NCBI GenBank assembly: GCA_029252555.1
Contig: JAQXBF010000005.1
Span: 1 to 64,000 of the forward strand
Length of the DNA: 64,000 nt
Origin: Porticoccaceae bacterium
GTDB taxonomy: Bacteria; Pseudomonadota; Gammaproteobacteria; Pseudomonadales; Porticoccaceae
Direction of reading: 5' to 3'
Shown here: one piece after another, positions 1 to 64,000 of the stretch
Numbering within the stretch: position 1 is the stretch's first letter
Layout: every line of letters starts with the position of its first letter
The notes under the pieces: model-generated
What the model was told of the DNA's origin: nothing
The model's database searches: none
What the model saw: the letters and a program-made list of their open reading frames with translations, nothing else
Position numbers and translations under genes: made by a program

Positions 1-83
1 GTCGTAGTTTGCCCGTACGTGGACAACGTACTAAGACGAATGCGCGCACCCGTAAAGGGCCGCGTCGTCCCATAAAAAGATAA
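1..83 (+). CDS. rpsM: 30S ribosomal protein S13, C-terminal end (partial)
   Basis: Only the last 26 codons are inside the window, read from base 3 to a TAA at 81-83. The tail contains LPVRGQRTKTNARTRKGP, the conserved basic C-terminus of S13 that reaches into the decoding region of the 30S head and contacts P-site tRNA. It is followed 15 bases later by rpsK, the normal alpha-operon order (rpsM-rpsK-rpsD-rpoA-rplQ). The start lies outside the window. Confidence 0.95.
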   Translation, partial: RSLPVRGQRTKTNARTRKGPRRPIKR

Positions 84-98
84 TTAGGATCATTTCTA

Positions 99-491
99 AT
101 GGCAAAAGCAGCAGCTAAACCGGCCCGTAAAAAGGTCAAAAAGACAGTTATAGATGGCGTAGCCCATATCTATGCTTCTTTTAACAATACGATTGTTACT
201 ATCACTGACCGTCAGGGAAATACTCTTTCCTGGGCAACGTCGGGCGGTTCAGGTTTCCGCGGTTCTCGTAAGAGTACCCCGTTTGCCGCCCAGGTCGCTG
301 CAGAGCGTGCTGGTGAAGCAGCAAAAGACTACGGATTGAAGAACCTTGACGTGCAAGTTAAAGGTCCAGGGCCCGGTCGTGAGTCGGCAGTTCGCGCACT
401 CAACAACGCTGGTTACAAAATTACTAATATTACCGATGTGACGCCTGTGCCCCATAACGGCTGTCGTCCACCGAAAAAACGTCGCGTGTAA
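99..491 (+). CDS. rpsK: 30S ribosomal protein S11
   Basis: The 130-residue product is the usual length for S11, a platform protein of the 30S subunit near the mRNA exit site. It carries the family signatures: the [13 protein letters not shown]-terminal strand, [17 protein letters not shown], and the C-terminal [16 protein letters not shown] tail. The start ATG at 99 follows rpsM closely, and the next gene, rpsD, begins 12 bases after its stop, so it belongs to the alpha operon. Nothing about it is unusual. Confidence 0.98.
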
Positions 492-503
492 GGGAGACAG
501 GAA

Positions 504-1124
504 ATGGCTAGATATCTCGGACCAACTTGTAAACTCTCACGCCGAGAAGGAACTGATCTGTTCCTCAAGAGTGGCGTTCGTCCATTAGAATCCAAGTGTC
601 GCTCAGAGAGCGCTCCTGGCCAGCACGGTCAGCGTCGCGGTCGTCTGTCTGACTACGGGGTTCAGCTTCGCGAGAAGCAAAAAGTGCGTCGTATTTATGG
701 CGTTCTTGAAAAGCAATTTCGCAACTACTACAAAGATGCTGCGCGTCTGAAAGGTAACACAGGTGAGAACCTGCTTACTCTTTTAGAGAAGCGTCTCGAT
801 AACGTTGTTTATCGCATGGGTTTTGGTGCGACACGCGCTGAATCACGTCAGTTAGTTGCCCATAATTCTATCTTGGTTAATGGCCAGAAGGTCAATATTG
901 CCTCTTTTAGAGTTCAGGAAGGTGATGTTGTTGGTCTTCGAGAGAAGTCCAAGAAGCAGCTTCGTGTTCAAACTGCTCTGCAGTTAGCAGCACAACGTGG
1001 TGAAGTTGAATGGCTGAATGTTGACAGTAATAAGATGGAAGGCACATTTACGCGCAATCCAGATCGTTCTGACTTACCGGCCGAGATCAATGAAAATCTG
1101 ATCGTCGAACTGTACTCCAAGTAA
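504..1124 (+). CDS. rpsD: 30S ribosomal protein S4
   Basis: A 206-residue S4 protein, a primary 16S rRNA binder that nucleates assembly of the 30S body. The sequence begins [16 protein letters not shown] and has the central S4 RNA-binding domain ([15 protein letters not shown], then the [11 protein letters not shown] region around residues 95-135). In E. coli, S4 is the translational repressor of the alpha operon. The same order here makes that regulation likely, but the mRNA pseudoknot target upstream of rpsM lies outside the window. A purine-rich AGGGAGACAG ribosome-binding site precedes the ATG. Confidence 0.98.
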
Positions 1125-1152
1125 TCGCTGTTTAGCTCTTACAGGTAATACT

Positions 1153-2148
1153 ATGCAAAATTCTGCTACTGAATTTCTAACACCACGTAACATTGATGTA
1201 ACGTCTTATAATCCTACGCATGCAAAGGTTGTTCTTGAACCTTTAGAGCGCGGATTTGGGCATACTCTGGGTAATGCCCTGCGTCGTATTCTTCTTTCTT
1301 CTATGTCTGGCTGTGCCATTATCGAAGTAGAGATCGACGGTGTTGAGCACGAGTACTCCTCAATTGAGGGTGTTCAAGAGGACGTGATGGAAATCCTCCT
1401 TAACCTCAAGGGCGTTGCTATCGTCATGGAAGGCCGTGATGACACAACAGTTAGCCTTAATGTTAAAGGCCCTGGTCCTGTTACCGCTGGCGATATCGAG
1501 AGCGATGGACATATCGAAGTAATTAATCCTGAGCATGTTATTGCCAATATCTCTGGCAAGACAAGCTTAAGCATGCAGCTTCGCATCGTTCGTGGTCGCG
1601 GCTATCAGCCGTCTGACGCACGTGTCGCTGACGAAGAGACTCGCTCTATCGGCCGTTTGCAGCTAGACGCAACCTATAGCCCGATCTTTAAAGTGTCGTA
1701 CAGCGTAGAGAGTGCCCGTGTTGAGAACCGCACCGACCTCGATAAGCTGGTTTTAGAGCTTGAGACCAACGGTACCATTGACCCAGAAGAGTCTATTCGT
1801 CGTGCAGCGACTATCCTGCAACAGCAGATGGCCGTATTTGTTGATCTTGAAGGCGAGACTGCTGCAGAGCCTGAAGAAAAAGAAGAAGAGATCGATCCGA
1901 TCTTACTGCGTCCAGTTGATGATCTTGAACTGACTGTACGTTCTGCTAACTGCCTGAAGGCAGAGAGCATCTATTACATTGGTGATCTGATTCAGCGCAC
2001 CGAAGTTGAATTGCTGAAAACACCTAATCTGGGTAAGAAGTCCCTTACTGAGATCAAGGATGTATTGGCTTCTCGAGGGCTGTCTTTGGGTATGCGTCTT
2101 GAAAACTGGCCACCAGCAAGCTTGAAAAGTGAACGCGAACTAGTCTAA
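1153..2148 (+). CDS. rpoA: DNA-directed RNA polymerase alpha subunit
   Basis: The 331-residue alpha subunit has both expected domains. The N-terminal assembly domain (about 1-235) contains [20 protein letters not shown], which drives dimerisation and beta/beta-prime binding. A charged linker ([11 protein letters not shown], about 240-250) leads to the C-terminal domain (about 250-331), whose helix-hairpin-helix region ([26 protein letters not shown]) contacts UP elements and activators. It lies between rpsD and rplQ, as in other proteobacteria. Confidence 0.98.
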
Positions 2149-2204
2149 GGCTTGCTCGTATAGATATCATTGCTGAGACAGCAACGAATTAAGGAATAAT
2201 AATC

Positions 2205-2606
2205 ATGCGTCATCGTTACAGTGGCCGCAAACTGAATAAATCTGGCCCTCACCGCAGGGCAATGTTTCGCAATATGACTGCGTCTCTGGTTGAGCACGAG
2301 TTGATTAGAACCACTTTGCCTAAGGCTAAAGAATTGCGCCGTTTTGCAGAGCCTTTAATTACACTGGCTAAAGAAGACAACGTTGCAAACCGTCGACTGG
2401 CATTTGACCGTCTGCGTAACAAGGAGGCAGTAGGTAAACTATTTACCGACCTCGGTCCGCGTTTTCAGGAACGTCCTGGTGGTTACCTGCGTATTCTAAA
2501 GTGCGGCGCCCGTACGGGCGACAATGCACCTATGGCCTATGTTGAATTGGTTGGTCGTGAAGTTGTTGATGCAGACGAAGAAGCATTGGAAGTCGTCGTT
2601 GAATAA
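2205..2606 (+). CDS. rplQ: 50S ribosomal protein L17
   Basis: A 133-residue L17 protein of the 50S subunit, located near the exit tunnel surface. It starts [20 protein letters not shown], and the [20 protein letters not shown] segment is typical. It is the last gene of the alpha operon, with AAGGAATAA ahead of the ATG and a strong intrinsic terminator just after the stop. The acidic tail ([14 protein letters not shown]) is a slightly extended bacterial variant. Confidence 0.98.
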
Positions 2607-2620
2607 GCTCGCTGTCAATG

Positions 2621-2650
2621 AAAAAAGCCGAGCCTAGCTCGGCTTTTTTA
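2621..2650. terminator. Bidirectional intrinsic terminator
   Basis: The sequence AAAAAAGCCGAGC-CTA-GCTCGGCTTTTTT forms a perfect GC-rich stem with a three-base loop, flanked by an A-run and a T-run. It can therefore end transcription of the alpha operon on the plus strand and of the apaH operon arriving on the minus strand. Confidence 0.92.
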
Positions 2651-2687
2651 TGCCTGTCATAAAATCTGCTGCACTTAGAGAATGGGC

Positions 2688-3485
2688 TCAGGCAGGTTGG
2701 TGAAAGTATTCCCGGCTCTGTAGATTCATCAGTCGCATTGGCCCTCCCCAGACACAGCCAGTGTCCATAGCAAATACATTCTCACCGCAGTCACGCCCTT
2801 CAAGCGCAGCCCAGTGGCCAAAGACAATCTTATCCTGTGCCGTCTTTCTGTTACTGTGAGCAAACCAAGGCTGGAAGGGCAGAGGCATCTCTAGCGAATT
2901 TTTTGATTCCAGCTCCAAACCCCCATTGGGCTTACAGAAGCGCATTCTGGTTAAGTAATTGGTAATCACCCGCCAACGTTCCGGCCCTTCTAGGCTTTCA
3001 GACCAAACCGCAGGTAGGTTGCCATACATATGTTGAAAATACCGAGCGCTTTCGCCCGACTGTAAAACGCCGCTGATCTCCTCAGCCAGACGATAGGCAG
3101 TTGCCATATCCCAGATCGGTGGCACACCAGCATGAACGATATGATAGTCACCTGCTTTCATTAACAGGGGGTGTCCCTGCAACCAATGCAGCAATTCATC
3201 ACTATCAGGAGCGGCGAGAATTTCGTTGAGAGTATCTTTATTAGTTGGGCCCCTAACACCCTGTGCAATGGCCAATAGATGAAGATCATGGTTGCCCAAA
3301 ACCATTTTGAAAGCGGGGCCCAAGTCCTTGCAAAAGCGCATTGTTTCGAGGGATTTAGGGCCGCGGTTAATCAGGTCACCGACTGAGATCAGCTGATCCT
3401 GCCTCGAGTCAAAAGACACTTGATCCAACAGCTGTAGTAAAGGGTCCAAGCAGCCCTGAATGTCACCTACAGCATACTGTGTCAT
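2688..3485 (-). CDS. apaH: Bis(5'-nucleosyl)-tetraphosphatase, symmetrical
   Basis: The 265-residue product is a calcineurin-type phosphoesterase that splits Ap4A into two ADP. It can also remove Np4A caps from bacterial RNA. The metal-binding motifs are present in order: GDIQGC near residue 7, GDLINRGP near residue 36, GNHD near residue 64, and the later VHAGVPP and GHWAALEG blocks. It is the last gene of the minus-strand run lptD-surA-pdxA-ksgA-apaG-apaH, and its start abuts the apaG stop. Its end faces the bidirectional terminator. Confidence 0.96.
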   Translation of the reverse strand: MTQYAVGDIQGCLDPLLQLLDQVSFDSRQDQLISVGDLINRGPKSLETMRFCKDLGPAFKMVLGNHDLHLLAIAQGVRGPTNKDTLNEILAAPDSDELLHWLQGHPLLMKAGDYHIVHAGVPPIWDMATAYRLAEEISGVLQSGESARYFQHMYGNLPAVWSESLEGPERWRVITNYLTRMRFCKPNGGLELESKNSLEMPLPFQPWFAHSNRKTAQDKIVFGHWAALEGRDCGENVFAMDTGCVWGGPMRLMNLQSREYFHQPA

Positions 3486-3866
3486 TTAGTTAACAGCATG
3501 GGGGGTGGAGAGTAAAAAGGGTTCTATGGGCGCGTCGAAGGGGTTGCCGTCGCTGCCAACAAGCTGATAAGAACCCTGCATGGTGCCAACCGGTGTTTCA
3601 ATAACAACGCCACTGCTATATTGGTAAACACCACCAGCTTCTATAAGGGGTTGCTCACCAATCACTCCATCGCCACGCACCTCCTGTCGCTCTTGATTGG
3701 CGTCGACAATAATCCAGTGGCGGCTCAGTAGCTGCGCCCCTTCACCGCCTTGATTCTCGATGCGGATATGGTAGGCAAAGGCAAAACGACTTTGCTCTGG
3801 TTGAGAATGAGCAGATAGATATTCGGTAGTCACACTAACCATAATAGGTTGGCTGTTAGAGGTCAT
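3486..3866 (-). CDS. apaG: ApaG protein (DUF525, CorD)
   Basis: The 126-residue single-domain protein has the immunoglobulin-like ApaG fold. Visible family features are the YHIRIENQGGEGAQLLSRHWIIVDANQ strands and the GVVIETPVGTMQGSYQLVG block. Its biochemical role is unsettled: older work ties it to divalent-cation resistance in Salmonella. Its position between ksgA and apaH is almost universal in gammaproteobacteria. It overlaps ksgA by 4 bases, which suggests translational coupling. Confidence 0.95.
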   Translation of the reverse strand: MTSNSQPIMVSVTTEYLSAHSQPEQSRFAFAYHIRIENQGGEGAQLLSRHWIIVDANQERQEVRGDGVIGEQPLIEAGGVYQYSSGVVIETPVGTMQGSYQLVGSDGNPFDAPIEPFLLSTPHAVN

Positions 3867-4672
3867 AGGGACTTATTTAAACTCCTGCTGATACGGTTAG
3901 AAAGGGCCACAAATTCGGCAACTGATAGCTCCTCTGGGCGGCGGGACAGATCAATGCTAGCTTCCTTGCCCTCGGCAGACTCAAGATGTTCAAGATAGCT
4001 GCGAAGACAGTTGCGCAATGTCTTGCGCCGCTGCTGAAAACTCTGGCTGACAACCTGACTCAGCAATGCTTCATCATCGGCCAGACAGGGCATGGTCTTA
4101 TGTGGTTTAAGGCGAACTACAGCAGACTGTACTTTGGGTGCAGGACGGAATGATTCTGGTGGCACAGGTATTAAGGGCATCACACGGCAATAATATTGAA
4201 TCATTACCGACAGGCGGCCATAGGCCTTGGTGCCTGGCGCTGCGCTGAGGCGATCTACAACCTCCCGCTGCAACATAAAATGCATATCAGAAATCAGGTG
4301 GCGCACTTTTAACAGATGAAACAGCAGTGGTGTAGAAATATTGTAGGGCAGGTTGCCCACCAGGCGCAGATCACGGCCATCATGCAGCTCGGAAAAATCC
4401 ATTTTTAAAGCGTCGCCACTATGGATGGTAAAACCGGAGTAATTGGCGAATTTCTGCCCCAGAAACTCCACCAAATCTCGGTCTAATTCCATTACCGACA
4501 TATTGGGGCAAAGTTCTACAAGATGTTCAGTAATAGCGGCCATACCCGGGCCAATCTCCACCAGATTTTGCTCAGGCTTAGGTGCCACAGCAGAGATAAT
4601 CTGGGCAATAATCTGTTGGTCGACAAGGAAATTTTGCCCAAAGCGTTTGCGGGCCTGATGATTTAAGCTCAA
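3863..4672 (-). CDS. rsmA: 16S rRNA dimethyladenosine transferase
   Basis: A 269-residue KsgA/RsmA enzyme that dimethylates the two adjacent adenosines of the 3'-terminal hairpin of 16S rRNA, a late 30S assembly checkpoint. The start [11 protein letters not shown] is diagnostic. The SAM-binding motif IGPGMAAIT lies near residue 40, the acidic motif at SGDALKMDF, and the catalytic NLPYNIS motif near residue 107. The C-terminal region has the [10 protein letters not shown] helix. It overlaps pdxA by 4 bases upstream and apaG by 4 bases downstream. Confidence 0.97.
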
Positions 4673-5661
4673 CGGTTACCTGCACTGGCTGTTGCCATCT
4701 GTATTGCTACCTGAATGGCAGTTACCAAGCTGCCATTATCTGCGGTGCCTGTCCCCGCCAGATCAAGGGCAGTGCCATGATCCACGGAGGTGCGAATAAT
4801 AGGCAGACCCAAAGTGATATTGGCTGCGCGGCCAAAGCCCTGATATTTCAAAACCGGGAGCCCCTGATCGTGATACATCGCCAGCACGGCATCGGCAGAT
4901 TGGAGATATTTTCCAGTGAACAGTGTATCTGCAGGCAGAGGACCGATAATATCAACAGCCTGACTTCTGAACTGTTGCAGCACTGGCTCAATAATGTCTA
5001 TTTCTTCCCGGCCCAAATGGCCGCCTTCGCCCGCGTGGGGGTTAAGGCCGCAAACCAAAATTTTGGGTTGAGCAATATTAAACTTTGCCTTGAGGTCATG
5101 TTGCAGAACATTGATAACCTCAATTAATAACTCAGCACTAATAGCACCTGCCACATCTTTTAGAGGCAAATGGGTAGTGGCCAGAGCAACTCGCAGCTCT
5201 TGTGTTGCCAGCATCATCACCACAGTTGCACTGTTGGTTTTGTCCGCTAGGTATTCAGTGTGCCCAGAAAAAGATATGCCGGCATCATTGATAATAGATT
5301 TCTGCACTGGGCCAGTGATCATGGCTTGACAAAATCCGGATTGGCAACTGGCAATGGCAGCGTCCAAGGTTTGCAGAACATAGGGGGCATTGCTTTGATT
5401 TAATTGCCCAGCCACCGCTGTTTCCTCCAGAGGAGTGGCAGATAAGACAAGTGTTCCCGCTAAGGTTGGTACTGGCGCTGCGGTTAGGTCGAAGGGTAAG
5501 ATTTTCAGGGGTAGCCCAAGCTGCTGAGCTCGCTGAGTTAACATGTCCGGGTCAGCAAAGGCGACCAGTTCGGCTTCCTGTTGCTGCTGTACAGTTTGAA
5601 TCAATAGATCGGGCCCGACACCAGCTGGTTCCCCTGGTGTCAGTGCCAGTTTTAATGTCAT
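4669..5661 (-). CDS. pdxA: 4-hydroxythreonine-4-phosphate dehydrogenase
   Basis: The 330-residue enzyme oxidises 4-phosphohydroxy-L-threonine in the DXP-dependent pyridoxal phosphate pathway. It shows the opening [15 protein letters not shown] block, [13 protein letters not shown], the metal-binding SGHTEYLA motif and the C-terminal [21 protein letters not shown] segment. It sits in the conserved surA-pdxA-ksgA order and overlaps both neighbours by 4 bases, so the three are probably translationally coupled. Confidence 0.97.
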
Positions 5662-6971
5662 GACTTAGATGACTCTTTTATCTCAATAAAGGCTTCGTCG
5701 CGAATCTCTTGCAGCCATACCTGAAGCTCTTCCTCGTACTTGCGTTGACGCAGCATATTCTCAGCTCGGTTGCGCAGAATATCGCCACTAAAGTCCTGTT
5801 TGCGACGCTCAGTCACCTGCAGGATATGCCAGCCAAACTGTGAGCTGAAAGGCGCGCTGATCTCGTCGACCGCGATGCCGTTCATCGTCTGTTCGAACTC
5901 AGGCACAAACATGCCTGGGGTTGACCAGCCCAACTCACCGCCCTTAAGCCCGGAGCCTGGGTCTTCAGAAAACTCTTTTGCCAGCTCGGCAAAGTCTTCT
6001 CCGGCGAGAACCCGATCACGCAAGCTATTAAGCTCGGCTACTGTGGTATCTTGATCGCGAATTTGATTCGGCTTGATAAGGATATGCCGCGCAAAGTGCT
6101 GCTCAATTAATTGCTCGCCACCACCGCGACGCTCATAGAGTTTAAGTAGGTGGTAACCGGCACCACTGCGAATGGGCTCCGAGATCTCTCCCAACCCCAT
6201 ATCTTCAACGGCATCAATAAACACTCCTGGCAGCTGGGCCATTTTCCGCCAGCCCAAATCACCACCCTGAAGGGCCGATTGATCTGCGGAGTTAGCTATA
6301 GCCAGTTGGCGGAAGTCTGTGCCTGCAATGGTCTGAGCGCGCAAGTCATTGGCTCTAGCCAATACCTTATCGGCATCCGCTGTGCTGGAGCTGCTTTGCA
6401 CACTAAGCAAAATCTGCCCAACGTTGACATCGGGTGAGGTTAAAAATCGTCCTTCCTCGGAGTTGAGGAAATTATCTAGTTCCTGCTCACTAATGCGAAT
6501 GCGGCGCATCACCTTGCCCTGCTGTACGCGCATTAGCGTCATTTCATTGCGAATCTCTTCGCGAATATTAGCCACTGTCTGCCCCTGAGCATGAATCTGC
6601 TCTACATACTGTTCCATACTGAGCTTGTTGCCTGCCGCGATTCGTGCCATAGCCATATTGAGCTCTTCATCAGGAATTCGCACACCAGCACTGTAGGCTA
6701 TATTCAACTGTAGACGCTCTGAGATGAGTCTATCCAATACCTGCTGCAGCAAGATTTCTTGGGGCGGTGGCTGGGTACCAGATTGCTGTATCTGGGCATA
6801 GACACTGGCTACTCGCAGATCGAGTTCACTCTGCAATACAACATCGTCATCGACGATGGCGATAACCTTGTCCAATAACTGTATCTGAGCCGTGGCTGAG
6901 AATGAAACGAGCAAGGCGCAGGCCGCAAGCGTTGTAGCCAATAAAAATTTAGAAGGTTTCCAGAGGTTCAT
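5658..6971 (-). CDS. surA: Periplasmic chaperone and peptidyl-prolyl isomerase SurA
   Basis: SurA escorts unfolded outer-membrane proteins, including LptD encoded just upstream, to the BAM complex. The product has an N-terminal signal peptide ([22 protein letters not shown]), a helical chaperone region, and two parvulin/PpiC domains: one containing [14 protein letters not shown] and one containing [12 protein letters not shown]. The chosen start is the third of three nearby ATGs (6986, 6977, 6971) because it gives the most regular signal peptide. None has a clear Shine-Dalgarno. Whichever is used, the start lies inside the 3' end of lptD, so translation is probably coupled. Confidence 0.95.
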
Positions 6972-9534
6972 AACCATAAATACCATTGTTAAGCATTGTA
7001 TCTACCCGACTGCCAGTACCAGCCAGACCTTTAAATTGGATTTGGAAGAAGATACCGTTTCTTGCTTTGAGCTCTTCTTCCGGAAACAGTATTTCATCTT
7101 CACGATCAAGCCAGCGTCGCGCGACTAGACTAGCACGCCAGCAGCAGCTGTTGTATTCGAAACCAGCAAACAGCTCAAGTTCCCTCTTGTTGGTGAAGTC
7201 ATGGTTCCAACGCCCCACCCAGTTGAAATTGCCGGCTACAGGAACAAAAGCGGATAAATCAGCCTGTTCAATATCCTGATCTACTTCCATACCAAAAAAC
7301 AGGCGCGGTGACCTGCGAGTATATCTGTAGGTAAAGTTAAACAGCCGATTTTGACCATCATTGTAGCGCACACCCAAACTACTTTTTTCCAGCTCATTGT
7401 CATGGTTGTCATAGATAACATCACTGGTAATACGCCAGTCTTTAGAGACCCGCGCTGCCCATTCAATAGCCAGAGGAGATTGGTTGCGGCTCAGTTCGTC
7501 AAGTTCCGCGATGCTGGGGTCAGCAGACAGAGTCACCCTGCGGTCGGCATAATAGATCGACTGGGCAAACCGGGCCCTAAATCTTTCTTGGCCGGTTTTT
7601 TGGTCGATATACCTGCTGGTAAATGCAATGGTCATGCGATTTTCGTCAGAAATTCTATCCCCGCCATTAAAACGATTTTCTCGAAACAATAAGTCGTATG
7701 AGGGAGTAAATTCTCTGGTATCAAAATCTGGCAGCCTAGATTGATCCTTGTAGTCCGCCCTTACATAGTATATTCGGGGCTCAAAAAACTGTTTGTAATT
7801 GTTCAGCCAGCTCACATTTCGCTGGAGGTAAATACCAGTATCAATGGAATAGACTGGCACCGACACCGAGGGGCTTGCATCCAGTAGTGCCGAGTGCTGC
7901 CCTGCATCGAGACTGTAAGATAAATGCCTCGCCCTTACTTGGGGTTTAAAGTAGCCCCAGCTCCAGCGTTTGTCCCAGCTTATACCGTACTCTATGCTAC
8001 TGCGACTGCCGGTCACAAAGCTGTCGTCGCTGTGGTTAAACACAGAGTGACGGTTCTTTAAATCTATGACTACCGAGTTGGGGAGGCGGTAGTAGCCATC
8101 TGCTGAAATTTGCGGCAGCACTGAATACTGGTCGGCTAGACCCTGAGTAATTACCTGATAATCTTGAGCCGCCACTGAATAATTCCAATGCTTGGTCCTA
8201 TAGCTAGCCGAGGCCCGGCGCTGAAGGTGAGTCAGACTATTATCATCCAGAGTCAGATTGCCCAAATCACGAAAGTAATCCATATCGCTGACATGGTTAA
8301 TATCGAGAAATGTCGACCAGGGGCGCCCTGCACCACCAGCATGTTTCAGTGCAGTGAGATAGCGGTCTTCCCCTTCGTTGGGGCGCAGGCCTGTGACAGG
8401 GTCAATTTTTTCATCGTCGGCTCCGCCTTTGTCACTGCCCAAAAAACTGGCGAGAATCTGGTTTTCTGACCAACTATTCAGGTAACGAAGATCAGTTTCT
8501 ATGCCAACACCGCGCTCTTGAATGTAGCGGGGAGTAATAGTGGCATCGTAGTTAGGGGCAATATTCCAATAGATGGGCTGAGCAAAATCCAGACCATTTT
8601 CCTTATCTGCACTGATGGTCGGGAATAATAAGCCAGAGGATCGCCGGTCATCGACAGGGAAGCGGATATAAGGCAAATAGAAAACCGGCACATCCTTTAC
8701 TTCGAGGCGCGCACTTTTGACCGTCGCAAAACCAGTATTTTGGTCAATATCAATTTCACTCGTCACCAACTGCCAAGTGTTGTCGCCGGGCTCACAGGCA
8801 GAGTAAGTTGCTTCATCAATAACAATAATGCCCTCTTTATTGCGCGAGAGGGTCTCGGCATTTCCCCGCACCGAAGCCTCGTGGAGCACATAGGTGGCAT
8901 TATTAATTTGCACCTCTTTGCTATCGATATCGACCTTCGCGTTGTCTCCAAGTAGCAACATTCCTGGCTCGCGGAAGCGAACATTGCCCTCCAAAACAAC
9001 TTGGCGATTGACTTGATTAACCACGGCGCTATCACTGCGCACCTGGCGGTAACCCTGAGATATCTGCACATCGCCCTCGAGCAGAGCAATGTCATCTTGC
9101 ATGGCTTCAGTGCTATTGGCATTTACTCGCAGGGAGGCCTGTTCCGGCGGTATGTCGGCATCAGGGTAATCTCTGGTAGGTTCTATGTAGGCACCACAGC
9201 AGTTTTCATCCAGAGCGGCCCTTTGCTCTGGGGTCATCTCGGGTTCTTCAACCCAGTCCAAATTGCGCACTGTCGCTAATCGGGGTTCCTCGGGGTTCGA
9301 AGCCTTTTGCACAAAGCTACGAGCTGGCCGTGGGACCAAATTTTCACTACTTATGGCCTCTTCAATACAGAGCCAGTCGCCACTTGTATCCGCCGAGCAA
9401 CTCCATTGGAATGGCTGCTCATCATCTGCCACAGAGATCACAGGAACGGCTCCCCCAGCAACCAGCATAAGGCCCCACAAATTGCGGACTATGGTCGGGT
9501 GGCGCTTTAAAACGGCTCGGTGCAAAACTGTCAT
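6949..9534 (-). CDS. lptD: LPS-assembly protein LptD
   Basis: The 861-residue outer-membrane translocon inserts lipopolysaccharide into the outer leaflet together with the lipoprotein LptE, encoded at 14459. After a signal region (about 1-36) there is a jellyroll OstA/LptA-like domain (DIALLEGDVQISQGYRQVRSDSA, about 150-300) and a large beta-barrel. Cysteines needed for the interdomain disulfides are visible: C46 and C56 near the N-terminus and the adjacent Cys pair in YNSCCWR near the C-terminus. An extra CC pair occurs at about 112-113. It is the first gene of the minus-strand operon and is divergent from amgK. Confidence 0.96.
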   Translation of the reverse strand: MTVLHRAVLKRHPTIVRNLWGLMLVAGGAVPVISVADDEQPFQWSCSADTSGDWLCIEEAISSENLVPRPARSFVQKASNPEEPRLATVRNLDWVEEPEMTPEQRAALDENCCGAYIEPTRDYPDADIPPEQASLRVNANSTEAMQDDIALLEGDVQISQGYRQVRSDSAVVNQVNRQVVLEGNVRFREPGMLLLGDNAKVDIDSKEVQINNATYVLHEASVRGNAETLSRNKEGIIVIDEATYSACEPGDNTWQLVTSEIDIDQNTGFATVKSARLEVKDVPVFYLPYIRFPVDDRRSSGLLFPTISADKENGLDFAQPIYWNIAPNYDATITPRYIQERGVGIETDLRYLNSWSENQILASFLGSDKGGADDEKIDPVTGLRPNEGEDRYLTALKHAGGAGRPWSTFLDINHVSDMDYFRDLGNLTLDDNSLTHLQRRASASYRTKHWNYSVAAQDYQVITQGLADQYSVLPQISADGYYRLPNSVVIDLKNRHSVFNHSDDSFVTGSRSSIEYGISWDKRWSWGYFKPQVRARHLSYSLDAGQHSALLDASPSVSVPVYSIDTGIYLQRNVSWLNNYKQFFEPRIYYVRADYKDQSRLPDFDTREFTPSYDLLFRENRFNGGDRISDENRMTIAFTSRYIDQKTGQERFRARFAQSIYYADRRVTLSADPSIAELDELSRNQSPLAIEWAARVSKDWRITSDVIYDNHDNELEKSSLGVRYNDGQNRLFNFTYRYTRRSPRLFFGMEVDQDIEQADLSAFVPVAGNFNWVGRWNHDFTNKRELELFAGFEYNSCCWRASLVARRWLDREDEILFPEEELKARNGIFFQIQFKGLAGTGSRVDTMLNNGIYGYEPLETF

Positions 9535-9703
9535 CCAGAGAATCTTTTACTTGCCAACATTTTACCTGATATCTGCCTTGAGTAGAGACCTCTAATTGCC
9601 GCAAATAGGCTAGAATGGACTTTTTTTACCCCAGTCCAAATTTGAGCTGGTATAGACCGCCAAGTAAGACATAATAATTAGCATTGAAAACAGGGTTTAA
9701 GCA

Positions 9704-10729
9704 TTGCCAAACAAGCATCAACAGCACTTTCACGAGTGGATACAGGCCTCACTTCCAAGAGCCAGCAGGTTAAAGGGTGCTCTGGTAGCTGACCAGCTTG
9801 TGGGCGATGCAGGCTTTCGCTGCTACTACCGTTTAAATACTGAGCCCAGCCTTATTGCTGTGGATTCTCCCCCGTTTAAAGAGAACAATCCCGCCTATGT
9901 GAATATAGCCATGGCACTGCAATCTGAGGGGCTGCGAACACCAATCATCCATGCTGTGGATTTCACCCATGGCTTTATGCTGCTGGAAGATTTTGGCGTT
10001 CAGTCATTGCATCCATTGCTCAATGACCAGACGGTTTCCCAACTATACAACCGCGCTGAAACCCTATTACTTGAGCTTCAGCAACTACCGGATAACGAGC
10101 AGTTATACCCTCGCTATGATGCCCAGCTACTTGAAGATGAGATGGTCCTGTTTAACCAGTGGTTTGTCACCGATCTGCTGGGTATTGATCTAGAAGCAGC
10201 AGAGATCGCCATGCTGGGCAGCCTGTATGCCAGTTTAATCGAGAGTGCCGAGGAACAGCCTCAGGTTTGGGTTCATCGAGATTATCATTCACGCAATTTG
10301 ATGGTTCTGGAAAATCATGAGTTGGGCATTATCGATTTTCAGGACGCCCTTTGGGGCCCCATTACCTATGACCTAGTGTCTCTGTTGAAAGACTGCTATG
10401 TCCGTTGGCCGGCCCAGCAGACCCGCCAGCGGGCCACCGCTTTTAAAGAGCAGCTGGGATTAGAGATTGATGATCAGCAGTTCCTGCGTTGGTTTGATTT
10501 GATGGGCCTGCAACGGCATATTAAAGTTATGGGAATATTCGCTCGCTTAGCATTGCGGGATGGCAAGAAAGGCTATCTGAATGATTTACCCATGGTCATC
10601 GAATACAGTCTCGAAGCTGCCCGAGATTATCCGGAAGGCCAAGCCTTTTGTGACTGGTTTGAACATCGAATCACCCCATTGCTGGGGTCCCAGAGTTGGT
10701 ATGTACAGTCTCAGGGGTCTGCGCTTTGA
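9704..10729 (+). CDS. amgK: Anomeric MurNAc/GlcNAc kinase AmgK (APH-like fold)
   Basis: The 341-residue protein has an aminoglycoside-phosphotransferase fold. The nucleotide lid is near FMLLEDFG, the catalytic loop is VHRDYHSRNLMV, and the metal-binding segment is GIIDFQDALWGP. In Pseudomonas, the enzyme of this locus phosphorylates N-acetylmuramate at C1, and MurU then makes UDP-MurNAc, bypassing de novo synthesis and part of fosfomycin inhibition. The assignment rests on the fold plus the position between lptD and murU. The start is TTG at 9704; no in-frame ATG lies near the conserved N-terminus. The stop overlaps the murU start. Confidence 0.9.
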   Translation: MPNKHQQHFHEWIQASLPRASRLKGALVADQLVGDAGFRCYYRLNTEPSLIAVDSPPFKENNPAYVNIAMALQSEGLRTPIIHAVDFTHGFMLLEDFGVQSLHPLLNDQTVSQLYNRAETLLLELQQLPDNEQLYPRYDAQLLEDEMVLFNQWFVTDLLGIDLEAAEIAMLGSLYASLIESAEEQPQVWVHRDYHSRNLMVLENHELGIIDFQDALWGPITYDLVSLLKDCYVRWPAQQTRQRATAFKEQLGLEIDDQQFLRWFDLMGLQRHIKVMGIFARLALRDGKKGYLNDLPMVIEYSLEAARDYPEGQAFCDWFEHRITPLLGSQSWYVQSQGSAL

Positions 10730-11397
10730 AAGCAATGATTCTTGCCGCGGGCTACGGTAAACGGTTGCGACCACTTACCGAAACCACGCCAAAACCCCTT
10801 CTGCCTGTCAGTGGCAAGCCAATGCTACAGCATCATATTGAGCGCCTGTCAGCCCTTGGAGTAACTGAGTTGGTTGTCAATACCAGCTGGTTAGCTGAAC
10901 AAATAGAGGACTACTTTGGCGACGGCCATCGATTCGGTGTTTCTATTCGCTGGTCTCGAGAGCAGCAGCCTCTGGAAACTGGGGGTGGTATAGCCAATGC
11001 GCTGCCGCTGCTGGGCAATGAACCCTTTTTGTTGATCAATGGAGATGTCTGGACCGATTTTCCCCTGCGTTTAATCAGAGACAAAAAGTTAGAGGCCAAT
11101 ACCGATGGTTGGCTGCTGCTCGTTGAGAATCCCGACCACAATCCACAGGGTGATTTTGCGCTCCATGATCATCAGGTAACCTATGAAGGAAGCCCCAAAT
11201 ATACCTTCGCTGGGATTAGCCTATTGCGCCCGCAGTTATTTCCAGCCCATCCAATGGCCGAGCCCTGTTTTCCTCTGCGAGATATTTTGCGCCCTGCAAT
11301 TAATGCAAACCGCATCGGCGGAGAAGTCTATACTGGAGATTGGTGCGATGTAGGTACCGTTGAGCGTTACCAGAAAATTAACCAGCAGTTAAAATAA
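10726..11397 (+). CDS. murU: N-acetylmuramate alpha-1-phosphate uridylyltransferase MurU
   Basis: The nucleotidyltransferase converts MurNAc-1-phosphate and UTP to UDP-MurNAc in cell-wall recycling. The family signature AAGYGKRLRPLTETTPKPLLPV is at the very start (pyrophosphorylase loop). LLINGDVWTDF carries the metal-binding Asp, and GDWCDVGTVERY is near the end. The likely start is TTG at 10726, overlapping the amgK TGA as TTGA; it gives the L/M-K-A-M-I-L opening seen in relatives. ATG at 10735 is an alternative, and an upstream TTG at 10696 gives an unsupported 10-residue extension. Confidence 0.92.
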   Translation: MKAMILAAGYGKRLRPLTETTPKPLLPVSGKPMLQHHIERLSALGVTELVVNTSWLAEQIEDYFGDGHRFGVSIRWSREQQPLETGGGIANALPLLGNEPFLLINGDVWTDFPLRLIRDKKLEANTDGWLLLVENPDHNPQGDFALHDHQVTYEGSPKYTFAGISLLRPQLFPAHPMAEPCFPLRDILRPAINANRIGGEVYTGDWCDVGTVERYQKINQQLK

Positions 11398-11400
11398 TAA

Positions 11401-11769
11401 ATGATTAAAAGGCCAGTCCAACCTATGATTGCAAAAAAACACTTCAAGATATTTTTCTGGTTGTTCCTCGTTGGGCTTCTGTATTTATCTCTGTCTCCCG
11501 TTTCCTCGAAACCGATCATGTATAACAGCGATAAAGTGGGACATGCCATCGCCTATGGTTTGTTCTTTGCACTAGCAGTTAAATCCTACAATGCTCGTTT
11601 CCCTCTGTGGATACTAGCTGCGGCTATTATGGCTTTTGGTATGGCAATGGAATGGGCTCAGTCCTATACAGGCTATCGCCAGGCCGACGCTCTCGATATA
11701 ATCGCCAATGGGGCAGGAATTTTAATTATGTGGCTGCTGGTTATTTTGAGCAGAAGACCGAGGGCCTAA
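11401..11769 (+). CDS. VanZ-like family membrane protein
   Basis: A 122-residue protein with about four hydrophobic segments (FFWLFLVGLLYLSLSPV, AIAYGLFFALAV, WILAAAIMAFGMAM, IANGAGILIMWLLVIL). The conserved polar residues of the VanZ-like fold are present: the DKVGHAIAYG segment, then EWAQSYTGYRQADALDIIANGAG. Most chromosomal VanZ-like proteins have no defined role, and this does not imply glycopeptide resistance. It follows murU by 3 bases and overlaps the next gene by one base, so it is probably co-transcribed with the recycling genes. Confidence 0.85.
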   Translation: MIKRPVQPMIAKKHFKIFFWLFLVGLLYLSLSPVSSKPIMYNSDKVGHAIAYGLFFALAVKSYNARFPLWILAAAIMAFGMAMEWAQSYTGYRQADALDIIANGAGILIMWLLVILSRRPRA

Positions 11770-12002
11770 TGATTTCCGTCTATCGCGGCAGCGACTACTT
11801 TGAAGCCCAACTATTGACTGGCCTAATGGAGCAGGAAGGGCTAAGAGTATTTTTGCAGGGTGCCGCACTGCAGGGCGGCATGGGTGATCTGCCGGCGCTT
11901 GGGCATCTGTCGATCACAGTTAACGATGCAGATCAGGCGCGAGCAGAAGAGATAATCGCCGCCTATGAAAACGGCGATTACAGTTTGGACGAAACCAATT
12001 AA
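11769..12002 (+). CDS. DUF2007 domain protein (putative signal-transducing protein)
   Basis: The ATG at 11769 shares its A with the TAA of the VanZ-like gene, giving a 77-residue soluble protein. The pattern VYRGSDYFEAQLLTGLMEQEGLRVFLQG followed by LGHLSITVNDADQARAEEIIAAYE matches DUF2007, a small ferredoxin-like alpha/beta domain whose function is not established. The predicted start skips an out-of-family N-terminal reading of the same frame from 11607. Confidence 0.82.
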   Translation: MISVYRGSDYFEAQLLTGLMEQEGLRVFLQGAALQGGMGDLPALGHLSITVNDADQARAEEIIAAYENGDYSLDETN

Positions 12003-12019
12003 AGCGTTCAGGATGATTT

Positions 12020-13411
12020 ATGACAACTAAGTTAAAAAGCCTCTCTCTTTGGCTGGCACCTCTAATAGCAGCTTTGGTTGCTCTATTAATGATGGAATTT
12101 GGCTGGGCTCGAGAGGGGGCTTTGGCCGCTGGCCTCACCATTCTCTGTGCCCTGTGGTGGATATCTGAACCCATACCCATACCCGCCACCTCCATGATAC
12201 CTCTCGGTTTTTTCCCATTGCTGGGTATTCTCGATGGTGCGCAGGTCGCCCAAGCCTATGGTGATCCTTTAATTATTCTATTGATGGGCGGGGCTATGCT
12301 GTCCAAAGCGATGGAGAAAAGCGGGGCACATCGGCGCCTCGCGTTGTATATGGTCAACCTGTTTGGCGGCCATGATCAGCGCCGACTGGTTTTCGGTTTT
12401 ATGGTTGCCTCTGCCGTTCTGAGTATGTGGGTCTCCAATACCGCGACCACATTGATGTTGCTGCCCGTCGCCTACGCGGTGCTAGAAAGCGCTGATTCAA
12501 AGAGCGCCGCTAATAAGCTGGCGGTACCGTTATTTTTGGGTATTGCCTATGCCGCCAGTATCGGTGGGCTCGGCACACCCATTGGCTCGCCACCCAATAT
12601 TGTGTTCTTAAAAATCTATGCTGAAGCCACAGGCTCTAGCATTGGTTTTGCCCAATGGATGCTCTGGGCTCTTCCCGTGGTATTTCTAATGATTCCAATG
12701 GCCGGTTTCTGGACGACACGCAATCTGGAAAAAGGCAATCCCTTGGATATTCCCAAGGTGGGTGGCTGGCGCACAGAAGAGGTTCGGGTACTGACATTAT
12801 TTGGTCTGACAGCGCTGGCCTGGATTACGCTGCGTGAGCCTTTTGGTGGTTGGAGCCTGATGCTAAATGTTCCCAGTGCGAACTATGCAGCGGTGGCGCT
12901 AACCTCTGTTGTGTTGATGTTTGTGATACCCAATGGCAGTGGCGGCAAGCTCTTGGATTGGGAGTCGGCCTCCACCATTCACTGGGGCGTGCTGCTGCTG
13001 TTTGCCGGTGGTATTGCTATTGCCAAAGCCTTTGCAGTTACCGGCATTAGTGAAGCGATTGGCCAGTCACTCTCGGGCGTCACAATGCTGAGCATTATTG
13101 CGATTGTTGCTATTGTTGCCCTTTCCGTTACTTTTCTGACAGAGATAACCAGCAACACAGCGACCACTACACTACTAATGCCCATTCTGGCAGCGGCGTC
13201 TTTGGGTGCAGGCTTAGAGCCAGCGTTATTAATGTTGCCCGCGGCACTATCGGCCAGCTGTGCGTTTATGTTGCCAGTGGCTACAGCCCCCAACGCAATT
13301 GTGTTTGGCACCGGGAAAATTACCGTGCAGCAGATGGTGCGTGAAGGGTTTACTTTAAATCTGATTGGTGCGGCGATAATTTCTGCAGTGGTTTATTTTT
13401 GGTTGGCCTAG
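12020..13411 (+). CDS. DASS/SLC13-family sodium:anion symporter
   Basis: A 463-residue polytopic inner-membrane protein with roughly 11-12 hydrophobic helices. It has two copies of the SNT motif typical of divalent anion:sodium symporters: WVSNTATTLMLLP near residue 142 and the TSNTATTTLLMP copy near residue 378. The GTPIGSPPNIVF loop is also characteristic. The family moves succinate, malate, citrate, sulfate or similar anions with sodium; the substrate cannot be read from sequence. It is the last gene of the amgK run and converges with holA, 4 bases away. Confidence 0.88.
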   Translation: MTTKLKSLSLWLAPLIAALVALLMMEFGWAREGALAAGLTILCALWWISEPIPIPATSMIPLGFFPLLGILDGAQVAQAYGDPLIILLMGGAMLSKAMEKSGAHRRLALYMVNLFGGHDQRRLVFGFMVASAVLSMWVSNTATTLMLLPVAYAVLESADSKSAANKLAVPLFLGIAYAASIGGLGTPIGSPPNIVFLKIYAEATGSSIGFAQWMLWALPVVFLMIPMAGFWTTRNLEKGNPLDIPKVGGWRTEEVRVLTLFGLTALAWITLREPFGGWSLMLNVPSANYAAVALTSVVLMFVIPNGSGGKLLDWESASTIHWGVLLLFAGGIAIAKAFAVTGISEAIGQSLSGVTMLSIIAIVAIVALSVTFLTEITSNTATTTLLMPILAAASLGAGLEPALLMLPAALSASCAFMLPVATAPNAIVFGTGKITVQQMVREGFTLNLIGAAIISAVVYFWLA

Positions 13412-13415
13412 AGGT

Positions 13416-14462
13416 TTAGCTATCCAGCAGAACCTTAATATTGTTGGGCTGCAATGTCTGGCTGCCCGCCAGAGACAGAACCAATGTGGTTAGTTCATCC
13501 CAAATATCAGCCTGGCGCTGACCTTTAATGCCGCGATCAATGGCGCCTGCCTGATGTATAAGCATACGCAAATGAGCGGGGCTTAAACGGCGCAGGGCAT
13601 TGCGAAATAGAGGAATACGCTTGTCCCAAACTCCAGCGGATTTAAGTGCAGAATCACTGTGGGCACCCTGACTGAGCTGTTCGCTGGCCTTGGCCAAAAT
13701 ACGCAATTCCCGTGTGATTGCCCAGAGTAAAGGGATAGGTTCGATGCCTTCGTTTTGCAGGCCACGCAAAGACCGGGCTGCAGACTGAGCATCTCCCATC
13801 AATACCTTATCGATAAACTCAAATAGATTATATCTGGCACTGTCAGCCACCACCGAAGACATACGGCTAGCGTCGACTTTGCCATCCAGAGCTAACAATT
13901 TAAGTTTTTCTATTTCCTGAACCGCTGCCAGCAGGTTGCCTTCAACCCGGTCAGCTAAAATCTGCACTGCCTCTGCGTTGGCATCAATACCTGCGTGATT
14001 CAGTCGCTGCTGAATCCAGCGCGGCAGGTGTGTGCCGGTCACTGGCCACACCTGGATATGAGCGCCAATAGATTCCAGTGTTTTTATCCACTTGCTATTT
14101 TGTGTTGCACGCTCAAGTTTTGGCAGAACTATTAGCAGTAAATTATCTGGGTTGAGATTGGCGCACATTTCGCACAGAGCTTTGCTGCCTTTGTCTCCGG
14201 GCTTACCATTGGTGATGCGAATTTCGAGAATTTTTTTGTCCGCAAATAGCGACAGGGAGTTGGCTTCGTTAAGCAGCTGATTCCAGTCGTAGTTACCCTC
14301 GACATAAAAAAGTTCACGCTCGGTAAAGCCGGCGGCGCGTGCGGCAATGCGCACAGCATCAGCAGATTCTTGAGCTAGAAGAGGTTCGTCGCCGCTAATA
14401 ATATATATGGGCAACAGCTGCTTTTGCAGATGGCTGTGAAGCTGCTCCGCTTTTATTTTCAC
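13416..14462 (-). CDS. holA: DNA polymerase III delta subunit
   Basis: The 348-residue HolA is the clamp-loader subunit that opens the beta clamp. Its AAA-like fold opens with PIYIISGDEPLLAQESADAVR, followed by the domain II region LADRVEGNLLAAVQEIEKLKLL and a C-terminal collar domain. Length and layout match the proteobacterial family. It overlaps lptE by 4 bases, the standard leuS-lptE-holA arrangement. Confidence 0.95.
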   Translation of the reverse strand: MKIKAEQLHSHLQKQLLPIYIISGDEPLLAQESADAVRIAARAAGFTERELFYVEGNYDWNQLLNEANSLSLFADKKILEIRITNGKPGDKGSKALCEMCANLNPDNLLLIVLPKLERATQNSKWIKTLESIGAHIQVWPVTGTHLPRWIQQRLNHAGIDANAEAVQILADRVEGNLLAAVQEIEKLKLLALDGKVDASRMSSVVADSARYNLFEFIDKVLMGDAQSAARSLRGLQNEGIEPIPLLWAITRELRILAKASEQLSQGAHSDSALKSAGVWDKRIPLFRNALRRLSPAHLRMLIHQAGAIDRGIKGQRQADIWDELTTLVLSLAGSQTLQPNNIKVLLDS

Positions 14463-15016
14463 TGGGGCGTCTGGCCTGCTGTCTGATTGTCGGCAGACAT
14501 TTCTTTTGGCGCTTCTTTTGTTGCTTCTTCAGGTACTAGGCGCAGACGATTGAGAATCTGGCGCACAATCTCTTCACGCATGCCGTTTCTAACCAGCCGC
14601 TCTTCATTGTCTGAGGCCAAAACATCCAGTTCATTGAACTCATAGACTCGCTCTACAGAAGCTGTCGAAAGGGGAATAAGCTGTGAGCCGTCGGAGCTGA
14701 CAATCAAGAACTCCACATCTTCATTGAGCTGATATTCTGCAACTCGAGCACTGGGGTTAATGGTGCCGGTGCGGCGGTTGCGTCTAAAGTCCACAATGAC
14801 CACTGAGTAGCGTGCATCAGCAGCGCTGGCTACTACATCGACACCGTAGAGGTTTAGGGCTCGGGTCAGTTCTCTGATCAGCGCACTATGGGGGTCCTGG
14901 GAAGACAGGTGCAGGCTGCCTAGGTCATCTGGCACGATCTGGGCATCGCGGAGCTGCCAGTGGCAGGCAGACAGCAACACTAAAACAAGGGGTAACAGTA
15001 TTTTCTTGATTGTCAT
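14459..15016 (-). CDS. lptE: LPS-assembly lipoprotein LptE
   Basis: LptE plugs the LptD barrel and helps LPS insertion. The N-terminus is a lipoprotein signal: MTIKKILLPLVLVLLSAC with the lipobox LSAC at Cys18, followed by HWQLRDAQ, the usual LptE opening. The C-terminal tail is rich in Glu/Pro/Lys. The ATG at 15016 is preferred over a TTG at 15031 because it gives a compact lipoprotein signal and has GAGAG upstream. It lies between leuS and holA, which supports the name despite low family conservation. Confidence 0.92.
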   Translation of the reverse strand: MTIKKILLPLVLVLLSACHWQLRDAQIVPDDLGSLHLSSQDPHSALIRELTRALNLYGVDVVASAADARYSVVIVDFRRNRRTGTINPSARVAEYQLNEDVEFLIVSSDGSQLIPLSTASVERVYEFNELDVLASDNEERLVRNGMREEIVRQILNRLRLVPEEATKEAPKEMSADNQTAGQTPQ

Positions 15017-15041
15017 AATCAGTACTCTCAAAAGGCTCTGT

Positions 15042-17639
15042 TTAGTTGGCTACTATGTTAACCAACCGTCCCGGAACCACAATAGTCTTACGGATAGTAA
15101 CCCCTTCGGTGAATCGCTGCACATTACTATCTTTAAGGGCCAGTGTTTCAACAGATTCCTTTGAGGCATCCGCAGCCACCTGAATTTTTCCGCGCACCTT
15201 GCCGTTTACCTGAATCACCATCTCAATAGAGCTGCGCGCCAGCGCCGATTCATCGACGGTAGGCCAGGCTGCATCTGCAACTGCATCATTGTTGCCCAGA
15301 AGATTCCACAGACTGTGGCAGATATGTGGAGCAATGGGAGACAGCAGTAAAACGGCACTGCTCAGGGCTTCATGGCGCACAGCCACAGTCTGAGCTTCGT
15401 TGTCACTGAGTTTGCCTACTTTATTGAGCAGTTCCATAACAGCGGCAATAGCCGTATTAAAGGTGTTGCGACGGCCGAAGTCATCGTTGACCTTACTGAT
15501 GGTCTCATGGGTTTTGCGGCGCAAATCTTTCTGCTCATCGCTGTGGCTGGCATGGTCTAGCTCGACGCGGATATCCGCCTCAAGATGGCTGTGTACCATG
15601 GCCCAAAGCTTGCGCAGAAATCTATGGGCGCCGGCAACACCTTCATTGCTCCACTCCAGAGTCTGCTCTGGGGGTGCGGCAAACATCGTGAACAGACGCA
15701 CTGTGTCGGCACCATGTTTATCGATGGCGGTCTGGGGGTCGACACCATTATTTTTTGACTTTGACATTTTGGTAATGCCGCCGCTTTTGATCTCTTTGCC
15801 GGTGGCTGTTTCCGTAGCTTTGATGGTGCGACCTTTCTCATCGCGCTCAACGGTCACATCTGAGGAGGCCAGCCAGCGCTTGCGGCCATCGGTTTCGGCA
15901 TAAAACGACTCGGCCAGCACCATGCCCTGACACAGCAGGCTCTTGAAAGGTTCGCTGCTCTCCACCAGACCTTCATCGCGCAGCAGTTTGTGATAAAAGC
16001 GCGCATAAAGCAGGTGCAGAATCGCATGTTCGATGCCGCCCACATATTGATCCACTGGCAACCAGTAGTTAGCCCGCTCGGGGTCAAGCATGGCGCTGTC
16101 TAAATCAGAGCAGGTAAATCGGGCATGATACCAAGATGACTCCATAAAGGTGTCAAAGGTGTCGGTCTCGTGCTCAACCATTTGGCCATTAAGCTCGGCT
16201 TTTTTCCAATCTAGATCGGCTTTAATAGGCGACTGGATGCCGTCCATCTCTACATCTGTGGGCAGCAGTACCGGCAGCTTTTCTAAGGGCACCGGAATCT
16301 CGCCCCCATCGGCCAAGCTGTACATAGGGATAGGTGAGCCCCAGTAGCGCTGGCGGCTAACGCCCCAGTCGCGCAGACGATACTTGGTGGTTACCGAGCC
16401 CCGATCTTTTGCCTCAAGCGCCGCAGCGATGGCATCAAATGCAGTGGTAAAATCCATCCCATCATAATCGCCGGAGTTAACCAGCAGGCCCTTGGCAATA
16501 AAAGCTTCGCTGTCAATATCGCAGACGTCATCTCCCGCAGGTGCCACTACCTGCTTGATGGGCAGCTGGTACTTTTTGGCGAATTCATAATCTCGCTGGT
16601 CGTGGCCAGGTACTGCCATAACAGCACCTGAGCCGTAGTCCATCAGCACATAGTTGCCTACCCAAACCGGCACCATTTCTCCTGTTAATGGGTGCACTGC
16701 ACTTATTCCGGTGTCCATCCCGAGTTTTTCCATGGTGGCGATTTCGGCTTCGGACACCTGTTGGGTCTGACATTGCTGAATAAACTCCTTTAGGGCTGGG
16801 TTGGTCTCGGCGACTTTCAGAGCAATGGGATGTTGAGTAGCCAGACTGAGGTAGGTAACCCCCATCAATGTGTCTGGTCTGGTGGTGTAGATATCAAAGC
16901 TTGCATGTTCGCCCAGAGCCTCGGCCAGGTCGAAGGTCATATCGACCCCACGGCTCTTACCAATCCAGTTGCGCTGCATCGTTTTGACCTGCTCGGGCCA
17001 ATGCTCCAAGTCATCTAGGTCATCCAGCAGCTGCTCGGCATAGTCGGTGATACGGATAAACCACTGGGGGATTTCTTTGCGTTCCACCAGGGCGTCTGAG
17101 CGCCAGCCACGACCATCGATCACCTGTTCGTTGGCCAGCACAGTCTGGTCTACCGGGTCCCAGTTGACGGTGGACATTTTTTTGTACACCAGCCCTTTCT
17201 CGAACAGGCGGGTAAAGAACCACTGTTCCCACTTGTAGTAGTCCGGCTTGCAGGTAGCTAGCTCCCGAGACCAGTCGATGCCAAAACCCAGAGACTTGAG
17301 CTGGGCTTTCATATAGGTAATATTTTCGAGGGTCCATTTAGCGGGGGCGGTTTTGTTCTGAATTGCGGCATTTTCTGCTGGCAGACCAAATGCATCCCAG
17401 CCCATAGGGTGCAGTACATTTTTGCCCTGCATACGCTGATAGCGCGCGATAACATCGGTGATGGTGTAGTTGCGCACATGGCCCATATGCAGCTTACCGC
17501 TAGGATAGGGGAACATGGCCAGGCAATAAAACTTTTCTTTGGAGGGGTCTTCACTGACCTCAAAGGTTTTGTTGTCAGTCCAAAATTGTTGGGCATCCCG
17601 CTCTAATTCGGCGGGATTGTAATGCTGTTCGTCGGTCAT
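15042..17639 (-). CDS. leuS: Leucyl-tRNA synthetase
   Basis: An 865-residue class I synthetase that charges tRNA-Leu. The HIGH-type motif appears as [15 protein letters not shown] near residue 45, and the KMSKS loop appears as KMSKSKNNG near residue 625. The CP1 editing domain lies between, with the [14 protein letters not shown] threonine-rich editing segment. The C-terminal domain ends [15 protein letters not shown]. It starts the leuS-lptE-holA minus-strand cluster. Confidence 0.98.
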
Positions 17640-17695
17640 GAAGATTCACTGCTTTCAGAGGTTACGTTATTAGCAGAGAATTATAGGGGAAGTGG

Positions 17696-17723
17696 AGCCA
17701 GTCTAACAGCGATTAGACTGGCT
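17696..17723. other. Inverted repeat between peroxiredoxin and leuS genes
   Basis: AGCCAGTCTAA and TTAGACTGGCT form an 11-bp perfect stem around a 6-base loop (CAGCGA). On the minus strand it follows the peroxiredoxin stop by about 18 bases, so it may end or slow that transcript, or stabilise its 3' end. There is no clear T-run after it on that strand, so terminator function is uncertain. Confidence 0.6.
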
Positions 17724-17740
17724 TTGATTGCCTATTCAGA

Positions 17741-18280
17741 TTAGCTAGCCTGTCGCTCAGGAATGCCCAGCTCTTCGAGCTTGGCAGCCATATCTTCCGC
17801 TGAGGTAGCGGCATTAATTTCACGGTCAATGAAGAGAATTTTACCGTCTTTGCCAATATAAAAAGTTTGACGTTTTGGCACGCCGTAAAAGGCCAGCACA
17901 TCGTAGGCGTCAGCGACTTCTTTGCTAGGGTCGCTAAGCAGCGGGAAGTCGGCTTCGTTCTCCTCCGCAAATGCCTGATTATCTTCGAGAGCATCAACAC
18001 TGGCCATAAAATAAGTCACATCGAGGCGTTTCAGCAGGTGGCCATTTTGCGCCAGAGATTTGCATTCAATGGTGCAACCGCTGGTAAATGCTTTCGGGTA
18101 CCAGGCAATCACAATGGCCTGCTTGTCATGGAACTGCTCAAGGCTATAGGTTTTGCCGTCGGTGGCCGCTAGCGAGAATGCTGGTGCCTGATCGCCTACT
18201 TCTAAAGCACCAGCGGTTGCAGACAACATGCATGCCAGCGATAGCATAATTTTGATTAATATAGATCTAGTTAATGTCAT
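17741..18280 (-). CDS. Exported peroxiredoxin, PrxQ/BCP-like
   Basis: The 179-residue protein has an N-terminal signal peptide (ILIKIMLSLACMLSATAGA, about 6-25) followed by an AhpC/TSA thioredoxin-like domain, so a periplasmic peroxidase is likely. The peroxidatic Cys is C69 in AFTSGCTIEC. A second Cys at 73 could resolve it, but the spacing is i+4, whereas the usual PrxQ pattern is i+5. GVPKRQTFYIGKDGKI is the typical later strand. The ATG at 18280 overlaps the lnt stop by 14 bases and has GAGGGG upstream, so the two genes are probably co-transcribed. Confidence 0.87.
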   Translation of the reverse strand: MTLTRSILIKIMLSLACMLSATAGALEVGDQAPAFSLAATDGKTYSLEQFHDKQAIVIAWYPKAFTSGCTIECKSLAQNGHLLKRLDVTYFMASVDALEDNQAFAEENEADFPLLSDPSKEVADAYDVLAFYGVPKRQTFYIGKDGKILFIDREINAATSAEDMAAKLEELGIPERQAS

Positions 18281-19799
18281 ATTGGTTTCCCCTCTCGGTT
18301 TTAATTTGTCTGATTTTAGTTCGTCTAGAGTTGCCTAGTAAGCCAGCGCACATGAGCAATGAAGCAATCACGATGGGCCAACTGCCGAGCTGAGTAAATA
18401 TCGTCTGCCCGGCTCTAGGTCTAATCGTGCCGCTTAACTCCGTGGCGGTAAACTGTTCGAGCTGCTGAAACATGGTGCCACGATAATCAACCAGCGCCGA
18501 TACCCCATTGTTGGTGCCGCGCATTAAAGGCTTGGCATTTTCAATGGCACGCATTCTGGCCATCTGCATATGTTGCTGAGGCGCTATTGAGCGCCCAAAC
18601 CATGCGTCATTACTCACGGTTAAAATCATTGTCGCTGTGGCCGCTGTGTTGCCCACCAGATTGGGGTAGGCAATCTCATAGCAGATGGCTGTAGCGATTT
18701 TCTCTCCCTTGGCGGTCAACAATGATTGATCTGCTGCCCCCAGTGAAAAAGAAGACATAGGAAGATCAAAAAACCGGTTAACGCCCCGCAATAAACCCTC
18801 TAATGGCACATATTCTCCAAAGGGCACCAGCCTGGTTTTATCGTACTGTCCACGGGAGTCGCCCAGGGCCAACATAGAGTTAAAGTAGCGGCGATTGCGA
18901 GGATCCTGTGTAGGTATACCGGTGAGCAGGGTAGTTTGGTTCACTTTTGCTTTGCCATCTACCTCTAGTAGATAGTCCATAATCTGCCGTGGCAGTGCTG
19001 GGATAGCGCCCTCAGGCCAGATAATAATATCCGCTCCCCAATGGGGCTCTGTCTGTGCAACAAGCCTATCCAAAATGCTGCCCTGTTCTGCCAGAGACCA
19101 CTTATCTTCTTGCTCTACGTTGGGCTGGATTAGTACCACCGATAGCTCAGTGCCTGTGGGTTGGGTCCAGTCAACTTTTTGCAAAAAATAGCCAGCCACA
19201 GTGGTTGCCAGCACAAGGCTCCCGGCAATGATAGTGCTGCGCCCTAGCTGCTTCCTGAATACCAGCTGTGCGAGCACCGCTGCGGTCAAGGCGCAGATAT
19301 AACTAAGCAGCAGTACCCCACCCAATGGCGCCCAGCCATTTAGCCAGGTGTCCGTATGGCTGTACCCGGCGTAAAGCCAGGGGAATCCGGTGAGTATCCA
19401 GCCGCGCAACCATTCGCTGAGTACCCATACAGCGGGCAATCCCAGCAGCACAGAGGAGGGAGATTTAGGAAATAGGGCACTGAGACTAAAGGGTGCGGCA
19501 AATATCAGCGCGAGAAAAAGACAGAATAAAATGGTGCCCAGAAAAGCGAGGGGGGCAGCGATATACCCGTGGTCGTGAATACTGACATAGACCCAGCTAA
19601 CGCCCGCAAAGAACAAGCCAAAACCAAAAATACTAGCTTTAATAAAAGCCTGCTTCGGGGTTTGATTTTCCAGTGCCCAGAACAGAACTGCCATGCTAAA
19701 AATAGCGATGGGCCAAATTGAGAAAGGGGCCAGAGCCAGCGGCATTAGTGCGCCGGAGGCAAACAGGGCGAGAAAGTTCTGACCTCGGCTCAAATGCAT
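18267..19799 (-). CDS. lnt: Apolipoprotein N-acyltransferase
   Basis: The 510-residue inner-membrane enzyme adds the third acyl chain to lipoproteins, which is needed for sorting of LptE and others. An N-terminal half with about six helices is followed by a nitrilase-like domain. The Glu-Lys-Cys triad is visible in IIWPEGAIPALP (Glu), the QYDKTRLVPFGEYVP segment (Lys) and AICYEIAYP (Cys). A final membrane helix near the C-terminus (WPIVIASLLMCAGLLG) is expected. It follows corC by 13 bases, the normal order. Confidence 0.96.
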   Translation of the reverse strand: MHLSRGQNFLALFASGALMPLALAPFSIWPIAIFSMAVLFWALENQTPKQAFIKASIFGFGLFFAGVSWVYVSIHDHGYIAAPLAFLGTILFCLFLALIFAAPFSLSALFPKSPSSVLLGLPAVWVLSEWLRGWILTGFPWLYAGYSHTDTWLNGWAPLGGVLLLSYICALTAAVLAQLVFRKQLGRSTIIAGSLVLATTVAGYFLQKVDWTQPTGTELSVVLIQPNVEQEDKWSLAEQGSILDRLVAQTEPHWGADIIIWPEGAIPALPRQIMDYLLEVDGKAKVNQTTLLTGIPTQDPRNRRYFNSMLALGDSRGQYDKTRLVPFGEYVPLEGLLRGVNRFFDLPMSSFSLGAADQSLLTAKGEKIATAICYEIAYPNLVGNTAATATMILTVSNDAWFGRSIAPQQHMQMARMRAIENAKPLMRGTNNGVSALVDYRGTMFQQLEQFTATELSGTIRPRAGQTIFTQLGSWPIVIASLLMCAGLLGNSRRTKIRQIKTERGNQYDIN

Positions 19800-19812
19800 T
19801 AGATTATTGTAG

Positions 19813-20652
19813 TCATAGAACCATTTTGCTGACTTCGAGCAGGCTCACCTTGCGGTTATCACCACCTATAACTTTAAAGCTAAAGTTCTCAATGCTGGTG
19901 GTCTCGCCCACTTTCGGCAGGTGCCCAAAGGCATGCACAACCAGCCCGCCTACGGTATCAAACTCATCGTCAGAAAAACCAATATCAAAAAATTCATTAA
20001 AGTCGTCTATTTCGGTAATCGCTTCAACCGTGTAGAGGTCGTTGCCAATTTTACGAATCTGCTCTGCTTCATGCTCGTCGGTTTCATCTTCAATTTCGCC
20101 AACAATCTCCTCCAGAACATCCTCAATAGTAAGCAAACCGGAAACACCTCCATATTCATCGACCACTATGGCCATATGGTAGCGTTGCTCACGGAATTCC
20201 TGCAGCAGGATATTCAGGCGTTTGCTTTCGGGGATAATGGTTGCAGGGCGCAGCAGGCTCTTTAGGTCGAAAGACTCTTTACCAGACAGCACTAGGGGCA
20301 GTAATTCCTTTGCCAATAGAATACCCAGAACATCATCGGAAGATTCACCAACCACTGGAAAACGCGAGTGTTGAGACTGAATTACCAGCTCCAATATCTG
20401 CACCAGACTAAAGTCTTCTTCAATCACATTCATCTGCGACTTGGGGATCATAATTTCCCTGGCCTGCAGATCAGAGACTTTTAAGGCACCCTCCATAATT
20501 TGCAGGGCACTGGCATCAATAATTGACTCATTTTCTGCGCTGCGCAGCATATCGGCCACTTCATCGCTATTAGTCGGGCTGCCAGAAAATGCCTTACCGA
20601 TTTTTTTCAGCAATGAATTATCTTGATTATTATTCGATATTTCGTCGTTCAT
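19813..20652 (-). CDS. corC: CorC/HlyC-type CBS-domain protein (YbeX)
   Basis: A 279-residue soluble protein with two CBS repeats (about 65-185; [19 protein letters not shown], then [31 protein letters not shown]) and a C-terminal CorC/HlyC transporter-associated domain ([18 protein letters not shown] through the end). It is linked to magnesium/cobalt efflux and, in E. coli YbeX studies, to ribosome-related physiology. It sits between ybeY and lnt as in E. coli. Confidence 0.94.
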
Positions 20653-20654
20653 TA

Positions 20655-21125
20655 TTATTGTTCTTCGCTATCGGAATATGAGTAGGGAGCGGGAAAGCCC
20701 AAGCCCAATAAAATTTCAGTTTCTAACGTTTCCATAACTTCAGCATCCCGATCACCGACATGATCATACCCCAGTAAATGTAGTACACCATGTACGCACA
20801 TATGAGCCCAATGGGCCTCTACCGGTTTATTTTGCTCAACAGCTTCACGGATAACCACTGGCGCACAGATAACCAAGTCGCCCAGTATTGGCAGCGGCTC
20901 TGGGGTAACGGCATCAAAGGGGAAGGAAAGGATATTGGTGGAGCCAGATTTACCGCGATACTGTTGGTTTAGTGTCGCGCTCTCTTGTTCATCGACAATT
21001 CGCACACTGAGCTCGGCAGTATGTCGCTCATCCCGGAGCGCTGCGCTGGCCCAGTGCTGCATACTGTCTTCTTCAGGCGTTTCTTCAGATGGGCAGGCCA
21101 TCTGAATATCGAGCAAGATAGTCAT
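20655..21125 (-). CDS. ybeY: Endoribonuclease YbeY
   Basis: The 156-residue zinc-dependent enzyme is involved in 16S rRNA 3'-end maturation and ribosome quality control. The zinc-binding motif HGVLHLLGYDH is intact near residues 114-124, preceded by the RGKSGSTNILSFPFD strand. It lies 2 bases upstream of corC and just after phoH, the conserved ybeZ-ybeY-ybeX order. Confidence 0.97.
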   Translation of the reverse strand: MTILLDIQMACPSEETPEEDSMQHWASAALRDERHTAELSVRIVDEQESATLNQQYRGKSGSTNILSFPFDAVTPEPLPILGDLVICAPVVIREAVEQNKPVEAHWAHMCVHGVLHLLGYDHVGDRDAEVMETLETEILLGLGFPAPYSYSDSEEQ

Positions 21126-21131
21126 GGGGTG

Positions 21132-22139
21132 CTATTCAGGACCTTTTTCAAAAGCATCATAGGCATCAACGATACTTTGAACAATAGGGTGGCGCACTAC
21201 ATCTCGGGACTCAAAATGAGTAAAGCTAATCTCATCCACATGTTGCAGAACTTCACAGGCGTGAACCAAGCCAGAGCTAACGCCGCGAGGCAGGTCAATC
21301 TGCGACATATCACCAGTAATCACAGCGGTAGAGCCAAAGCCAATGCGGGTTAGGAACATCTTCATTTGCTCCCTGGTGGTGTTCTGGCTCTCATCGAGAA
21401 TAATATAGGCACCATTTAAAGTGCGGCCGCGCATATAGGCTAGCGGGGCAATTTCAATTACATTGCGCTCCTGCAATTTAGCCACGGTTTCAAAACCGAG
21501 CATCTCGTGCAGAGCGTCGTACAGAGGGCGCAGGTAGGGGTCTACCTTTTGCGCTAGATCGCCAGGTAAAAACCCCAGCCTTTCGCCAGCTTCAACCGCA
21601 GGCCTCACCAATAGAATACGTTCAACTTCATCGCGCAGCAGCGCTTCAACGGCGCAGGCAACAGCCAGATAGGTCTTGCCAGTACCGGCGGGGCCGATAC
21701 CAAAGTTAATATCATGGGTTTGTATCGAGCGCACATAACGCTGCTGATTGAGTCCCCGAGGTTTGATATTGCCTTTTTTGGTGCGTATCACCGAGAAATT
21801 TTCAACATTATCGGCAGATTGCAAGTTGCTGGCAGGTTGAGTCATAGGCGTCTCTCTTTCGTGTTGACGAAGGTGAAGGTGAACTTCTTCAGGGGCTAGC
21901 TCCGAATAATGGGCGGTCTCCTGATATAGATTGTAAATTACATCGGCTGCGCGTTGAGATGGGTCAGGGTCACCGTAGACAGCAAAAAAATTATCTCGCG
22001 AGCGAATTTCAACGTTTAACCGCTGTTCGATTAGGCGAAGGTTTTCATCAAATTGACCGCAGAGTGAGGCGAGACGACGAGCATCGTTAGGCTCGAGATT
22101 AATGCTGAAGGCTGATGGCTGAGTATCCAATCGTTTCAA
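21132..22139 (-). CDS. ybeZ: PhoH-family ATPase YbeZ
   Basis: A 335-residue PhoH-like P-loop protein. The Walker A motif is GPAGTGKTYLAVA near residue 153, the Walker B-like segment is AYIILDESQNTT, and VITGDMSQIDLPRG is the downstream conserved block. The N-terminal region (about 1-90) holds a KH-like element (LNVEIRSRDNFFAVYGDP). YbeZ partners with YbeY in RNA metabolism; this follows from family knowledge and the neighbouring ybeY. Confidence 0.94.
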   Translation of the reverse strand: MKRLDTQPSAFSINLEPNDARRLASLCGQFDENLRLIEQRLNVEIRSRDNFFAVYGDPDPSQRAADVIYNLYQETAHYSELAPEEVHLHLRQHERETPMTQPASNLQSADNVENFSVIRTKKGNIKPRGLNQQRYVRSIQTHDINFGIGPAGTGKTYLAVACAVEALLRDEVERILLVRPAVEAGERLGFLPGDLAQKVDPYLRPLYDALHEMLGFETVAKLQERNVIEIAPLAYMRGRTLNGAYIILDESQNTTREQMKMFLTRIGFGSTAVITGDMSQIDLPRGVSSGLVHACEVLQHVDEISFTHFESRDVVRHPIVQSIVDAYDAFEKGPE

Positions 22140-22257
22140 TATTTGCTTTAAAGCCTTGTGGTATTGGTAATATTTGTAGCATAGCGCGAACTATAGAAGA
22201 GCGTAAACTTTTTTACTACCCAAATATTATAAAAAACAGCGCTGATATGCCCAGATT

Positions 22258-23601
22258 TTAGGCCGAAATAAGGTTGCCACGTAGGCTGTTTGGCAGGGCT
22301 TCGGTGATTTCGGCCTGCGCAAACTGGCCAATAAGGCTATGATCGTCGCAGCGGAAGTTCACCACGCGGTTATTCTCGGTACGACCCTGTAACTGCCCCG
22401 GGTCCTTTTTGCTGATTCCAGTGACCAGCAACCGGGCCTGAGTGCCCACCATGCGGCGGCCAATCTCCGCGGCATTCTGGCTGATGCGGTCCTGCAGAAT
22501 TTTTAGGCGCCTTTTCTTAATATCTTCACTGGTGTCGTCAGCTAAATCCGCTGCGGGGGTGCCGGGGCGAGCGCTATAAATAAAACTAAATGAGGTGTCA
22601 AAGCCAATTTCTTCGATCAACTTCATAGTGGCAGCGAAATCATCTTCGGTTTCACCAGGAAAACCAATAATAAAGTCAGATGAAATGCTAATATCTGGGC
22701 GCAGGGCGCGCAGACGGCGAATTTTTGATTTGTACTCAATAGTGGTGTGGCCGCGTTTCATGGCCATCAGAATACGGTCTGAACCACTCTGCACAGGCAG
22801 GTGGAGATGGCTGACTAACTCGGGAACTCGGCTGTAGACATCGATCAGAGCATCGGAGAACTCCACTGGATGGCTAGTGGTGTATCGAATGCGGTCGATA
22901 CCCTCGATATCCGCTACATAGGGAATCAGTTCGGCAAAGTCGCAGATAGAGCCATCGGGCATATCACCGCGGTAGGCATTGACGTTTTGGCCAAGCAAAT
23001 TCACTTCGCGAACGCCTTGGGCGGCGAGTTCGGCAATTTCTGTGAGCACATCTGCCATAGGGCGGCTAACTTCTTCGCCTCTGGTGTAGGGAACAACACA
23101 AAAAGTACAGTATTTGGAGCAGCCTTCCATAATTGAGACAAAGGCGCTAGCACCGTCGGCCTCGGGGGTTGGCAAGCGATCAAATTTCTCAATCTCTGGG
23201 AAACTGATATCCACCACAACAGTGCCATCAGTTTTGTGGGTTTCCATCATCTCCGGCAGGCGATGCAATGTTTGCGGCCCGAAAATGACATCGACAAAAG
23301 GTGCGCGCTTGGCAATAGCGTCGCCCTCTTGGCTGGCAACACAGCCACCAACACCAATAACAAGGTCGGGGTTAGCCTCTTTAAGATGCTTCCAGCGCCC
23401 CAGCTGATGAAAGACTTTTTCTTGCGCCTTTTCACGGATCGAACAAGTGTTGAGTAGAATAACATCAGCCTCAGCTGCATTGTCCGTAGGCACCATGGCG
23501 TGGCTGTCCCCCAGCAAATCCTGCATACGAGCAGAGTCGTACTCATTCATCTGGCAGCCATGGGTCACGATATGCAGCTTTTTAACCGTTTTTGCAGTCA
23601 T
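22258..23601 (-). CDS. miaB: tRNA-2-methylthio-N6-dimethylallyladenosine synthase
   Basis: The 447-residue radical-SAM methylthiotransferase converts i6A37 to ms2i6A37. The N-terminal UPF0004 domain has [13 protein letters not shown] (first auxiliary-cluster Cys), [10 protein letters not shown] and GGCVAS. The radical SAM triad is [11 protein letters not shown] near residue 160, and a TRAM domain ends the protein. It precedes phoH by 118 bases on the same strand, so it is plausibly the first gene of the miaB-phoH-ybeY-corC-lnt run. Confidence 0.97.
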
Positions 23602-23742
23602 CTAATTGGTTATTCTTTGAACACATTGTGGGGGCAGGCATTATAGCTGTGCGGGGCCAATTCGCAACATTTATGCAGTGTTCTAAAAGGCTGTTGTGCT
23701 ATCATGCAGCCATCAAATTAACCGCCTATTGCGAAGACTATC

Positions 23743-24081
23743 ATGGCCAGTGAACCAATTTATCGCATTACCTTTTTCAATCAGGGACAGGTCTATGAAA
23801 TCTATGCTCGGCATGTGTTTCAAAGCGATCTCTGGGGCTTTCTTGAAGTCGAAGAATTTATCTTTGGGGAGCGCTCACAGATGATTGTTGACCCTGCAGA
23901 AGAGAAGCTAAAAAATGAGTTCTCGGATATCAAGCGCAGCTTTATTCCCATGCAGTCGATCGTGCGCATCGATGAAGTTGAAAAAGAGGGTGCCTGCAAG
24001 ATTACAGAAGCCCCCGCTGGTAGCAATGTCAGCCCATTTCCATTTCCCAGTATGGCGGGCGGAAAGCCGGCTAAAGACTAG
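23743..24081 (+). CDS. DUF1820 family protein
   Basis: A 112-residue soluble protein with the DUF1820 layout: PIYRITFFNQGQVYEIYARHV, then GFLEVEEFIFGERSQMIVDPAEEKL, and a C-terminal IPMQSIVRIDEVEKEG strand. The family is widespread in gammaproteobacteria and has no established function. It is divergent from miaB and converges with the MAPEG gene 3 bases away. Its tail is Pro/Gly-rich. Confidence 0.85.
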   Translation: MASEPIYRITFFNQGQVYEIYARHVFQSDLWGFLEVEEFIFGERSQMIVDPAEEKLKNEFSDIKRSFIPMQSIVRIDEVEKEGACKITEAPAGSNVSPFPFPSMAGGKPAKD

Positions 24082-24084
24082 TTT

Positions 24085-24471
24085 TTAAGACAGTACCTGC
24101 ATAACCAGCCCAGCTAAGCTGGCAATCACCACGCCTAGATTGCTGAAGAAACTCAGTGCCTCGCCAGGCCCAGAGTTGGTTGGATCCTTGAAATACAGGC
24201 CTGCGTATAGCTGGCGACCTACCAGAAATAGAATACCTGGCAACAGCGGCCAGATTTCACTCACATAAAGGGTAAAAATCACCATTGCCGGAAAAAAGTT
24301 AATCAGCTGCTCCATGGTGTTTTGCTGAATCCTATAGAGTCTTTCCCATAAATCATTGCCGACTGTTTTAGGCGCTGAAACATCGTACTTGCCCCGAGTC
24401 GCTCCCACTTTCATGGTAAAGATAATGTACTGAAGAAGTGCAACTAAAATGACGATAAGGGTATTTTCCAT
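24085..24471 (-). CDS. MAPEG-family membrane protein
   Basis: A 128-residue protein with four hydrophobic segments and the MAPEG pattern: RLYRIQQNTMEQLINFFPAMVIF in the second helix region, then RQLYAGLYFKDPTNSGPGEALSFFSNLG. Eukaryotic members handle glutathione conjugates and eicosanoids; bacterial members are mostly uncharacterised. It stands alone, convergent with the DUF1820 gene and divergent from gspE. Confidence 0.87.
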   Translation of the reverse strand: MENTLIVILVALLQYIIFTMKVGATRGKYDVSAPKTVGNDLWERLYRIQQNTMEQLINFFPAMVIFTLYVSEIWPLLPGILFLVGRQLYAGLYFKDPTNSGPGEALSFFSNLGVVIASLAGLVMQVLS

Positions 24472-24713
24472 AGCATTTCCTCTCTGGCCTGTGGCTGGCT
24501 AAAATTGAATTTCAGTTATTTGTATTAGAGTTCTACCAAAGGCTTCTTTGGAGACTGTTCTCAGCATAGTCTATTGGGGCGGTGAAAGGCCTCAAATCTG
24601 CGCTGTAATATAGCGTAAACAATGTAAGACTAATGTCCGATTGTGGTAAAGTCTGAGCTTGGAATTGTCTATGTTTCTAATGGGTTTAGCTGGTTGTTAA
24701 CCAGAGGTTGTGA
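24472..24713. promoter_or_regulatory. Divergent intergenic region ahead of the gsp operon, with RBS-proximal hairpin
   Basis: The 242-bp region separates the MAPEG gene (minus) and gspE (plus). Just ahead of gspE, CTGGTT-GTT-AACCAG (24690-24704) forms a perfect 6-bp hairpin touching the Shine-Dalgarno AGAGG. The AACC strand (24699-24702) can also pair with GGTT at 24706-24709, which overlaps the ribosome-binding site. No confident sigma-70 box pair was recognised. Confidence 0.5.
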
Positions 24714-26177
24714 ATGACGCAAAATACATTGGAGTTGCTTCCCTACGAGTTTGCTCGAGTTAATCGAGTGCTGCTGCAAAGTGAGCAGGGAAATCTTCTG
24801 CTGGGACCAAATGCGCCATACTGGGCAGTGGCTGAGGTTAGTCGAGCCGCCGGTGGCAATCTGTCGGTCAGCTCTGTGGCAGATGAAGAATTTGATGCGG
24901 TGCTTAGCCAGATTTATGCTGGCAAACAGGGTTCATCAGAGTCTGTGATGGAAGATATTAAAGATTTTGTCGATCTTGAATCTGCCGCCGCAGAGTTAGA
25001 GGAAGTTGGCGACCTTTTGGACGCTGAAAATGATGCCCCCATAGTGCGCCTGCTGAATGCCATTCTCGCTGAATCCTTAAAAGAAAATGCCTCTGATATT
25101 CATATCGAGCCTTACGAAAAAGAAGCCTTGGTGCGCTTTCGCCTAGATGGGGTACTGAGAACCGTACTAAGCCCCTCAATTCAGATTGCCCCCCTGCTTA
25201 TTTCTCGTATTAAGGTGATGTCCAAGCTGGATATTGCTGAACGTCGCCTGCCCCAAGATGGGCGTATGAGCGTGCGTCTGGGCGGCCGCAGTATTGATTT
25301 GCGTATTTCTACTATGCCTTCAAGTCATGGAGAGCGAGTGGTGATGCGGCTGCTGGATAAAGATGCGGGCAAACTGCAGACCGATGACCTTGGTATGCCA
25401 GCAAGCACCAAGCAGGAACTCGAAGAGTTAGTGTCTCGGCCCCATGGTATTATTTTGGTTACAGGCCCCACGGGCTCAGGTAAAACAACGACGCTGTATG
25501 CGGCGCTGCAGCAGATGGATCGTCGGGAACGCAATATTATGACGGTGGAAGACCCAGTGGAATATGATCTACCGGGCATTAGCCAAACACAGATTAATCT
25601 CCGTGCGGGCATGACATTTGCGCGGGGTCTGAGAGCAATTTTGCGTCAGGATCCGGACGTTATTCTGATTGGCGAGATTCGTGATGGTGAGACCGCTGAA
25701 ATAGCTACCCAAGCCAGTTTGACCGGCCACCTTGTGCTGTCCACCCTGCACACCAACACAGCGGCCGGCGCCATCACCAGGCTGCAAGATTTAGGGGTTG
25801 ATAGCTTTTTACTGGCCTCCACCGTGCGCGGTATTGTGTCCCAGCGTCTAATGCGCAAACTGTGCAGCCATTGCCGGCAGGAAGTCAAAGCTGATGAGTT
25901 CAATCGGGGGCTGTTAAAGCTTAAGCCCGGTGCCACCATTTTTCAGTCTGTGGGCTGTAGCGAGTGCAATAATACTGGCTTCGCTGGTCGTCAGGCACTG
26001 TTTGAATTAGTGACTGTCGATGCGCCACTACAGTCGTTAATCCATGCAAATGCTGGGGAAATTGAGATTGAAGAGTCTATCCGTCAGCGTGTTCCCAGTA
26101 TTCGTGATGCTGGCTTCGAACTGGTACGTCAGGGCGTTACCACCGTCGAAGAAGTGCTTCGCGTCACTAGCGTCTAA
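24714..26177 (+). CDS. gspE: Type II secretion ATPase GspE
   Basis: The 487-residue cytoplasmic hexameric ATPase powers pseudopilus assembly. The Walker A motif is GPTGSGKTTTLYAALQ, the Asp box is the IMTVEDPVEYDLPGISQTQIN stretch, and the Walker B segment is ILRQDPDVILIGEIRDGETA. The zinc tetracysteine module of the family is present (CSHCRQEVK ... CSECNNTGF). The N1 domain is short. It is the first gene of the secretion operon and has a hairpin next to its ribosome-binding site. Confidence 0.96.
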   Translation: MTQNTLELLPYEFARVNRVLLQSEQGNLLLGPNAPYWAVAEVSRAAGGNLSVSSVADEEFDAVLSQIYAGKQGSSESVMEDIKDFVDLESAAAELEEVGDLLDAENDAPIVRLLNAILAESLKENASDIHIEPYEKEALVRFRLDGVLRTVLSPSIQIAPLLISRIKVMSKLDIAERRLPQDGRMSVRLGGRSIDLRISTMPSSHGERVVMRLLDKDAGKLQTDDLGMPASTKQELEELVSRPHGIILVTGPTGSGKTTTLYAALQQMDRRERNIMTVEDPVEYDLPGISQTQINLRAGMTFARGLRAILRQDPDVILIGEIRDGETAEIATQASLTGHLVLSTLHTNTAAGAITRLQDLGVDSFLLASTVRGIVSQRLMRKLCSHCRQEVKADEFNRGLLKLKPGATIFQSVGCSECNNTGFAGRQALFELVTVDAPLQSLIHANAGEIEIEESIRQRVPSIRDAGFELVRQGVTTVEEVLRVTSV

Positions 26178-26182
26178 CTGTT

Positions 26183-27409
26183 ATGCCAGCCTTTGATTAC
26201 TCCGCCTACAACTCCACCGGCAAGCTGGTCGATGGCGTGGTGACTGCAGATTCTGAGCGCCATGCTCGACGCCTGCTAAAAGAAAAAAAACTGTTGCCAG
26301 CTACATTGGCCGAAGTCAGCGAGAAGGCCAGTGGGGGCAGTCGCCCGGGAATTGGTTTTGGTCGTAGTCGAGAGGCGCGGGTCAATAACTTTGATCTATC
26401 CCTGTTGTTGCAGCAGCAGGCCATTCTGATCCAGTCGGGCCTGCCCCTTGAAGATGCCCTGCGCATGACCATTGAACAGGCCGAGACGGATAAACAGAGG
26501 CGCATGGTCGAGAGTTGGCGCAGCGAAATTATTGAGGGCCGCAGCTTTTCTGAGGCACTGCGGCGATCCCCCTACAGAATCCCTGAAGCAGTCATTGCCG
26601 GAATTGGTGTTGGTGAAGAGAGTGGGCATCTGGATCGTGTGCTAATGCGGTTGGCCGAGGATCTGGAGACCAGCGCAGAAAACCGTAAAACGGTGACTCG
26701 GGCCCTGATTTATCCAGCTACTCTGGTGGGCACCTCGATTATTGTGGTGGCGATTATGATGGTTTGGGTGGTGCCAAAAATCACCGCTATCTTTACTAGC
26801 TCCAATCGCGAACTGCCTTTTATAACTCAGGTCGTGATTGGCCTCAGTGAATTTACCCAGCAGTATGGGCTCTATCTGTTGATTGCTATTATTGCTGCTC
26901 TGGTTGCCTTTGCGCGACTGATGCGCGACCCGGTTCGCAAACAGCGCTGGCACGAAATAATTTTAAATATGCCCGGTCTGGGGCGCTGGACGAGAATGGC
27001 TAATATTGCCGACTGGTCACGCAGTTTGGGCGTACTTCTGAATAATGGCGTGCCAGCTCTTGCCGCTCTGAAGATTTCCTCTGCCGTGGTTAACAACTTG
27101 CATTTGCGTAGCAAGATGGAGGCGGTAACTGAAAGCATGCGCCGCGGTAGCAGCCTGCAAAAAGCACTTGAAGAACATGAGCTTGGCAGCGGGTTTTTGA
27201 TTCACATGGTTGGCAGCGGTGAGGCCTCCAGTGAGCTGGATAAGATGTTAGTGCGCGTGGCAGATTATTATTCTCTGCGCCTGGCCAATGCGGTTGAGGT
27301 GTTTTTAAAGCTAATCAATCCAATTCTGATTATTTTTATGGGGATGATTATCCTGTCAGTGGTTGCGGCAGTCATGCTCCCCATTATGGATATGAATAAT
27401 ATGGTTTAG
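26183..27409 (+). CDS. gspF: Type II secretion inner-membrane platform protein GspF
   Basis: The 408-residue platform protein has an N-terminal extension (FDYSAYNSTGKLVDGVV), two cytoplasmic T2SSF domains (LSLLLQQQAILIQSGLPLEDALRM; ADWSRSLGVLLNNGVPALAALKIS) and three membrane helices (LIYPATLVGTSIIVVAIMM, GLYLLIAIIAALVAF, and the terminal LINPILIIFMGMIILSVVAA). It lies 5 bases after gspE. GspF links the ATPase to pseudopilin assembly. Confidence 0.96.
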   Translation: MPAFDYSAYNSTGKLVDGVVTADSERHARRLLKEKKLLPATLAEVSEKASGGSRPGIGFGRSREARVNNFDLSLLLQQQAILIQSGLPLEDALRMTIEQAETDKQRRMVESWRSEIIEGRSFSEALRRSPYRIPEAVIAGIGVGEESGHLDRVLMRLAEDLETSAENRKTVTRALIYPATLVGTSIIVVAIMMVWVVPKITAIFTSSNRELPFITQVVIGLSEFTQQYGLYLLIAIIAALVAFARLMRDPVRKQRWHEIILNMPGLGRWTRMANIADWSRSLGVLLNNGVPALAALKISSAVVNNLHLRSKMEAVTESMRRGSSLQKALEEHELGSGFLIHMVGSGEASSELDKMLVRVADYYSLRLANAVEVFLKLINPILIIFMGMIILSVVAAVMLPIMDMNNMV

Positions 27410-27468
27410 TTTGGGTAGATCTCTCCCAAACTACTTTGAGTCAACAGATAACTTTTGAGGTTTTAAAC

Positions 27469-27897
27469 ATGGCGATTAGAAAAAAGCAGAGGGGTTTTAC
27501 CCTCATTGAAATGATGGTTGTAGTGGTAGTTATTGCCCTTTTGGGAGCGATGATTGGCCCAACCCTATTTAACAAGGTGCAGCAGGCCGAAGAAACCCGG
27601 GTGGCTCAGGATATTAGAGTAATTGAGAGCGCGCTCAAATTTTATCGTTTGGACAACTACCGTTACCCCAGTCAGGCCCAAGGGTTAGACTCTCTGATTA
27701 CCGCACCCTCGTCTGGCGCCGATAAATGGAACGGCCCCTATCTGGAAGATCTGCCAGAAGACCCTTGGGGCGTTGCCTATCAGTATCAAACCCCCGGTAC
27801 CCATGGCAAAGAAATTGAAGTCTTCACCCTGGGTGTTGATGGCCAACAGGGTGGTGAGGGTTCTAATAAAGACTGGGGCAACTGGAACATCAAGTGA
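27469..27897 (+). CDS. gspG: Major pseudopilin GspG
   Basis: This is the major pseudopilin of the secretion pseudopilus. A short basic leader MAIRKKQRG precedes the prepilin peptidase site (G followed by FTLIEMMVVVVVIALLG). The C-terminal region has the calcium-binding type-G fold (RLDNYRYPSQAQGLDSLI, EDPWGVAYQYQTPGTHG, FTLGVDGQQGGEGSNKD). The start at 27469 is chosen because TGAGG lies just upstream and the leader is of normal length; an in-frame TTG at 27436 would add 11 unlikely residues. Confidence 0.96.
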   Translation: MAIRKKQRGFTLIEMMVVVVVIALLGAMIGPTLFNKVQQAEETRVAQDIRVIESALKFYRLDNYRYPSQAQGLDSLITAPSSGADKWNGPYLEDLPEDPWGVAYQYQTPGTHGKEIEVFTLGVDGQQGGEGSNKDWGNWNIK

Positions 27898-27934
27898 GTA
27901 ATCACTTTGATTTCCTGATACAGCCTCATTGACT

Positions 27935-28513
27935 ATGGTTGCCACCAAGCGCCAACAGGGTTTTACACTTATCGAACTAGCGGTAGTGGTAATGATCGTC
28001 GCTGCTATTTCAGCAATGAGCGTACTTGCCATCAATCAAGCCATTGGCCGCCGCTATTCCAGCGAAGCTGACAGGCTTCTTAACTGGCTACAACAACTGG
28101 CCGAAAATTCCGCTCTGCAGGGAGCCGCTTACGGTGTGGTCGAAGAGGCCCAAGAGCTGACCGATGTCACTCAGCTGCGCGCCGTAATCTACTACCGCAA
28201 ACGCTGGGTGGCGTTAACAGCACCGAGCCCCTTTCAATTATCTGACGACGCCCAATTAGATTGGCTGGTGCAAGCCGACGAGAGCGACCCATTGTTGCCC
28301 CAGTCAGAGAAAGACAGCAGAGATCTTGTTGGTTTGGGTGCTGTGCGAGGTTCCGACGAGAAATTGCTGCTGCCAGAAATCGCCTTTCTCCCAGATGGCT
28401 ACATTGAGCCCCAGGGTGAAATGCGGCTCAGCTTCTCCTCGACGGATACTGAGTTTAATTATGAATGGGGTGAGCCGGGATACAACCTATTGATGGAGCG
28501 AGTGCAGCCATGA
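27935..28513 (+). CDS. gspH: Minor pseudopilin GspH
   Basis: A type IV pilin-like N-terminus (MVATKRQQG, then FTLIELAVVVMIVAAISAMS) is followed by a beta-rich domain of about 170 residues. Position directly after gspG and the hydrophobic helix with Glu5 assign it as GspH. The ATG at 27935 is used because it gives the typical short leader; a TTG at 27929 is the only nearby alternative. It overlaps gspI by 4 bases. Confidence 0.9.
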   Translation: MVATKRQQGFTLIELAVVVMIVAAISAMSVLAINQAIGRRYSSEADRLLNWLQQLAENSALQGAAYGVVEEAQELTDVTQLRAVIYYRKRWVALTAPSPFQLSDDAQLDWLVQADESDPLLPQSEKDSRDLVGLGAVRGSDEKLLLPEIAFLPDGYIEPQGEMRLSFSSTDTEFNYEWGEPGYNLLMERVQP

Positions 28514-28917
28514 ACAGTCAGTTTAGGGCCAAGTTAGCCAGTGGGTTCACCCTGATCGAAGTGGCGGTCGCTCTGGCTATTTTAAGTTGGGTGCTGGGCA
28601 GCGCGCTGTATGTTGTGCACCAGTACAGTGACGAGCGGCTCAAATTGCGCGAACGGTTCTTCTCAACTCAGGTGTCTTGGAATCGGCTCATTGAGCGGTA
28701 TCAAGATTCACAGGGTTGGGTACCAGATTCAGATCGCAGTGCTCGGCAGACCAAAGGTATTGAAGATCAAATTGACCAGACTTGGCGCTGGGAGATGGAG
28801 ATTAAGTCGGCGATGGGAGAAGATCTCTATCGCTATGAAGTGAAGGCTGCGTCCGAAGATACTGAGGCCTTTAGCGGCTCCCTTTCTGTTTATCTTATTG
28901 GCAAGCCAAGCTCATGA
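28510..28917 (+). CDS. gspI: Minor pseudopilin GspI
   Basis: The 135-residue pseudopilin has the leader MNSQFRAKLASG followed by FTLIEVAVALAILSWVLG. GspI starts the pseudopilus tip complex with GspJ and GspK in the systems studied. The gene overlaps both gspH and gspJ by 4 bases. The C-terminal domain is divergent, so the subunit assignment rests on order and length. Confidence 0.9.
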   Translation: MNSQFRAKLASGFTLIEVAVALAILSWVLGSALYVVHQYSDERLKLRERFFSTQVSWNRLIERYQDSQGWVPDSDRSARQTKGIEDQIDQTWRWEMEIKSAMGEDLYRYEVKAASEDTEAFSGSLSVYLIGKPSS

Positions 28918-29522
28918 GCACTGGCCGCCAATCTGGTTTTACCCTGATTGAAACAGCGGTTTCAATGTTGCTGCTGGCTGTGATGTCTGTGCTTTCCTAT
29001 CAGGCGGTGGATGCAGTGCTGGTGACCAACGAGCGCAGCCGCCAAGGTCTCGCCGATGAGGCAATGTTGCAGCGAGCCTGGCAGATAATAGGCAGAGATA
29101 TTATGCATCTGCGACCAAGGCTGTTTGTGGATGGTCTGGGTGCTCAGGAGCGCGCGTATCTAACCGATAGAAGTGAATTTGGTGTTCGTTTTAGCCGCGG
29201 GGGCGGGCCGATGGTACGCTCCAACCCCAGCGGAGTGCGGCGGGTCGAATACAGCATTAATGAAGATCAGCAGTTGCAGCGCCAGTCGTGGGCAATTACT
29301 GAATCCCCTCGCCAAAGTGATGGCAGCATATTAATTCTTATGAACAATGTTGACGATGTGCTCTTTGAGCATCTGACCAAAGCCTTTTTTTACAGCCCCG
29401 ACTGGCCACCTATTAATGAAACCCACACCGTGCGCAGTCTGCCAAAAATGATTCGTGTCACTATTACCATCGATGGTCTTGGCGAGACATCGCGTCTTTT
29501 CCCTGGGGTGGCTGCAGAATGA
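28914..29522 (+). CDS. gspJ: Minor pseudopilin GspJ
   Basis: The 202-residue product has the leader MSTGRQSG followed by FTLIETAVSMLLLAVMSV. The characteristic GspJ body includes AWQIIGRDIMHLRPRLFVDG near residues 55-75 and VEYSINEDQQLQRQSW. It belongs to the I-J-K tip complex and overlaps its neighbours by 4 bases on each side. Confidence 0.92.
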   Translation: MSTGRQSGFTLIETAVSMLLLAVMSVLSYQAVDAVLVTNERSRQGLADEAMLQRAWQIIGRDIMHLRPRLFVDGLGAQERAYLTDRSEFGVRFSRGGGPMVRSNPSGVRRVEYSINEDQQLQRQSWAITESPRQSDGSILILMNNVDDVLFEHLTKAFFYSPDWPPINETHTVRSLPKMIRVTITIDGLGETSRLFPGVAAE

Positions 29523-30694
29523 TAAGGCCTACTAATAGTAGAGGCCTCAATAGCAGAGTCCTCAATAGGCAAGCCGGAAACCGCCAGACAGGGGTGGCTC
29601 TGTTGGCGGCCCTTATTATGATGCTCGCGGTGGTGATCACCTTGGGAAATATTTTCTACCGCCATCAGATTGATATCTCTCAGGCCACCAGTTCTCTGCA
29701 TGGTGATCAGGCGATATTGCTTGCTATCAGCGGTGAGAACTGGGCGCGGCAGCTACTGTCAGACGCCAAAGACGATCGCAACATTGACCATTTAGAAGAG
29801 GATTGGGCTCAAGCAATGCCGATTTTGCCGGTCGAGGGAGGCACATTGACTGGCTGCCTTGCAGATTTACAGGGGCGAATTAATCTTAATAGCTTCAGCA
29901 GTTACAGCAGCCAGTCGCTGAAAACAGAGATGGCTGCCGATACCAATGGCTATGCAAAGGTTTGGAATGCCTTGTTAAACTCATTGCAGATTGTCACAGA
30001 CCCTGCCCGGGTGGCAAAGATTATCGACTGGGTCGATGCAGACTCTGACCTGGTTAATAGCTGGGGTGCAGAGCAGGTCGACTACGACGGCTTTTCGCCG
30101 CCACGGGTGCCAGCTAACAGCCTGATTAGCGACATCACGGAATTAGCGGCTATAGATGGCTATCAGGTGGCGGAAGTGCAGCGGCTAATGCCTTGGTTAA
30201 GTGCATTGCCAGACATTACCCCAATTAATATCAATACCGCTTCTGACCAGCTGCTAGTGGCGCTGGGCGGCAGCTTGGGTCTCGAATTTGAGCAAATGGT
30301 TAGCGAAGGGCGACCCTTCAGCTCAATGGGCGAATTCCATCAGTTTATCGCCCAGCGCACCCAGCTTGCTTTACCACTGGTTGAAGCCCGCTGGCCAGCT
30401 GCTGTTTTAACTGTGAATTCCAGTTACTTTGAGCTTTATTTAGAAGTGACATTGGGGGAGGCACGCATCGAAGTAAAAAGTATAATGGCCAGAACTGGCC
30501 GCCCGGAGCCCGTAATACTGTCTCGGGAAATTACAATGGTGCCCGCGAGTTTGCCAAAACCAACCTCGTCAGCAATGGAAGATCTGTTCGATGATAGCTC
30601 TGACAAAGAGCTGAGTGAAAACCCAGATGAAGATCAGTCGATGGAGACTAACAACGTGCAATCAGCCTGTTTAATGATTGGGGAAGCCAACTGA
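29519..30694 (+). CDS. gspK: Minor pseudopilin GspK
   Basis: The 391-residue GspK caps the pseudopilus. After a cleavage Gly, the helix VALLAALIMMLAVV lacks Glu5, as expected for GspK. The large alpha domain has GRINLNSFSSYS and the NINTASDQLLVALGG segment. The leader is unusually long, about 25 residues, and made of Arg/Asn/Gln-rich near-repeats; no alternative start closer to the cleavage site exists. The tail is acidic. It shares its last base with the gspL ATG context. Confidence 0.92.
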   Translation: MIRPTNSRGLNSRVLNRQAGNRQTGVALLAALIMMLAVVITLGNIFYRHQIDISQATSSLHGDQAILLAISGENWARQLLSDAKDDRNIDHLEEDWAQAMPILPVEGGTLTGCLADLQGRINLNSFSSYSSQSLKTEMAADTNGYAKVWNALLNSLQIVTDPARVAKIIDWVDADSDLVNSWGAEQVDYDGFSPPRVPANSLISDITELAAIDGYQVAEVQRLMPWLSALPDITPININTASDQLLVALGGSLGLEFEQMVSEGRPFSSMGEFHQFIAQRTQLALPLVEARWPAAVLTVNSSYFELYLEVTLGEARIEVKSIMARTGRPEPVILSREITMVPASLPKPTSSAMEDLFDDSSDKELSENPDEDQSMETNNVQSACLMIGEAN

Positions 30695-31833
30695 TGAGCT
30701 TATCAGTTGACCATATCCACAGTCTCGACCGCCGTATCACTAATGAAGGTGACGCGCTGGGAGCTATTGCCGCTGGTAATGCCATGCCAATGCAACTCTG
30801 GGTACCTACAGAGCGTATCGGTTTTCATCTGGTTGATGAGCCCACCGCGCCCGAGCGCAAGTGGCTGCAGCTGATTCCCTGGTTACTGGAAGATCGAATA
30901 CTGCAGCCCGTTGAAGAGATGCACTTTGTTATTGCCGGTCGCAGTGAGGGCAACCAGCTACAAGTATTGGCGGTGAGCCGAGAAGATATGCAGCACTGGC
31001 GGAGAGTGGCAGAAAACTCGGCAGTGGCTGCCACTACCATGGTCCCAGATTTTCTTGCTCTGCCTTGGGAGGCGGGAAGAATTAACGTCGGTTGGCGAGA
31101 GGGCACCATTTTGGTTCGCAATGGCGCTGATCAAGGTTTTGCGGCCAGCCCCGATATTGCCTGGGCAATGATTGATCGTTTGATCAACAGTGCCGAAATT
31201 GCTCCAAGGCTCTCTATCTCCATTCCAGATGAATCACTGGTGCCAAAGTATCTTCTTCAGTTTGCCGACATCAATGATTCCAGCATCGACTGGTCATTTA
31301 CTGATATTCCCGTAATACCAAATTTATTGCAGGGAGATTTCAAGTCCAGCAGCACTCAGGCCAACCAAGCTAGCTGGCTGCCCGCAGCGGGTTTGGCTGT
31401 TCTAGCTCTGGTGATGTTATTTTCCTACCTACAGATTTCCAGCAACCGGTTGAACAATCAGGTACAGCTGTTAGAAAAACAGCTGGTTTCTGGTTATTCA
31501 AAACTGTTCGGCACCAGCAATATAAATGCAGCCAATGTCAGAGACTCTGCCGAGCAGCATCTCAGCGTTCTTTTTAAACAGCAGCAGAGTTTACACACTG
31601 GTGCGGTTGCAGGCTTGACTGCATTGGATAGCCTTATGACAGCCTGTGACTGTGATCTGCGAGCACTGAAGGCCGATTCCAATAACTTGACTATCACCAT
31701 TGATAGTGGCAGCAAACTAAAAACCCAGGCCCTTAATATCGACGGCTACCAAACATCGATAACTCCCCAGCCCAATCAGACGGCAGAGTCAATTGTACTG
31801 AGCCTCAAACCCAGCAGAGCGGGTGGCCAATGA
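30694..31833 (+). CDS. gspL: Type II secretion protein GspL
   Basis: The 379-residue bitopic protein has a cytoplasmic actin-like domain (about 1-220; LWVPTERIGFHLVD, KWLQLIPWLLEDRILQP) that binds GspE. A single membrane helix (AAGLAVLALVMLFSYLQI, about 228-248) leads to a periplasmic ferredoxin-like region. It starts at the gspK stop (TGATG-type junction) and overlaps gspM by 4 bases. Confidence 0.93.
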   Translation: MSLSVDHIHSLDRRITNEGDALGAIAAGNAMPMQLWVPTERIGFHLVDEPTAPERKWLQLIPWLLEDRILQPVEEMHFVIAGRSEGNQLQVLAVSREDMQHWRRVAENSAVAATTMVPDFLALPWEAGRINVGWREGTILVRNGADQGFAASPDIAWAMIDRLINSAEIAPRLSISIPDESLVPKYLLQFADINDSSIDWSFTDIPVIPNLLQGDFKSSSTQANQASWLPAAGLAVLALVMLFSYLQISSNRLNNQVQLLEKQLVSGYSKLFGTSNINAANVRDSAEQHLSVLFKQQQSLHTGAVAGLTALDSLMTACDCDLRALKADSNNLTITIDSGSKLKTQALNIDGYQTSITPQPNQTAESIVLSLKPSRAGGQ

Positions 31834-32321
31834 ATTCTTTGCTAGCCAATTTGCAGGAAAAGTTTAACGGCCTGCAAGAGCGGGAAAAGCTAGTGGTGAG
31901 TGCTGGTGCAACCGTGGTTCTTTTAGCGCTCATTTATATGGTGCTATCGCCCCAGCTGGATCGGCATAGGGATTTAACCCAACAGCAAGCAGATTTGCAG
32001 GCCGATATGATGTGGCTTCAAGATCAACGAGCGGTAGTGTCGCGGCTGACCAATAGCTGTTCGCAGACCGGCACATCCAAAGACTCCGCTACCGAAGTAT
32101 TGACCCGCCTGATTCGCCGCAACCAGCTGCGGCTGCAAAATCTTCGAGAGGTCAGTGGTGGCTTTGAGTTGCGCATTTTCTCCAGCGACGCCAATCGAAT
32201 TGTGCGGTTAGCGCACCAGATTGCCTGTGAAGGTTTTGTCGTGGAAGGTATGGAAGTCTCACTATCCTCTACCGAGCGCAATCAATGGGATGCATCTATG
32301 GAGGTCAGGCATGTTAATTAA
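31830..32321 (+). CDS. gspM: Type II secretion protein GspM
   Basis: A 163-residue bitopic protein with a short cytoplasmic start, a membrane helix (LVVSAGATVVLLALIYMVLS, about 21-40), a coiled-coil stretch (LDRHRDLTQQQADLQADMMWLQ) and a periplasmic ferredoxin-like domain. GspM stabilises GspL in the platform. Assignment rests on topology and order; sequence conservation in this family is low. Confidence 0.88.
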   Translation: MNSLLANLQEKFNGLQEREKLVVSAGATVVLLALIYMVLSPQLDRHRDLTQQQADLQADMMWLQDQRAVVSRLTNSCSQTGTSKDSATEVLTRLIRRNQLRLQNLREVSGGFELRIFSSDANRIVRLAHQIACEGFVVEGMEVSLSSTERNQWDASMEVRHVN

Positions 32322-33129
32322 TCGCCAACTTCTTGATCGGCCGCCCACTGAGCTAGCTCGGTTGGCTGTGTTGGGTGCTCTGCTTGTTATCTGTGTGTAT
32401 CTGGCCGTGTTAATCACTCTACAATTTATTCCATCTGGAGATAAGAGCGTTAAAAATATTCCGCGGGTACAGTCCGCGCAGGTGATTTACTGGAACTGGT
32501 TTAGCAGTGATTCAGCGGTGGCTGTAACTCCCGCAAATGAAAAGCATGGTGAATTGCCCGAGGCCAATATTAACGCCTTGCTGCTGGGTGTCATGATGGC
32601 CGGTGAGAATTCCCTGGCGACATTAAAGTTTAATGGCAAGCCAGAAGCAGTGTATCGCATTGGTGATGACCTGAGTTCAGGCTACCGCTTGGTAGACATT
32701 GAAACCTTCAGGATCGTCGTACGAAAAAATGGCGTCACCCAGCAGGTGTTGATGAAAAAGCCAGAGGGCATTATAGAGATTCAACAGGTATCGTCGGCAC
32801 AGACATCTGTTGAACCCCAAGAGGGGTTTGCTCTGGCAAATATGTTTGGTGCTGTGCCAGTTAGTGCAGGCACTGGGTCTGGGCTTAAATTGAATAATCT
32901 CTCAGCTGAGGTGACATCCTTGGCCGATCTTCAAGAGGGGGATGTGGTGGTTCAGATAGATGGCAAGTCAGTGCAGGATTTAATGGCCAACCCAGCGCAA
33001 TGGATCAGTTATAGTACCAATAACAGCCTGCCAGTCACGGTTATACGGCAGGGCCAGGAAGAGATAATTTACGTCAATGCCGCCAGCCTGTCGGCGAAAA
33101 TATTACCGAATCTTGGATTAACCCGATAA
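32311..33129 (+). CDS. gspC: Type II secretion protein GspC
   Basis: A 272-residue inner-membrane protein that couples the platform to the GspD secretin. A cytoplasmic start is followed by a membrane helix (LAVLGALLVICVYLAVLITL), the homology region (NALLLGVMMAGENSLATLKF ... YRIGDDLSSGYRLVDI) and a C-terminal PDZ-like domain (LADLQEGDVVVQIDGKSVQDL). The ATG at 32311 overlaps the gspM end by 11 bases and has GAGG upstream. Its place after gspM instead of at the head of the operon resembles the Xanthomonas xps order, where the GspC-like gene is called xpsN. Confidence 0.9.
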   Translation: MLINRQLLDRPPTELARLAVLGALLVICVYLAVLITLQFIPSGDKSVKNIPRVQSAQVIYWNWFSSDSAVAVTPANEKHGELPEANINALLLGVMMAGENSLATLKFNGKPEAVYRIGDDLSSGYRLVDIETFRIVVRKNGVTQQVLMKKPEGIIEIQQVSSAQTSVEPQEGFALANMFGAVPVSAGTGSGLKLNNLSAEVTSLADLQEGDVVVQIDGKSVQDLMANPAQWISYSTNNSLPVTVIRQGQEEIIYVNAASLSAKILPNLGLTR

Positions 33130-33130
33130 A

Positions 33131-35062
33131 ATGAAAATGATAACAACTAAGCGGACAAACATTATGGCAGCCGGTTTTCAGCGTAAAGGGAGCAGTCTTA
33201 TAGCATGGCTAGGCTCCCTGATTTTTACCCTCTGCCTAATTGCAGATGCCAGTGCCGACGAGCAGGTGCGCATTAACTTTCGCGATGCCGATATTCGCAG
33301 CGTCATCGAGAGTGTTGCAGAGATCACGGGCAAATCCTTTGTGTTAGACCCTCGTGTTAAAGGCAAGGTCACCATTATTGCACCGGAGCCTATAGACTCA
33401 TCATTGCTCTATCCCGCTGTACTCTCCGCGATCCAGGTACAGGGCTTTCAGGCCATCGAAGATGGTGCAGTGACCCGTATTGTGCCATTTAATCAGGCGT
33501 TTAATTTTGCTGGTGGCAGCGGTAATAACCGGCTGCAAACCGAAGTGCTAAAAATCAAATATGTGCAGGCTGCCACCTTGGTGCCAGTGCTTAAGCCAAT
33601 GATGAGCAGTGGTGCGCGGTTGCAAGCCTTTAGCCAGAGCAACTATCTGGTGATCTCTGATATCCGTTCCAATGTCGATCAGGTTAGACGGCTTCTCGCT
33701 CAGCTGGACGACCCGGATCAGAGCGCAGTTGAAGTGATTAACCTTGAATATATTTCTGCGGCCGAGGCAGTGCATATTGCCGGGCAGCTCAAACAGCTAC
33801 AAAAGCAGGATCTGTCTCTGGTTGAAGATGGCCTTAATAACCGTGTAATTGTCAGTGGCCCAAGCATTGCCCGAATGTCATTTAAAACTATGCTTAAATC
33901 TTTAGACCTGCCCTCAACTAAAAAAGGCAGTGTTGAGGTGATCTACCTTGATTACTCTCGCGCCTTAGAGATGAAGCCCATTGTTGAAGGTATGCTGCAG
34001 TCGGATATCTTTTTGCGTTTAGCAGGAGAAGCCGGCGCTAAAGATAAAGCTAAGGCGGCCTATAAGATTGAAATCGATGAGCTAAATAATGCCCTCGTTG
34101 TAGCCGCGCCCTCCGCAGTGATTCGCGAAATTAAAAATGTGGTCAGCAAATTAGATCTGTCTCGACCTCAGGTATTGATTGAAGCAGTGATTGCAGAACT
34201 ATCAGAGAATCAAGCCAAAAAGCTGAGTGCAGAATTGGTTTATAGCAGCCAGCGCCGTGGTGGCTACCTGACTAATTTTGATGGCCTTATGGGCACTCTG
34301 CTGGGCGCTGGTCTCAGCGGTGGCGCCGAAGGTGGTTCACTGGCTACTATCGCCGGCGGGTTGCCAGGAACATTAGGTGTGGCAGGTGACTTTGATCAAA
34401 CCACCGGCAAAGGTATGGGGCTCTTAATTCAGGCACTAAAAACTGATGTTCAGACCAATATTTTATCCACGCCATCAGTGGTGACTTTGGATAATGAAGA
34501 GGCAACTCTGAGTGTTGGTGAAGAAGTCCCCTTTGTTACCGGGAGCTTTTCCAGTATTAGTAACAATTCAAATAGTGGTAACCCTTTCACTACGGTCAAT
34601 CGTGAAGAAGTGGGGGTTATGCTAAAGGTGAAGCCTCAAATTAGTAAGGGCAATGGGGTTCGTCTAGAGATTGAGCAGGAATCCTCGAAAGTTAAAAGTG
34701 GAGAGCCCGGCCTGCAGACGACATCTAAAAGCACCATGCAGACCAATGTCATGATTCAGGATGGCGATTTATTAATTCTGGGTGGGTTAATTGAAGATAA
34801 GGTTGGCAACGAGGTATCCAAGGTTCCGTTACTGGGTGATATTCCATTGCTTGGTCGCTTGTTCCGCTCATCCAATAAAACCGGTGATCAAAAAGTAACG
34901 ATGATGTTTATCCGTCCAACCATTATCCGTACAGCAGAAGATGCGCGGAAGCTGTCCAAGGACAAGTTTGATCACCTGATCACCAGAGACTTAAACGGTA
35001 AAAAAGCAGGCCCTCTAACGCAGCAACTGGAAGAGTTTTTGCAAAACGAAGAGGCAAAGTAG
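33131..35062 (+). CDS. gspD: Type II secretion secretin GspD
   Basis: The 643-residue outer-membrane channel has a signal sequence (SLIAWLGSLIFTLCLIADASA), N0 (VRINFRDADIRSVIESVAEITGKSFVLDP), N1-N3 repeats (VEVINLEYISAAEAVHIAGQL; VEVIYLDYSRALEMKPIVEG), and the C-terminal secretin domain (NILSTPSVVTLDNEEATLSVGEEVPFVTG; DLLILGGLIEDKVG; VPLLGDIPLLGRLFRS). A GspS-type S-domain is not evident at the C-terminus. It starts one base after gspC ends. Confidence 0.96.
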   Translation: MKMITTKRTNIMAAGFQRKGSSLIAWLGSLIFTLCLIADASADEQVRINFRDADIRSVIESVAEITGKSFVLDPRVKGKVTIIAPEPIDSSLLYPAVLSAIQVQGFQAIEDGAVTRIVPFNQAFNFAGGSGNNRLQTEVLKIKYVQAATLVPVLKPMMSSGARLQAFSQSNYLVISDIRSNVDQVRRLLAQLDDPDQSAVEVINLEYISAAEAVHIAGQLKQLQKQDLSLVEDGLNNRVIVSGPSIARMSFKTMLKSLDLPSTKKGSVEVIYLDYSRALEMKPIVEGMLQSDIFLRLAGEAGAKDKAKAAYKIEIDELNNALVVAAPSAVIREIKNVVSKLDLSRPQVLIEAVIAELSENQAKKLSAELVYSSQRRGGYLTNFDGLMGTLLGAGLSGGAEGGSLATIAGGLPGTLGVAGDFDQTTGKGMGLLIQALKTDVQTNILSTPSVVTLDNEEATLSVGEEVPFVTGSFSSISNNSNSGNPFTTVNREEVGVMLKVKPQISKGNGVRLEIEQESSKVKSGEPGLQTTSKSTMQTNVMIQDGDLLILGGLIEDKVGNEVSKVPLLGDIPLLGRLFRSSNKTGDQKVTMMFIRPTIIRTAEDARKLSKDKFDHLITRDLNGKKAGPLTQQLEEFLQNEEAK

Positions 35063-35083
35063 GTAACAGAGTAACCTTGCGCG

Positions 35084-36697
35084 ATGAGTATTTATCTCAA
35101 GCATTTTGGCCTTGTCCGAGAACCTTTCTCGATTGTTCCTGATCCCGGGTTTCTTTATCCTAGTAATCATCATCGTCAGGCAGTTGCCCATCTCAAATAT
35201 GGCCTCGATCGAGAAGGGGGCTTTATTCTGCTGACCGGCGAGGTTGGCACCGGCAAAACCACATTAACCCGCACCATGCTAAAGCGTTTGCCAGCTCATG
35301 TGCGTGTTGCTTATGTACTTAATAGCAAGCTCAAAGTCAGTGATGCGCTGGCCAGTATCTGTGGTGAGCTGTCCATCGAACTGCCAAGTACCCGCGGTAT
35401 CTCTTTTTCGAAAATCTGTACCGATGCGCTGAATCAGGATTTACTAACAGCCCATGCCGAGGGCAAAAAAACGTTAATTGTTATTGAGGAGGCGCAAAAT
35501 CTCACCCCAGAGGTTTTAGAGACATTGCGCCTGTTAAGCAATTTGGAAACCCACACCCATAAATTGCTGCATATTTTATTAGTTGGCCAGCCAGAGTTAT
35601 TAGAAATATTGGCGCAGAAAGACTTGCGCCAACTCAACCAGCGAGTGGTTTCAAGATTCCATTTATTGCCCTTGGAAAAAGATGACTTAGCCAACTATGT
35701 GAACCATCGCCTGCATCGGGCAGGGGCCAAACAGCCCATCTTTGATCGCGCCTGTATGGCAATGTTATACAGATTAACCAAAGGAGTACCCAGGTTAATT
35801 AATCTGGTATGTCAGCACTCTTTATTGGCCGCTTATTCAACAGAGACTAAAACTATTACTCCAAAATTGGTAAAACAGGCCGCAGTAGAAATTTTGGGCG
35901 ATCAAAATACTGGCCATCCCCTATTAAAATACTGGCAGCATGGTGCCGCGGCAGCCCTGCTAATTATCTTGGCAGCCTTGTTTATCAGTATAGGTTCTTC
36001 AGTTGATCAGGCGTCTGCAACTAGCAGAGAGCCTTCAGCTACTGGACAGCCTTCAGTTATTAACTCAGAGTCAGCCGCGCCAATAAGTCAAAAATCTATT
36101 CTAGCCCCACCCCTAAACCCCTTTGCAGAATTACTACAGCTCTGGTCAGTATCCGCAACAGAGGTTTACTCTCAAGAAGATTTCACGGCTCTCGCCCAGT
36201 ATCAGGGTTTGCAGGCCGAAAAAATATCCAATGCTGACGTAATTGATCTTGAAATTATTAATCGACCGGGCATAGTTCGATTAGAAACCGAAGCAGGTTA
36301 TCTGAAGAGTTATCTACTCACCCGCATTGACCAATCGGGGTTTTATATTCATCAGGGTTCAGATTCTCGATGGTTAGATGGGCAGGAATTTCGTGATCGC
36401 TGGTCGCGTAGTTTTGTCTATCTATGGCGGCCACCTCAACAAATAGAGAGCCTGGCGCTGGGGGACACTGATGCACAGGCTGTGACCTGGTTACAAAATC
36501 AATTAGTGAAAATCGACCAGAGTGCAGAAGCAGTTATTTCCGGTGGCCGCTACACCCAAGCAATCGCTGATCAGGTTTTAGCATTCCAGCGACAGCAAAA
36601 TATTACCGCCGATGCTGTTGTGGGGCGAGAGACATTGCTGCGCTTAAATCAGCTAACCCAAACGGATATCCCTCTGTTAAAGCAGGGCAGTAACTAA
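35084..36697 (+). CDS. gspA: ExeA/GspA-like AAA ATPase with peptidoglycan-binding domain
   Basis: A 537-residue protein with three parts. The cytoplasmic AAA domain (about 1-275) has Walker A GEVGTGKTTLTR near residue 50 and Walker B LIVIEEAQNLTP. A membrane helix (ALLIILAALFISIG, about 287-303) follows. The periplasmic part has a divergent middle domain and a C-terminal PG_binding_1 domain (VTWLQNQLVKIDQ ... QVLAFQRQQNITADAVVGRETLLRL). In Aeromonas, ExeA with ExeB helps the secretin pass and assemble across peptidoglycan. Here it follows gspD and overlaps gspB by one base, supporting the same role. Confidence 0.9.
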   Translation: MSIYLKHFGLVREPFSIVPDPGFLYPSNHHRQAVAHLKYGLDREGGFILLTGEVGTGKTTLTRTMLKRLPAHVRVAYVLNSKLKVSDALASICGELSIELPSTRGISFSKICTDALNQDLLTAHAEGKKTLIVIEEAQNLTPEVLETLRLLSNLETHTHKLLHILLVGQPELLEILAQKDLRQLNQRVVSRFHLLPLEKDDLANYVNHRLHRAGAKQPIFDRACMAMLYRLTKGVPRLINLVCQHSLLAAYSTETKTITPKLVKQAAVEILGDQNTGHPLLKYWQHGAAAALLIILAALFISIGSSVDQASATSREPSATGQPSVINSESAAPISQKSILAPPLNPFAELLQLWSVSATEVYSQEDFTALAQYQGLQAEKISNADVIDLEIINRPGIVRLETEAGYLKSYLLTRIDQSGFYIHQGSDSRWLDGQEFRDRWSRSFVYLWRPPQQIESLALGDTDAQAVTWLQNQLVKIDQSAEAVISGGRYTQAIADQVLAFQRQQNITADAVVGRETLLRLNQLTQTDIPLLKQGSN

Positions 36698-37215
36698 TGT
36701 CCTATATTCTCGACGCCTTAAAAAAAGCGGAGCGCGATCGTTTGAGGAAAAACCCAAAAGAGCTCGACGATTTTGCCAGTTCCAATTGGGACCCTTATCA
36801 GCAGGCACCCAAATCAGACTTGCCAAAGTATATTATTTTGTTGGTTTGCTTTATGGCGGCTCTTTCGGGTCTAGCGATTTATTCAGGTCTATTAAATCCA
36901 GCCCAGGCACCTCAGCAGGCACCAGCACCAAAAGTTAGTGATCAAGTTGTGGAAAAATCGGCGCCTCAATTGACTATAAATGAGCCGGTAGTGCGAGTTG
37001 CTGTCATGCAGGCTCAGCCATTATCAATGCCAGAACTACAGATTTCTGGTCATATGTATATGGCTGAAGGCTCTGCATCAAACCGTTTATTTGCCAACGG
37101 AGGCAGTTTTCGTCAGGGCGATAAAATTGATGATCGCTGGACGTTGCTTGCAGTTGGTATTGATGGCATTGAAATCAGTGCAGGTGAGCGCAGAGAGTTT
37201 TTACCTTACCGGTAA
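36697..37215 (+). CDS. gspB: GspB/ExeB-like general secretion protein
   Basis: The 172-residue bitopic protein begins MSYILDALKKAERDR, the typical GspB/ExeB opening. It has one membrane helix (YIILLVCFMAALSGLAIY, about 45-63), a Pro/Ala-rich linker and a C-terminal GspB domain (ELQISGHMYMAEGSASNRLFANGG ... FRQGDKIDDRWTLLAVGIDGI). It partners with the ExeA-like ATPase encoded immediately upstream. It closes the secretion operon, converging on aceK 21 bases away. Confidence 0.92.
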   Translation: MSYILDALKKAERDRLRKNPKELDDFASSNWDPYQQAPKSDLPKYIILLVCFMAALSGLAIYSGLLNPAQAPQQAPAPKVSDQVVEKSAPQLTINEPVVRVAVMQAQPLSMPELQISGHMYMAEGSASNRLFANGGSFRQGDKIDDRWTLLAVGIDGIEISAGERREFLPYR

Positions 37216-37236
37216 TTTAGTTTCTAATAAAAGACT

Positions 37237-39006
37237 CTAGTCTGAAAAGACTTCCAGTACTGAATCTTTGCCGCGATTAAAGCGTTTGATACGTCGGTAG
37301 GGAAATACATCCACCACATAGCCATTGCGTATCTGCTCTTGCAGGCTAGTCCAAAAACCAACCTCATAGAGTTCGCCATGAATTTCTTCAAACATTTTTC
37401 TCGCCTTGATATTGCCGGAGAAAAATAAGCGAAACTCTTCTGGGAAAATATCATCTGGCCCCACGGTATACCAGGTACCAGATTGCATCTCTTCTTGCTC
37501 GGTGCGTGGCTGTGGAATTTCTCTAAAGTTACAGTCAGTCAATGAGGCTATTTCGTCATAATCATAAAACACCACACGGCCGTGGCGAGTAACACCAAAG
37601 TTCTTTAAGGGCATATCACCGGGGAAAATGTTGGCGGCAGCTAGCTGCTTAATACAGTTGCCATATTCTTCCATTGCACTGCGAATTTGGTTGTCGTCGG
37701 CGTTTTCCAGATAGATGTTAAGTGGTGTCATATAGCGTTCGGTATACAGGTGCTTGATTACTAACTTGTCGCCACGAATATCAATTGAAGACCCAGCCAC
37801 TTTTTGTAACTCTTCAATTAGTTGGTCTGAGAAGCGATCTAAAGGGAATACCAGATTGTCAAATTCCTGAGTATCCGCCATGCGGCCAATGCGGTCATGG
37901 CGAGATACCAAACGATACTTTTCCCGCACAATTTGGTGGGTTACTTCTTTGGGCGGCGCAAACTTATCTTTAATAATTTTAAAGACAATATTGTATGAGG
38001 GCAGGGTAAATACGGTCATCACCATACCTTTAATGCCAGGGGCCACAATAAATTGGTCAGTAGAGTTTTCGAGATGCCCGACAAGCTGCCGATAGAATTC
38101 AGTTTTTGCATGCTTGGGAAAGCCCAGAGAATTATAGACCTCATAATCCAGCTTTCGCGGCATCAGTGTTTTCAGAAAATGCGCATATTGATACGGCAAT
38201 GGCGCGTCCACCATAAAGTGGTTGCGGGTAAAACTAAATACCACACTGAGATCGTCGTCATTAAATAGCGCAGTGTCCACATAGAGTTGGCCTTTCTCTG
38301 TGTTGAGAAAAACCAGTGCCATAGGGAATGTTTTGTCGCCGTCGACCACACGGCCGACCATATAAGCCGCCTTACTACGATAGAAAGTAGACTCCAAAAT
38401 ATCGAACTTAATCTCTTCCGGAGCCCCACTCAGTTGTGGAACAACTTCCTGATTAAATACCTCCATAATACAGTCGAGGTCTAGCTCAATATCCTCACCA
38501 GGCAGACTAAACTCCGATTCTTTGAGGATTCTGCGAAAGGTATCGCGAAAGCCTTCGCCCTCGTAGCGAACAAAAATACTGTACTCAGCTTCTGGCGCTT
38601 CAATAAGCTGAGATGAGAGCACATAAATAATATCGTCACTAATTTTGTCGTGGTCGTGAATATCACTAAATACCGAGTTGAAGAAAGTCTCGGCAATTTC
38701 AAAATTGGGAAAATTAAACACCAGCTGTGTGTAGGCTAATTTTGCTTCGCTCCACAGGCTAAGATTGGCGATATCCTTATTGGTCACCATCTCCAGATAA
38801 TGAACGGTCTGTGCGACTTTTGTTTTGTAGAGCTCTAGTCGATCGACATTGGCCTGCTGTACACCATGCCAATCCGCTTTTTCAAAACGAGCTTTGGCAC
38901 TTAGGGTAGAGTTTAGATAGTCAGCAAAGTAACTGCGGAAGCCGTTGAGAATGGTTTTGGCCATGCGCCGTGCAGTCGAGTTGTGAGTAAGGAGTTGTCC
39001 TGCCAT
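37237..39006 (-). CDS. aceK: Isocitrate dehydrogenase kinase/phosphatase
   Basis: The 589-residue bifunctional enzyme phosphorylates and reactivates isocitrate dehydrogenase at the branch between the TCA cycle and the glyoxylate shunt. Family blocks are visible: the N-terminal regulatory helical part, APGIKGMVMTVFTLPSYN with the ATP-binding region, FKIIKDKFAPPKEVT, and the catalytic stretch DMPLKNFGVTRHGRVVFYDYDEI. aceA and aceB are not in the window. It lies 9 bases after the lambda P-like gene on the same strand. Confidence 0.96.
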   Translation of the reverse strand: MAGQLLTHNSTARRMAKTILNGFRSYFADYLNSTLSAKARFEKADWHGVQQANVDRLELYKTKVAQTVHYLEMVTNKDIANLSLWSEAKLAYTQLVFNFPNFEIAETFFNSVFSDIHDHDKISDDIIYVLSSQLIEAPEAEYSIFVRYEGEGFRDTFRRILKESEFSLPGEDIELDLDCIMEVFNQEVVPQLSGAPEEIKFDILESTFYRSKAAYMVGRVVDGDKTFPMALVFLNTEKGQLYVDTALFNDDDLSVVFSFTRNHFMVDAPLPYQYAHFLKTLMPRKLDYEVYNSLGFPKHAKTEFYRQLVGHLENSTDQFIVAPGIKGMVMTVFTLPSYNIVFKIIKDKFAPPKEVTHQIVREKYRLVSRHDRIGRMADTQEFDNLVFPLDRFSDQLIEELQKVAGSSIDIRGDKLVIKHLYTERYMTPLNIYLENADDNQIRSAMEEYGNCIKQLAAANIFPGDMPLKNFGVTRHGRVVFYDYDEIASLTDCNFREIPQPRTEQEEMQSGTWYTVGPDDIFPEEFRLFFSGNIKARKMFEEIHGELYEVGFWTSLQEQIRNGYVVDVFPYRRIKRFNRGKDSVLEVFSD

Positions 39007-39015
39007 AGAAGAGGC

Positions 39016-39678
39016 CTAGCCCAATAGCTGCTTAAGTTGGTCAAGCTGTTCGCGATTGTGTTTTTTGCTCGCCAGAACCTGGGAGGTTTCTGGCAAGGCC
39101 TCTGGGGGCTCAATCGTAAATTCTTCGCCGGTCACCACTCGATCACAGTACTTATTATAGAGAGCGGTAAAAGCGGGCAGAGCTTTGGTCTCAATTTCGT
39201 TGGCTAGCATATGCCAACCACAGTCTCGGGCCGCTAAATACACCACCGGGTGAGACCAATTTTGCTCAGCTTTTGGGCTGCGCTTGTTACACGCTTCCTC
39301 ATAAGCTTTGCGTGCATTGGGCAGGTCCGACGGCATACCCGCATAGCGGCAAGCGTTAAGCATTTTATGCAGGGTGGGGAGATACTCACTGTCGGCGATA
39401 ATTTTTTCTGCCGCCGCAAGAATTATGTCTGGCCCAAAGTCGCTGAGTTTAGACAGCCATAACTTTTTGGCCAGATTTTCTGACTTAGTGTTGTCGCCAA
39501 AGGCAGCGTAGTACTGATTATGATAATTGACCTGAAACAGCGCGAAGATCTGATTGATACCATCAATCAGTTCAGGGCTGACCGGCGACGGTTTAGCTTG
39601 CCCAACTGCGGTCGGAGAGCGCGTCGATGATGCTGCGATCTCGGATGCGACCTTCTGAATTAGATCCTTGCTTGCCAT
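39016..39678 (-). CDS. Lambda P-like replication protein (putative helicase loader)
   Basis: The protein of about 220 residues resembles the phage lambda P family. An N-terminal variable region is followed by ELIDGINQIFALF, AKKLWLSKLSDFG, a YLPTLHKMLNACRYAGMP block (lambda P has a comparable LPSPGQFVAWC region), then LPNARKAYEEACNKR and a C-terminal QLDQLKQLLG. Lambda P recruits and loads DnaB helicase at an origin. The gene overlaps the upstream DnaT-repeat gene by 86 bases. A GTG at 39687 would add three residues; ATG at 39678 is preferred. Assignment is from pattern comparison by eye. Confidence 0.75.
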   Translation of the reverse strand: MASKDLIQKVASEIAASSTRSPTAVGQAKPSPVSPELIDGINQIFALFQVNYHNQYYAAFGDNTKSENLAKKLWLSKLSDFGPDIILAAAEKIIADSEYLPTLHKMLNACRYAGMPSDLPNARKAYEEACNKRSPKAEQNWSHPVVYLAARDCGWHMLANEIETKALPAFTALYNKYCDRVVTGEEFTIEPPEALPETSQVLASKKHNREQLDQLKQLLG

Positions 39679-40720
39679 GACTACCACTCGCTGACTGAGG
39701 TTGATTGTGTCGCGCCCACTGGCGCTTTACATACTGCAAAAACTTGGTACTCCAGGAACCATGTGGTGTGCCATTTTCCTGCCAGTAAAGTACAAATTCC
39801 GGAATAATCTGCTGGGCAAATTGCCGATCTATATTGGCCATCTGCAGCACATCATAAACAGTTTCTTTCGGTTGCCACTGCGCGGGGATCGCGCGTGGCA
39901 TACTGTCTTGGTCCATCATACCAGTGTAAAACTGCCATTGACGGCGCACATGCTGGATAAATTTTGAATCCCATGTGCTTGAGATATCGCCGCGATCACG
40001 CCAGTACAAAATAAACTCTGGAACTGCATCTTCGATAAAGTTGGGGTTGATGCCTCCCTGCTTAATCAGAATATCCAAGGCATCTGCGGAAGGCCGCCAC
40101 TCTCCGGTGACAGAGACTTCGCGGCTGCGCTTATGGTTACTACTTTCAGCCTGCTGCCACTGGCGCCAGACCTCTTTAATATATTTTGATTCCCAGCTAT
40201 GTCGAGGCACATTGCGCTCGCGCCAGTAGGCGACAAACTGGGGAATCTGTTGCTGGGCAAACTCGCGAGTTACGCCTAGCTGAGCGAGTTGTCGCAGGGC
40301 ATCATCACTGGGCTGCCAGCTACCACCAATGGTCTGGGCTGAATGGGGAATATTGCTCGCTTGAGAAGCCTGCTGCGCTGCTGGTGCCTGAGAACGCTGG
40401 GGTACGCCCTGCACAGCCGTTGCCTCATTAAAAGCAAAGCGAAAATCCTGATGCCCAGAAAACGCACCACCACCGATCAGCAACAAACCCTTCTCATGGA
40501 GGCTGGCCGAAAGGCGGCGAATATCTTCTTCGCGCCAAAAGGGCGTTAGGCCCAGTAGTTTCTGCCCTGAGATAGTTACCCAGTTAAACCCGCTGCTGTG
40601 CACCGCATCTCCATGGGCGAGGCATTCCTGTAAAAGCTGCAGCAGCACTGCTTCCTCAAGGCCAAGAGTGGCCGCCATCGTGGGTGAGATAACAATAGGT
40701 TTTTCGGGAATCAGCGACAT
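39593..40720 (-). CDS. Winged-helix protein with three DnaT-like domains (putative primosomal/replication protein)
   Basis: A 375-residue protein. Residues about 1-100 look like a winged-helix replication domain (EEAVLLQLLQECL, then WVTISGQKLLGLTPFWREEDIRRL, KGLLLIGGG). Three near-identical units follow at about 135-188, 208-262 and 282-335, each with W-x-P-(S/K)-x-D/E...L..(G/A)(V/I)...F...(I/V)P(E/Q)F..YW(R/Q)(E/D)...SW.(S/T)K(F/Y)I..V.RQW. This is the DnaT C-terminal domain, which binds ssDNA and helps PriA/PriB/DnaC in E. coli. DnaT normally has one copy. A Gln/Ser/Ala linker separates the first domain from the repeats. It overlaps the lambda P-like gene, suggesting a joint role. Confidence 0.78.
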   Translation of the reverse strand: MSLIPEKPIVISPTMAATLGLEEAVLLQLLQECLAHGDAVHSSGFNWVTISGQKLLGLTPFWREEDIRRLSASLHEKGLLLIGGGAFSGHQDFRFAFNEATAVQGVPQRSQAPAAQQASQASNIPHSAQTIGGSWQPSDDALRQLAQLGVTREFAQQQIPQFVAYWRERNVPRHSWESKYIKEVWRQWQQAESSNHKRSREVSVTGEWRPSADALDILIKQGGINPNFIEDAVPEFILYWRDRGDISSTWDSKFIQHVRRQWQFYTGMMDQDSMPRAIPAQWQPKETVYDVLQMANIDRQFAQQIIPEFVLYWQENGTPHGSWSTKFLQYVKRQWARHNQPQSASGSHGKQGSNSEGRIRDRSIIDALSDRSWAS

Positions 40721-40781
40721 CGCAATACTTTATCAGAAAGCTAACTGATGAACGAGATAATCATGCGACGCTGGCCATTTT

Positions 40782-41462
40782 TTAACTTGCCCAGCCACCA
40801 CTCACCGGAAACACCTGACCGACAAAACAGTCTGCCGCATCGGAACAGAGATAGGCGGCAAACTGCGCATCTTCTTCCATGGATACCAGCCGTCCCAATG
40901 GCACTTCTCGCTTAAGCCGTTCCTGAAAGGCCGGGTTGGCTTTGGTTTCCTCGGGAAAGTAAGTGGGGTTATCTACAAAATTCTGGGCAATGGCATTAAT
41001 TTGAATCCCTTGGGGGGCCATCTCAACACCGGCGGCCTGCACATAGGCAAGCTGTGCACCGCGGGCGGCGCTGTAAGTAGATGCTCGCTTCATGCCTTTT
41101 AGCGCCGATGCGCTGCCCATCACCAGAATTTTGCCCGACTGGCGCTCAATCATCGGTGGCAACACTGCGCTTACCAGCCTTGGTAATGGGTCAACGATGG
41201 TGCTGAAGGTCGAGTACCATTCGTTGTCATTAACCAGTTCCACTTTACTAAAGGGCGCTGGAATCGCCAGATTAATAACAAGCACATCAATAGAGCCTGC
41301 GGCCTCAATAATTTTCGCTGGCAAGGCCGGGTCGGCTAGCAGTTGATTATCGGCAATAACCTCGGCACCCATCTCGGCCAAGACCTCACAAAGGGTTGGC
41401 CCCATAAACGTATCTGCTTGGGTGACTAAAATACGTTTGCCGGTCAAATCGATGCTTTTCAT
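40782..41462 (-). CDS. Putative halohydrin dehalogenase (SDR-fold, S-Y-R triad)
   Basis: The 226-residue protein has the short-chain dehydrogenase fold but lacks the NAD motif. Instead of TGxxxGxG it has T14-QADT-F19-M-G21, which fits the halohydrin dehalogenase pattern T-x4-F/Y-x-G. Instead of S...YxxxK it has S117-x12-Y130-x3-R134, the S-Y-R triad of that family, and the NNAG motif reads NLAI. Halohydrin dehalogenases convert vicinal haloalcohols to epoxides and halide without cofactor, and run in reverse with azide, cyanide or nitrite. NFVDNPTYFP near 161-170 could form the anion pocket. It overlaps the GNAT gene by 4 bases. Confidence 0.82.
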   Translation of the reverse strand: MKSIDLTGKRILVTQADTFMGPTLCEVLAEMGAEVIADNQLLADPALPAKIIEAAGSIDVLVINLAIPAPFSKVELVNDNEWYSTFSTIVDPLPRLVSAVLPPMIERQSGKILVMGSASALKGMKRASTYSAARGAQLAYVQAAGVEMAPQGIQINAIAQNFVDNPTYFPEETKANPAFQERLKREVPLGRLVSMEEDAQFAAYLCSDAADCFVGQVFPVSGGWAS

Positions 41463-41953
41463 TCGTTGTCCTTAAAGTGATGGGCCAAATCTAGCAATGC
41501 TTGGCCGGTAACACGGTTGACAGTCCAATCATCCATCGGCTCTGCGCCCAGTGATTGATAGAAATCTTTGGCGGGTTGGTTCCAGTCTAGTACCCACCAT
41601 TCCAGCCTGCCACAGTTGCGTTCAAGAGCCAGGGCGGCCAGATAGGCCAACAGGGTTTTGCCAAAGCCTTTGCCGCGCATCGCTGGTTGGATATAGAGAT
41701 CTTCAAGATACAGGCCGGGCCGCCCTAAAAAAGTTGAGTAGTTGTGGAAGAAAAGCGCAAAGCCCACGGGTTGACCCCCATGCTCTGCAAACACCACTTC
41801 GGCATGGCGTGTTTCGCCAAATAATGACTCTTCCAATGCCGGTACATCGGCCACCACTTCTTGGAGTAGCTTTTCGTAGTCTGCCAGTTCTCTAATAAAT
41901 TGTAGTATCAGCGGGCAATCTTCAACTCTGGCTGGGCGGATGGACAATGACAT
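41459..41953 (-). CDS. GNAT-family N-acetyltransferase
   Basis: A 164-residue acetyltransferase. IRPARVEDCPLILQFIRELADYEKL is the N-terminal helix pair, and YLEDLYIQPAMRGKGFGKTLLAYLA contains the acetyl-CoA pyrophosphate-binding (Q/R-x-x-G-x-G/A) motif. CGRLEWWVLDWNQPAKDFYQSLGA is the C-terminal acceptor region. The pattern matches the diamine/thialysine (SSAT-like) branch, but the substrate cannot be fixed. It is probably the first gene of a two-gene unit with the dehalogenase-like gene; whether the functions are linked is unknown. Confidence 0.88.
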   Translation of the reverse strand: MSLSIRPARVEDCPLILQFIRELADYEKLLQEVVADVPALEESLFGETRHAEVVFAEHGGQPVGFALFFHNYSTFLGRPGLYLEDLYIQPAMRGKGFGKTLLAYLAALALERNCGRLEWWVLDWNQPAKDFYQSLGAEPMDDWTVNRVTGQALLDLAHHFKDNE

Positions 41954-42074
41954 AGGTATGGGGCTATTTGTGTTGATTGGCTAAAGGGTTATCTTAGCGC
42001 TGAGGCATAATTTTTATTACTGTACATAATAACAGTAATAAGATTAAATAAGACTCATAAACAGGAGAACTCCC

Positions 42075-43448
42075 TTGGCCACTAAAACCAAATCTGCCTA
42101 TGTGTGCAACGACTGCGGCGCAGACTACCGTAAATGGCAGGGCCAGTGCGGTGAGTGCGGCGCATGGAATACGCTGTCAGAGGTGCGTATGGGCCCTGCG
42201 GCTCGCGGTGGCAAGGTGTTGCGCCCGGGGTTTGCTGGTGCTGTGGATGGCGCGGTAAAAACTCTGTCGGATATTGCGCTGGATGAAATACCTCGCATCA
42301 GCACTGGCACCGGTGAGCTGGATTTGGTGTTGGGGGGCGGGTTAGTGCCGGGCTCGGCTATTTTGGTTGGCGGTGAACCAGGGGCGGGTAAAAGCACATT
42401 ACTACTGCAAACCCTTTGTAAGTTAGCGGAAAATAATACGGCACTCTACGTGACTGGTGAGGAATCACCCCAGCAGGTGGCCATGCGAGCCCATCGCTTG
42501 GACTTACCCCCAGATCGCTTGGAGATTATGGCGGAGACCTCGGTAGAAACCGTTTGCGCTATCGCCGAGCAAAAGCGCCCTAAAATTCTGGTGGTCGACT
42601 CTATTCAAGTCATGCATATGGATGAGGTGACTTCGGCGCCAGGCAGTGTTTCTCAGGTGCGTGAAAGTGCCTCTATGCTAGTGCGCTTTGCTAAACAGAC
42701 CGGCACTGTGTTGATTTTGGTTGGCCATGTCACCAAAGATGGTTCTCTGGCAGGCCCCAAGGTGCTAGAGCATATGATTGACTGTTCACTGATGCTGGAG
42801 GGTTCCAGCGATAGCCACTTCCGTACCCTGCGCAGCAATAAAAATCGCTTTGGTGCGGTGAATGAGCTCGGCGTTTTTGCCATGACCGATAAAGGCCTGA
42901 AAGAAGTGGCCAACCCCTCGGCGATTTTTCTTCAGCGGGGTGAAGAGGTGTCCTCTGGCTCGGTGGTCATGGTGGTCTGGGAAGGCACTCGCCCACTGCT
43001 GGTTGAATTGCAGGCGCTGGTTGATGACAGCCATCTGGGTAACCCACGGCGGGTGACCGTGGGCCTGGACCACAACCGGCTGTCTATGCTTTTGGCGGTG
43101 TTGCATCGCCATGGTGGCATCTCGGTGGGTGATCAGGATGTGTTTGTGAATGTGGTGGGAGGCGTCAAAGTGCTGGAGACTAGTGCTGATTTGGCGCTGA
43201 TCTTGTCGGTGATTTCTAGCTTCCGCGACAAAACACTACCTCAGGACCTGGTGGTGTTTGGCGAGGTGGGGCTGGCGGGTGAAATTCGTCCGGTGGCCAA
43301 TGGTCAGGAGCGTTTGCGTGAAGCGGCCAAGCATGGTTTTACGCGCGCCATTGTGCCGGCGGGTAATGCCCCTAAACAGCCGATAAAGGGCATGACCGTG
43401 ATCCCAGTCCGTCGTGTGACCGAGGCTCTAGACGCGGTTTCTAATTAG
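42075..43448 (+). CDS. radA: DNA repair protein RadA
   Basis: The 457-residue RadA/Sms is a DnaB-like branch-migration helicase in recombinational repair. It has an N-terminal zinc finger (CNDCGADYRKWQGQCGECGAW), Walker A GGEPGAGKSTLLLQ, the RadA-specific KNRFG motif in LRSNKNRFGAVNE, and a C-terminal Lon-protease-like domain (VFVNVVGGVKVLETSADLALIL, FGEVGLAGEIRPV). AACAGGAGAA precedes the start, TTG at 42075; the family usually begins near here. Confidence 0.96.
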   Translation: MATKTKSAYVCNDCGADYRKWQGQCGECGAWNTLSEVRMGPAARGGKVLRPGFAGAVDGAVKTLSDIALDEIPRISTGTGELDLVLGGGLVPGSAILVGGEPGAGKSTLLLQTLCKLAENNTALYVTGEESPQQVAMRAHRLDLPPDRLEIMAETSVETVCAIAEQKRPKILVVDSIQVMHMDEVTSAPGSVSQVRESASMLVRFAKQTGTVLILVGHVTKDGSLAGPKVLEHMIDCSLMLEGSSDSHFRTLRSNKNRFGAVNELGVFAMTDKGLKEVANPSAIFLQRGEEVSSGSVVMVVWEGTRPLLVELQALVDDSHLGNPRRVTVGLDHNRLSMLLAVLHRHGGISVGDQDVFVNVVGGVKVLETSADLALILSVISSFRDKTLPQDLVVFGEVGLAGEIRPVANGQERLREAAKHGFTRAIVPAGNAPKQPIKGMTVIPVRRVTEALDAVSN

Positions 43449-43525
43449 GAGTTATTAATAGTTTAATTACATTGCTTACAGTGGCTACCCGCTACCCTTG
43501 CGGCCAAAATTATTAGTAATCCAGA

Positions 43526-43554
43526 TTGACATCAAAACCGTGCAGGAGTAGATT
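43526..43554 (+). promoter_or_regulatory. Sigma-70-type promoter for the cobalamin operon
   Basis: A perfect -35 TTGACA at 43526-43531 is followed after exactly 17 bases by TAGATT at 43549-43554, a 4/6 match to TATAAT. Transcription would begin near 43561, just ahead of the riboswitch. Confidence 0.7.
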
Positions 43555-43576
43555 GCCCGCTCTTGCTTCGGCAATA

Positions 43577-43800
43577 GGTTCTCGCGTTTAGTGTTAGGAT
43601 TTTTGACTAAATAAGAGTGAAATGGGAAATCGGTGCGCACTACCAAAGACTGGTATTAGTTGTTATTCCGATACTGCCCCCGCAACGGTAAGTAAGAAAA
43701 TTTAGCTGTATGACCACTGTGCACCAATGCATGGGAAGGTAGCTAAATAGAACGCTGGCAACAGAGTTCACTTATGAGTCCGGAGACCGGCCTATCGCTA
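43577..43800 (+). ncRNA. Cobalamin (B12) riboswitch
   Basis: The conserved cobalamin aptamer elements occur in order: GGTT at 43578, AAATGGGAAATCGGTGCGCAC near 43620-43640, ACTGCCCCCGCAACGGTAAG near 43673-43692, GACCACTGTGC...CATGGGAAGGT near 43711-43740, and the B12 box GAGTCCGGAGACCGGCC at 43776-43792. It lies ahead of btuB, so it is expected to repress the transport operon when adenosylcobalamin is plentiful. Boundaries are approximate. Confidence 0.93.
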
Positions 43801-43847
43801 TGCAGACAAACCGCGGGGTGCGGTCTTGTGCTGATTGACGGTCTCCG
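43781..43847 (+). promoter_or_regulatory. Possible riboswitch expression platform (anti-B12-box pairing)
   Basis: CGGAGACCG inside the B12 box (43781-43789) is perfectly complementary to CGGTCTCCG at 43839-43847. Pairing would unfold the ligand-bound core and is a candidate switching helix. A small CCGC/GCGG hairpin (43811-43823) lies between the two strands. The pairing is seen in the sequence; the switching role is inferred. Confidence 0.5.
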
Positions 43848-43913
43848 TTCCTCCGCCTGTACGCCCCTGTTTTTTATTTATTATTCGCTCGGGTGTGAGC
43901 GTTAGAGGAAATC

Positions 43914-45830
43914 ATGCAAAAATCTTCCATTCTGGGGGCAGCAATAGCTCTGTCCGCAATTCCCCTTGTTTCCCAAGCCGTAACTGCGGCTGAAACAGAA
44001 ATCCAAGAAGTGCTAGTTAGTGCTTCACTTGTTCCCATTCCCGCCAACCGGTCGGCCAATGCTATTACTGTGATTGATAGCGAGCAATTAAAAAATCGTG
44101 CCGCCCTGAGTGTCGCTGATTTATTGCGAGACGTGCCAGGCCTGGCGGTTAGCCGCAGCGGTGTGCAGGGCTCACAAACGCAGATTCGTGCCCGTGGCAC
44201 AGAGGCCAATCATTTGCTAGTTCTGATCGATGGAGTTGAGGCCAATGATCCCTCTCAGAGCGATGAGCTTAACTGGGGTACTTTGTCTGCCGATGATATC
44301 GAACGCATTGAAGTGATTCGTGGCCCCCAGAGTTCTATGCGCGGCAGTGATGCTATGGCCGGGGTGATTAACATTGTGACTCGCAGTGCCGACCAGCCAT
44401 TTAGCGCCAAGCTATTCACTGAAGCGGGCAGCTTTTCGACCCAGCGCAGCGGCTTTAATATTGGTGGCAAGCAGGGCAACTTCGATATTCGTTTAGGGGT
44501 CAGCGATACTCAGACTGATGGCGATAATATCTCCCGCACTGGTAATGAGAAAGATGGCTACGAAAACACCAGTATCAATCTAAAGGCTGGTTATCAAGCG
44601 AGTGATGAGCTCAAGCTTTCATTTGCTGCACGCCAGTCTGATGGTATGAATGAATTTGATGCTGACAATGATTTCGATGGTTTTGTCGAAGATCAGGATC
44701 GTGTCTCTGAATTCCGCAACAGTACCATGCGCTTGCAGGGTGACTATATCTCTGCCAATGGTCGCTGGCAGCACAAGCTGGTGATTGCTCAGTCAAATAA
44801 CGATAACGAAGCTTTTGCTGATGGCACCTTAGGTAATGTCACAGCCTCTACCAAAGACCAGTTTCAGTATATTGGTTCGATGTTTTGGGATGGCGGTGCC
44901 CAGCGTGTTTCTGTCCTTGCAGAGCGTGAAGAGGAAGACTTTCAACAGCGTGGGCCATTAAATTGGGGTCTAGATCCCAATCAGGATCGCGAGCGTGATA
45001 CGGATAGCTTTGCCATCGAATACCGCAGCGACATTTCTGAGAACCTAACGGTTGCAGCCAGCGGTCGACATGATAACAACTCTGAGTTTGAAAATGCCGA
45101 CACTTACAGAATTGAAGCAATCTATCAGTTAAATGATGGCCTTAGGTTGCGCACCGCCTATGGTACAGCAGTTAAGAACCCATCGTTCTCCGAGCGCTTT
45201 GGTTTTTACACTAATTTTATTGGTAATCCTAATTTGGAGCCAGAAGAGTCTACTAGCTGGGAGCTGGGTGTGGACCAGCAGTTGGGTGAGTTAAGTCTAT
45301 CTGCCACGCTATTTGATTCAGAGTTAGAGAATGAAATTAATGGTTTTGTTTATGACCCCTCTACCTTTGCTTATACCTCAGGAAACAATGAAGGTTTAAG
45401 CCAGCGTCAGGGTGTGGAACTTACCGCTGCTGTGAATATGGACGATAGTCTGAGTATCAATGCTGCATATACTTATACCGATTCGGTTGAGGCACATCTT
45501 GCTGGTGGATACAACGATGAAGTGCGTCGAGCGCGCCACACTGGCAGCCTTAATCTGGCATGGCAGGTAATGGATAACCTGCAGATCAGCGCCAATGCCC
45601 AGTACAACGGCAGCCAGACAGATGTGTACTTCCCACCATGGCCAACTCCATCCCAGACAGTCACCTTAGATGATTACACGCTGCTGAATATCAATGCTAA
45701 CTACAGCGCGTCAGATAATTTAGAAATCTACCTGCGTTTGGACAACCTACTGGATGACGATTATGAAGAAGTATTCGGTTATCAGACTCTGGGTTTTGGC
45801 GCCAGTTTGGGCCTGCGCTTTAGTCTATAA
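43914..45830 (+). CDS. btuB: TonB-dependent cobalamin receptor BtuB
   Basis: A 638-residue outer-membrane receptor: signal peptide (about 1-26), a TonB box (EIQEVLVSAS, about 29-38), a plug domain (LKNRAALSVADLLRDVPGLAVSRSGVQGSQTQIRARG; IDGVEANDP; IEVIRGPQSSMRGSDAMAGVINIVT) and a 22-strand-type barrel ending LGFGASLGLRFSL with a terminal aromatic-x-hydrophobic signal. The riboswitch upstream and the btuCDF genes downstream support cobalamin as substrate. An EDRVSEF/DADNDFDG acidic loop resembles the calcium loops of BtuB. Confidence 0.93.
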   Translation: MQKSSILGAAIALSAIPLVSQAVTAAETEIQEVLVSASLVPIPANRSANAITVIDSEQLKNRAALSVADLLRDVPGLAVSRSGVQGSQTQIRARGTEANHLLVLIDGVEANDPSQSDELNWGTLSADDIERIEVIRGPQSSMRGSDAMAGVINIVTRSADQPFSAKLFTEAGSFSTQRSGFNIGGKQGNFDIRLGVSDTQTDGDNISRTGNEKDGYENTSINLKAGYQASDELKLSFAARQSDGMNEFDADNDFDGFVEDQDRVSEFRNSTMRLQGDYISANGRWQHKLVIAQSNNDNEAFADGTLGNVTASTKDQFQYIGSMFWDGGAQRVSVLAEREEEDFQQRGPLNWGLDPNQDRERDTDSFAIEYRSDISENLTVAASGRHDNNSEFENADTYRIEAIYQLNDGLRLRTAYGTAVKNPSFSERFGFYTNFIGNPNLEPEESTSWELGVDQQLGELSLSATLFDSELENEINGFVYDPSTFAYTSGNNEGLSQRQGVELTAAVNMDDSLSINAAYTYTDSVEAHLAGGYNDEVRRARHTGSLNLAWQVMDNLQISANAQYNGSQTDVYFPPWPTPSQTVTLDDYTLLNINANYSASDNLEIYLRLDNLLDDDYEEVFGYQTLGFGASLGLRFSL

Positions 45831-45838
45831 TCGCTGAC

Positions 45839-45856
45839 GCTTTAAGCGGTTAAAGC
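45839..45856 (+). promoter_or_regulatory. Intercistronic hairpin between btuB and the DUF71 gene
   Basis: GCTTTAA-GCGG-TTAAAGC forms a perfect 7-bp stem with a 4-base loop, ending one base before the ATG at 45858. It has no T-run and so is not a standard terminator. It could limit translation of the next gene or mark an RNA processing point. Confidence 0.45.
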
Positions 45857-45857
45857 C

Positions 45858-46553
45858 ATGACAAAGTCAGCTGATACAGGTATCAAACGAGTGCTGCTCT
45901 CTTGGAGCAGCGGTAAAGACTCGGCTTGGACTCTGTATCAGCTGCAGCAGGATCCAACGGTAGAGGTGGTGGGCTTGCTCACCACGTTCAATAGCCAGTT
46001 TAAGCGTTCCGCCATCCATGGTGTGCGTCAGCAGCTGTTGCGACTTCAGGCACAGGCTGCGCAGTTGCTACTGGTTGAAATTCCCCTGCCCTGGCCCTGC
46101 AGTAACGAACAGTACGAAACCATTATGGGTCAAGCACTAGATGATGCCCGAGCACAGTTGCAAATGGATGCGTTGGCCTTTGGTGATCTGTATCTGGAAG
46201 ATATCCGCAACTACCGTGAGCAACAGATGGCAGGCACCGGGTTGGAGTTGGTGTTCCCTCTTTGGCAAATCCCAACAGACCAGTTAGCCAGACAAATGAT
46301 TGAGGGTGGGCTCCAAGCAGCGATTACCTGCCTCGACCCAAGGGTGATGCCAGAGCATTTGGCAGGCCACCAGTTTGGTTATCAATTGCTGGACGAGCTT
46401 CCGGAGTCGGTGGACCCCTGTGGCGAAAATGGTGAATTTCACACCTTTGCCTGGGATGGCCCTATGTTTGCTCAGCCGATCCCTGTGGTGGGAGGCGAGG
46501 TGGTCAATCGGGATGGTTTTGTCTATGCTGATTTGCTACTGGAGGGTTCCTAA
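45858..46553 (+). CDS. DUF71/COG2102 PP-loop ATPase, B12-associated
   Basis: The 231-residue protein has a PP-loop near the N-terminus (LLSWSSGKDSAW, SSGKDS at residues 17-22), then AIHGVRQQLLRLQAQAAQL and a C-terminal part with FGDLYLEDIRNYRE and DPCGENGEFHTFAWDGPMF. It is homologous to diphthine-ammonia ligase, which modifies EF-2 in archaea and eukaryotes. Bacteria have no diphthamide, and comparative genomics has predicted a B12-salvage role for a bacterial subgroup. The location inside a cobalamin operon fits that prediction. Its reaction is unknown. It overlaps the next gene by one base. Confidence 0.85.
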   Translation: MTKSADTGIKRVLLSWSSGKDSAWTLYQLQQDPTVEVVGLLTTFNSQFKRSAIHGVRQQLLRLQAQAAQLLLVEIPLPWPCSNEQYETIMGQALDDARAQLQMDALAFGDLYLEDIRNYREQQMAGTGLELVFPLWQIPTDQLARQMIEGGLQAAITCLDPRVMPEHLAGHQFGYQLLDELPESVDPCGENGEFHTFAWDGPMFAQPIPVVGGEVVNRDGFVYADLLLEGS

Positions 46554-47464
46554 TGAAGATCGTCTCACTACTACCTAGCGCTACCGAATTGGTCTGCGGC
46601 TTAGGCCTGCGTGATCAGCTGGTTGGCGTATCCCATGAATGCGATTACCCGCCTTCGGTGGTTGGGTTGCCCATATTGACAAGTTCCCGCATTCCCGAAG
46701 GTCTGGAAAGCGGCGAAATAGATCGGCTGGTGACAGATCAGCTGAAAAACGATGAGGCGCTCTATGATCTGGTGATGGCACCATTAACTGAGCTTGAGCC
46801 AGAATTGATTGTGACTCAGGCCCTGTGTGATGTGTGCGCCGTATCTGGCAATGATGTCGCCAAAGCTATTGGCCGCCTGCCTGGTGAACCCCAGGTAGTG
46901 AATCTCGAGCCTATCTGTCTTAATGATGTACTGGATACAGTCGATCTTTTAGCGCAAGCCGCTGATTGCGTAGAGCAGGGGAAGCGCTACAGAGCTGAGT
47001 TGCAGGGGCGAATTGATGCTGTCGCCGATCGGTCAAAAACGGTTGCACACAGGCCCAGAGTGGCGCTTTTAGATTGGCTAGATCCGTTGTTTGATGGAGG
47101 CCACTGGAGCCCAGAAATTATCGATCTGGCGGGTGCCGAGCCCTGTTTTGGTGCTAAACAAGAACCCTCTCAGCGGCGGGAATGGGGCCAATTAATTGAG
47201 GCCCAGCCCGACTGCATCTTTATTGCCCTGTGTGGGTTTAATGTTGAACGCTCCATGCAAGATGTCGACGCATTTTTAGCTTGCGATGGCTTTGGCCAGT
47301 TGCAGGCTAAGGGCGATACCAAGGTCTTTTTAGTCGATGGCAACGCTTACTTTAGCCGTCCAGGTCCAAGATTGGTGGATGCATTGGAAATTATGGCCAA
47401 TGCATTACACCCAACTATTCACTCATTGCCAGCGGGATTGCCCGAGGCGATAAAAATTAATTAA
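46553..47464 (+). CDS. BtuF-like cobalamin-binding protein without signal peptide
   Basis: A 303-residue protein of the periplasmic-binding-protein (TroA/BtuF) fold: IVSLLPSATELVCGLGLRDQLVGVSHECDYP at the N-terminus, LEPELIVTQALCDVCAVS, and a C-terminal WGQLIEAQPDCIFIALCGF / VFLVDGNAYFSRPGPRLVDAL region. No signal peptide or lipobox is present, unlike the BtuF encoded at 49891. It is therefore probably cytosolic, perhaps a partner of the DUF71 protein with which it is translationally coupled. Ligand binding is inferred. Confidence 0.82.
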   Translation: MKIVSLLPSATELVCGLGLRDQLVGVSHECDYPPSVVGLPILTSSRIPEGLESGEIDRLVTDQLKNDEALYDLVMAPLTELEPELIVTQALCDVCAVSGNDVAKAIGRLPGEPQVVNLEPICLNDVLDTVDLLAQAADCVEQGKRYRAELQGRIDAVADRSKTVAHRPRVALLDWLDPLFDGGHWSPEIIDLAGAEPCFGAKQEPSQRREWGQLIEAQPDCIFIALCGFNVERSMQDVDAFLACDGFGQLQAKGDTKVFLVDGNAYFSRPGPRLVDALEIMANALHPTIHSLPAGLPEAIKIN

Positions 47465-47479
47465 TAAGGTTTTAACCCA

Positions 47480-48094
47480 ATGACAGACGACAAGGCTAAA
47501 AAAGAAAACAGCCATAAAACCAAAATGAAGAAGCTTAAGGAGAATGTGGACTCCTCCATTGCCGCTGCAGATACAGAGCGGGGTGTATTTATTTTGTTGA
47601 CTGGCAATGGCAAGGGCAAGTCCAGCTCTGCTTTCGGTATGGTGATGCGTGCTCTTGGCTACGGTTACAAAGTAGGTGTGGTGCAGTTTATTAAAGGTGC
47701 ACAGCTGTCCGGTGAAGAGCTATATGTACGTGACCATTGCCCTCAGGTGACATTTCAGCAGATGGGCACTGGCTTTACCTGGGACACTCAGGATCGCTCT
47801 GGTGACATAGCTGCAGCAGAAAAGAGCTGGGCTGTGGCCGAGAAAATGCTTGTAGATTCAAGCTACCACCTAGTGGTTTTGGATGAGCTGACTTATATGC
47901 TGAGCTTTAAGTATCTCGACCAGACAATGATTTTGGATGCTCTTAAAAATCGCCCAGAAAACCAATCTGTAGTGGTAACAGGGCGCGGAGGCGGTTCTGC
48001 TCTGGCTGATATGGCTGATACGGTTTCCGAAATTAAAGAAGTCAAACATGCCTACAATTCTGGTGTGATGGCCCGCAAGGGCGTGGACTATTAA
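47480..48094 (+). CDS. cobO: Corrinoid adenosyltransferase (CobO/BtuR type)
   Basis: The 204-residue enzyme transfers the adenosyl group of ATP to cob(I)alamin or cob(I)yrinate diamide. The P-loop LLTGNGKGKSSSAFG lies near residues 40-53, followed by MVMRALGYGYKVGVVQFIKG and the VVLDELTYMLSF segment. A Lys-rich N-terminal tail (about 1-30) is longer than in some relatives. In this salvage operon it would convert imported corrinoid to adenosylcobalamin, the ligand of the upstream riboswitch. Confidence 0.95.
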   Translation: MTDDKAKKENSHKTKMKKLKENVDSSIAAADTERGVFILLTGNGKGKSSSAFGMVMRALGYGYKVGVVQFIKGAQLSGEELYVRDHCPQVTFQQMGTGFTWDTQDRSGDIAAAEKSWAVAEKMLVDSSYHLVVLDELTYMLSFKYLDQTMILDALKNRPENQSVVVTGRGGGSALADMADTVSEIKEVKHAYNSGVMARKGVDY

Positions 48095-49114
48095 TTGCGC
48101 CACTTTTCGGCACAAAACTTAATCTGGGCGCTGGCAATTCTGCTGCCGGCGGCCGTGCTCATTTCACTGGTTGTGGGCACGGTGAATATCTCTGTGTCAG
48201 ATGCCTTTAAGGCCTTAGTGGGCAATGCTTCCAGCACTCAAATCGACACCATATTATTAGATATTCGCCTGCCACGAATACTGCTGGCGATTCTTGTCGG
48301 TGCCGTTTTGGCCAGCACCGGAGCGGTGATGCAGGGCCTGTTTCGCAACCCACTGGCAGACCCCTCCTTAATTGGTGTTTCCAGCGGTGCGTCAGTGGGT
48401 GCCAGCCTGATGATTGTTACTGCTGGTGGCTTTATTCAAAGTGGAGCGCTGGTGGGCCTGTCTCTGGTAGCTGTGGGTGCGTTTATTGGTGGTTTTGCCG
48501 CAACGTTGCTGGTTTATCGACTAGCCACTTCAGGTTTAGGTACATCGGTCACCACCATGTTGTTGGCGGGTATTGCAATAGGCGCGCTGGCTGGCGCGCT
48601 AAATAGCCTGCTCAGTTACTTTTCCGATAATGATATGTTGCGCCAAATAAGTCTGTGGCAGATGGGTAACCTGAGTGGCGCCAGCTGGTTAAAAGTCAGC
48701 CTTATGGGTGCAGTTGCACTCCTGTTGATGCTGCTATTTCCCCGAGACAGCAAGGCCCTGAATGCATTGTTATTGGGGGAGTCTGAAGCCCGCCACCTGG
48801 GTATTGATGTGCAGCGAGTCAAACGCCGTCTGATTTTGCTGACTGCTCTGGGTGTGGGAGTCTCTGTAGCGTTGGCTGGTCTGGTGGGCTTTGTTGGTTT
48901 GATTATGCCCCATATTGTGCGTCTGGCAATAGGCCCTGATCATCGCTGGCTGGTTCCTGCTTCGGCTATGGCCGGTGCTACATTGCTGGTGATCGCCGAT
49001 AGTTTGGCACGCATTGTGGTGATTCCCGCCGAGTTGCCTACAGGTATTCTCACGGCCTTGCTAGGGGCGCCATTCTTTGTCGCACTGCTGTTGCAGCAGC
49101 GCAAGGATGTCTAG
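48095..49114 (+). CDS. btuC: Cobalamin ABC transporter permease BtuC
   Basis: A 339-residue FecCD-type permease with about ten membrane helices. Family blocks include LDIRLPRILLAILVGAVLASTGAVMQGLFRNPLADPSLIGVSSGAS and GFVGLIMPHIVRLAIGPDHR, the coupling loop to the ATPase. The start is TTG at 48095, directly after the cobO TAA; there is no nearby ATG. It works with btuD and btuF, which follow. Confidence 0.94.
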   Translation: MRHFSAQNLIWALAILLPAAVLISLVVGTVNISVSDAFKALVGNASSTQIDTILLDIRLPRILLAILVGAVLASTGAVMQGLFRNPLADPSLIGVSSGASVGASLMIVTAGGFIQSGALVGLSLVAVGAFIGGFAATLLVYRLATSGLGTSVTTMLLAGIAIGALAGALNSLLSYFSDNDMLRQISLWQMGNLSGASWLKVSLMGAVALLLMLLFPRDSKALNALLLGESEARHLGIDVQRVKRRLILLTALGVGVSVALAGLVGFVGLIMPHIVRLAIGPDHRWLVPASAMAGATLLVIADSLARIVVIPAELPTGILTALLGAPFFVALLLQQRKDV

Positions 49115-49117
49115 CCC

Positions 49118-49891
49118 ATGATCCTTTCAGCCAATAATATTTCACTGCATCTGTCTGGCTTTGATTTGCTGCGCAATATCAGCCTTGAGGTTGAGGCGGG
49201 TAGGGTGACCGCAATTGTGGGACCCAATGGCGCGGGTAAATCTAGTTTACTTAAAGTGTTGACGGGTGAGATGCCAGCATCCCATGGAGAGGTTGATCTC
49301 AACCATCGCCCATTGAATCAATGGCACCTTTTGGATCGAGCTCAGATGCTGGCGGTATTGCCTCAGCACACATTGCTGAATTTTCCATTTACGGCAGATG
49401 AAGTGGTTGGGTTGGGTCGTATACCCCATAAGACAGGCCTGGCAAAAGACAGTCAGATTATTGCCGAAGCACTTGATTTGGTGGATGCCAGCTATTTGCA
49501 GAAGCGCTTTTATACCCAGATGTCCGGAGGTGAAAAGCAGCGAGTGCAGTTGGCGCGAGTATTGGCACAGATATGGCAGCCCAGTCACCTTGGGCCGCAA
49601 TTTTTGGTGTTGGATGAACCCACCTCAGCCTTTGATCTGTCCCATCAAAAATTGACTCTGGATATTGTTCGTCAGCTTGCAGAGAGAGGGGTTGGAGTAG
49701 TTATGGTGCTCCATGATTTGAATCTGGCGGCCCGCTGCGCTGACAATCTGGTAGTGTTTGATGGGGGCGTTATTGCCGCCCAAGGTAGCCCCAAAGATGT
49801 TTTAACCGAGCAGCTAATCGACAGGGTATTTGGCGTGAAATCTATTATTGCCCAACACCCGGTGACCAAGCGACCATTGGTGATTACCTGA
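49118..49891 (+). CDS. btuD: Cobalamin ABC transporter ATPase BtuD
   Basis: A 257-residue ABC ATPase with Walker A GPNGAGKSSLLK near residue 34, signature MSGGEKQRVQLARVLAQ, Walker B QFLVLDEPTSAFDL and the switch His in VVMVLHDLNLAARCADN. It is similar to heme/siderophore ATPases (HmuV/FecE), but the operon context favours cobalamin. It ends in TGATG with btuF. Confidence 0.93.
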   Translation: MILSANNISLHLSGFDLLRNISLEVEAGRVTAIVGPNGAGKSSLLKVLTGEMPASHGEVDLNHRPLNQWHLLDRAQMLAVLPQHTLLNFPFTADEVVGLGRIPHKTGLAKDSQIIAEALDLVDASYLQKRFYTQMSGGEKQRVQLARVLAQIWQPSHLGPQFLVLDEPTSAFDLSHQKLTLDIVRQLAERGVGVVMVLHDLNLAARCADNLVVFDGGVIAAQGSPKDVLTEQLIDRVFGVKSIIAQHPVTKRPLVIT

Positions 49892-50769
49892 TGCGTTGTT
49901 TTATTTTGCTGTTGGCCTGTTGGTCAGCGCTGGCAAACGCTGAGGTCAGAGTGGTTGATGATAATGGCCACGAGGTAATATTGGCGAAGCCTTCAAAGCG
50001 GATCATTAGTTTGGCTCCGAATATTACCGAGGTGCTGTTCCATATTGGTGCGGGTGAGCAAATTGTCGGTGCTGATGAATACAGTAACTATCCCGAGGCG
50101 GCAAAACAGATTCAGCGGGTCAATAACCATGCTGCGGCAAACTACGAGCTGATTTTGTCACTTCAACCTGATCTGGTGATTGCCTGGCAGTCGGGCAATG
50201 GCGATAAAATTATTGATCCTCTGCGTAGGCTGGGTATTCCTGTATTTGTGGTGGAGACCCGCAAAATAGACCGTATCCCTAATTTATTTCGCCGCTTGGG
50301 CAAACTTAGCGGCCATATTGATCAGGCGGAACAGCGCACCAGTGAGTTTACTCAGCGTCTGGAAAAACTGCGTCTCGCCCATGGCGATAAGTCTCTGGTA
50401 AGAACCTTCTATCAAATATGGAACGAGCCACTGATTACATTGAATGGCAAGCATATGGTCAGTGATGTGATTAGGCTGTGTGGTGGGGTGAATATTTTTG
50501 CCGATGCAGTGCCGTTGGTGCCCTATGTCAATATTGAATCTGTTGTAGCAGCTGACCCTCAGATGATTGTTGCCGGTGGCAGTCAGGAGGAACAACCCAA
50601 CTGGTTTAAAAGCTGGCAACAATGGGGTGGTATTACCGCCGTGCAGAACAAGCAGGTTTATTTGATCCCGGCAGACCTGATGCAGCGACATTCTGTGCGT
50701 ATTCTCGAGGGTGCTGAAATGATGTGTACATACATGGATAACGCTAGAACAGCGGCCAGCAAACCTTAA
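49891..50769 (+). CDS. btuF: Periplasmic cobalamin-binding protein BtuF
   Basis: A 292-residue substrate-binding protein with signal peptide CFILLLACWSALANA (about 3-17). VVDDNGHEVILAKPSKRIISLAPNITEVLFHIGAGEQIVGADEYSNYP is the typical N-terminal lobe, followed by a long helix and a second lobe. It delivers B12 to BtuCD. The start codon overlaps the btuD stop. Together with the signal-less homolog at 46553, this operon has two BtuF-type proteins. Confidence 0.93.
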   Translation: MRCFILLLACWSALANAEVRVVDDNGHEVILAKPSKRIISLAPNITEVLFHIGAGEQIVGADEYSNYPEAAKQIQRVNNHAAANYELILSLQPDLVIAWQSGNGDKIIDPLRRLGIPVFVVETRKIDRIPNLFRRLGKLSGHIDQAEQRTSEFTQRLEKLRLAHGDKSLVRTFYQIWNEPLITLNGKHMVSDVIRLCGGVNIFADAVPLVPYVNIESVVAADPQMIVAGGSQEEQPNWFKSWQQWGGITAVQNKQVYLIPADLMQRHSVRILEGAEMMCTYMDNARTAASKP

Positions 50770-50790
50770 GGCACTCACGCAAGAAATAAA

Positions 50791-50817
50791 AAAGCCGCTA
50801 ACAATGTTAGCGGCTTT
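50791..50817. terminator. Intrinsic terminator between btuF and amt
   Basis: AAAGCCGCTAAC-AAT-GTTAGCGGCTTT is a perfect 12-bp stem with a 3-base loop. The minus strand continues into a T-rich run, so it ends amt transcription well. The plus strand has a T-run about 10 bases downstream, making it a weaker end for the B12 operon. Confidence 0.88.
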
Positions 50818-50899
50818 AAGTGTCCCTTTTTTCACTCTGTTACAGCTAGGTACAACAGTAGCGTTCGGACGTTTTTAGTGTGTTCCCCTAATCTTCTTA

Positions 50900-52210
50900 T
50901 TATAGGTCATACCCCCTCTCATCGTGCTCAGTGAGATCGAGACCTCTTGTTTCACCTTCTTCGTCTAAGCGCAATACTAACAGTTTGTCGACGAGTTTCA
51001 ACAGGATAAATGTTGCTATACCTGTATAGACGAACGTTGCGGCAATACCCACAATTTGAACATTAACCTGAGAGGCCATGGTCATTCCTTCGTTGTAACC
51101 CTGCCCACTGAATACGCCCAGCGCATCGGAGGCAAAGATACCTGCATAGAATGTACCCAACATGCCGCCCACGCCGTGAACAGGGAATACATCCAGTGAA
51201 TCATCAATTTTAAAGCGCTGCTTGATCGCCTGAGTGGCGTAGTAGCAGATGATACCGGCACTAAAGCCAATTATCAGAGCGCCACCAGGACCCACAAAAC
51301 CCGAGGCTGGAGTGATAGTGCCCAAGCCGGCAACCATACCAGTCACAATGCCTAGTGCGGAGGGCTTACCATGCTTTAGCCATTCCATCATCATCCAGGC
51401 CATTGAGCCCGCTGCAGCAGAAATATGAGTAACCAGCATAGCCATGCCAGCGTCGCCATTAGCCGCCAGCGCTGAACCAGCATTAAAGCCAAACCAGCCA
51501 ACCCATAGCATACCTGCACCAGTAATAGTCATGGTCATATTGTGAGGAGGCATTGCCTGTTTGGAGAACCCTTTGCGATTACCCAGTACCAGTGCCGCAA
51601 CCAATGCGCCAACACCAGCAGTGATGTGGACAACAGTACCACCAGCGAAATCTAGCAGGCCCATCTCGCCCAGCCAACCGCCGCCCCATACCCAGTGGGT
51701 AATCGGTGCGTAAACAATCACTAACCAGAGTGCGCTAAACAGCAGCATGGCGCTAAAACGCATGCGCTCGGCAAAGGCACCGACAATCAGCGCGGGGGTA
51801 ATAACAGCAAAAGTCATCTGGAACATGGCAAAGACAGACTCGGGAATATCACCGGCCATTGAGTCTTCTTTGATATTGCCCATCAGAATATTGTCCAGAT
51901 TACCAATCCAGGCATTCATGGAGCCCCCGTCGCCAAAGGCGAGGCTGTAGCCAAAAGCAAACCAGATAAGCGATGCCATACATGTAATGGCAAAACACTG
52001 CATCAATACAGACAAAACATTTTTAGAGCGAACGAGACCACCGTAAAACAGCGATAAGCCCGGGATGGTCATAAACAGTACCAGTGCTGTGGAGGTTAAA
52101 ATCCAGGACGTATTGGCACCATTTAATTCATTGGCAAAAGCCTGAGTGGATAGAGCGAATAAAATAATGGCGAAAATGCCTCGACTGAGGTATTTATTGC
52201 TGGCTAACAT
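50900..52210 (-). CDS. amt: Ammonium transporter Amt
   Basis: A 436-residue Amt/MEP channel with an N-terminal signal-like segment (RGIFAIILFALSTQAFA) and about 11 membrane helices. Family motifs are DFAGGTVVHITAGVGALVAALVLG, MLWVGWFGFNAGSA and FPVHGVGGMLGTFYAG, with the twin His of the pore. It imports ammonium. The ATG at 52210 is chosen because GAGGAAAC precedes it; an in-frame start at 52249 lacks support. No glnK (PII) gene lies next to it, which is unusual for amt loci. A sigma-54 promoter lies upstream. Confidence 0.95.
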   Translation of the reverse strand: MLASNKYLSRGIFAIILFALSTQAFANELNGANTSWILTSTALVLFMTIPGLSLFYGGLVRSKNVLSVLMQCFAITCMASLIWFAFGYSLAFGDGGSMNAWIGNLDNILMGNIKEDSMAGDIPESVFAMFQMTFAVITPALIVGAFAERMRFSAMLLFSALWLVIVYAPITHWVWGGGWLGEMGLLDFAGGTVVHITAGVGALVAALVLGNRKGFSKQAMPPHNMTMTITGAGMLWVGWFGFNAGSALAANGDAGMAMLVTHISAAAGSMAWMMMEWLKHGKPSALGIVTGMVAGLGTITPASGFVGPGGALIIGFSAGIICYYATQAIKQRFKIDDSLDVFPVHGVGGMLGTFYAGIFASDALGVFSGQGYNEGMTMASQVNVQIVGIAATFVYTGIATFILLKLVDKLLVLRLDEEGETRGLDLTEHDERGYDL

Positions 52211-52232
52211 AATGTTTCCTCTGCAAAAAAAA

Positions 52233-52247
52233 GCACTAAAAAAGTGC
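52233..52247 (-). promoter_or_regulatory. Leader hairpin with T-tract in the amt 5' UTR
   Basis: On the minus strand GCACT-TTTTT-AGTGC is followed by eight T residues, an arrangement like a weak intrinsic terminator. It lies between the predicted transcription start (near 52325) and the amt ATG at 52210, so it may attenuate transcription. The stem is only 5 bp. Confidence 0.4.
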
Positions 52248-52335
52248 AAAAATAATTATCGACCAATTAAAAGCGCACCATAATCGGTCAAAAAACTCCC
52301 CGTAAGCCTTAAAGGCTGGCTCATAGTGAGATGGC

Positions 52336-52351
52336 AGCAAGATTTATGCCA
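52336..52351 (-). promoter_or_regulatory. Sigma-54 promoter of amt
   Basis: Reading the minus strand, TGGCATAAATCTTGCT matches the sigma-54 consensus TGGCACG-N4-TTGCW, with exactly 10 bases between the invariant GG (-24) and GC (-12). Transcription would begin near 52325, about 115 bases ahead of the amt start. Confidence 0.82.
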
Positions 52352-52365
52352 GTAAAGCTTCCCTA

Positions 52366-52382
52366 TGCACTAATTTGTATCA
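52366..52382. promoter_or_regulatory. Possible weaker NtrC site upstream of amt
   Basis: TGCACTA-ATT-TGTATCA matches the NtrC dyad TGCACCA-N3-TGGTGCA at 10 of 14 specified positions by eye, mainly in the left half. Its centre lies about 29 bp from the stronger site. Taken alone it would not be convincing. Confidence 0.4.
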
Positions 52383-52394
52383 TTTATAGCCATA

Positions 52395-52411
52395 AGCACC
52401 AGTTAGGTGCT
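52395..52411. promoter_or_regulatory. NtrC-type binding site upstream of amt
   Basis: AGCACCA-GTT-AGGTGCT carries the GCACC/GGTGC dyad of the NtrC consensus TGCACCA-N3-TGGTGCA with correct spacing. It lies about 45 bp upstream of the -24 element, a workable position for an enhancer-bound activator of a sigma-54 promoter. Confidence 0.7.
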
Positions 52412-52481
52412 GTGTACTGCCCCAATACTGGGCTCTCACTCTCGCCCCTGCGTCTATACTTGGAATGAAATGAAGAAAATC

Positions 52482-52757
52482 ATGGTTGATAGCAACGAGC
52501 TAAAAGAAAGGCTTCAAACTCTGCGGGATAAACTTGAAAACGCGACTGGGGTGAGCCCCTTAGAACGCGACTTTTTAACGAGTTTAATTGCAGAGATTAT
52601 TGCCATGAGTGGCGCCGAGGAGCCCTCTGAGGATGATACGGAGCGGGGCTTTCGAGAGCTGTTGGAGCAGAAGAGTACTGTCTATGAGGCGGATCACCCG
52701 GAAATCTCATATCTGGTGCGCCAAGTGCTGGACATGTTGGCCAAAATGGGGATTTAA
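52482..52757 (+). CDS. DUF4404 family protein
   Basis: The 91-residue acidic helical protein reads NELKERLQTLRDKLENATG at the start and has the conserved C-terminal FRELLEQKSTVYEADHPEISYLVRQVLDMLAKMGI. This pattern is that of DUF4404, a small gammaproteobacterial family of unknown function. The start MVDSNELK fits relatives; earlier in-frame starts (52470, 52407) would add non-conserved residues. It is divergent from amt across 271 bases that hold the nitrogen-control sites. Confidence 0.78.
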   Translation: MVDSNELKERLQTLRDKLENATGVSPLERDFLTSLIAEIIAMSGAEEPSEDDTERGFRELLEQKSTVYEADHPEISYLVRQVLDMLAKMGI

Positions 52758-52808
52758 TGCCCCATGGCTGTATAATTCAAAAAAACATAAATATTCCGGT
52801 GTGCGACC

Positions 52809-53414
52809 TTGTTGAGACTCTTAATTGCAGTAACAGTATTAACGATTGGGCTTAGCGGCTGCTCTTCTAATCCTGCGCCAATAAAAGTGGCCCCGAATGG
52901 TGAATATATCGGTTGGCACTGTGAGGGTGATATCAGTTCTGATGAGCATTGGCGCTGTGATAAAAAAACTCTAAAAGATGGGGTGTTAGTGACCACGGTC
53001 ACTGCGGCAGAAATGGTGCCTGAAACCGCGCCTGAGCAAGCCGCTAACAAGGTTTCTTCGGCCGATGCCGATGAGAATTTACAGCCCAGGGCTGTAAGTG
53101 AGCCTAGGGCTGTTCAAAGCGCCCCAATCCAGGATGCGGAGATAGCGGAATCGGAGCTGGCCTATTCTAGTTCCGGTTACAGCATTCAGCTGGGTGCCTA
53201 TGACAGTCCTGATAAGGCTCTCGATGCGTCTCGTAACCTGGGGCTAGAGGGCGATATTCAAATTAGACAAATTTTATCCAAGGGCAGAGAATTCTCGGTT
53301 ATTTTACTGGGCCAATATCCCAACCGTGCCAAAGCTGATGCTGCAGCTCAGGCTCTGGGTGTTAACTACTGGGTGCGCTCAATGAGGTCTCTTGCCAATG
53401 CAACCGTCCAGTGA
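52809..53414 (+). CDS. SPOR-domain lipoprotein
   Basis: A 201-residue lipoprotein with signal LLIAVTVLTIGLSGC, lipobox LSGC at Cys18. A Cys-containing segment (GWHCEGDISSDEHWRCDKK) follows, then an Ala/Glu/Pro linker and a C-terminal SPOR domain (YSIQLGAYDSPDKALDASRNLG ... FSVILLGQYPNRAKADAAAQALG). SPOR domains bind denuded glycan at division septa, so an envelope location is likely. The start is TTG. The linker contains a short direct repeat (AGGGCTGT twice). It overlaps msrC by 17 bases. Confidence 0.85.
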   Translation: MLRLLIAVTVLTIGLSGCSSNPAPIKVAPNGEYIGWHCEGDISSDEHWRCDKKTLKDGVLVTTVTAAEMVPETAPEQAANKVSSADADENLQPRAVSEPRAVQSAPIQDAEIAESELAYSSSGYSIQLGAYDSPDKALDASRNLGLEGDIQIRQILSKGREFSVILLGQYPNRAKADAAAQALGVNYWVRSMRSLANATVQ

Positions 53415-53931
53415 TAAATCTGTTACATCAAGATTAAAGGCATTTGCCGATTCCGATCGAGTGACTAAAACGACCAACAGTACCAATGCCGACTACCCAA
53501 TGTTGCGCCAACAGCTGGTGGGTCTAACTGATGGTGAAACTGACCGCATTGCCAATCTTGCTAATTGCTCAGCACTGCTGTGGCAGGAGCTATCTGGCAT
53601 CAACTGGGTTGGTTTCTATCTGCTTAAGCGCAACAAACTTGTCTTGGGGCCTTTTCAGGGCAAGCCTGCCTGCACCAGAATCGAAATGGGCGAGGGCGTC
53701 TGTGGCACCGCTGCCTCTATGGGTAAAGCTGTTATTGTTGCCGACGTGCATCAGTTTCCAGGTCATATTGCCTGTGATGTGGCGTCTCAATCAGAAATTG
53801 TATTGCCTTTGATAAAAGAGGGTAAATTAATGGGGGTGTTGGACATAGACAGCCCTGAAATTGATCGCTTTGATCATCGTGATCAGCAGGGTCTGGAAGA
53901 ATTATTACAGGTGCTAATCCCTAGGCTGTAA
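53398..53931 (+). CDS. msrC: Free methionine-(R)-sulfoxide reductase (GAF domain)
   Basis: A 177-residue GAF-fold enzyme that reduces free methionine-R-sulfoxide. The three functional cysteines of the family are all present: PACTRIEMG, GEGVCGTAASMG and HIACDVASQSEIVLPL. The core starts near ADYPMLRQQL, so there is an N-terminal extension of about 30 residues. The ATG at 53398 has TGAGGT upstream; GTG at 53461 would give a family-length protein and cannot be excluded. Confidence 0.92.
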   Translation: MQPSSDKSVTSRLKAFADSDRVTKTTNSTNADYPMLRQQLVGLTDGETDRIANLANCSALLWQELSGINWVGFYLLKRNKLVLGPFQGKPACTRIEMGEGVCGTAASMGKAVIVADVHQFPGHIACDVASQSEIVLPLIKEGKLMGVLDIDSPEIDRFDHRDQQGLEELLQVLIPRL

Positions 53932-53972
53932 CAGAGGGTAAATTCGCATTTCAGCGTATTCGGGGGAATACC

Positions 53973-54791
53973 ATGGAGATAAGCAGGGTACTAGACCCGC
54001 AGTTAGTCTCTAAAGCTTTCAAGTACAGTGTCTATGCTCTACTTGGGCTAAATATCTTGCTGTTTTTCCAGGAAGAGCTGCTGGCCACGGCGCAGACTTT
54101 CAGCCAAGGCATTAATCTGGTGGATATTATTCAGGGCTTTACAGCCACTATTGATACCGCTGCTTGGTTTTTGCTGTTAATACTTTTCGAATTGGAAACC
54201 TCGGTACTGGACGATAAAACATTGCGCAACCCAAAAGTGCAGGTAGTTTTTTTGGCCATTCGCACCTTCTCCTACGGTTTCATTCTCTATGCCTGTTACG
54301 GCTACATCACAAAAATATCTCTCGTCTACAATATTTCACCCTTTTTGGTGCAGGATGCCTGCGCTCTTGTAGGGCAGGGATTTGCCAGCATTGATACTTT
54401 AGATGAGTACCCGTTATTAGATGCGCAAAGTTGCCTGCAATTAACCAGCTTGGAACTGTATAAGTTAAACGGCCAGCAGGTAATTGGCTCTGCATCTGAT
54501 TGGGTGGATATCCAATGGCTAGCTTGGGTGGATGTTATTAACTCGGTGTCCTGGATTGCTGTGGTAGCCATTCTGGAAGTGGACATCTGGCTGCAACTGA
54601 GAGGGCGTCTAAAAGGTATTGTGATGGCTGCCAGCCAATTTATTAAGCTGGCGCTCTACAGCATTCTGCTGGCTGCGGCTTCCTACTGGTGGTTCCTCGG
54701 AGACTTCCTCGACTTTTGGGATAGCTTTCTGTGGATTGTTGCCTTTGTGTTTATTGAGATGAACCTGTTCCAATGGCAAGCAGAAACTTAA
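53973..54791 (+). CDS. Uncharacterised membrane protein
   Basis: I do not recognise a family. The 272-residue protein has about six hydrophobic segments: YALLGLNILLFF, TAAWFLLLILFELE, FGFILYACYGY region, WVDVINSVSWIAVVAILEVDIWLQL, LALYSILLAAASYWWFLG and SFLWIVAFVFIEMNLF. A roughly 70-residue polar loop with two Cys (VQDACAL...AQSCLQL) lies between helices 3 and 4 and might form a disulfide in the periplasm. Acidic residues sit inside several helices. It follows msrC by 41 bases and converges with the thioesterase. Confidence 0.75.
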   Translation: MEISRVLDPQLVSKAFKYSVYALLGLNILLFFQEELLATAQTFSQGINLVDIIQGFTATIDTAAWFLLLILFELETSVLDDKTLRNPKVQVVFLAIRTFSYGFILYACYGYITKISLVYNISPFLVQDACALVGQGFASIDTLDEYPLLDAQSCLQLTSLELYKLNGQQVIGSASDWVDIQWLAWVDVINSVSWIAVVAILEVDIWLQLRGRLKGIVMAASQFIKLALYSILLAAASYWWFLGDFLDFWDSFLWIVAFVFIEMNLFQWQAET

Positions 54792-54837
54792 GAAGAGACT
54801 CAATCAGGAAATGAGAGGCAACCTGAGGCCGCTGCTC

Positions 54838-55269
54838 CTACATAGGGATAATGGCGAGAATTAGCTTGGCCAGACAGGTTAATTTACCCTCTCCGTTCTC
54901 TAGGCGAATCTCCCATACATGGGAGCGTCTACCCAAGTGAATCGGTCGCGCTGTTCCCACTACCAAACCTGAAGTGACTGGCCGCAAATGGGTCGCACTG
55001 ACTTCCTGCCCCAGACATTTAAACTTTGTCATATCAATAGCATGGGCCCCAGCAATGCTGCCCAGGGTCTCTGCAAGTACTACATTGGCTCCCCCATGCA
55101 CAACTTTGTAAGGCTGAAAGGTGCGGTGGTCTGCTGGCATGGTGCCGCGCAAGAAGTCGTCTCCCACTTCGGTAACATTAATATCCAGATGTTCACCAAT
55201 GGTGCCTCTGTTCATTGGGCCATTAATTAGGGCGATGTCTGGGGCCTGGTGCCAGATACTGTTGCTCAT
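54838..55269 (-). CDS. Hotdog-fold acyl-CoA thioesterase (PaaI/MenI-like)
   Basis: A 143-residue hotdog protein with the motif VVHGGANVVLAETLGSIAG, where the Glu of AETLGS is the likely catalytic base, and CLGQEVSATHLRPVTSG. This matches the YdiI/EntH/MenI branch that hydrolyses 1,4-dihydroxy-2-naphthoyl-CoA or related aromatic acyl-CoA. The substrate is not determined here and no men genes are nearby. It lies 15 bases downstream of ettA on the same strand. Confidence 0.88.
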   Translation of the reverse strand: MSNSIWHQAPDIALINGPMNRGTIGEHLDINVTEVGDDFLRGTMPADHRTFQPYKVVHGGANVVLAETLGSIAGAHAIDMTKFKCLGQEVSATHLRPVTSGLVVGTARPIHLGRRSHVWEIRLENGEGKLTCLAKLILAIIPM

Positions 55270-55284
55270 TTGCTGTCCTTTTTA

Positions 55285-56949
55285 TTATGTTTTGAGGCGC
55301 TTGTGCTTGACTCTTTTCGGCTGGGCATCAACCCCTTTGCGAGCAATAAAGTCTTCGTGATACTCGCTGTAATTACCCTCAAAGAACACCACTTCACTGT
55401 TATCTTCGTAAGCCAAAATATGAGTGGTAATACGATCTAGGAACCAACGGTCGTGGGATATTACCAATACGCAGCCTGGGAAAGAAAGGACTGCTTCCTC
55501 CAGTGCGCGCAGGGTTTCAATATCTAGATCATTGGAGGGTTCATCGAGCAGCAGAACATTGGCCCCCTGTTTTAAGGTGTTGGCTAAATGCAAGCGACCT
55601 CGCTCACCACCAGACAATTCCCCAACCCGCTTTTGCTGATCATTGCCCTTAAAGTTAAAACGCCCAGCATAAGAGCGAGAGGACACCTCATAGTTACCGA
55701 TCTTGAGAATATCGTGACCACCAGAGATAGCTTCCCAAACAGTATGGCTGTCATTCAGCGCATCGCGACTTTGCTCAACATAGGCAACCTTAACGGATTC
55801 GCCCAGAGCAATGCTGCCGCTATCCGGCTGCTCCGTACCTGCGATCATGCGAAAGAGAGTCGACTTACCTGCACCGTTGCCCCCGATAATTCCCACAACA
55901 GAGGCTTTGGGAATAGATAGGGAAAGGTCTTCAATCAACAGTTCGTTGCCAAAGCCCTTACTGACTTTATCCAATACAATTACTTTGTCACCGAGGCGTT
56001 CGCCCGGCGCAATATAGATTTCGTTGGTTTCATTGCGGGCCTGAAACTCTTGGGAGTTCAGCTCATCAAAACGAGCCAGACGGGCTTTGTTTTTCGCCTG
56101 CCGACCCTTGGGGTTTTGCCTTACCCATTCCAGTTCCTGCTTAATGGCGCGCTGGCGAGAGATTTCTTGCTTGGATTCGGTCTCAAGACGTTTGCCTTTG
56201 GCCTCAAGCCAGGTCGAGTAATTGCCCTCATAGGGAATACCGCGACCGCGATCCAGTTCAAGAATCCAGCCGGCGACATTATCGAGGAAGTATCTATCGT
56301 GAGTGACGGCTACTACGGTGCCAGCAAATTCTTCGAGAAATTTCTCCAGCCAGAATACAGATTCTGCATCCAGATGGTTAGTTGGTTCATCGAGCAGCAA
56401 CATATCTGGGCGCGACAGCAGCAGGCGGCACAGGGCAACACGACGTTTTTCACCACCAGACAGAGAGGTAACGTTGGCATCCCAGGGTGGCAGACGCAGT
56501 GCATCTGCGGCTACGTCTAAGGCATGGTCCAAATTATGGGCATCCCAAGCTTCAATAATAGCTTCGAGCTCACCCTGCCGCTTGGCGAGGGCATCAAAGT
56601 CAGCGTCGGGCTCTGCATAATCGAGATAGACCTGATCCAGACCACGCAATGCATCTACAGCCTCGCGCATGCCGTCTTCCACATTGCCCCGCACATCTTT
56701 ATCCGGATCTAGCTGGGGTTCCTGTGCCAGATAGCCGATTTTAATACCGGGCATGGGTCGCGCCTCACCCTGAATATCAGTGTCCAGTGCGGCCATAATT
56801 TTCAACAATGTGGATTTACCGGCGCCGTTCAGACCCAGCACACCAATCTTTGCGCCAGGGAAAAATGACAGAGAGACATCTTTAAGAATTTCGCGTTTTG
56901 GGGGAACAATTTTGCTCACCCGATTCATTGTATATACGTATTGTGCCAA
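55285..56949 (-). CDS. ettA: Energy-dependent translational throttle protein EttA
   Basis: The 554-residue ABC-F protein gates translation elongation according to energy charge by binding the ribosomal E site. It opens AQYVYTMNRVSKIVPPKREILKDVSLSFFPGAKIGVLGLNGAGKST, followed by the first ABC domain with LSGGEKRRVALCRLLL, the arm/linker (KLEWVR-type helix), and a second ABC domain with GGNGAGKSTLF and LSGGERGRLHLANTL. Length and N-terminus fit EttA, not Uup or YheS. It is preceded by a long intergenic region with palindromes. Confidence 0.95.
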   Translation of the reverse strand: MAQYVYTMNRVSKIVPPKREILKDVSLSFFPGAKIGVLGLNGAGKSTLLKIMAALDTDIQGEARPMPGIKIGYLAQEPQLDPDKDVRGNVEDGMREAVDALRGLDQVYLDYAEPDADFDALAKRQGELEAIIEAWDAHNLDHALDVAADALRLPPWDANVTSLSGGEKRRVALCRLLLSRPDMLLLDEPTNHLDAESVFWLEKFLEEFAGTVVAVTHDRYFLDNVAGWILELDRGRGIPYEGNYSTWLEAKGKRLETESKQEISRQRAIKQELEWVRQNPKGRQAKNKARLARFDELNSQEFQARNETNEIYIAPGERLGDKVIVLDKVSKGFGNELLIEDLSLSIPKASVVGIIGGNGAGKSTLFRMIAGTEQPDSGSIALGESVKVAYVEQSRDALNDSHTVWEAISGGHDILKIGNYEVSSRSYAGRFNFKGNDQQKRVGELSGGERGRLHLANTLKQGANVLLLDEPSNDLDIETLRALEEAVLSFPGCVLVISHDRWFLDRITTHILAYEDNSEVVFFEGNYSEYHEDFIARKGVDAQPKRVKHKRLKT

Positions 56950-57334
56950 CGTAGAAAAACCTTATATTACGGGGTCTGCAGACCCATTAAAAACTATAGT
57001 GTAACTTTGGTATCACTTGATTTTAAAATCAATTATGTGAATCCGAGCGATTATACACCCTAATCAGTGGTAGACCTGCAAATCTCCGCAATGCCCGAAT
57101 GTTATAAACAGAGGAAAGTATAAATAACCTAAGTTATCTCATTTAAAGAGGCGAGATAGAGAATCAACTCCCTCAAAAACGCAGCTTTGAAGATTGATAA
57201 TTATATAAATATTCATATAAAGCAATGAGTTATGGAGTTTTATTCACTTAAATATCATGTTAGGGACTGCTTGCTTTATTCATGACGAAGAAACAAATCA
57301 GAGAAATTTAATTTCAATAATATGGGGTTTCAAC
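56950..57334. promoter_or_regulatory. 385-bp divergent intergenic region with two palindromes
   Basis: No gene is supported here. Two perfect palindromes lie on the ettA side: GGGTCTGCAGACCC at 56972-56985, and TTGATTTTAAAATCAA at 57017-57032 flanked by TCAC (57013-57016) and GTGA (57037-57040), also in inverted orientation. The rest, up to the small membrane gene at 57335, is AT-rich. These could be operators or part of the ettA leader; no regulator is identified. Confidence 0.5.
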
Positions 57335-57652
57335 ATGAGTGTTTTAAAAATTATACGTTTGGTAGTTTTGGCAATAGCAGTGATTGGTGCGTTTGTTGCC
57401 ATACCTGAGGCTGCATTGATTTTGGCTGTTCTAGGTTTGGTCATGGGTGTTATGGGTGATATGGCTGATAACAGCAACAGAACTTATATGATGGTTTTTG
57501 CTGTCACCTTGGCCACTGTCTACGGTGCAGCTGGCCCACTGCCGCTAATCGGCGGCCCTGTAAGCGATATTATGGCTAATATGAGTACTATCATGAACGC
57601 TGCTGCTCTAGGTATTATTCTCAACGCAATGAAAGAGCGCGTAATGGAGTAA
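57335..57652 (+). CDS. Small uncharacterised membrane protein
   Basis: A 105-residue hydrophobic protein with about three to four membrane segments (IIRLVVLAIAVIGAFVAI, AALILAVLGLVMGVMG, MMVFAVTLATVYGAA and the MNAAALGIILNAM end). I do not recognise a family. The ATG at 57335 has GGGG about 7 bases upstream; an ATG at 57257 adds 26 residues but lacks a ribosome-binding site. A terminator follows it at 57725-57757. Confidence 0.72.
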   Translation: MSVLKIIRLVVLAIAVIGAFVAIPEAALILAVLGLVMGVMGDMADNSNRTYMMVFAVTLATVYGAAGPLPLIGGPVSDIMANMSTIMNAAALGIILNAMKERVME

Positions 57653-57724
57653 TAGAACTGCAATGGCTGTGTTGTTATTGGTGTTTTAATACTGCGCGGG
57701 TAGCGATCTAGTTGCCATTGTTTA

Positions 57725-57757
57725 AAAAAGCTCGAGTTTAATCACTCGGGTTTTTTT
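57725..57757 (+). terminator. Intrinsic terminator after the small membrane gene
   Basis: CTCGAGT-TTAATC-ACTCGGG forms a 7-bp stem (one G-U) flanked by an A-run and followed by seven T residues. It separates the genes at 57335 and 57834. Confidence 0.8.
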
Positions 57758-57833
57758 GTGCCTCGCTATTTTTGTATGGCCGCATTTTCCCTTCTATGTT
57801 TAAACCACATCAAATAAACTCAGGAGACAGAGG

Positions 57834-58259
57834 ATGTTCAAGCAAACTTTAGTGACGACAGTTGTATTATTTATTCTGTGGTCAGTAATCGACTTTTTAG
57901 TTCATGGCATATTGCTGCAATCAGCCTATCAAGAGACAGTGCATCTGTGGCGGTCTGATGACGAGTACTATGCAATGCTTGTGTCTGCGGTGACATTAAT
58001 TTATGGATTCTGTGTGGTGAGTATTGACAGCAACTTTATTGCACCCAAATCATTAACAACTGGTTTTAACTATTGCGTTGCATTGGGAGCTGGTGTGAGC
58101 GCCTTGGTAGGCCTTGGCTCGTTCTCTTATATGCCCATCCCATTTAGCCTAGCCATTGCCTGGTTTGGGGTAAGTTTCATCAAGTTAGTCGCTGCTGGAC
58201 TGGTTGCGGGCTATGTGGTCAAAGAGCCAGCTACCGCTATTGGGGACAGTGCTATTTAA
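57834..58259 (+). CDS. Uncharacterised membrane protein
   Basis: A 141-residue protein with four hydrophobic helices (TTVVLFILWSVIDFLVHGIL, MLVSAVTLIYGFCVV, YCVALGAGVSALVGLGS, LAIAWFGVSFIKLVAAGLVAGYVV). The first helix carries DFLVHG, followed by ESAYQETVHLWR-like polar residues. I cannot name its function. It has its own GGAGACAGAGG ribosome-binding region ahead of the ATG and a terminator after it. Confidence 0.75.
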   Translation: MFKQTLVTTVVLFILWSVIDFLVHGILLQSAYQETVHLWRSDDEYYAMLVSAVTLIYGFCVVSIDSNFIAPKSLTTGFNYCVALGAGVSALVGLGSFSYMPIPFSLAIAWFGVSFIKLVAAGLVAGYVVKEPATAIGDSAI

Positions 58260-58275
58260 CTCATTTGTAGAAATA

Positions 58276-58308
58276 GCACAGAGGATCGCAGCCCTCTGTG
58301 CCTTTTTA
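58276..58308 (+). terminator. Intrinsic terminator
   Basis: GCACAGAGG-ATCGCAG-CCTCTGTGC (allowing one extra C) forms a 9-bp stem followed by CTTTTTAG. It ends the transcript of the membrane gene at 57834 and lies just short of the convergent gene's stop. Confidence 0.82.
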
Positions 58309-58322
58309 GATGGCGTCAGCGA

Positions 58323-59555
58323 CTAGTCGATAACGGTAAAAGACATACCAGCATGTTCATTTAAGCGGCCAATCAGCATATCACCCATGGCGGTGGATGG
58401 AGTCCAGAAGCCGCCAGCCTTATCTTCTTTAGCCAGATCAAATGCTAGACATAAACCTGCCTGAGCAAGCATCTTTGCTGTACAGCCATATCCTGGGTCA
58501 CGATCGCCTGTGACCTTGACCACAAGTTTCTCATTCTTTTCATTATTACCCATTAATTCAATATCAAAGTAACCATTGAGCTGATCTTGAAAGCTGGGCC
58601 CTTCACCGGGCTTGGGCAGTACAAATTTATTCATCAGGTTGCGAACGGGGTCCAGTATCATGCTGCCAGCAAAGGCTGCCAGGCCACCAGTTAAGGCGAT
58701 AGCTTTAAAGCGGCCCTTAGTGCCAGCTCCGGTCAACATCGCTTCGCCATAGCTAAAGTCTTTGCCATAGGCCATCTTGCTCAGAGTATTCGAGCGCAGC
58801 ACCACCCGTGCGTTGATAGCCTCCATAATAAATGGTGCAGACCAGCTACCAAAATCATGGTCATAGGCAGGGCCTTTAACACTGGTTTGTTTGATACTGT
58901 AGCTGTGCTTTTCGGGGCATAGAATATAGGGGTTAGCCATCTCTCGACGCACCTGAGGGTCGGCTTTTGCCGCGATAATCATTTCTGCCATACTGGCGAT
59001 GGTGCCACCTGAGGCGCCGCCTTTCATCGATTTTACTCGCAACTTGACAGTATTGAAGAATTTCCCAAACTGTTTTTTACCCTGCTGTTGCAGAAAATGG
59101 TTGCCCAGGTCAGAGGGAATAGAGTCAAAGCCACAGCAGTTTACAATGCGTGCGCCAGACTTCTTGGCCACCTTTTCGTATTCAACAATCATTTGCTTGA
59201 TCCAGTAGGCTTCACCGGTCAGATCGCAGTAGTCATTGCCATTCTCGGCACATACTTTAACCAGAGTCTCTCCATATAGAGCGTAGGGACCTACAGTGCT
59301 AACAATGACCCGAGATTTTTTACACATATCTTCGAGAGCAGGCTGATCCATAGAGTCTGCCACCATAATAGGTAGCTTGGCCGCGTTTTCACCCAGAGAA
59401 TCCCGCAGCTCATTGAGCTTAGCTTCTGAACGGCCAGCAATAGCCCATTTAATTTTGCGGCTCAGCCCGATATGAGTGAACAGATATTCTGTAAGAATTT
59501 GGCCCACAAAGCTGGTGGCGCCAAAAATAACAAGATCAAATTTCTTAGTAGCCAT
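58323..59555 (-). CDS. Saccharopine dehydrogenase-like / trans-acting enoyl reductase family protein
   Basis: A 410-residue protein with an N-terminal Rossmann fold (LVIFGATSFVGQILTEYLF with GxTxFVG, then KWAIAGRSEAKLNELR, STVGPYALYGETLVKVCAENG and YCDLTGEAYWIK) and NCCGFDSIPSDLG, a family hallmark. Mycobacterial relatives act as trans enoyl reductases for phthiocerol-type lipids; others are of unknown function. True saccharopine dehydrogenase activity is unlikely. One hydrophobic stretch (IALTGGLAAFAGSMILDP) might associate with membrane. It is divergent from the glutathione transferase gene. Confidence 0.82.
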   Translation of the reverse strand: MATKKFDLVIFGATSFVGQILTEYLFTHIGLSRKIKWAIAGRSEAKLNELRDSLGENAAKLPIMVADSMDQPALEDMCKKSRVIVSTVGPYALYGETLVKVCAENGNDYCDLTGEAYWIKQMIVEYEKVAKKSGARIVNCCGFDSIPSDLGNHFLQQQGKKQFGKFFNTVKLRVKSMKGGASGGTIASMAEMIIAAKADPQVRREMANPYILCPEKHSYSIKQTSVKGPAYDHDFGSWSAPFIMEAINARVVLRSNTLSKMAYGKDFSYGEAMLTGAGTKGRFKAIALTGGLAAFAGSMILDPVRNLMNKFVLPKPGEGPSFQDQLNGYFDIELMGNNEKNEKLVVKVTGDRDPGYGCTAKMLAQAGLCLAFDLAKEDKAGGFWTPSTAMGDMLIGRLNEHAGMSFTVID

Positions 59556-59633
59556 TGGTAGTATTTTTTCCCGAAATGCTGATTTATAGTGTTGGTTATT
59601 ATTCTGTCATCGGTCCGAGCGAGCCCCCTAAAA

Positions 59634-60266
59634 ATGTTGCCAGTTCTCTACTCTTTTCGCCGCTGCCCCTATGCCATGAGGTCTAGAATGGCGCTGCGAT
59701 GCGCGAGTATAACCGTAGAATTGCGTGAAGTCTTTCTCGCTGATAAGCCAGAGGCCATGCTGGAGCTGTCTAGCAAGGGAACTGTGCCCGTGCTTGTGGT
59801 TGCAGATCAGGTTTTTGACGAAAGTATTGATGTGATGGATTGGGCTCTGCGACAGTCTGACCCTCATGGCTGGCTAAAACCTGAATGGCACAACCAAACT
59901 CGACTATTGATAGAAGAGAATGACGGGCCCTTCAAAACTCATCTCGATCATTATAAATACTGGGATAGATACCCCGCAGAGCCCCAGAGCCATTATCGTC
60001 AGCAGGCCGAGGAGTTTCTCGCTACTCTGGAGACCCTACTAGCCGCTAATACTTTTTTGCTGGCTGAGAAGCCGACTATGGTCGATGTCGCTATCTTCCC
60101 CTTTATTCGCCAGTTCGCCTTTGTCGACAAACAGTGGTTTGACCAGTCCCGCTACAGCAATTTGCAGCGATGGTTAGATTACTTCCTCAATCTACCACTC
60201 TTTGTGGACAGCATGGATAAATATCCTCCTTGGCAGCCGGGGGATAACCCTCTGTTATTCCCCTAG
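59634..60266 (+). CDS. Glutathione S-transferase family protein
   Basis: A 210-residue protein. The N-terminal thioredoxin-like domain begins LPVLYSFRRCPYAMRSRMAL, with the CPYA active-site motif similar to glutaredoxin- and Omega-like transferases. It continues with GTVPVLVV and DESIDVMDWAL, the cis-Pro and glutathione-binding positions. The C-terminal half is helical (FLAEKPTMVDVAIFPFIRQFAFVD, with the N-capping Asp). The ATG at 59634 is chosen because the conserved domain begins right there; a TTG at 59589 would add 15 residues. Substrate unknown. Confidence 0.85.
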   Translation: MLPVLYSFRRCPYAMRSRMALRCASITVELREVFLADKPEAMLELSSKGTVPVLVVADQVFDESIDVMDWALRQSDPHGWLKPEWHNQTRLLIEENDGPFKTHLDHYKYWDRYPAEPQSHYRQQAEEFLATLETLLAANTFLLAEKPTMVDVAIFPFIRQFAFVDKQWFDQSRYSNLQRWLDYFLNLPLFVDSMDKYPPWQPGDNPLLFP

Positions 60267-60278
60267 CCAGATTTGGGC

Positions 60279-63065
60279 TCAGTAGGCCCAGTCAATCACT
60301 ACCTTGGCTCTTGCGCTCTTTGGTGCATTGGGTCCCGGTTGCAGCAATATGAAATTCAAACCAGCTTCGGGAATATCGGCCCCACCAAAAGGTAGCTTGG
60401 GATTTTGATAGCGATTGGGCCGCGCATCGGTAAAGGTACTCACCGCGGGAAAGCTCTCTTTAGACTCCACGACCATCTCCCCATCTTTAATGCCCCAAAG
60501 AACCACTCCATTGTCGAAAGGCTCAAGAGAGAAGGGTGCATCTGCAGAGTGACGATTACGCAGAGCGCGATCATATAGTCGATACTGGGTCTCACCATTG
60601 CGAATACGCAGGTCAAACAAAGTCGATACACCTTTGTATTTAAGCCTGTCTCGGCCTGGTAATAGCTGATTGATCAATGTGTAGCCATACATTAATTGAC
60701 GGCCGTTCCAGCTGAGAGATTCGACCGGTGGTGCGCCATTTACCAGTGACTCAGAGCAGCGCTGGCGATCTTTATTGGTTACATCGCCAGAGTAGAACGC
60801 GGCGCGCCTCTGGTGGCACATTACATCTACGAAGCTCTGCTGCAGCCATGGTTGGGCTGTTTGATCAAATTGATAGAAACGCCAGCCATCGACGTCTTTC
60901 TTATATCTGGAGGGTACGCTGGGAAGGTCAAACTCTTGGGGGTTAGCATCAACCAATAAAAGGAAACCTCTACCAGGGCCAAATTGAGCCGGCTCATTTT
61001 GGCTCCAAAGGTATTCGCCATTGTAATACCAGGCTAGAACACCAGGCCTGTAGTTGGCATTAAACGCTTTCATTTGCCCATTGCTGTCAGGGAAAAATGA
61101 GAAGCCAGGCACTGTCAGGCTCGCGTCGTAGTTTTTGACCTTATCAAAGGAGGCATAGGGGTCACGATATTCCAGTAAGTAGAAATGCGGTACCGGCAAG
61201 TGATGTTTTCCCCCTGAAAGGGTAAAGCCCTCATTACTCCAGCCTACAAGCTTGTTGGTTTCGAAGTCTTCTAAATAATCTATGGCATCTAGGCGAATAT
61301 TGTCGACCAGTGCACCATCTTCTACCGCAGCACCATCAGCAAAATAATGCAGACGCAAATTAAGCATCTGGCCGCGATAGGGCTCGAGATCGAATTCCAC
61401 ATTGACCCATTTGGCAACCTCGCAGGGGTCCTCTATTTGCTGGCCTACGCGGTCTTCCCCTAGCGCCTTTTCAGCATCCGGGTTACAACCTGCAGCGGTC
61501 TCTACCTTGCCATCGCCATCCAGGTCCCCTGAGCGACCAGTCAGGCCAGGCAAGGAGCCTGCACCCTCGTGACCTTTCTGAGAGGGCATAACACTCAGAG
61601 TATCGGTTGCACCATCTTTATCCTTTGGCATTAGACGCTGGTACTCGCCGTGACTAGTTTTGGCCTCAATATAGAGATAGTCCCAGTCGGCTTCGATTTT
61701 AAACCAGCTATCAAAACTCAGCACCAGAGGTTGGTCTGCAGCTACATCTCTGAGATCAAAGCTTCTGCTAAGGTAATGATTCATATCATTACCCTGACCG
61801 GTATAAATAGCCTGCTGGCCCTGCGCACTCTCCAGAGGCCCAAGATACAACTCTCGGAATTTGGGTGGCAGTACCACCATAGCAGCATCACAGACACCGG
61901 CTTTTAATTGGCCACCAACCTTATTAGACCAATCATTCATTGCCTTTAAATACAGCGACTGGCGCTTATCGCCACCAAAACCCTGTGGTCTGACAACACA
62001 GGGCTTGAGCCAGCCCAGTACCATGCGCGACCAGGCACTCATTTCCTGAGGCTCGGGTGAGGCGGTTGATGACATTGAATCCCAGGAGGCCGTTGAGTTA
62101 TTAGTTTGCCGCGCGTAGAGGTCTGGCAACCCCAAGCTATGACCAAATTCATGGATAAACGTAGCGACTTCCGTGTACTCGGACTGCATATTGTAGTCAT
62201 ACACCCAAAGACCTTCCGTAATCTTGCTACCGCCGCGACCGTTCACCAAGCCCTCAACAACTGGGCCTTTGCCTATATCTGTGCTCAATAACCCTCTGTG
62301 GGGCCAGATGCGATCAGCACATTGCCGCTCTTCCAATGATAATGTCTGCAATGTTTCCTCGGTGGCATTGGCATTCAATTTTTCGCTGAGCTTATAAAGG
62401 CCCTGACAGGAAGCCTGTCCCTTGCCTGCATAGACGATAACTAGATGATCAAGATAGCCGTCTGCTTCATTGCGCTCGTTATCACCATCGAAATCCATAG
62501 GATCCCAGATATCATAGTCAGTCCAGGGAAAGTCAGGATTGTCGCTGAAGGCGACGGCTAGAACATCGGAGACCAATTTGTCGGCCTTAGCGTCGTTACG
62601 CCAACTACCATCGCTGTTTTGAAGGGGGCCACCATAATGAGCCAGTGGTTTCTCTACCCGAACCGTCGGCAGAACCTTACCTGTGACATTGTATTGCCCC
62701 TTGGATTGGTGGCGATAATAATGGGATAGGGTGCCCTCGGAGGGCTTCTTGACTGAGCCTCCAAATAAGAGCTTCTGAAAGTATTGGCGATTCTTATTGT
62801 CTTGTTTTTTATCTCCGGCAAAGCGGTCATAGCTCAGGTCGGGAAACTCTACGCTAATAACAAGCAGCTGGTGGGGCCGTTGTGCCGTGGCCAGAACAGG
62901 TTTAATGGAATCAGTTTTGATTTGCGGATGGCCAAGTTTATGGAATCTCTGATTAGCCAGATTATCGATAAGCCGCTCTGCCTCCAGATCAATGGCCAAA
63001 GATAAAGATGAAAACCACAGCGCACCTAAAACCATAAATAATTTATTACCGACATTAAGGCCCAT
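60279..63065 (-). CDS. Secreted M6-family metalloprotease (immune inhibitor A-like)
   Basis: A 928-residue protein with an N-terminal signal peptide (FMVLGALWFSSLSLA, about 10-24). The M6 peptidase domain contains the zinc motif H305-EFG-H309 in FIHEFGHSLGLPDLYA. An Asp-rich loop (FDGDNERNEADG, about 192-203) and a later DLDGDGKVE loop look like calcium sites. The C-terminal half has beta-rich MAM/immune-inhibitor-type modules (LVLSFDSWFKIEADWDYLYIEAK). Relatives degrade host or environmental proteins. It could be a type II secretion substrate, which is inference. CAGGAGAC precedes the ATG. Confidence 0.9.
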   Translation of the reverse strand: MGLNVGNKLFMVLGALWFSSLSLAIDLEAERLIDNLANQRFHKLGHPQIKTDSIKPVLATAQRPHQLLVISVEFPDLSYDRFAGDKKQDNKNRQYFQKLLFGGSVKKPSEGTLSHYYRHQSKGQYNVTGKVLPTVRVEKPLAHYGGPLQNSDGSWRNDAKADKLVSDVLAVAFSDNPDFPWTDYDIWDPMDFDGDNERNEADGYLDHLVIVYAGKGQASCQGLYKLSEKLNANATEETLQTLSLEERQCADRIWPHRGLLSTDIGKGPVVEGLVNGRGGSKITEGLWVYDYNMQSEYTEVATFIHEFGHSLGLPDLYARQTNNSTASWDSMSSTASPEPQEMSAWSRMVLGWLKPCVVRPQGFGGDKRQSLYLKAMNDWSNKVGGQLKAGVCDAAMVVLPPKFRELYLGPLESAQGQQAIYTGQGNDMNHYLSRSFDLRDVAADQPLVLSFDSWFKIEADWDYLYIEAKTSHGEYQRLMPKDKDGATDTLSVMPSQKGHEGAGSLPGLTGRSGDLDGDGKVETAAGCNPDAEKALGEDRVGQQIEDPCEVAKWVNVEFDLEPYRGQMLNLRLHYFADGAAVEDGALVDNIRLDAIDYLEDFETNKLVGWSNEGFTLSGGKHHLPVPHFYLLEYRDPYASFDKVKNYDASLTVPGFSFFPDSNGQMKAFNANYRPGVLAWYYNGEYLWSQNEPAQFGPGRGFLLLVDANPQEFDLPSVPSRYKKDVDGWRFYQFDQTAQPWLQQSFVDVMCHQRRAAFYSGDVTNKDRQRCSESLVNGAPPVESLSWNGRQLMYGYTLINQLLPGRDRLKYKGVSTLFDLRIRNGETQYRLYDRALRNRHSADAPFSLEPFDNGVVLWGIKDGEMVVESKESFPAVSTFTDARPNRYQNPKLPFGGADIPEAGLNFILLQPGPNAPKSARAKVVIDWAY

Positions 63066-63207
63066 TGACGTCTCCTGAAGGGGGTTCTGTTATAATAATC
63101 GGCAGGGATTATGACCCGCGCTATTTGGTCTATGCAACAAAATATATGTTTGTCTCATTCTCCTCATAAACCACTAACCCAAGAACACAAGAACTAATAG
63201 ATCCGCC

Positions 63208-64000
63208 ATGATTTCATTGTCAGATATAGAATTGCGTCGCGGCACCAAGGTGCTTCTCAGGGAAGCGGAGCTCGTGATTCATCCAGGCCAGCATATAGGT
63301 ATTATTGGCGCAAACGGTTGTGGTAAGTCGAGCCTCTTCAAGCTACTTCTGGGAAAAATAGCGCCAGATGCGGGCAATTTATTTATCCCCAGTGATTGGA
63401 ATATAGCGCATATGGCCCAGGAGCTAGCCAGCACCAATAGCAGCGCATTGGATTATGTGTTGGATGGCGACCCCGAATTACGTCGCACTGAGGTGGCCAT
63501 TGAAGAGGCCCTACAGTTAGAAGATAACGATCGGTTGGCTACAGAATATGAAAAGATGGACGCCATCAATGGTTTTGATGCCCAGTACCGCGCCGAGCAA
63601 TTACTCCATGGTTTGGGGTTCCACCAGTCCGAAGTTGGTCGCCCGGTCAGTAGCTTTTCTGGGGGCTGGCGAATAAGGCTAAATCTTGCTCAGGCACTTA
63701 TGAGCCCTTCCGATTTACTTATGCTGGATGAACCTACTAACCACCTAGATCTGGATGCGACTTTGTGGCTCGAGCAATGGCTAAAAGTGTATCCGGGTAC
63801 TCTGTTAATTATTTCCCACGATAGGGACTTTATTGACAATGTAGTCGAGCGTATTGTGCACATAGAGCGCGAGCAGTCGATTAGCTACAAGGGCAATTAT
63901 TCTGACTTCGAGCGAGTTCGTGCAGAGCGTCTTGCACTGCATCAGGCGAGTTTTGAAAAACAGCAAAAACGGCGCAAAGATGTTGAAGCATTTGTCGCTC
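63208..64000 (+). CDS. yheS: ABC-F family ATPase YheS, N-terminal part (partial)
   Basis: Reads from ATG 63208 to the window edge (264 codons), so the C-terminus is missing. LRRGTKVLLREAELVIHPGQ, Walker A GIIGANGCGKSSLFKLLLGK, signature FSGGWRIRLNLAQALM and Walker B LLMLDEPTNHLDLDA are followed by the IISHDRDFID switch and the ISYKGNYSDFERVRAERLALHQASFEKQ arm, which resembles E. coli YheS more than Uup. Such proteins resolve ribosome stalling. It is the second ABC-F gene here besides ettA. Confidence 0.9.
   Translation, partial: MISLSDIELRRGTKVLLREAELVIHPGQHIGIIGANGCGKSSLFKLLLGKIAPDAGNLFIPSDWNIAHMAQELASTNSSALDYVLDGDPELRRTEVAIEEALQLEDNDRLATEYEKMDAINGFDAQYRAEQLLHGLGFHQSEVGRPVSSFSGGWRIRLNLAQALMSPSDLLMLDEPTNHLDLDATLWLEQWLKVYPGTLLIISHDRDFIDNVVERIVHIEREQSISYKGNYSDFERVRAERLALHQASFEKQQKRRKDVEAFVA

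Follow-up and report, generated by a model that had tools for sequence, protein, structure and literature searches.

Introduction

A pair of sequence motifs, T-x4-F/Y-x-G and S-x12-Y-x3-R, is the published signature of halohydrin dehalogenases (HHDHs; PMC4989007, PMC11976700). For the classical SDR oxidoreductases the corresponding motifs are defined as T-G/A-x3-G/A-x-G and S-x10-14-Y-x3-K (PMC11976700). Several members of subtype D are known: according to a review, HheD to HheD6 are experimentally verified (PMC4989007), and a gammaproteobacterium is given as the source of HheD2 (PMC5892878). Further, subtype D has already been reported in marine Pseudomonas, and an important marine role has been proposed (PMC6922532).

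Here we describe a further gene of this kind, hheD, in a stretch of 64,000 nucleotides from a Porticoccaceae bacterium (the whole stretch is called the window below). It is close to certain that the gene codes for a halohydrin dehalogenase. That the enzyme belongs to subtype D and works without a cofactor is, for the evidence as a whole, the best explanation and very probable. On its own the gene is expected and ordinary, being close to a solved and characterised enzyme.

The hheD gene and its motifs

The gene is a single frame of 226 codons with an ATG start, and the coordinates include the stop:

40782..41462, minus strand: hheD, predicted subtype-D halohydrin dehalogenase of 226 aa, with an SDR fold, T14-x4-F19-x-G21 replacing the cofactor loop, and S117/Y130/R134

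The preliminary description was silent on the strand; it is the minus strand, and over the same interval the plus strand is interrupted by stops. The residues named there, T14-x4-F19-x-G21 and S117-x12-Y130-x3-R134, are all found at the claimed numbers in the translation of 226 aa. T14, F19 and G21 agree with the first motif of the halohydrin dehalogenases, and S117, Y130 and R134 with the second, in which Arg stands for Lys. Neither of the two classical SDR motifs is present in the hheD product.

As a chance control we took every stop-to-stop frame in the window with a length of 60 aa or more, 334 in number, together with 200 rounds of shuffling. The first motif occurs in 7 of these frames and the second in 6. 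Both motifs at a spacing of 95-110 residues occur in one frame of the 334, and in no shuffled frame in the 200 rounds. The motif pair in the hheD product is not a matter of chance.

The genome that carries hheD has 22 further SDR-type matches, and seven of these paralogue loci (L002-L008) were inspected for motifs. Six of the seven gave frames (L004 gave none), in total 10 rows, some of which are the same frame repeated. The ordinary motifs, here written as [TS]G-x3-[GA]-x-G and S-xn-Y-x3-K, are present in nine of the rows, and one row (308 aa, L003) has neither; the halohydrin dehalogenase motif is found in none of the 10.

Relatives in other genomes were collected by one pattern scan of genome contigs, which gave 370 stretches, 320 of them encoding a relative, and the best 80 were kept. 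The motif pair is present at the right spacing in all 80, which are the closest of the 320, were recruited partly via a peptide containing the first motif and are not an unbiased sample. In an alignment of the hheD product with 49 of these 80, the six signature residues are invariant in all 50 proteins.

Nearest relatives by sequence and structure

Among solved structures the top phmmer match is HheD2 (PDB 7b73, 420 bits), followed by HheD8 (8xxb, 303 bits) and then by HheB (4zd6, 183 bits). Below HheB there are chains titled dehalogenase or halohydrin dehalogenase at 80-98 bits, and the chains of 5o30 and its relatives, identified in PMC11976700 as HheG, at 75-79 bits. The first FabG reductase scores 74.3 bits and HheC 66.6 bits, behind several reductases.

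An AlphaFold model of the hheD product was made from a 50-row alignment; its pLDDT is 85.7 and its pTM 0.86, with mean pLDDT of 64-68 in the blocks 121-130, 161-170 and 181-190. Foldseek ranks HheD2 (7b73) first, with a TMq of 0.90, an rmsd of 2.9 and 86% identity. The identity is 61% to HheD8 and 44% to HheB. The first HheC chain appears at rank 49, while FabG structures reach a TMq of about 0.8.

HheD2 and HheD8, both of subtype D, therefore come out on top in sequence as well as in fold, with HheB after them, and an NAD(P)-dependent SDR first appears below all three. The preliminary description had named an outcome that would speak against a halohydrin dehalogenase, namely that true NAD(P)-binding SDRs match best; instead, HheD2, HheD8 and HheB each outscore the first reductase by over 100 bits. 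Among solved structures the closest relatives are thus halohydrin dehalogenases, although the remoter HheC ranks under FabG with both phmmer and Foldseek. Because remote members such as HheC rank below FabG, and because FabG itself reaches a TMq of about 0.8, it is the residues and the nearest relatives that decide the class, and not the fold.

The assignment to subtype D is based on identity, which is 86% with HheD2 and 61% with HheD8 but 44% with HheB. Identity between subtypes is given as under 30% in PMC4989007; this figure was not used as a subtype test, as the 44% to HheB does not fit it. In the tree HheD8 falls within the subtype-D rows and HheB stands apart on a very long branch; for both of these long rows the placement is unsure.

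In Pfam the hheD product matches two general SDR families only. NCBIfam gave 179 matches; the 25 models listed are without exception for SDR reductases or dehydrogenases, and each of them stays below its cut-off. These matches below cut-off, and the PDB molecule name of 7b73, which is merely "SDR", fit the earlier remark that such genes are usually annotated as generic SDR proteins. The supposed link to marine gammaproteobacteria also holds: a stretch of 223 residues of HheD2 is unchanged in the protein of strain HTCC2207 (locus L012), so HheD2 is the HTCC2207 enzyme. The hheD product is 85% identical to the HTCC2207 protein by BLASTP and is, judged by sequence, an ortholog of HheD2 of this marine gammaproteobacterium.

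Spread and constraint

Halohydrin dehalogenases had been called a small enzyme class. The class was right, but subtype D is no longer small: the 80 kept relatives (best of 320) are 66-89% identical to hheD and come, by their titles, largely from Beta- and Gammaproteobacteria, with some other groups.

The spread was also followed by rank, with a genome-wide search at E 1e-60 or better, in which hheD's own genome is counted at each rank and order and class are evenly drawn samples. The genus has matches in 20 of 50 genomes and the family in 20 of 112, with all 20 inside the genus; for the order the count is 26 of 391 genomes and for the class 9 of 370. Among these matches the weakest are 49-55% identical, and not all need be of the same subtype.

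When the window gene is paired with seven relatives, dN/dS is 0.041-0.062 in five pairs, where a dS of 1.4-2.8 makes the values rough, and two pairs are saturated. The closer pairs L009/L010 and L012/L022 (dS 0.51 and 0.83) give dN/dS of 0.044 and 0.041. The gene appears to be under constraint.

The hheD site in the SAR92 clade

The 16 nearest relatives (L009-L024) are, by title, Porticoccaceae, SAR92 and similar marine records. With the window gene they make up the 17 SAR92 sequences of hheD, which are a single group on the tree, with a support of 100/99 in a bootstrap that is not fully settled. The features around hheD in the window are:

41459..41953, minus strand: GNAT acetyltransferase gene, directly upstream of hheD and overlapping it by 4 bases; Pfam Acetyltransf_1, 74 bits
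40721..40781, minus strand: gap separating hheD from the dnaT-like gene; the 3' half of this gap, TCTCGTTC...GCTTTCTGATAAAGTA, resembles by eye the sequence before dnaT in 10 of 10 hheD-less genomes
39593..40720, minus strand: dnaT-like gene, downstream of hheD; Pfam DnaT, 223 bits in three stretches; present in 10 of 10 hheD-less genomes examined

The GNAT gene and hheD are probably co-transcribed. A scan for consensus promoters over 40600-42120 gave no site, where shuffles average 1.9, and this result holds little information. A GNAT homologue stands upstream of hheD in all 16 SAR92-clade loci; at E 1e-8 it is absent from the remaining 64 of the 80 kept loci. Directly downstream, the dnaT-like family is found in 13 of the 16. 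The exceptions are L011 and L020, whose contigs end shortly past hheD, and L014, where a minus-strand frame was called at this place.

For comparison we used 10 of the 30 hheD-less genomes of the genus, each at least 90% complete. All 10 have the dnaT-like gene, while an acetyltransferase is present in two (G040 and G036), where it is followed directly by dnaT. Because the similarity by eye before dnaT extends to all 10, the 3' half of the gap probably belongs to dnaT. The dnaT-like gene is a constant neighbour of the site, and nothing evident connects it to hheD in metabolism.

When hheD is mapped as a label onto a 24-row tree of dnaT, three changes are needed, two of which are forced by well-supported branches. 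The tree is midpoint-rooted and has several unresolved deep forks, and on it G040 and G036 nest among the bearers of hheD. The simplest reading of this history is one gain followed by two losses; hheD was probably gained once in SAR92, and a regain is possible. It looks like an old trait of the clade, selected but dispensable.

None of the seven window proteins profiled with Pfam and NCBIfam, including the GNAT, dnaT-like, lambda P-like and AceK-like products and those of two genes further up, is a pathway neighbour of hheD. A dehalogenation pathway coded at one place was likewise not found among these seven.

Two other parts of the window were noted. In 39016-40720 (minus strand) the gene for the DnaT-like protein, with its three DnaT stretches, is followed by a gene resembling phage lambda replication protein P (31 bits). 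The site is conserved in SAR92 loci, and the two are perhaps a cellular helicase-loading pair. Further, a cobalamin riboswitch (99 bits) lies at 43579-43809 on the plus strand. It precedes a frame of 638 aa at 43914, whose translation resembles a TonB-dependent receptor. Genes resembling cobalamin uptake and salvage, judged from their translations, come next; a periplasmic binding protein at 46553-47464 is the sole Pfam match among the uptake-like genes.

Neighbours of hheD outside SAR92

The neighbourhoods of the 80 loci (best 80 of 320) were surveyed, and 50 neighbour proteins, not all of them immediate neighbours, were sent to Pfam. Of the 32 close co-directional neighbours 30 were profiled, the upstream genes of L050 and L084 being left out. 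Gene calls were made by our own script, which missed hheD in L075 and joined it to the preceding frame in L072.

Outside SAR92 the neighbours are scattered, with two recurrent contexts among the 80 loci, found in three and in five of them. In the first, an epoxide-hydrolase homologue lies immediately upstream of hheD in Halopseudomonas:

L058:5024-6004: epoxide-hydrolase homologue, 4-base overlap with hheD
L053:4960-5931: epoxide-hydrolase homologue, gap of 69 bases
L079:5000-5971: epoxide-hydrolase homologue, gap of 29 bases

A search seeded with the L058 protein gave 778 bits for L058 itself, 571 for L053 and 569 for L079, and much weaker matches in L043 (48 bits) and L032 (31 bits). The L058 protein, which alone was compared with solved structures, matches EphA with 270 bits. 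The three loci count as one lineage, since they form one group on the tree. The arrangement suggests a unit in which haloalcohol is turned into epoxide and then into diol. An epoxide-hydrolase neighbour has also been described for hheC (PMC11976700).

In the second context hheD is found between homologues of methylcrotonyl-CoA carboxylase alpha and HMG-CoA lyase. The five loci (L038, L055, L056, L066 and L072) are titled as two Proteobacteria, one Betaproteobacteria, one beta proteobacterium and one Dechloromonas. In L072 it is the carboxylase frame that the gene call fused to hheD.

Other dehalogenases and epoxide hydrolases in the genome

An epoxide hydrolase was not recognised in hheD's genome by a search confined to the EphA type, which gave seven weak matches. 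Three of these were read: the two best are haloalkane dehalogenase homologues, and the third gave no identification. Both homologues pass the NCBIfam thresholds, with 392.5 bits (cut-off 241) and 338.9 bits (cut-off 265):

L101:1462-2340 (G000:C12): haloalkane dehalogenase homologue
L102:886-1959 (G000:C35): haloalkane dehalogenase homologue

One of them is LinB-like. The second matches known structures in two separate stretches, and its sequence suggests an insertion; we take it to be DhlA-like.

The co-occurrence of both with hheD was counted in the 50 genomes of the genus, with kinship ignored throughout. The LinB-like homologue is present in 6 of the 20 genomes that carry hheD and in 11 of the 30 that lack it (p=0.76); among genomes of at least 1.9 Mb the numbers are 5 of 19 and 10 of 19 (p=0.18), in the opposite direction. 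The DhlA-like homologue is present in 18 of 20 genomes with hheD and 13 of 30 without (p=0.001), and among genomes of at least 1.9 Mb in 18 of 19 and 13 of 19 (p=0.09). In these 50 genomes the co-occurrence is unconvincing, and we do not claim that either homologue is coupled to hheD.

Possible reaction and role

The catalytic steps described for HheC (PMC4989007) serve as template for the hheD product. Tyr130 would deprotonate the hydroxyl group of a vicinal haloalcohol, Arg134 would lower the pKa of Tyr130, and Ser117 would hold the substrate oxygen. As in other halohydrin dehalogenases, the oxygen would displace the halide, giving an epoxide, and the halide would leave into a pocket lying where SDRs have their NAD(P) site, around T14, F19 and G21. 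In reverse, small anions would open epoxides. These steps are established for other members of the class, and for hheD we infer all of them from the conserved residues.

For the role in the cell, we give about even chances to the removal of naturally occurring marine haloalcohols. A less likely but possible explanation keeps the fold and active site of a halohydrin dehalogenase and supposes that selection acts on another reaction of epoxides or anions, for instance the opening of an endogenous epoxide by a small anion, with dehalogenation as a side activity. The five of the 80 relatives (best 80 of 320) with hheD between the carboxylase and lyase homologues would fit this, as would the lack of a common pathway among the 50 neighbour proteins in Pfam. 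However, subtype-D enzymes are among the experimentally verified halohydrin dehalogenases (PMC4989007), and the epoxide-hydrolase neighbour in the three Halopseudomonas loci agrees with a route from haloalcohol to diol.

Two further explanations concern the enzyme itself. An ordinary NAD(P)-dependent SDR reductase with drifted motifs would be expected to match general SDR families in Pfam, and reductase and dehydrogenase models in NCBIfam, as is seen here with none of the listed models at cut-off. It would also share the SDR fold, in which FabG reaches a TMq of about 0.8, and HheC and some other halohydrin dehalogenases do score under several FabG chains. Yet the protein lacks both the glycine motif and the catalytic Lys, the residues in their place do not vary across the 50 aligned proteins, and HheD2, HheD8 and HheB exceed the first reductase by more than 100 bits; this explanation is strongly disfavoured, and its chance of being right is minute. 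A decayed or non-functional remnant in hheD's lineage is likewise extremely improbable: the patchy presence in the genus (20 of 50 genomes) and the two genomes without hheD that nest among its bearers could point that way, but the frame is intact, none of the 20 genus copies has an internal stop, and those dN/dS values that can be estimated lie at about 0.04-0.06.

For the preferred reading, a functional halohydrin dehalogenase, a wider proposal can be sketched, which we regard as speculative and rather improbable. SAR92 hheD would be no recent gene for degrading pollutants but an old, constrained trait, gained once with or next to the acetyltransferase gene. As a small unit, the pair could serve to detoxify a haloalcohol or epoxide that occurs naturally in the sea, with the acetyltransferase modifying product or substrate.

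For epoxide biocatalysis, hheD is another clean HheD2 ortholog. Further, within a single marine genus, which includes the named strain HTCC2207, genomes differ in whether they carry hheD at this site, and this offers a natural system for testing the native role of halohydrin dehalogenases.

Comparison with known enzymes

The motifs and marine subtype-D enzymes are already published, and nothing in hheD departs from that kind. A literature search for SAR92 combined with halohydrin gave no match. The history of the SAR92 site and the epoxide-hydrolase context in Halopseudomonas were not met in those parts of the halohydrin dehalogenase literature that were compared, which is no claim that they are unpublished.

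HheB (PDB 4zd6), of subtype B, belongs to the same enzyme class and, of the subtypes with a solved structure, comes next after D (183 bits). It differs by an identity of 44% (Foldseek) and by a Y instead of F in its first motif. With HheD8 (8xxb, by its title a triple mutant) and further enzymes of subtype D, including HheD12 of Pseudomonas pelagia, the hheD product has the subtype-D sequence in common. However, for subtype-D relatives outside SAR92 the genomic context differs, and the SAR92 copies form a separate clade (100/99 support).

The closest known system is HheD2 (7b73), with which the hheD product shares all signature residues, the length, the fold and 86% identity (Foldseek). The difference amounts to about 15% of the residues, with no signature residue among them. 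In HTCC2207 (L012) the surroundings agree as well, with a GNAT homologue upstream and the dnaT-like gene family downstream, as at hheD in the window.
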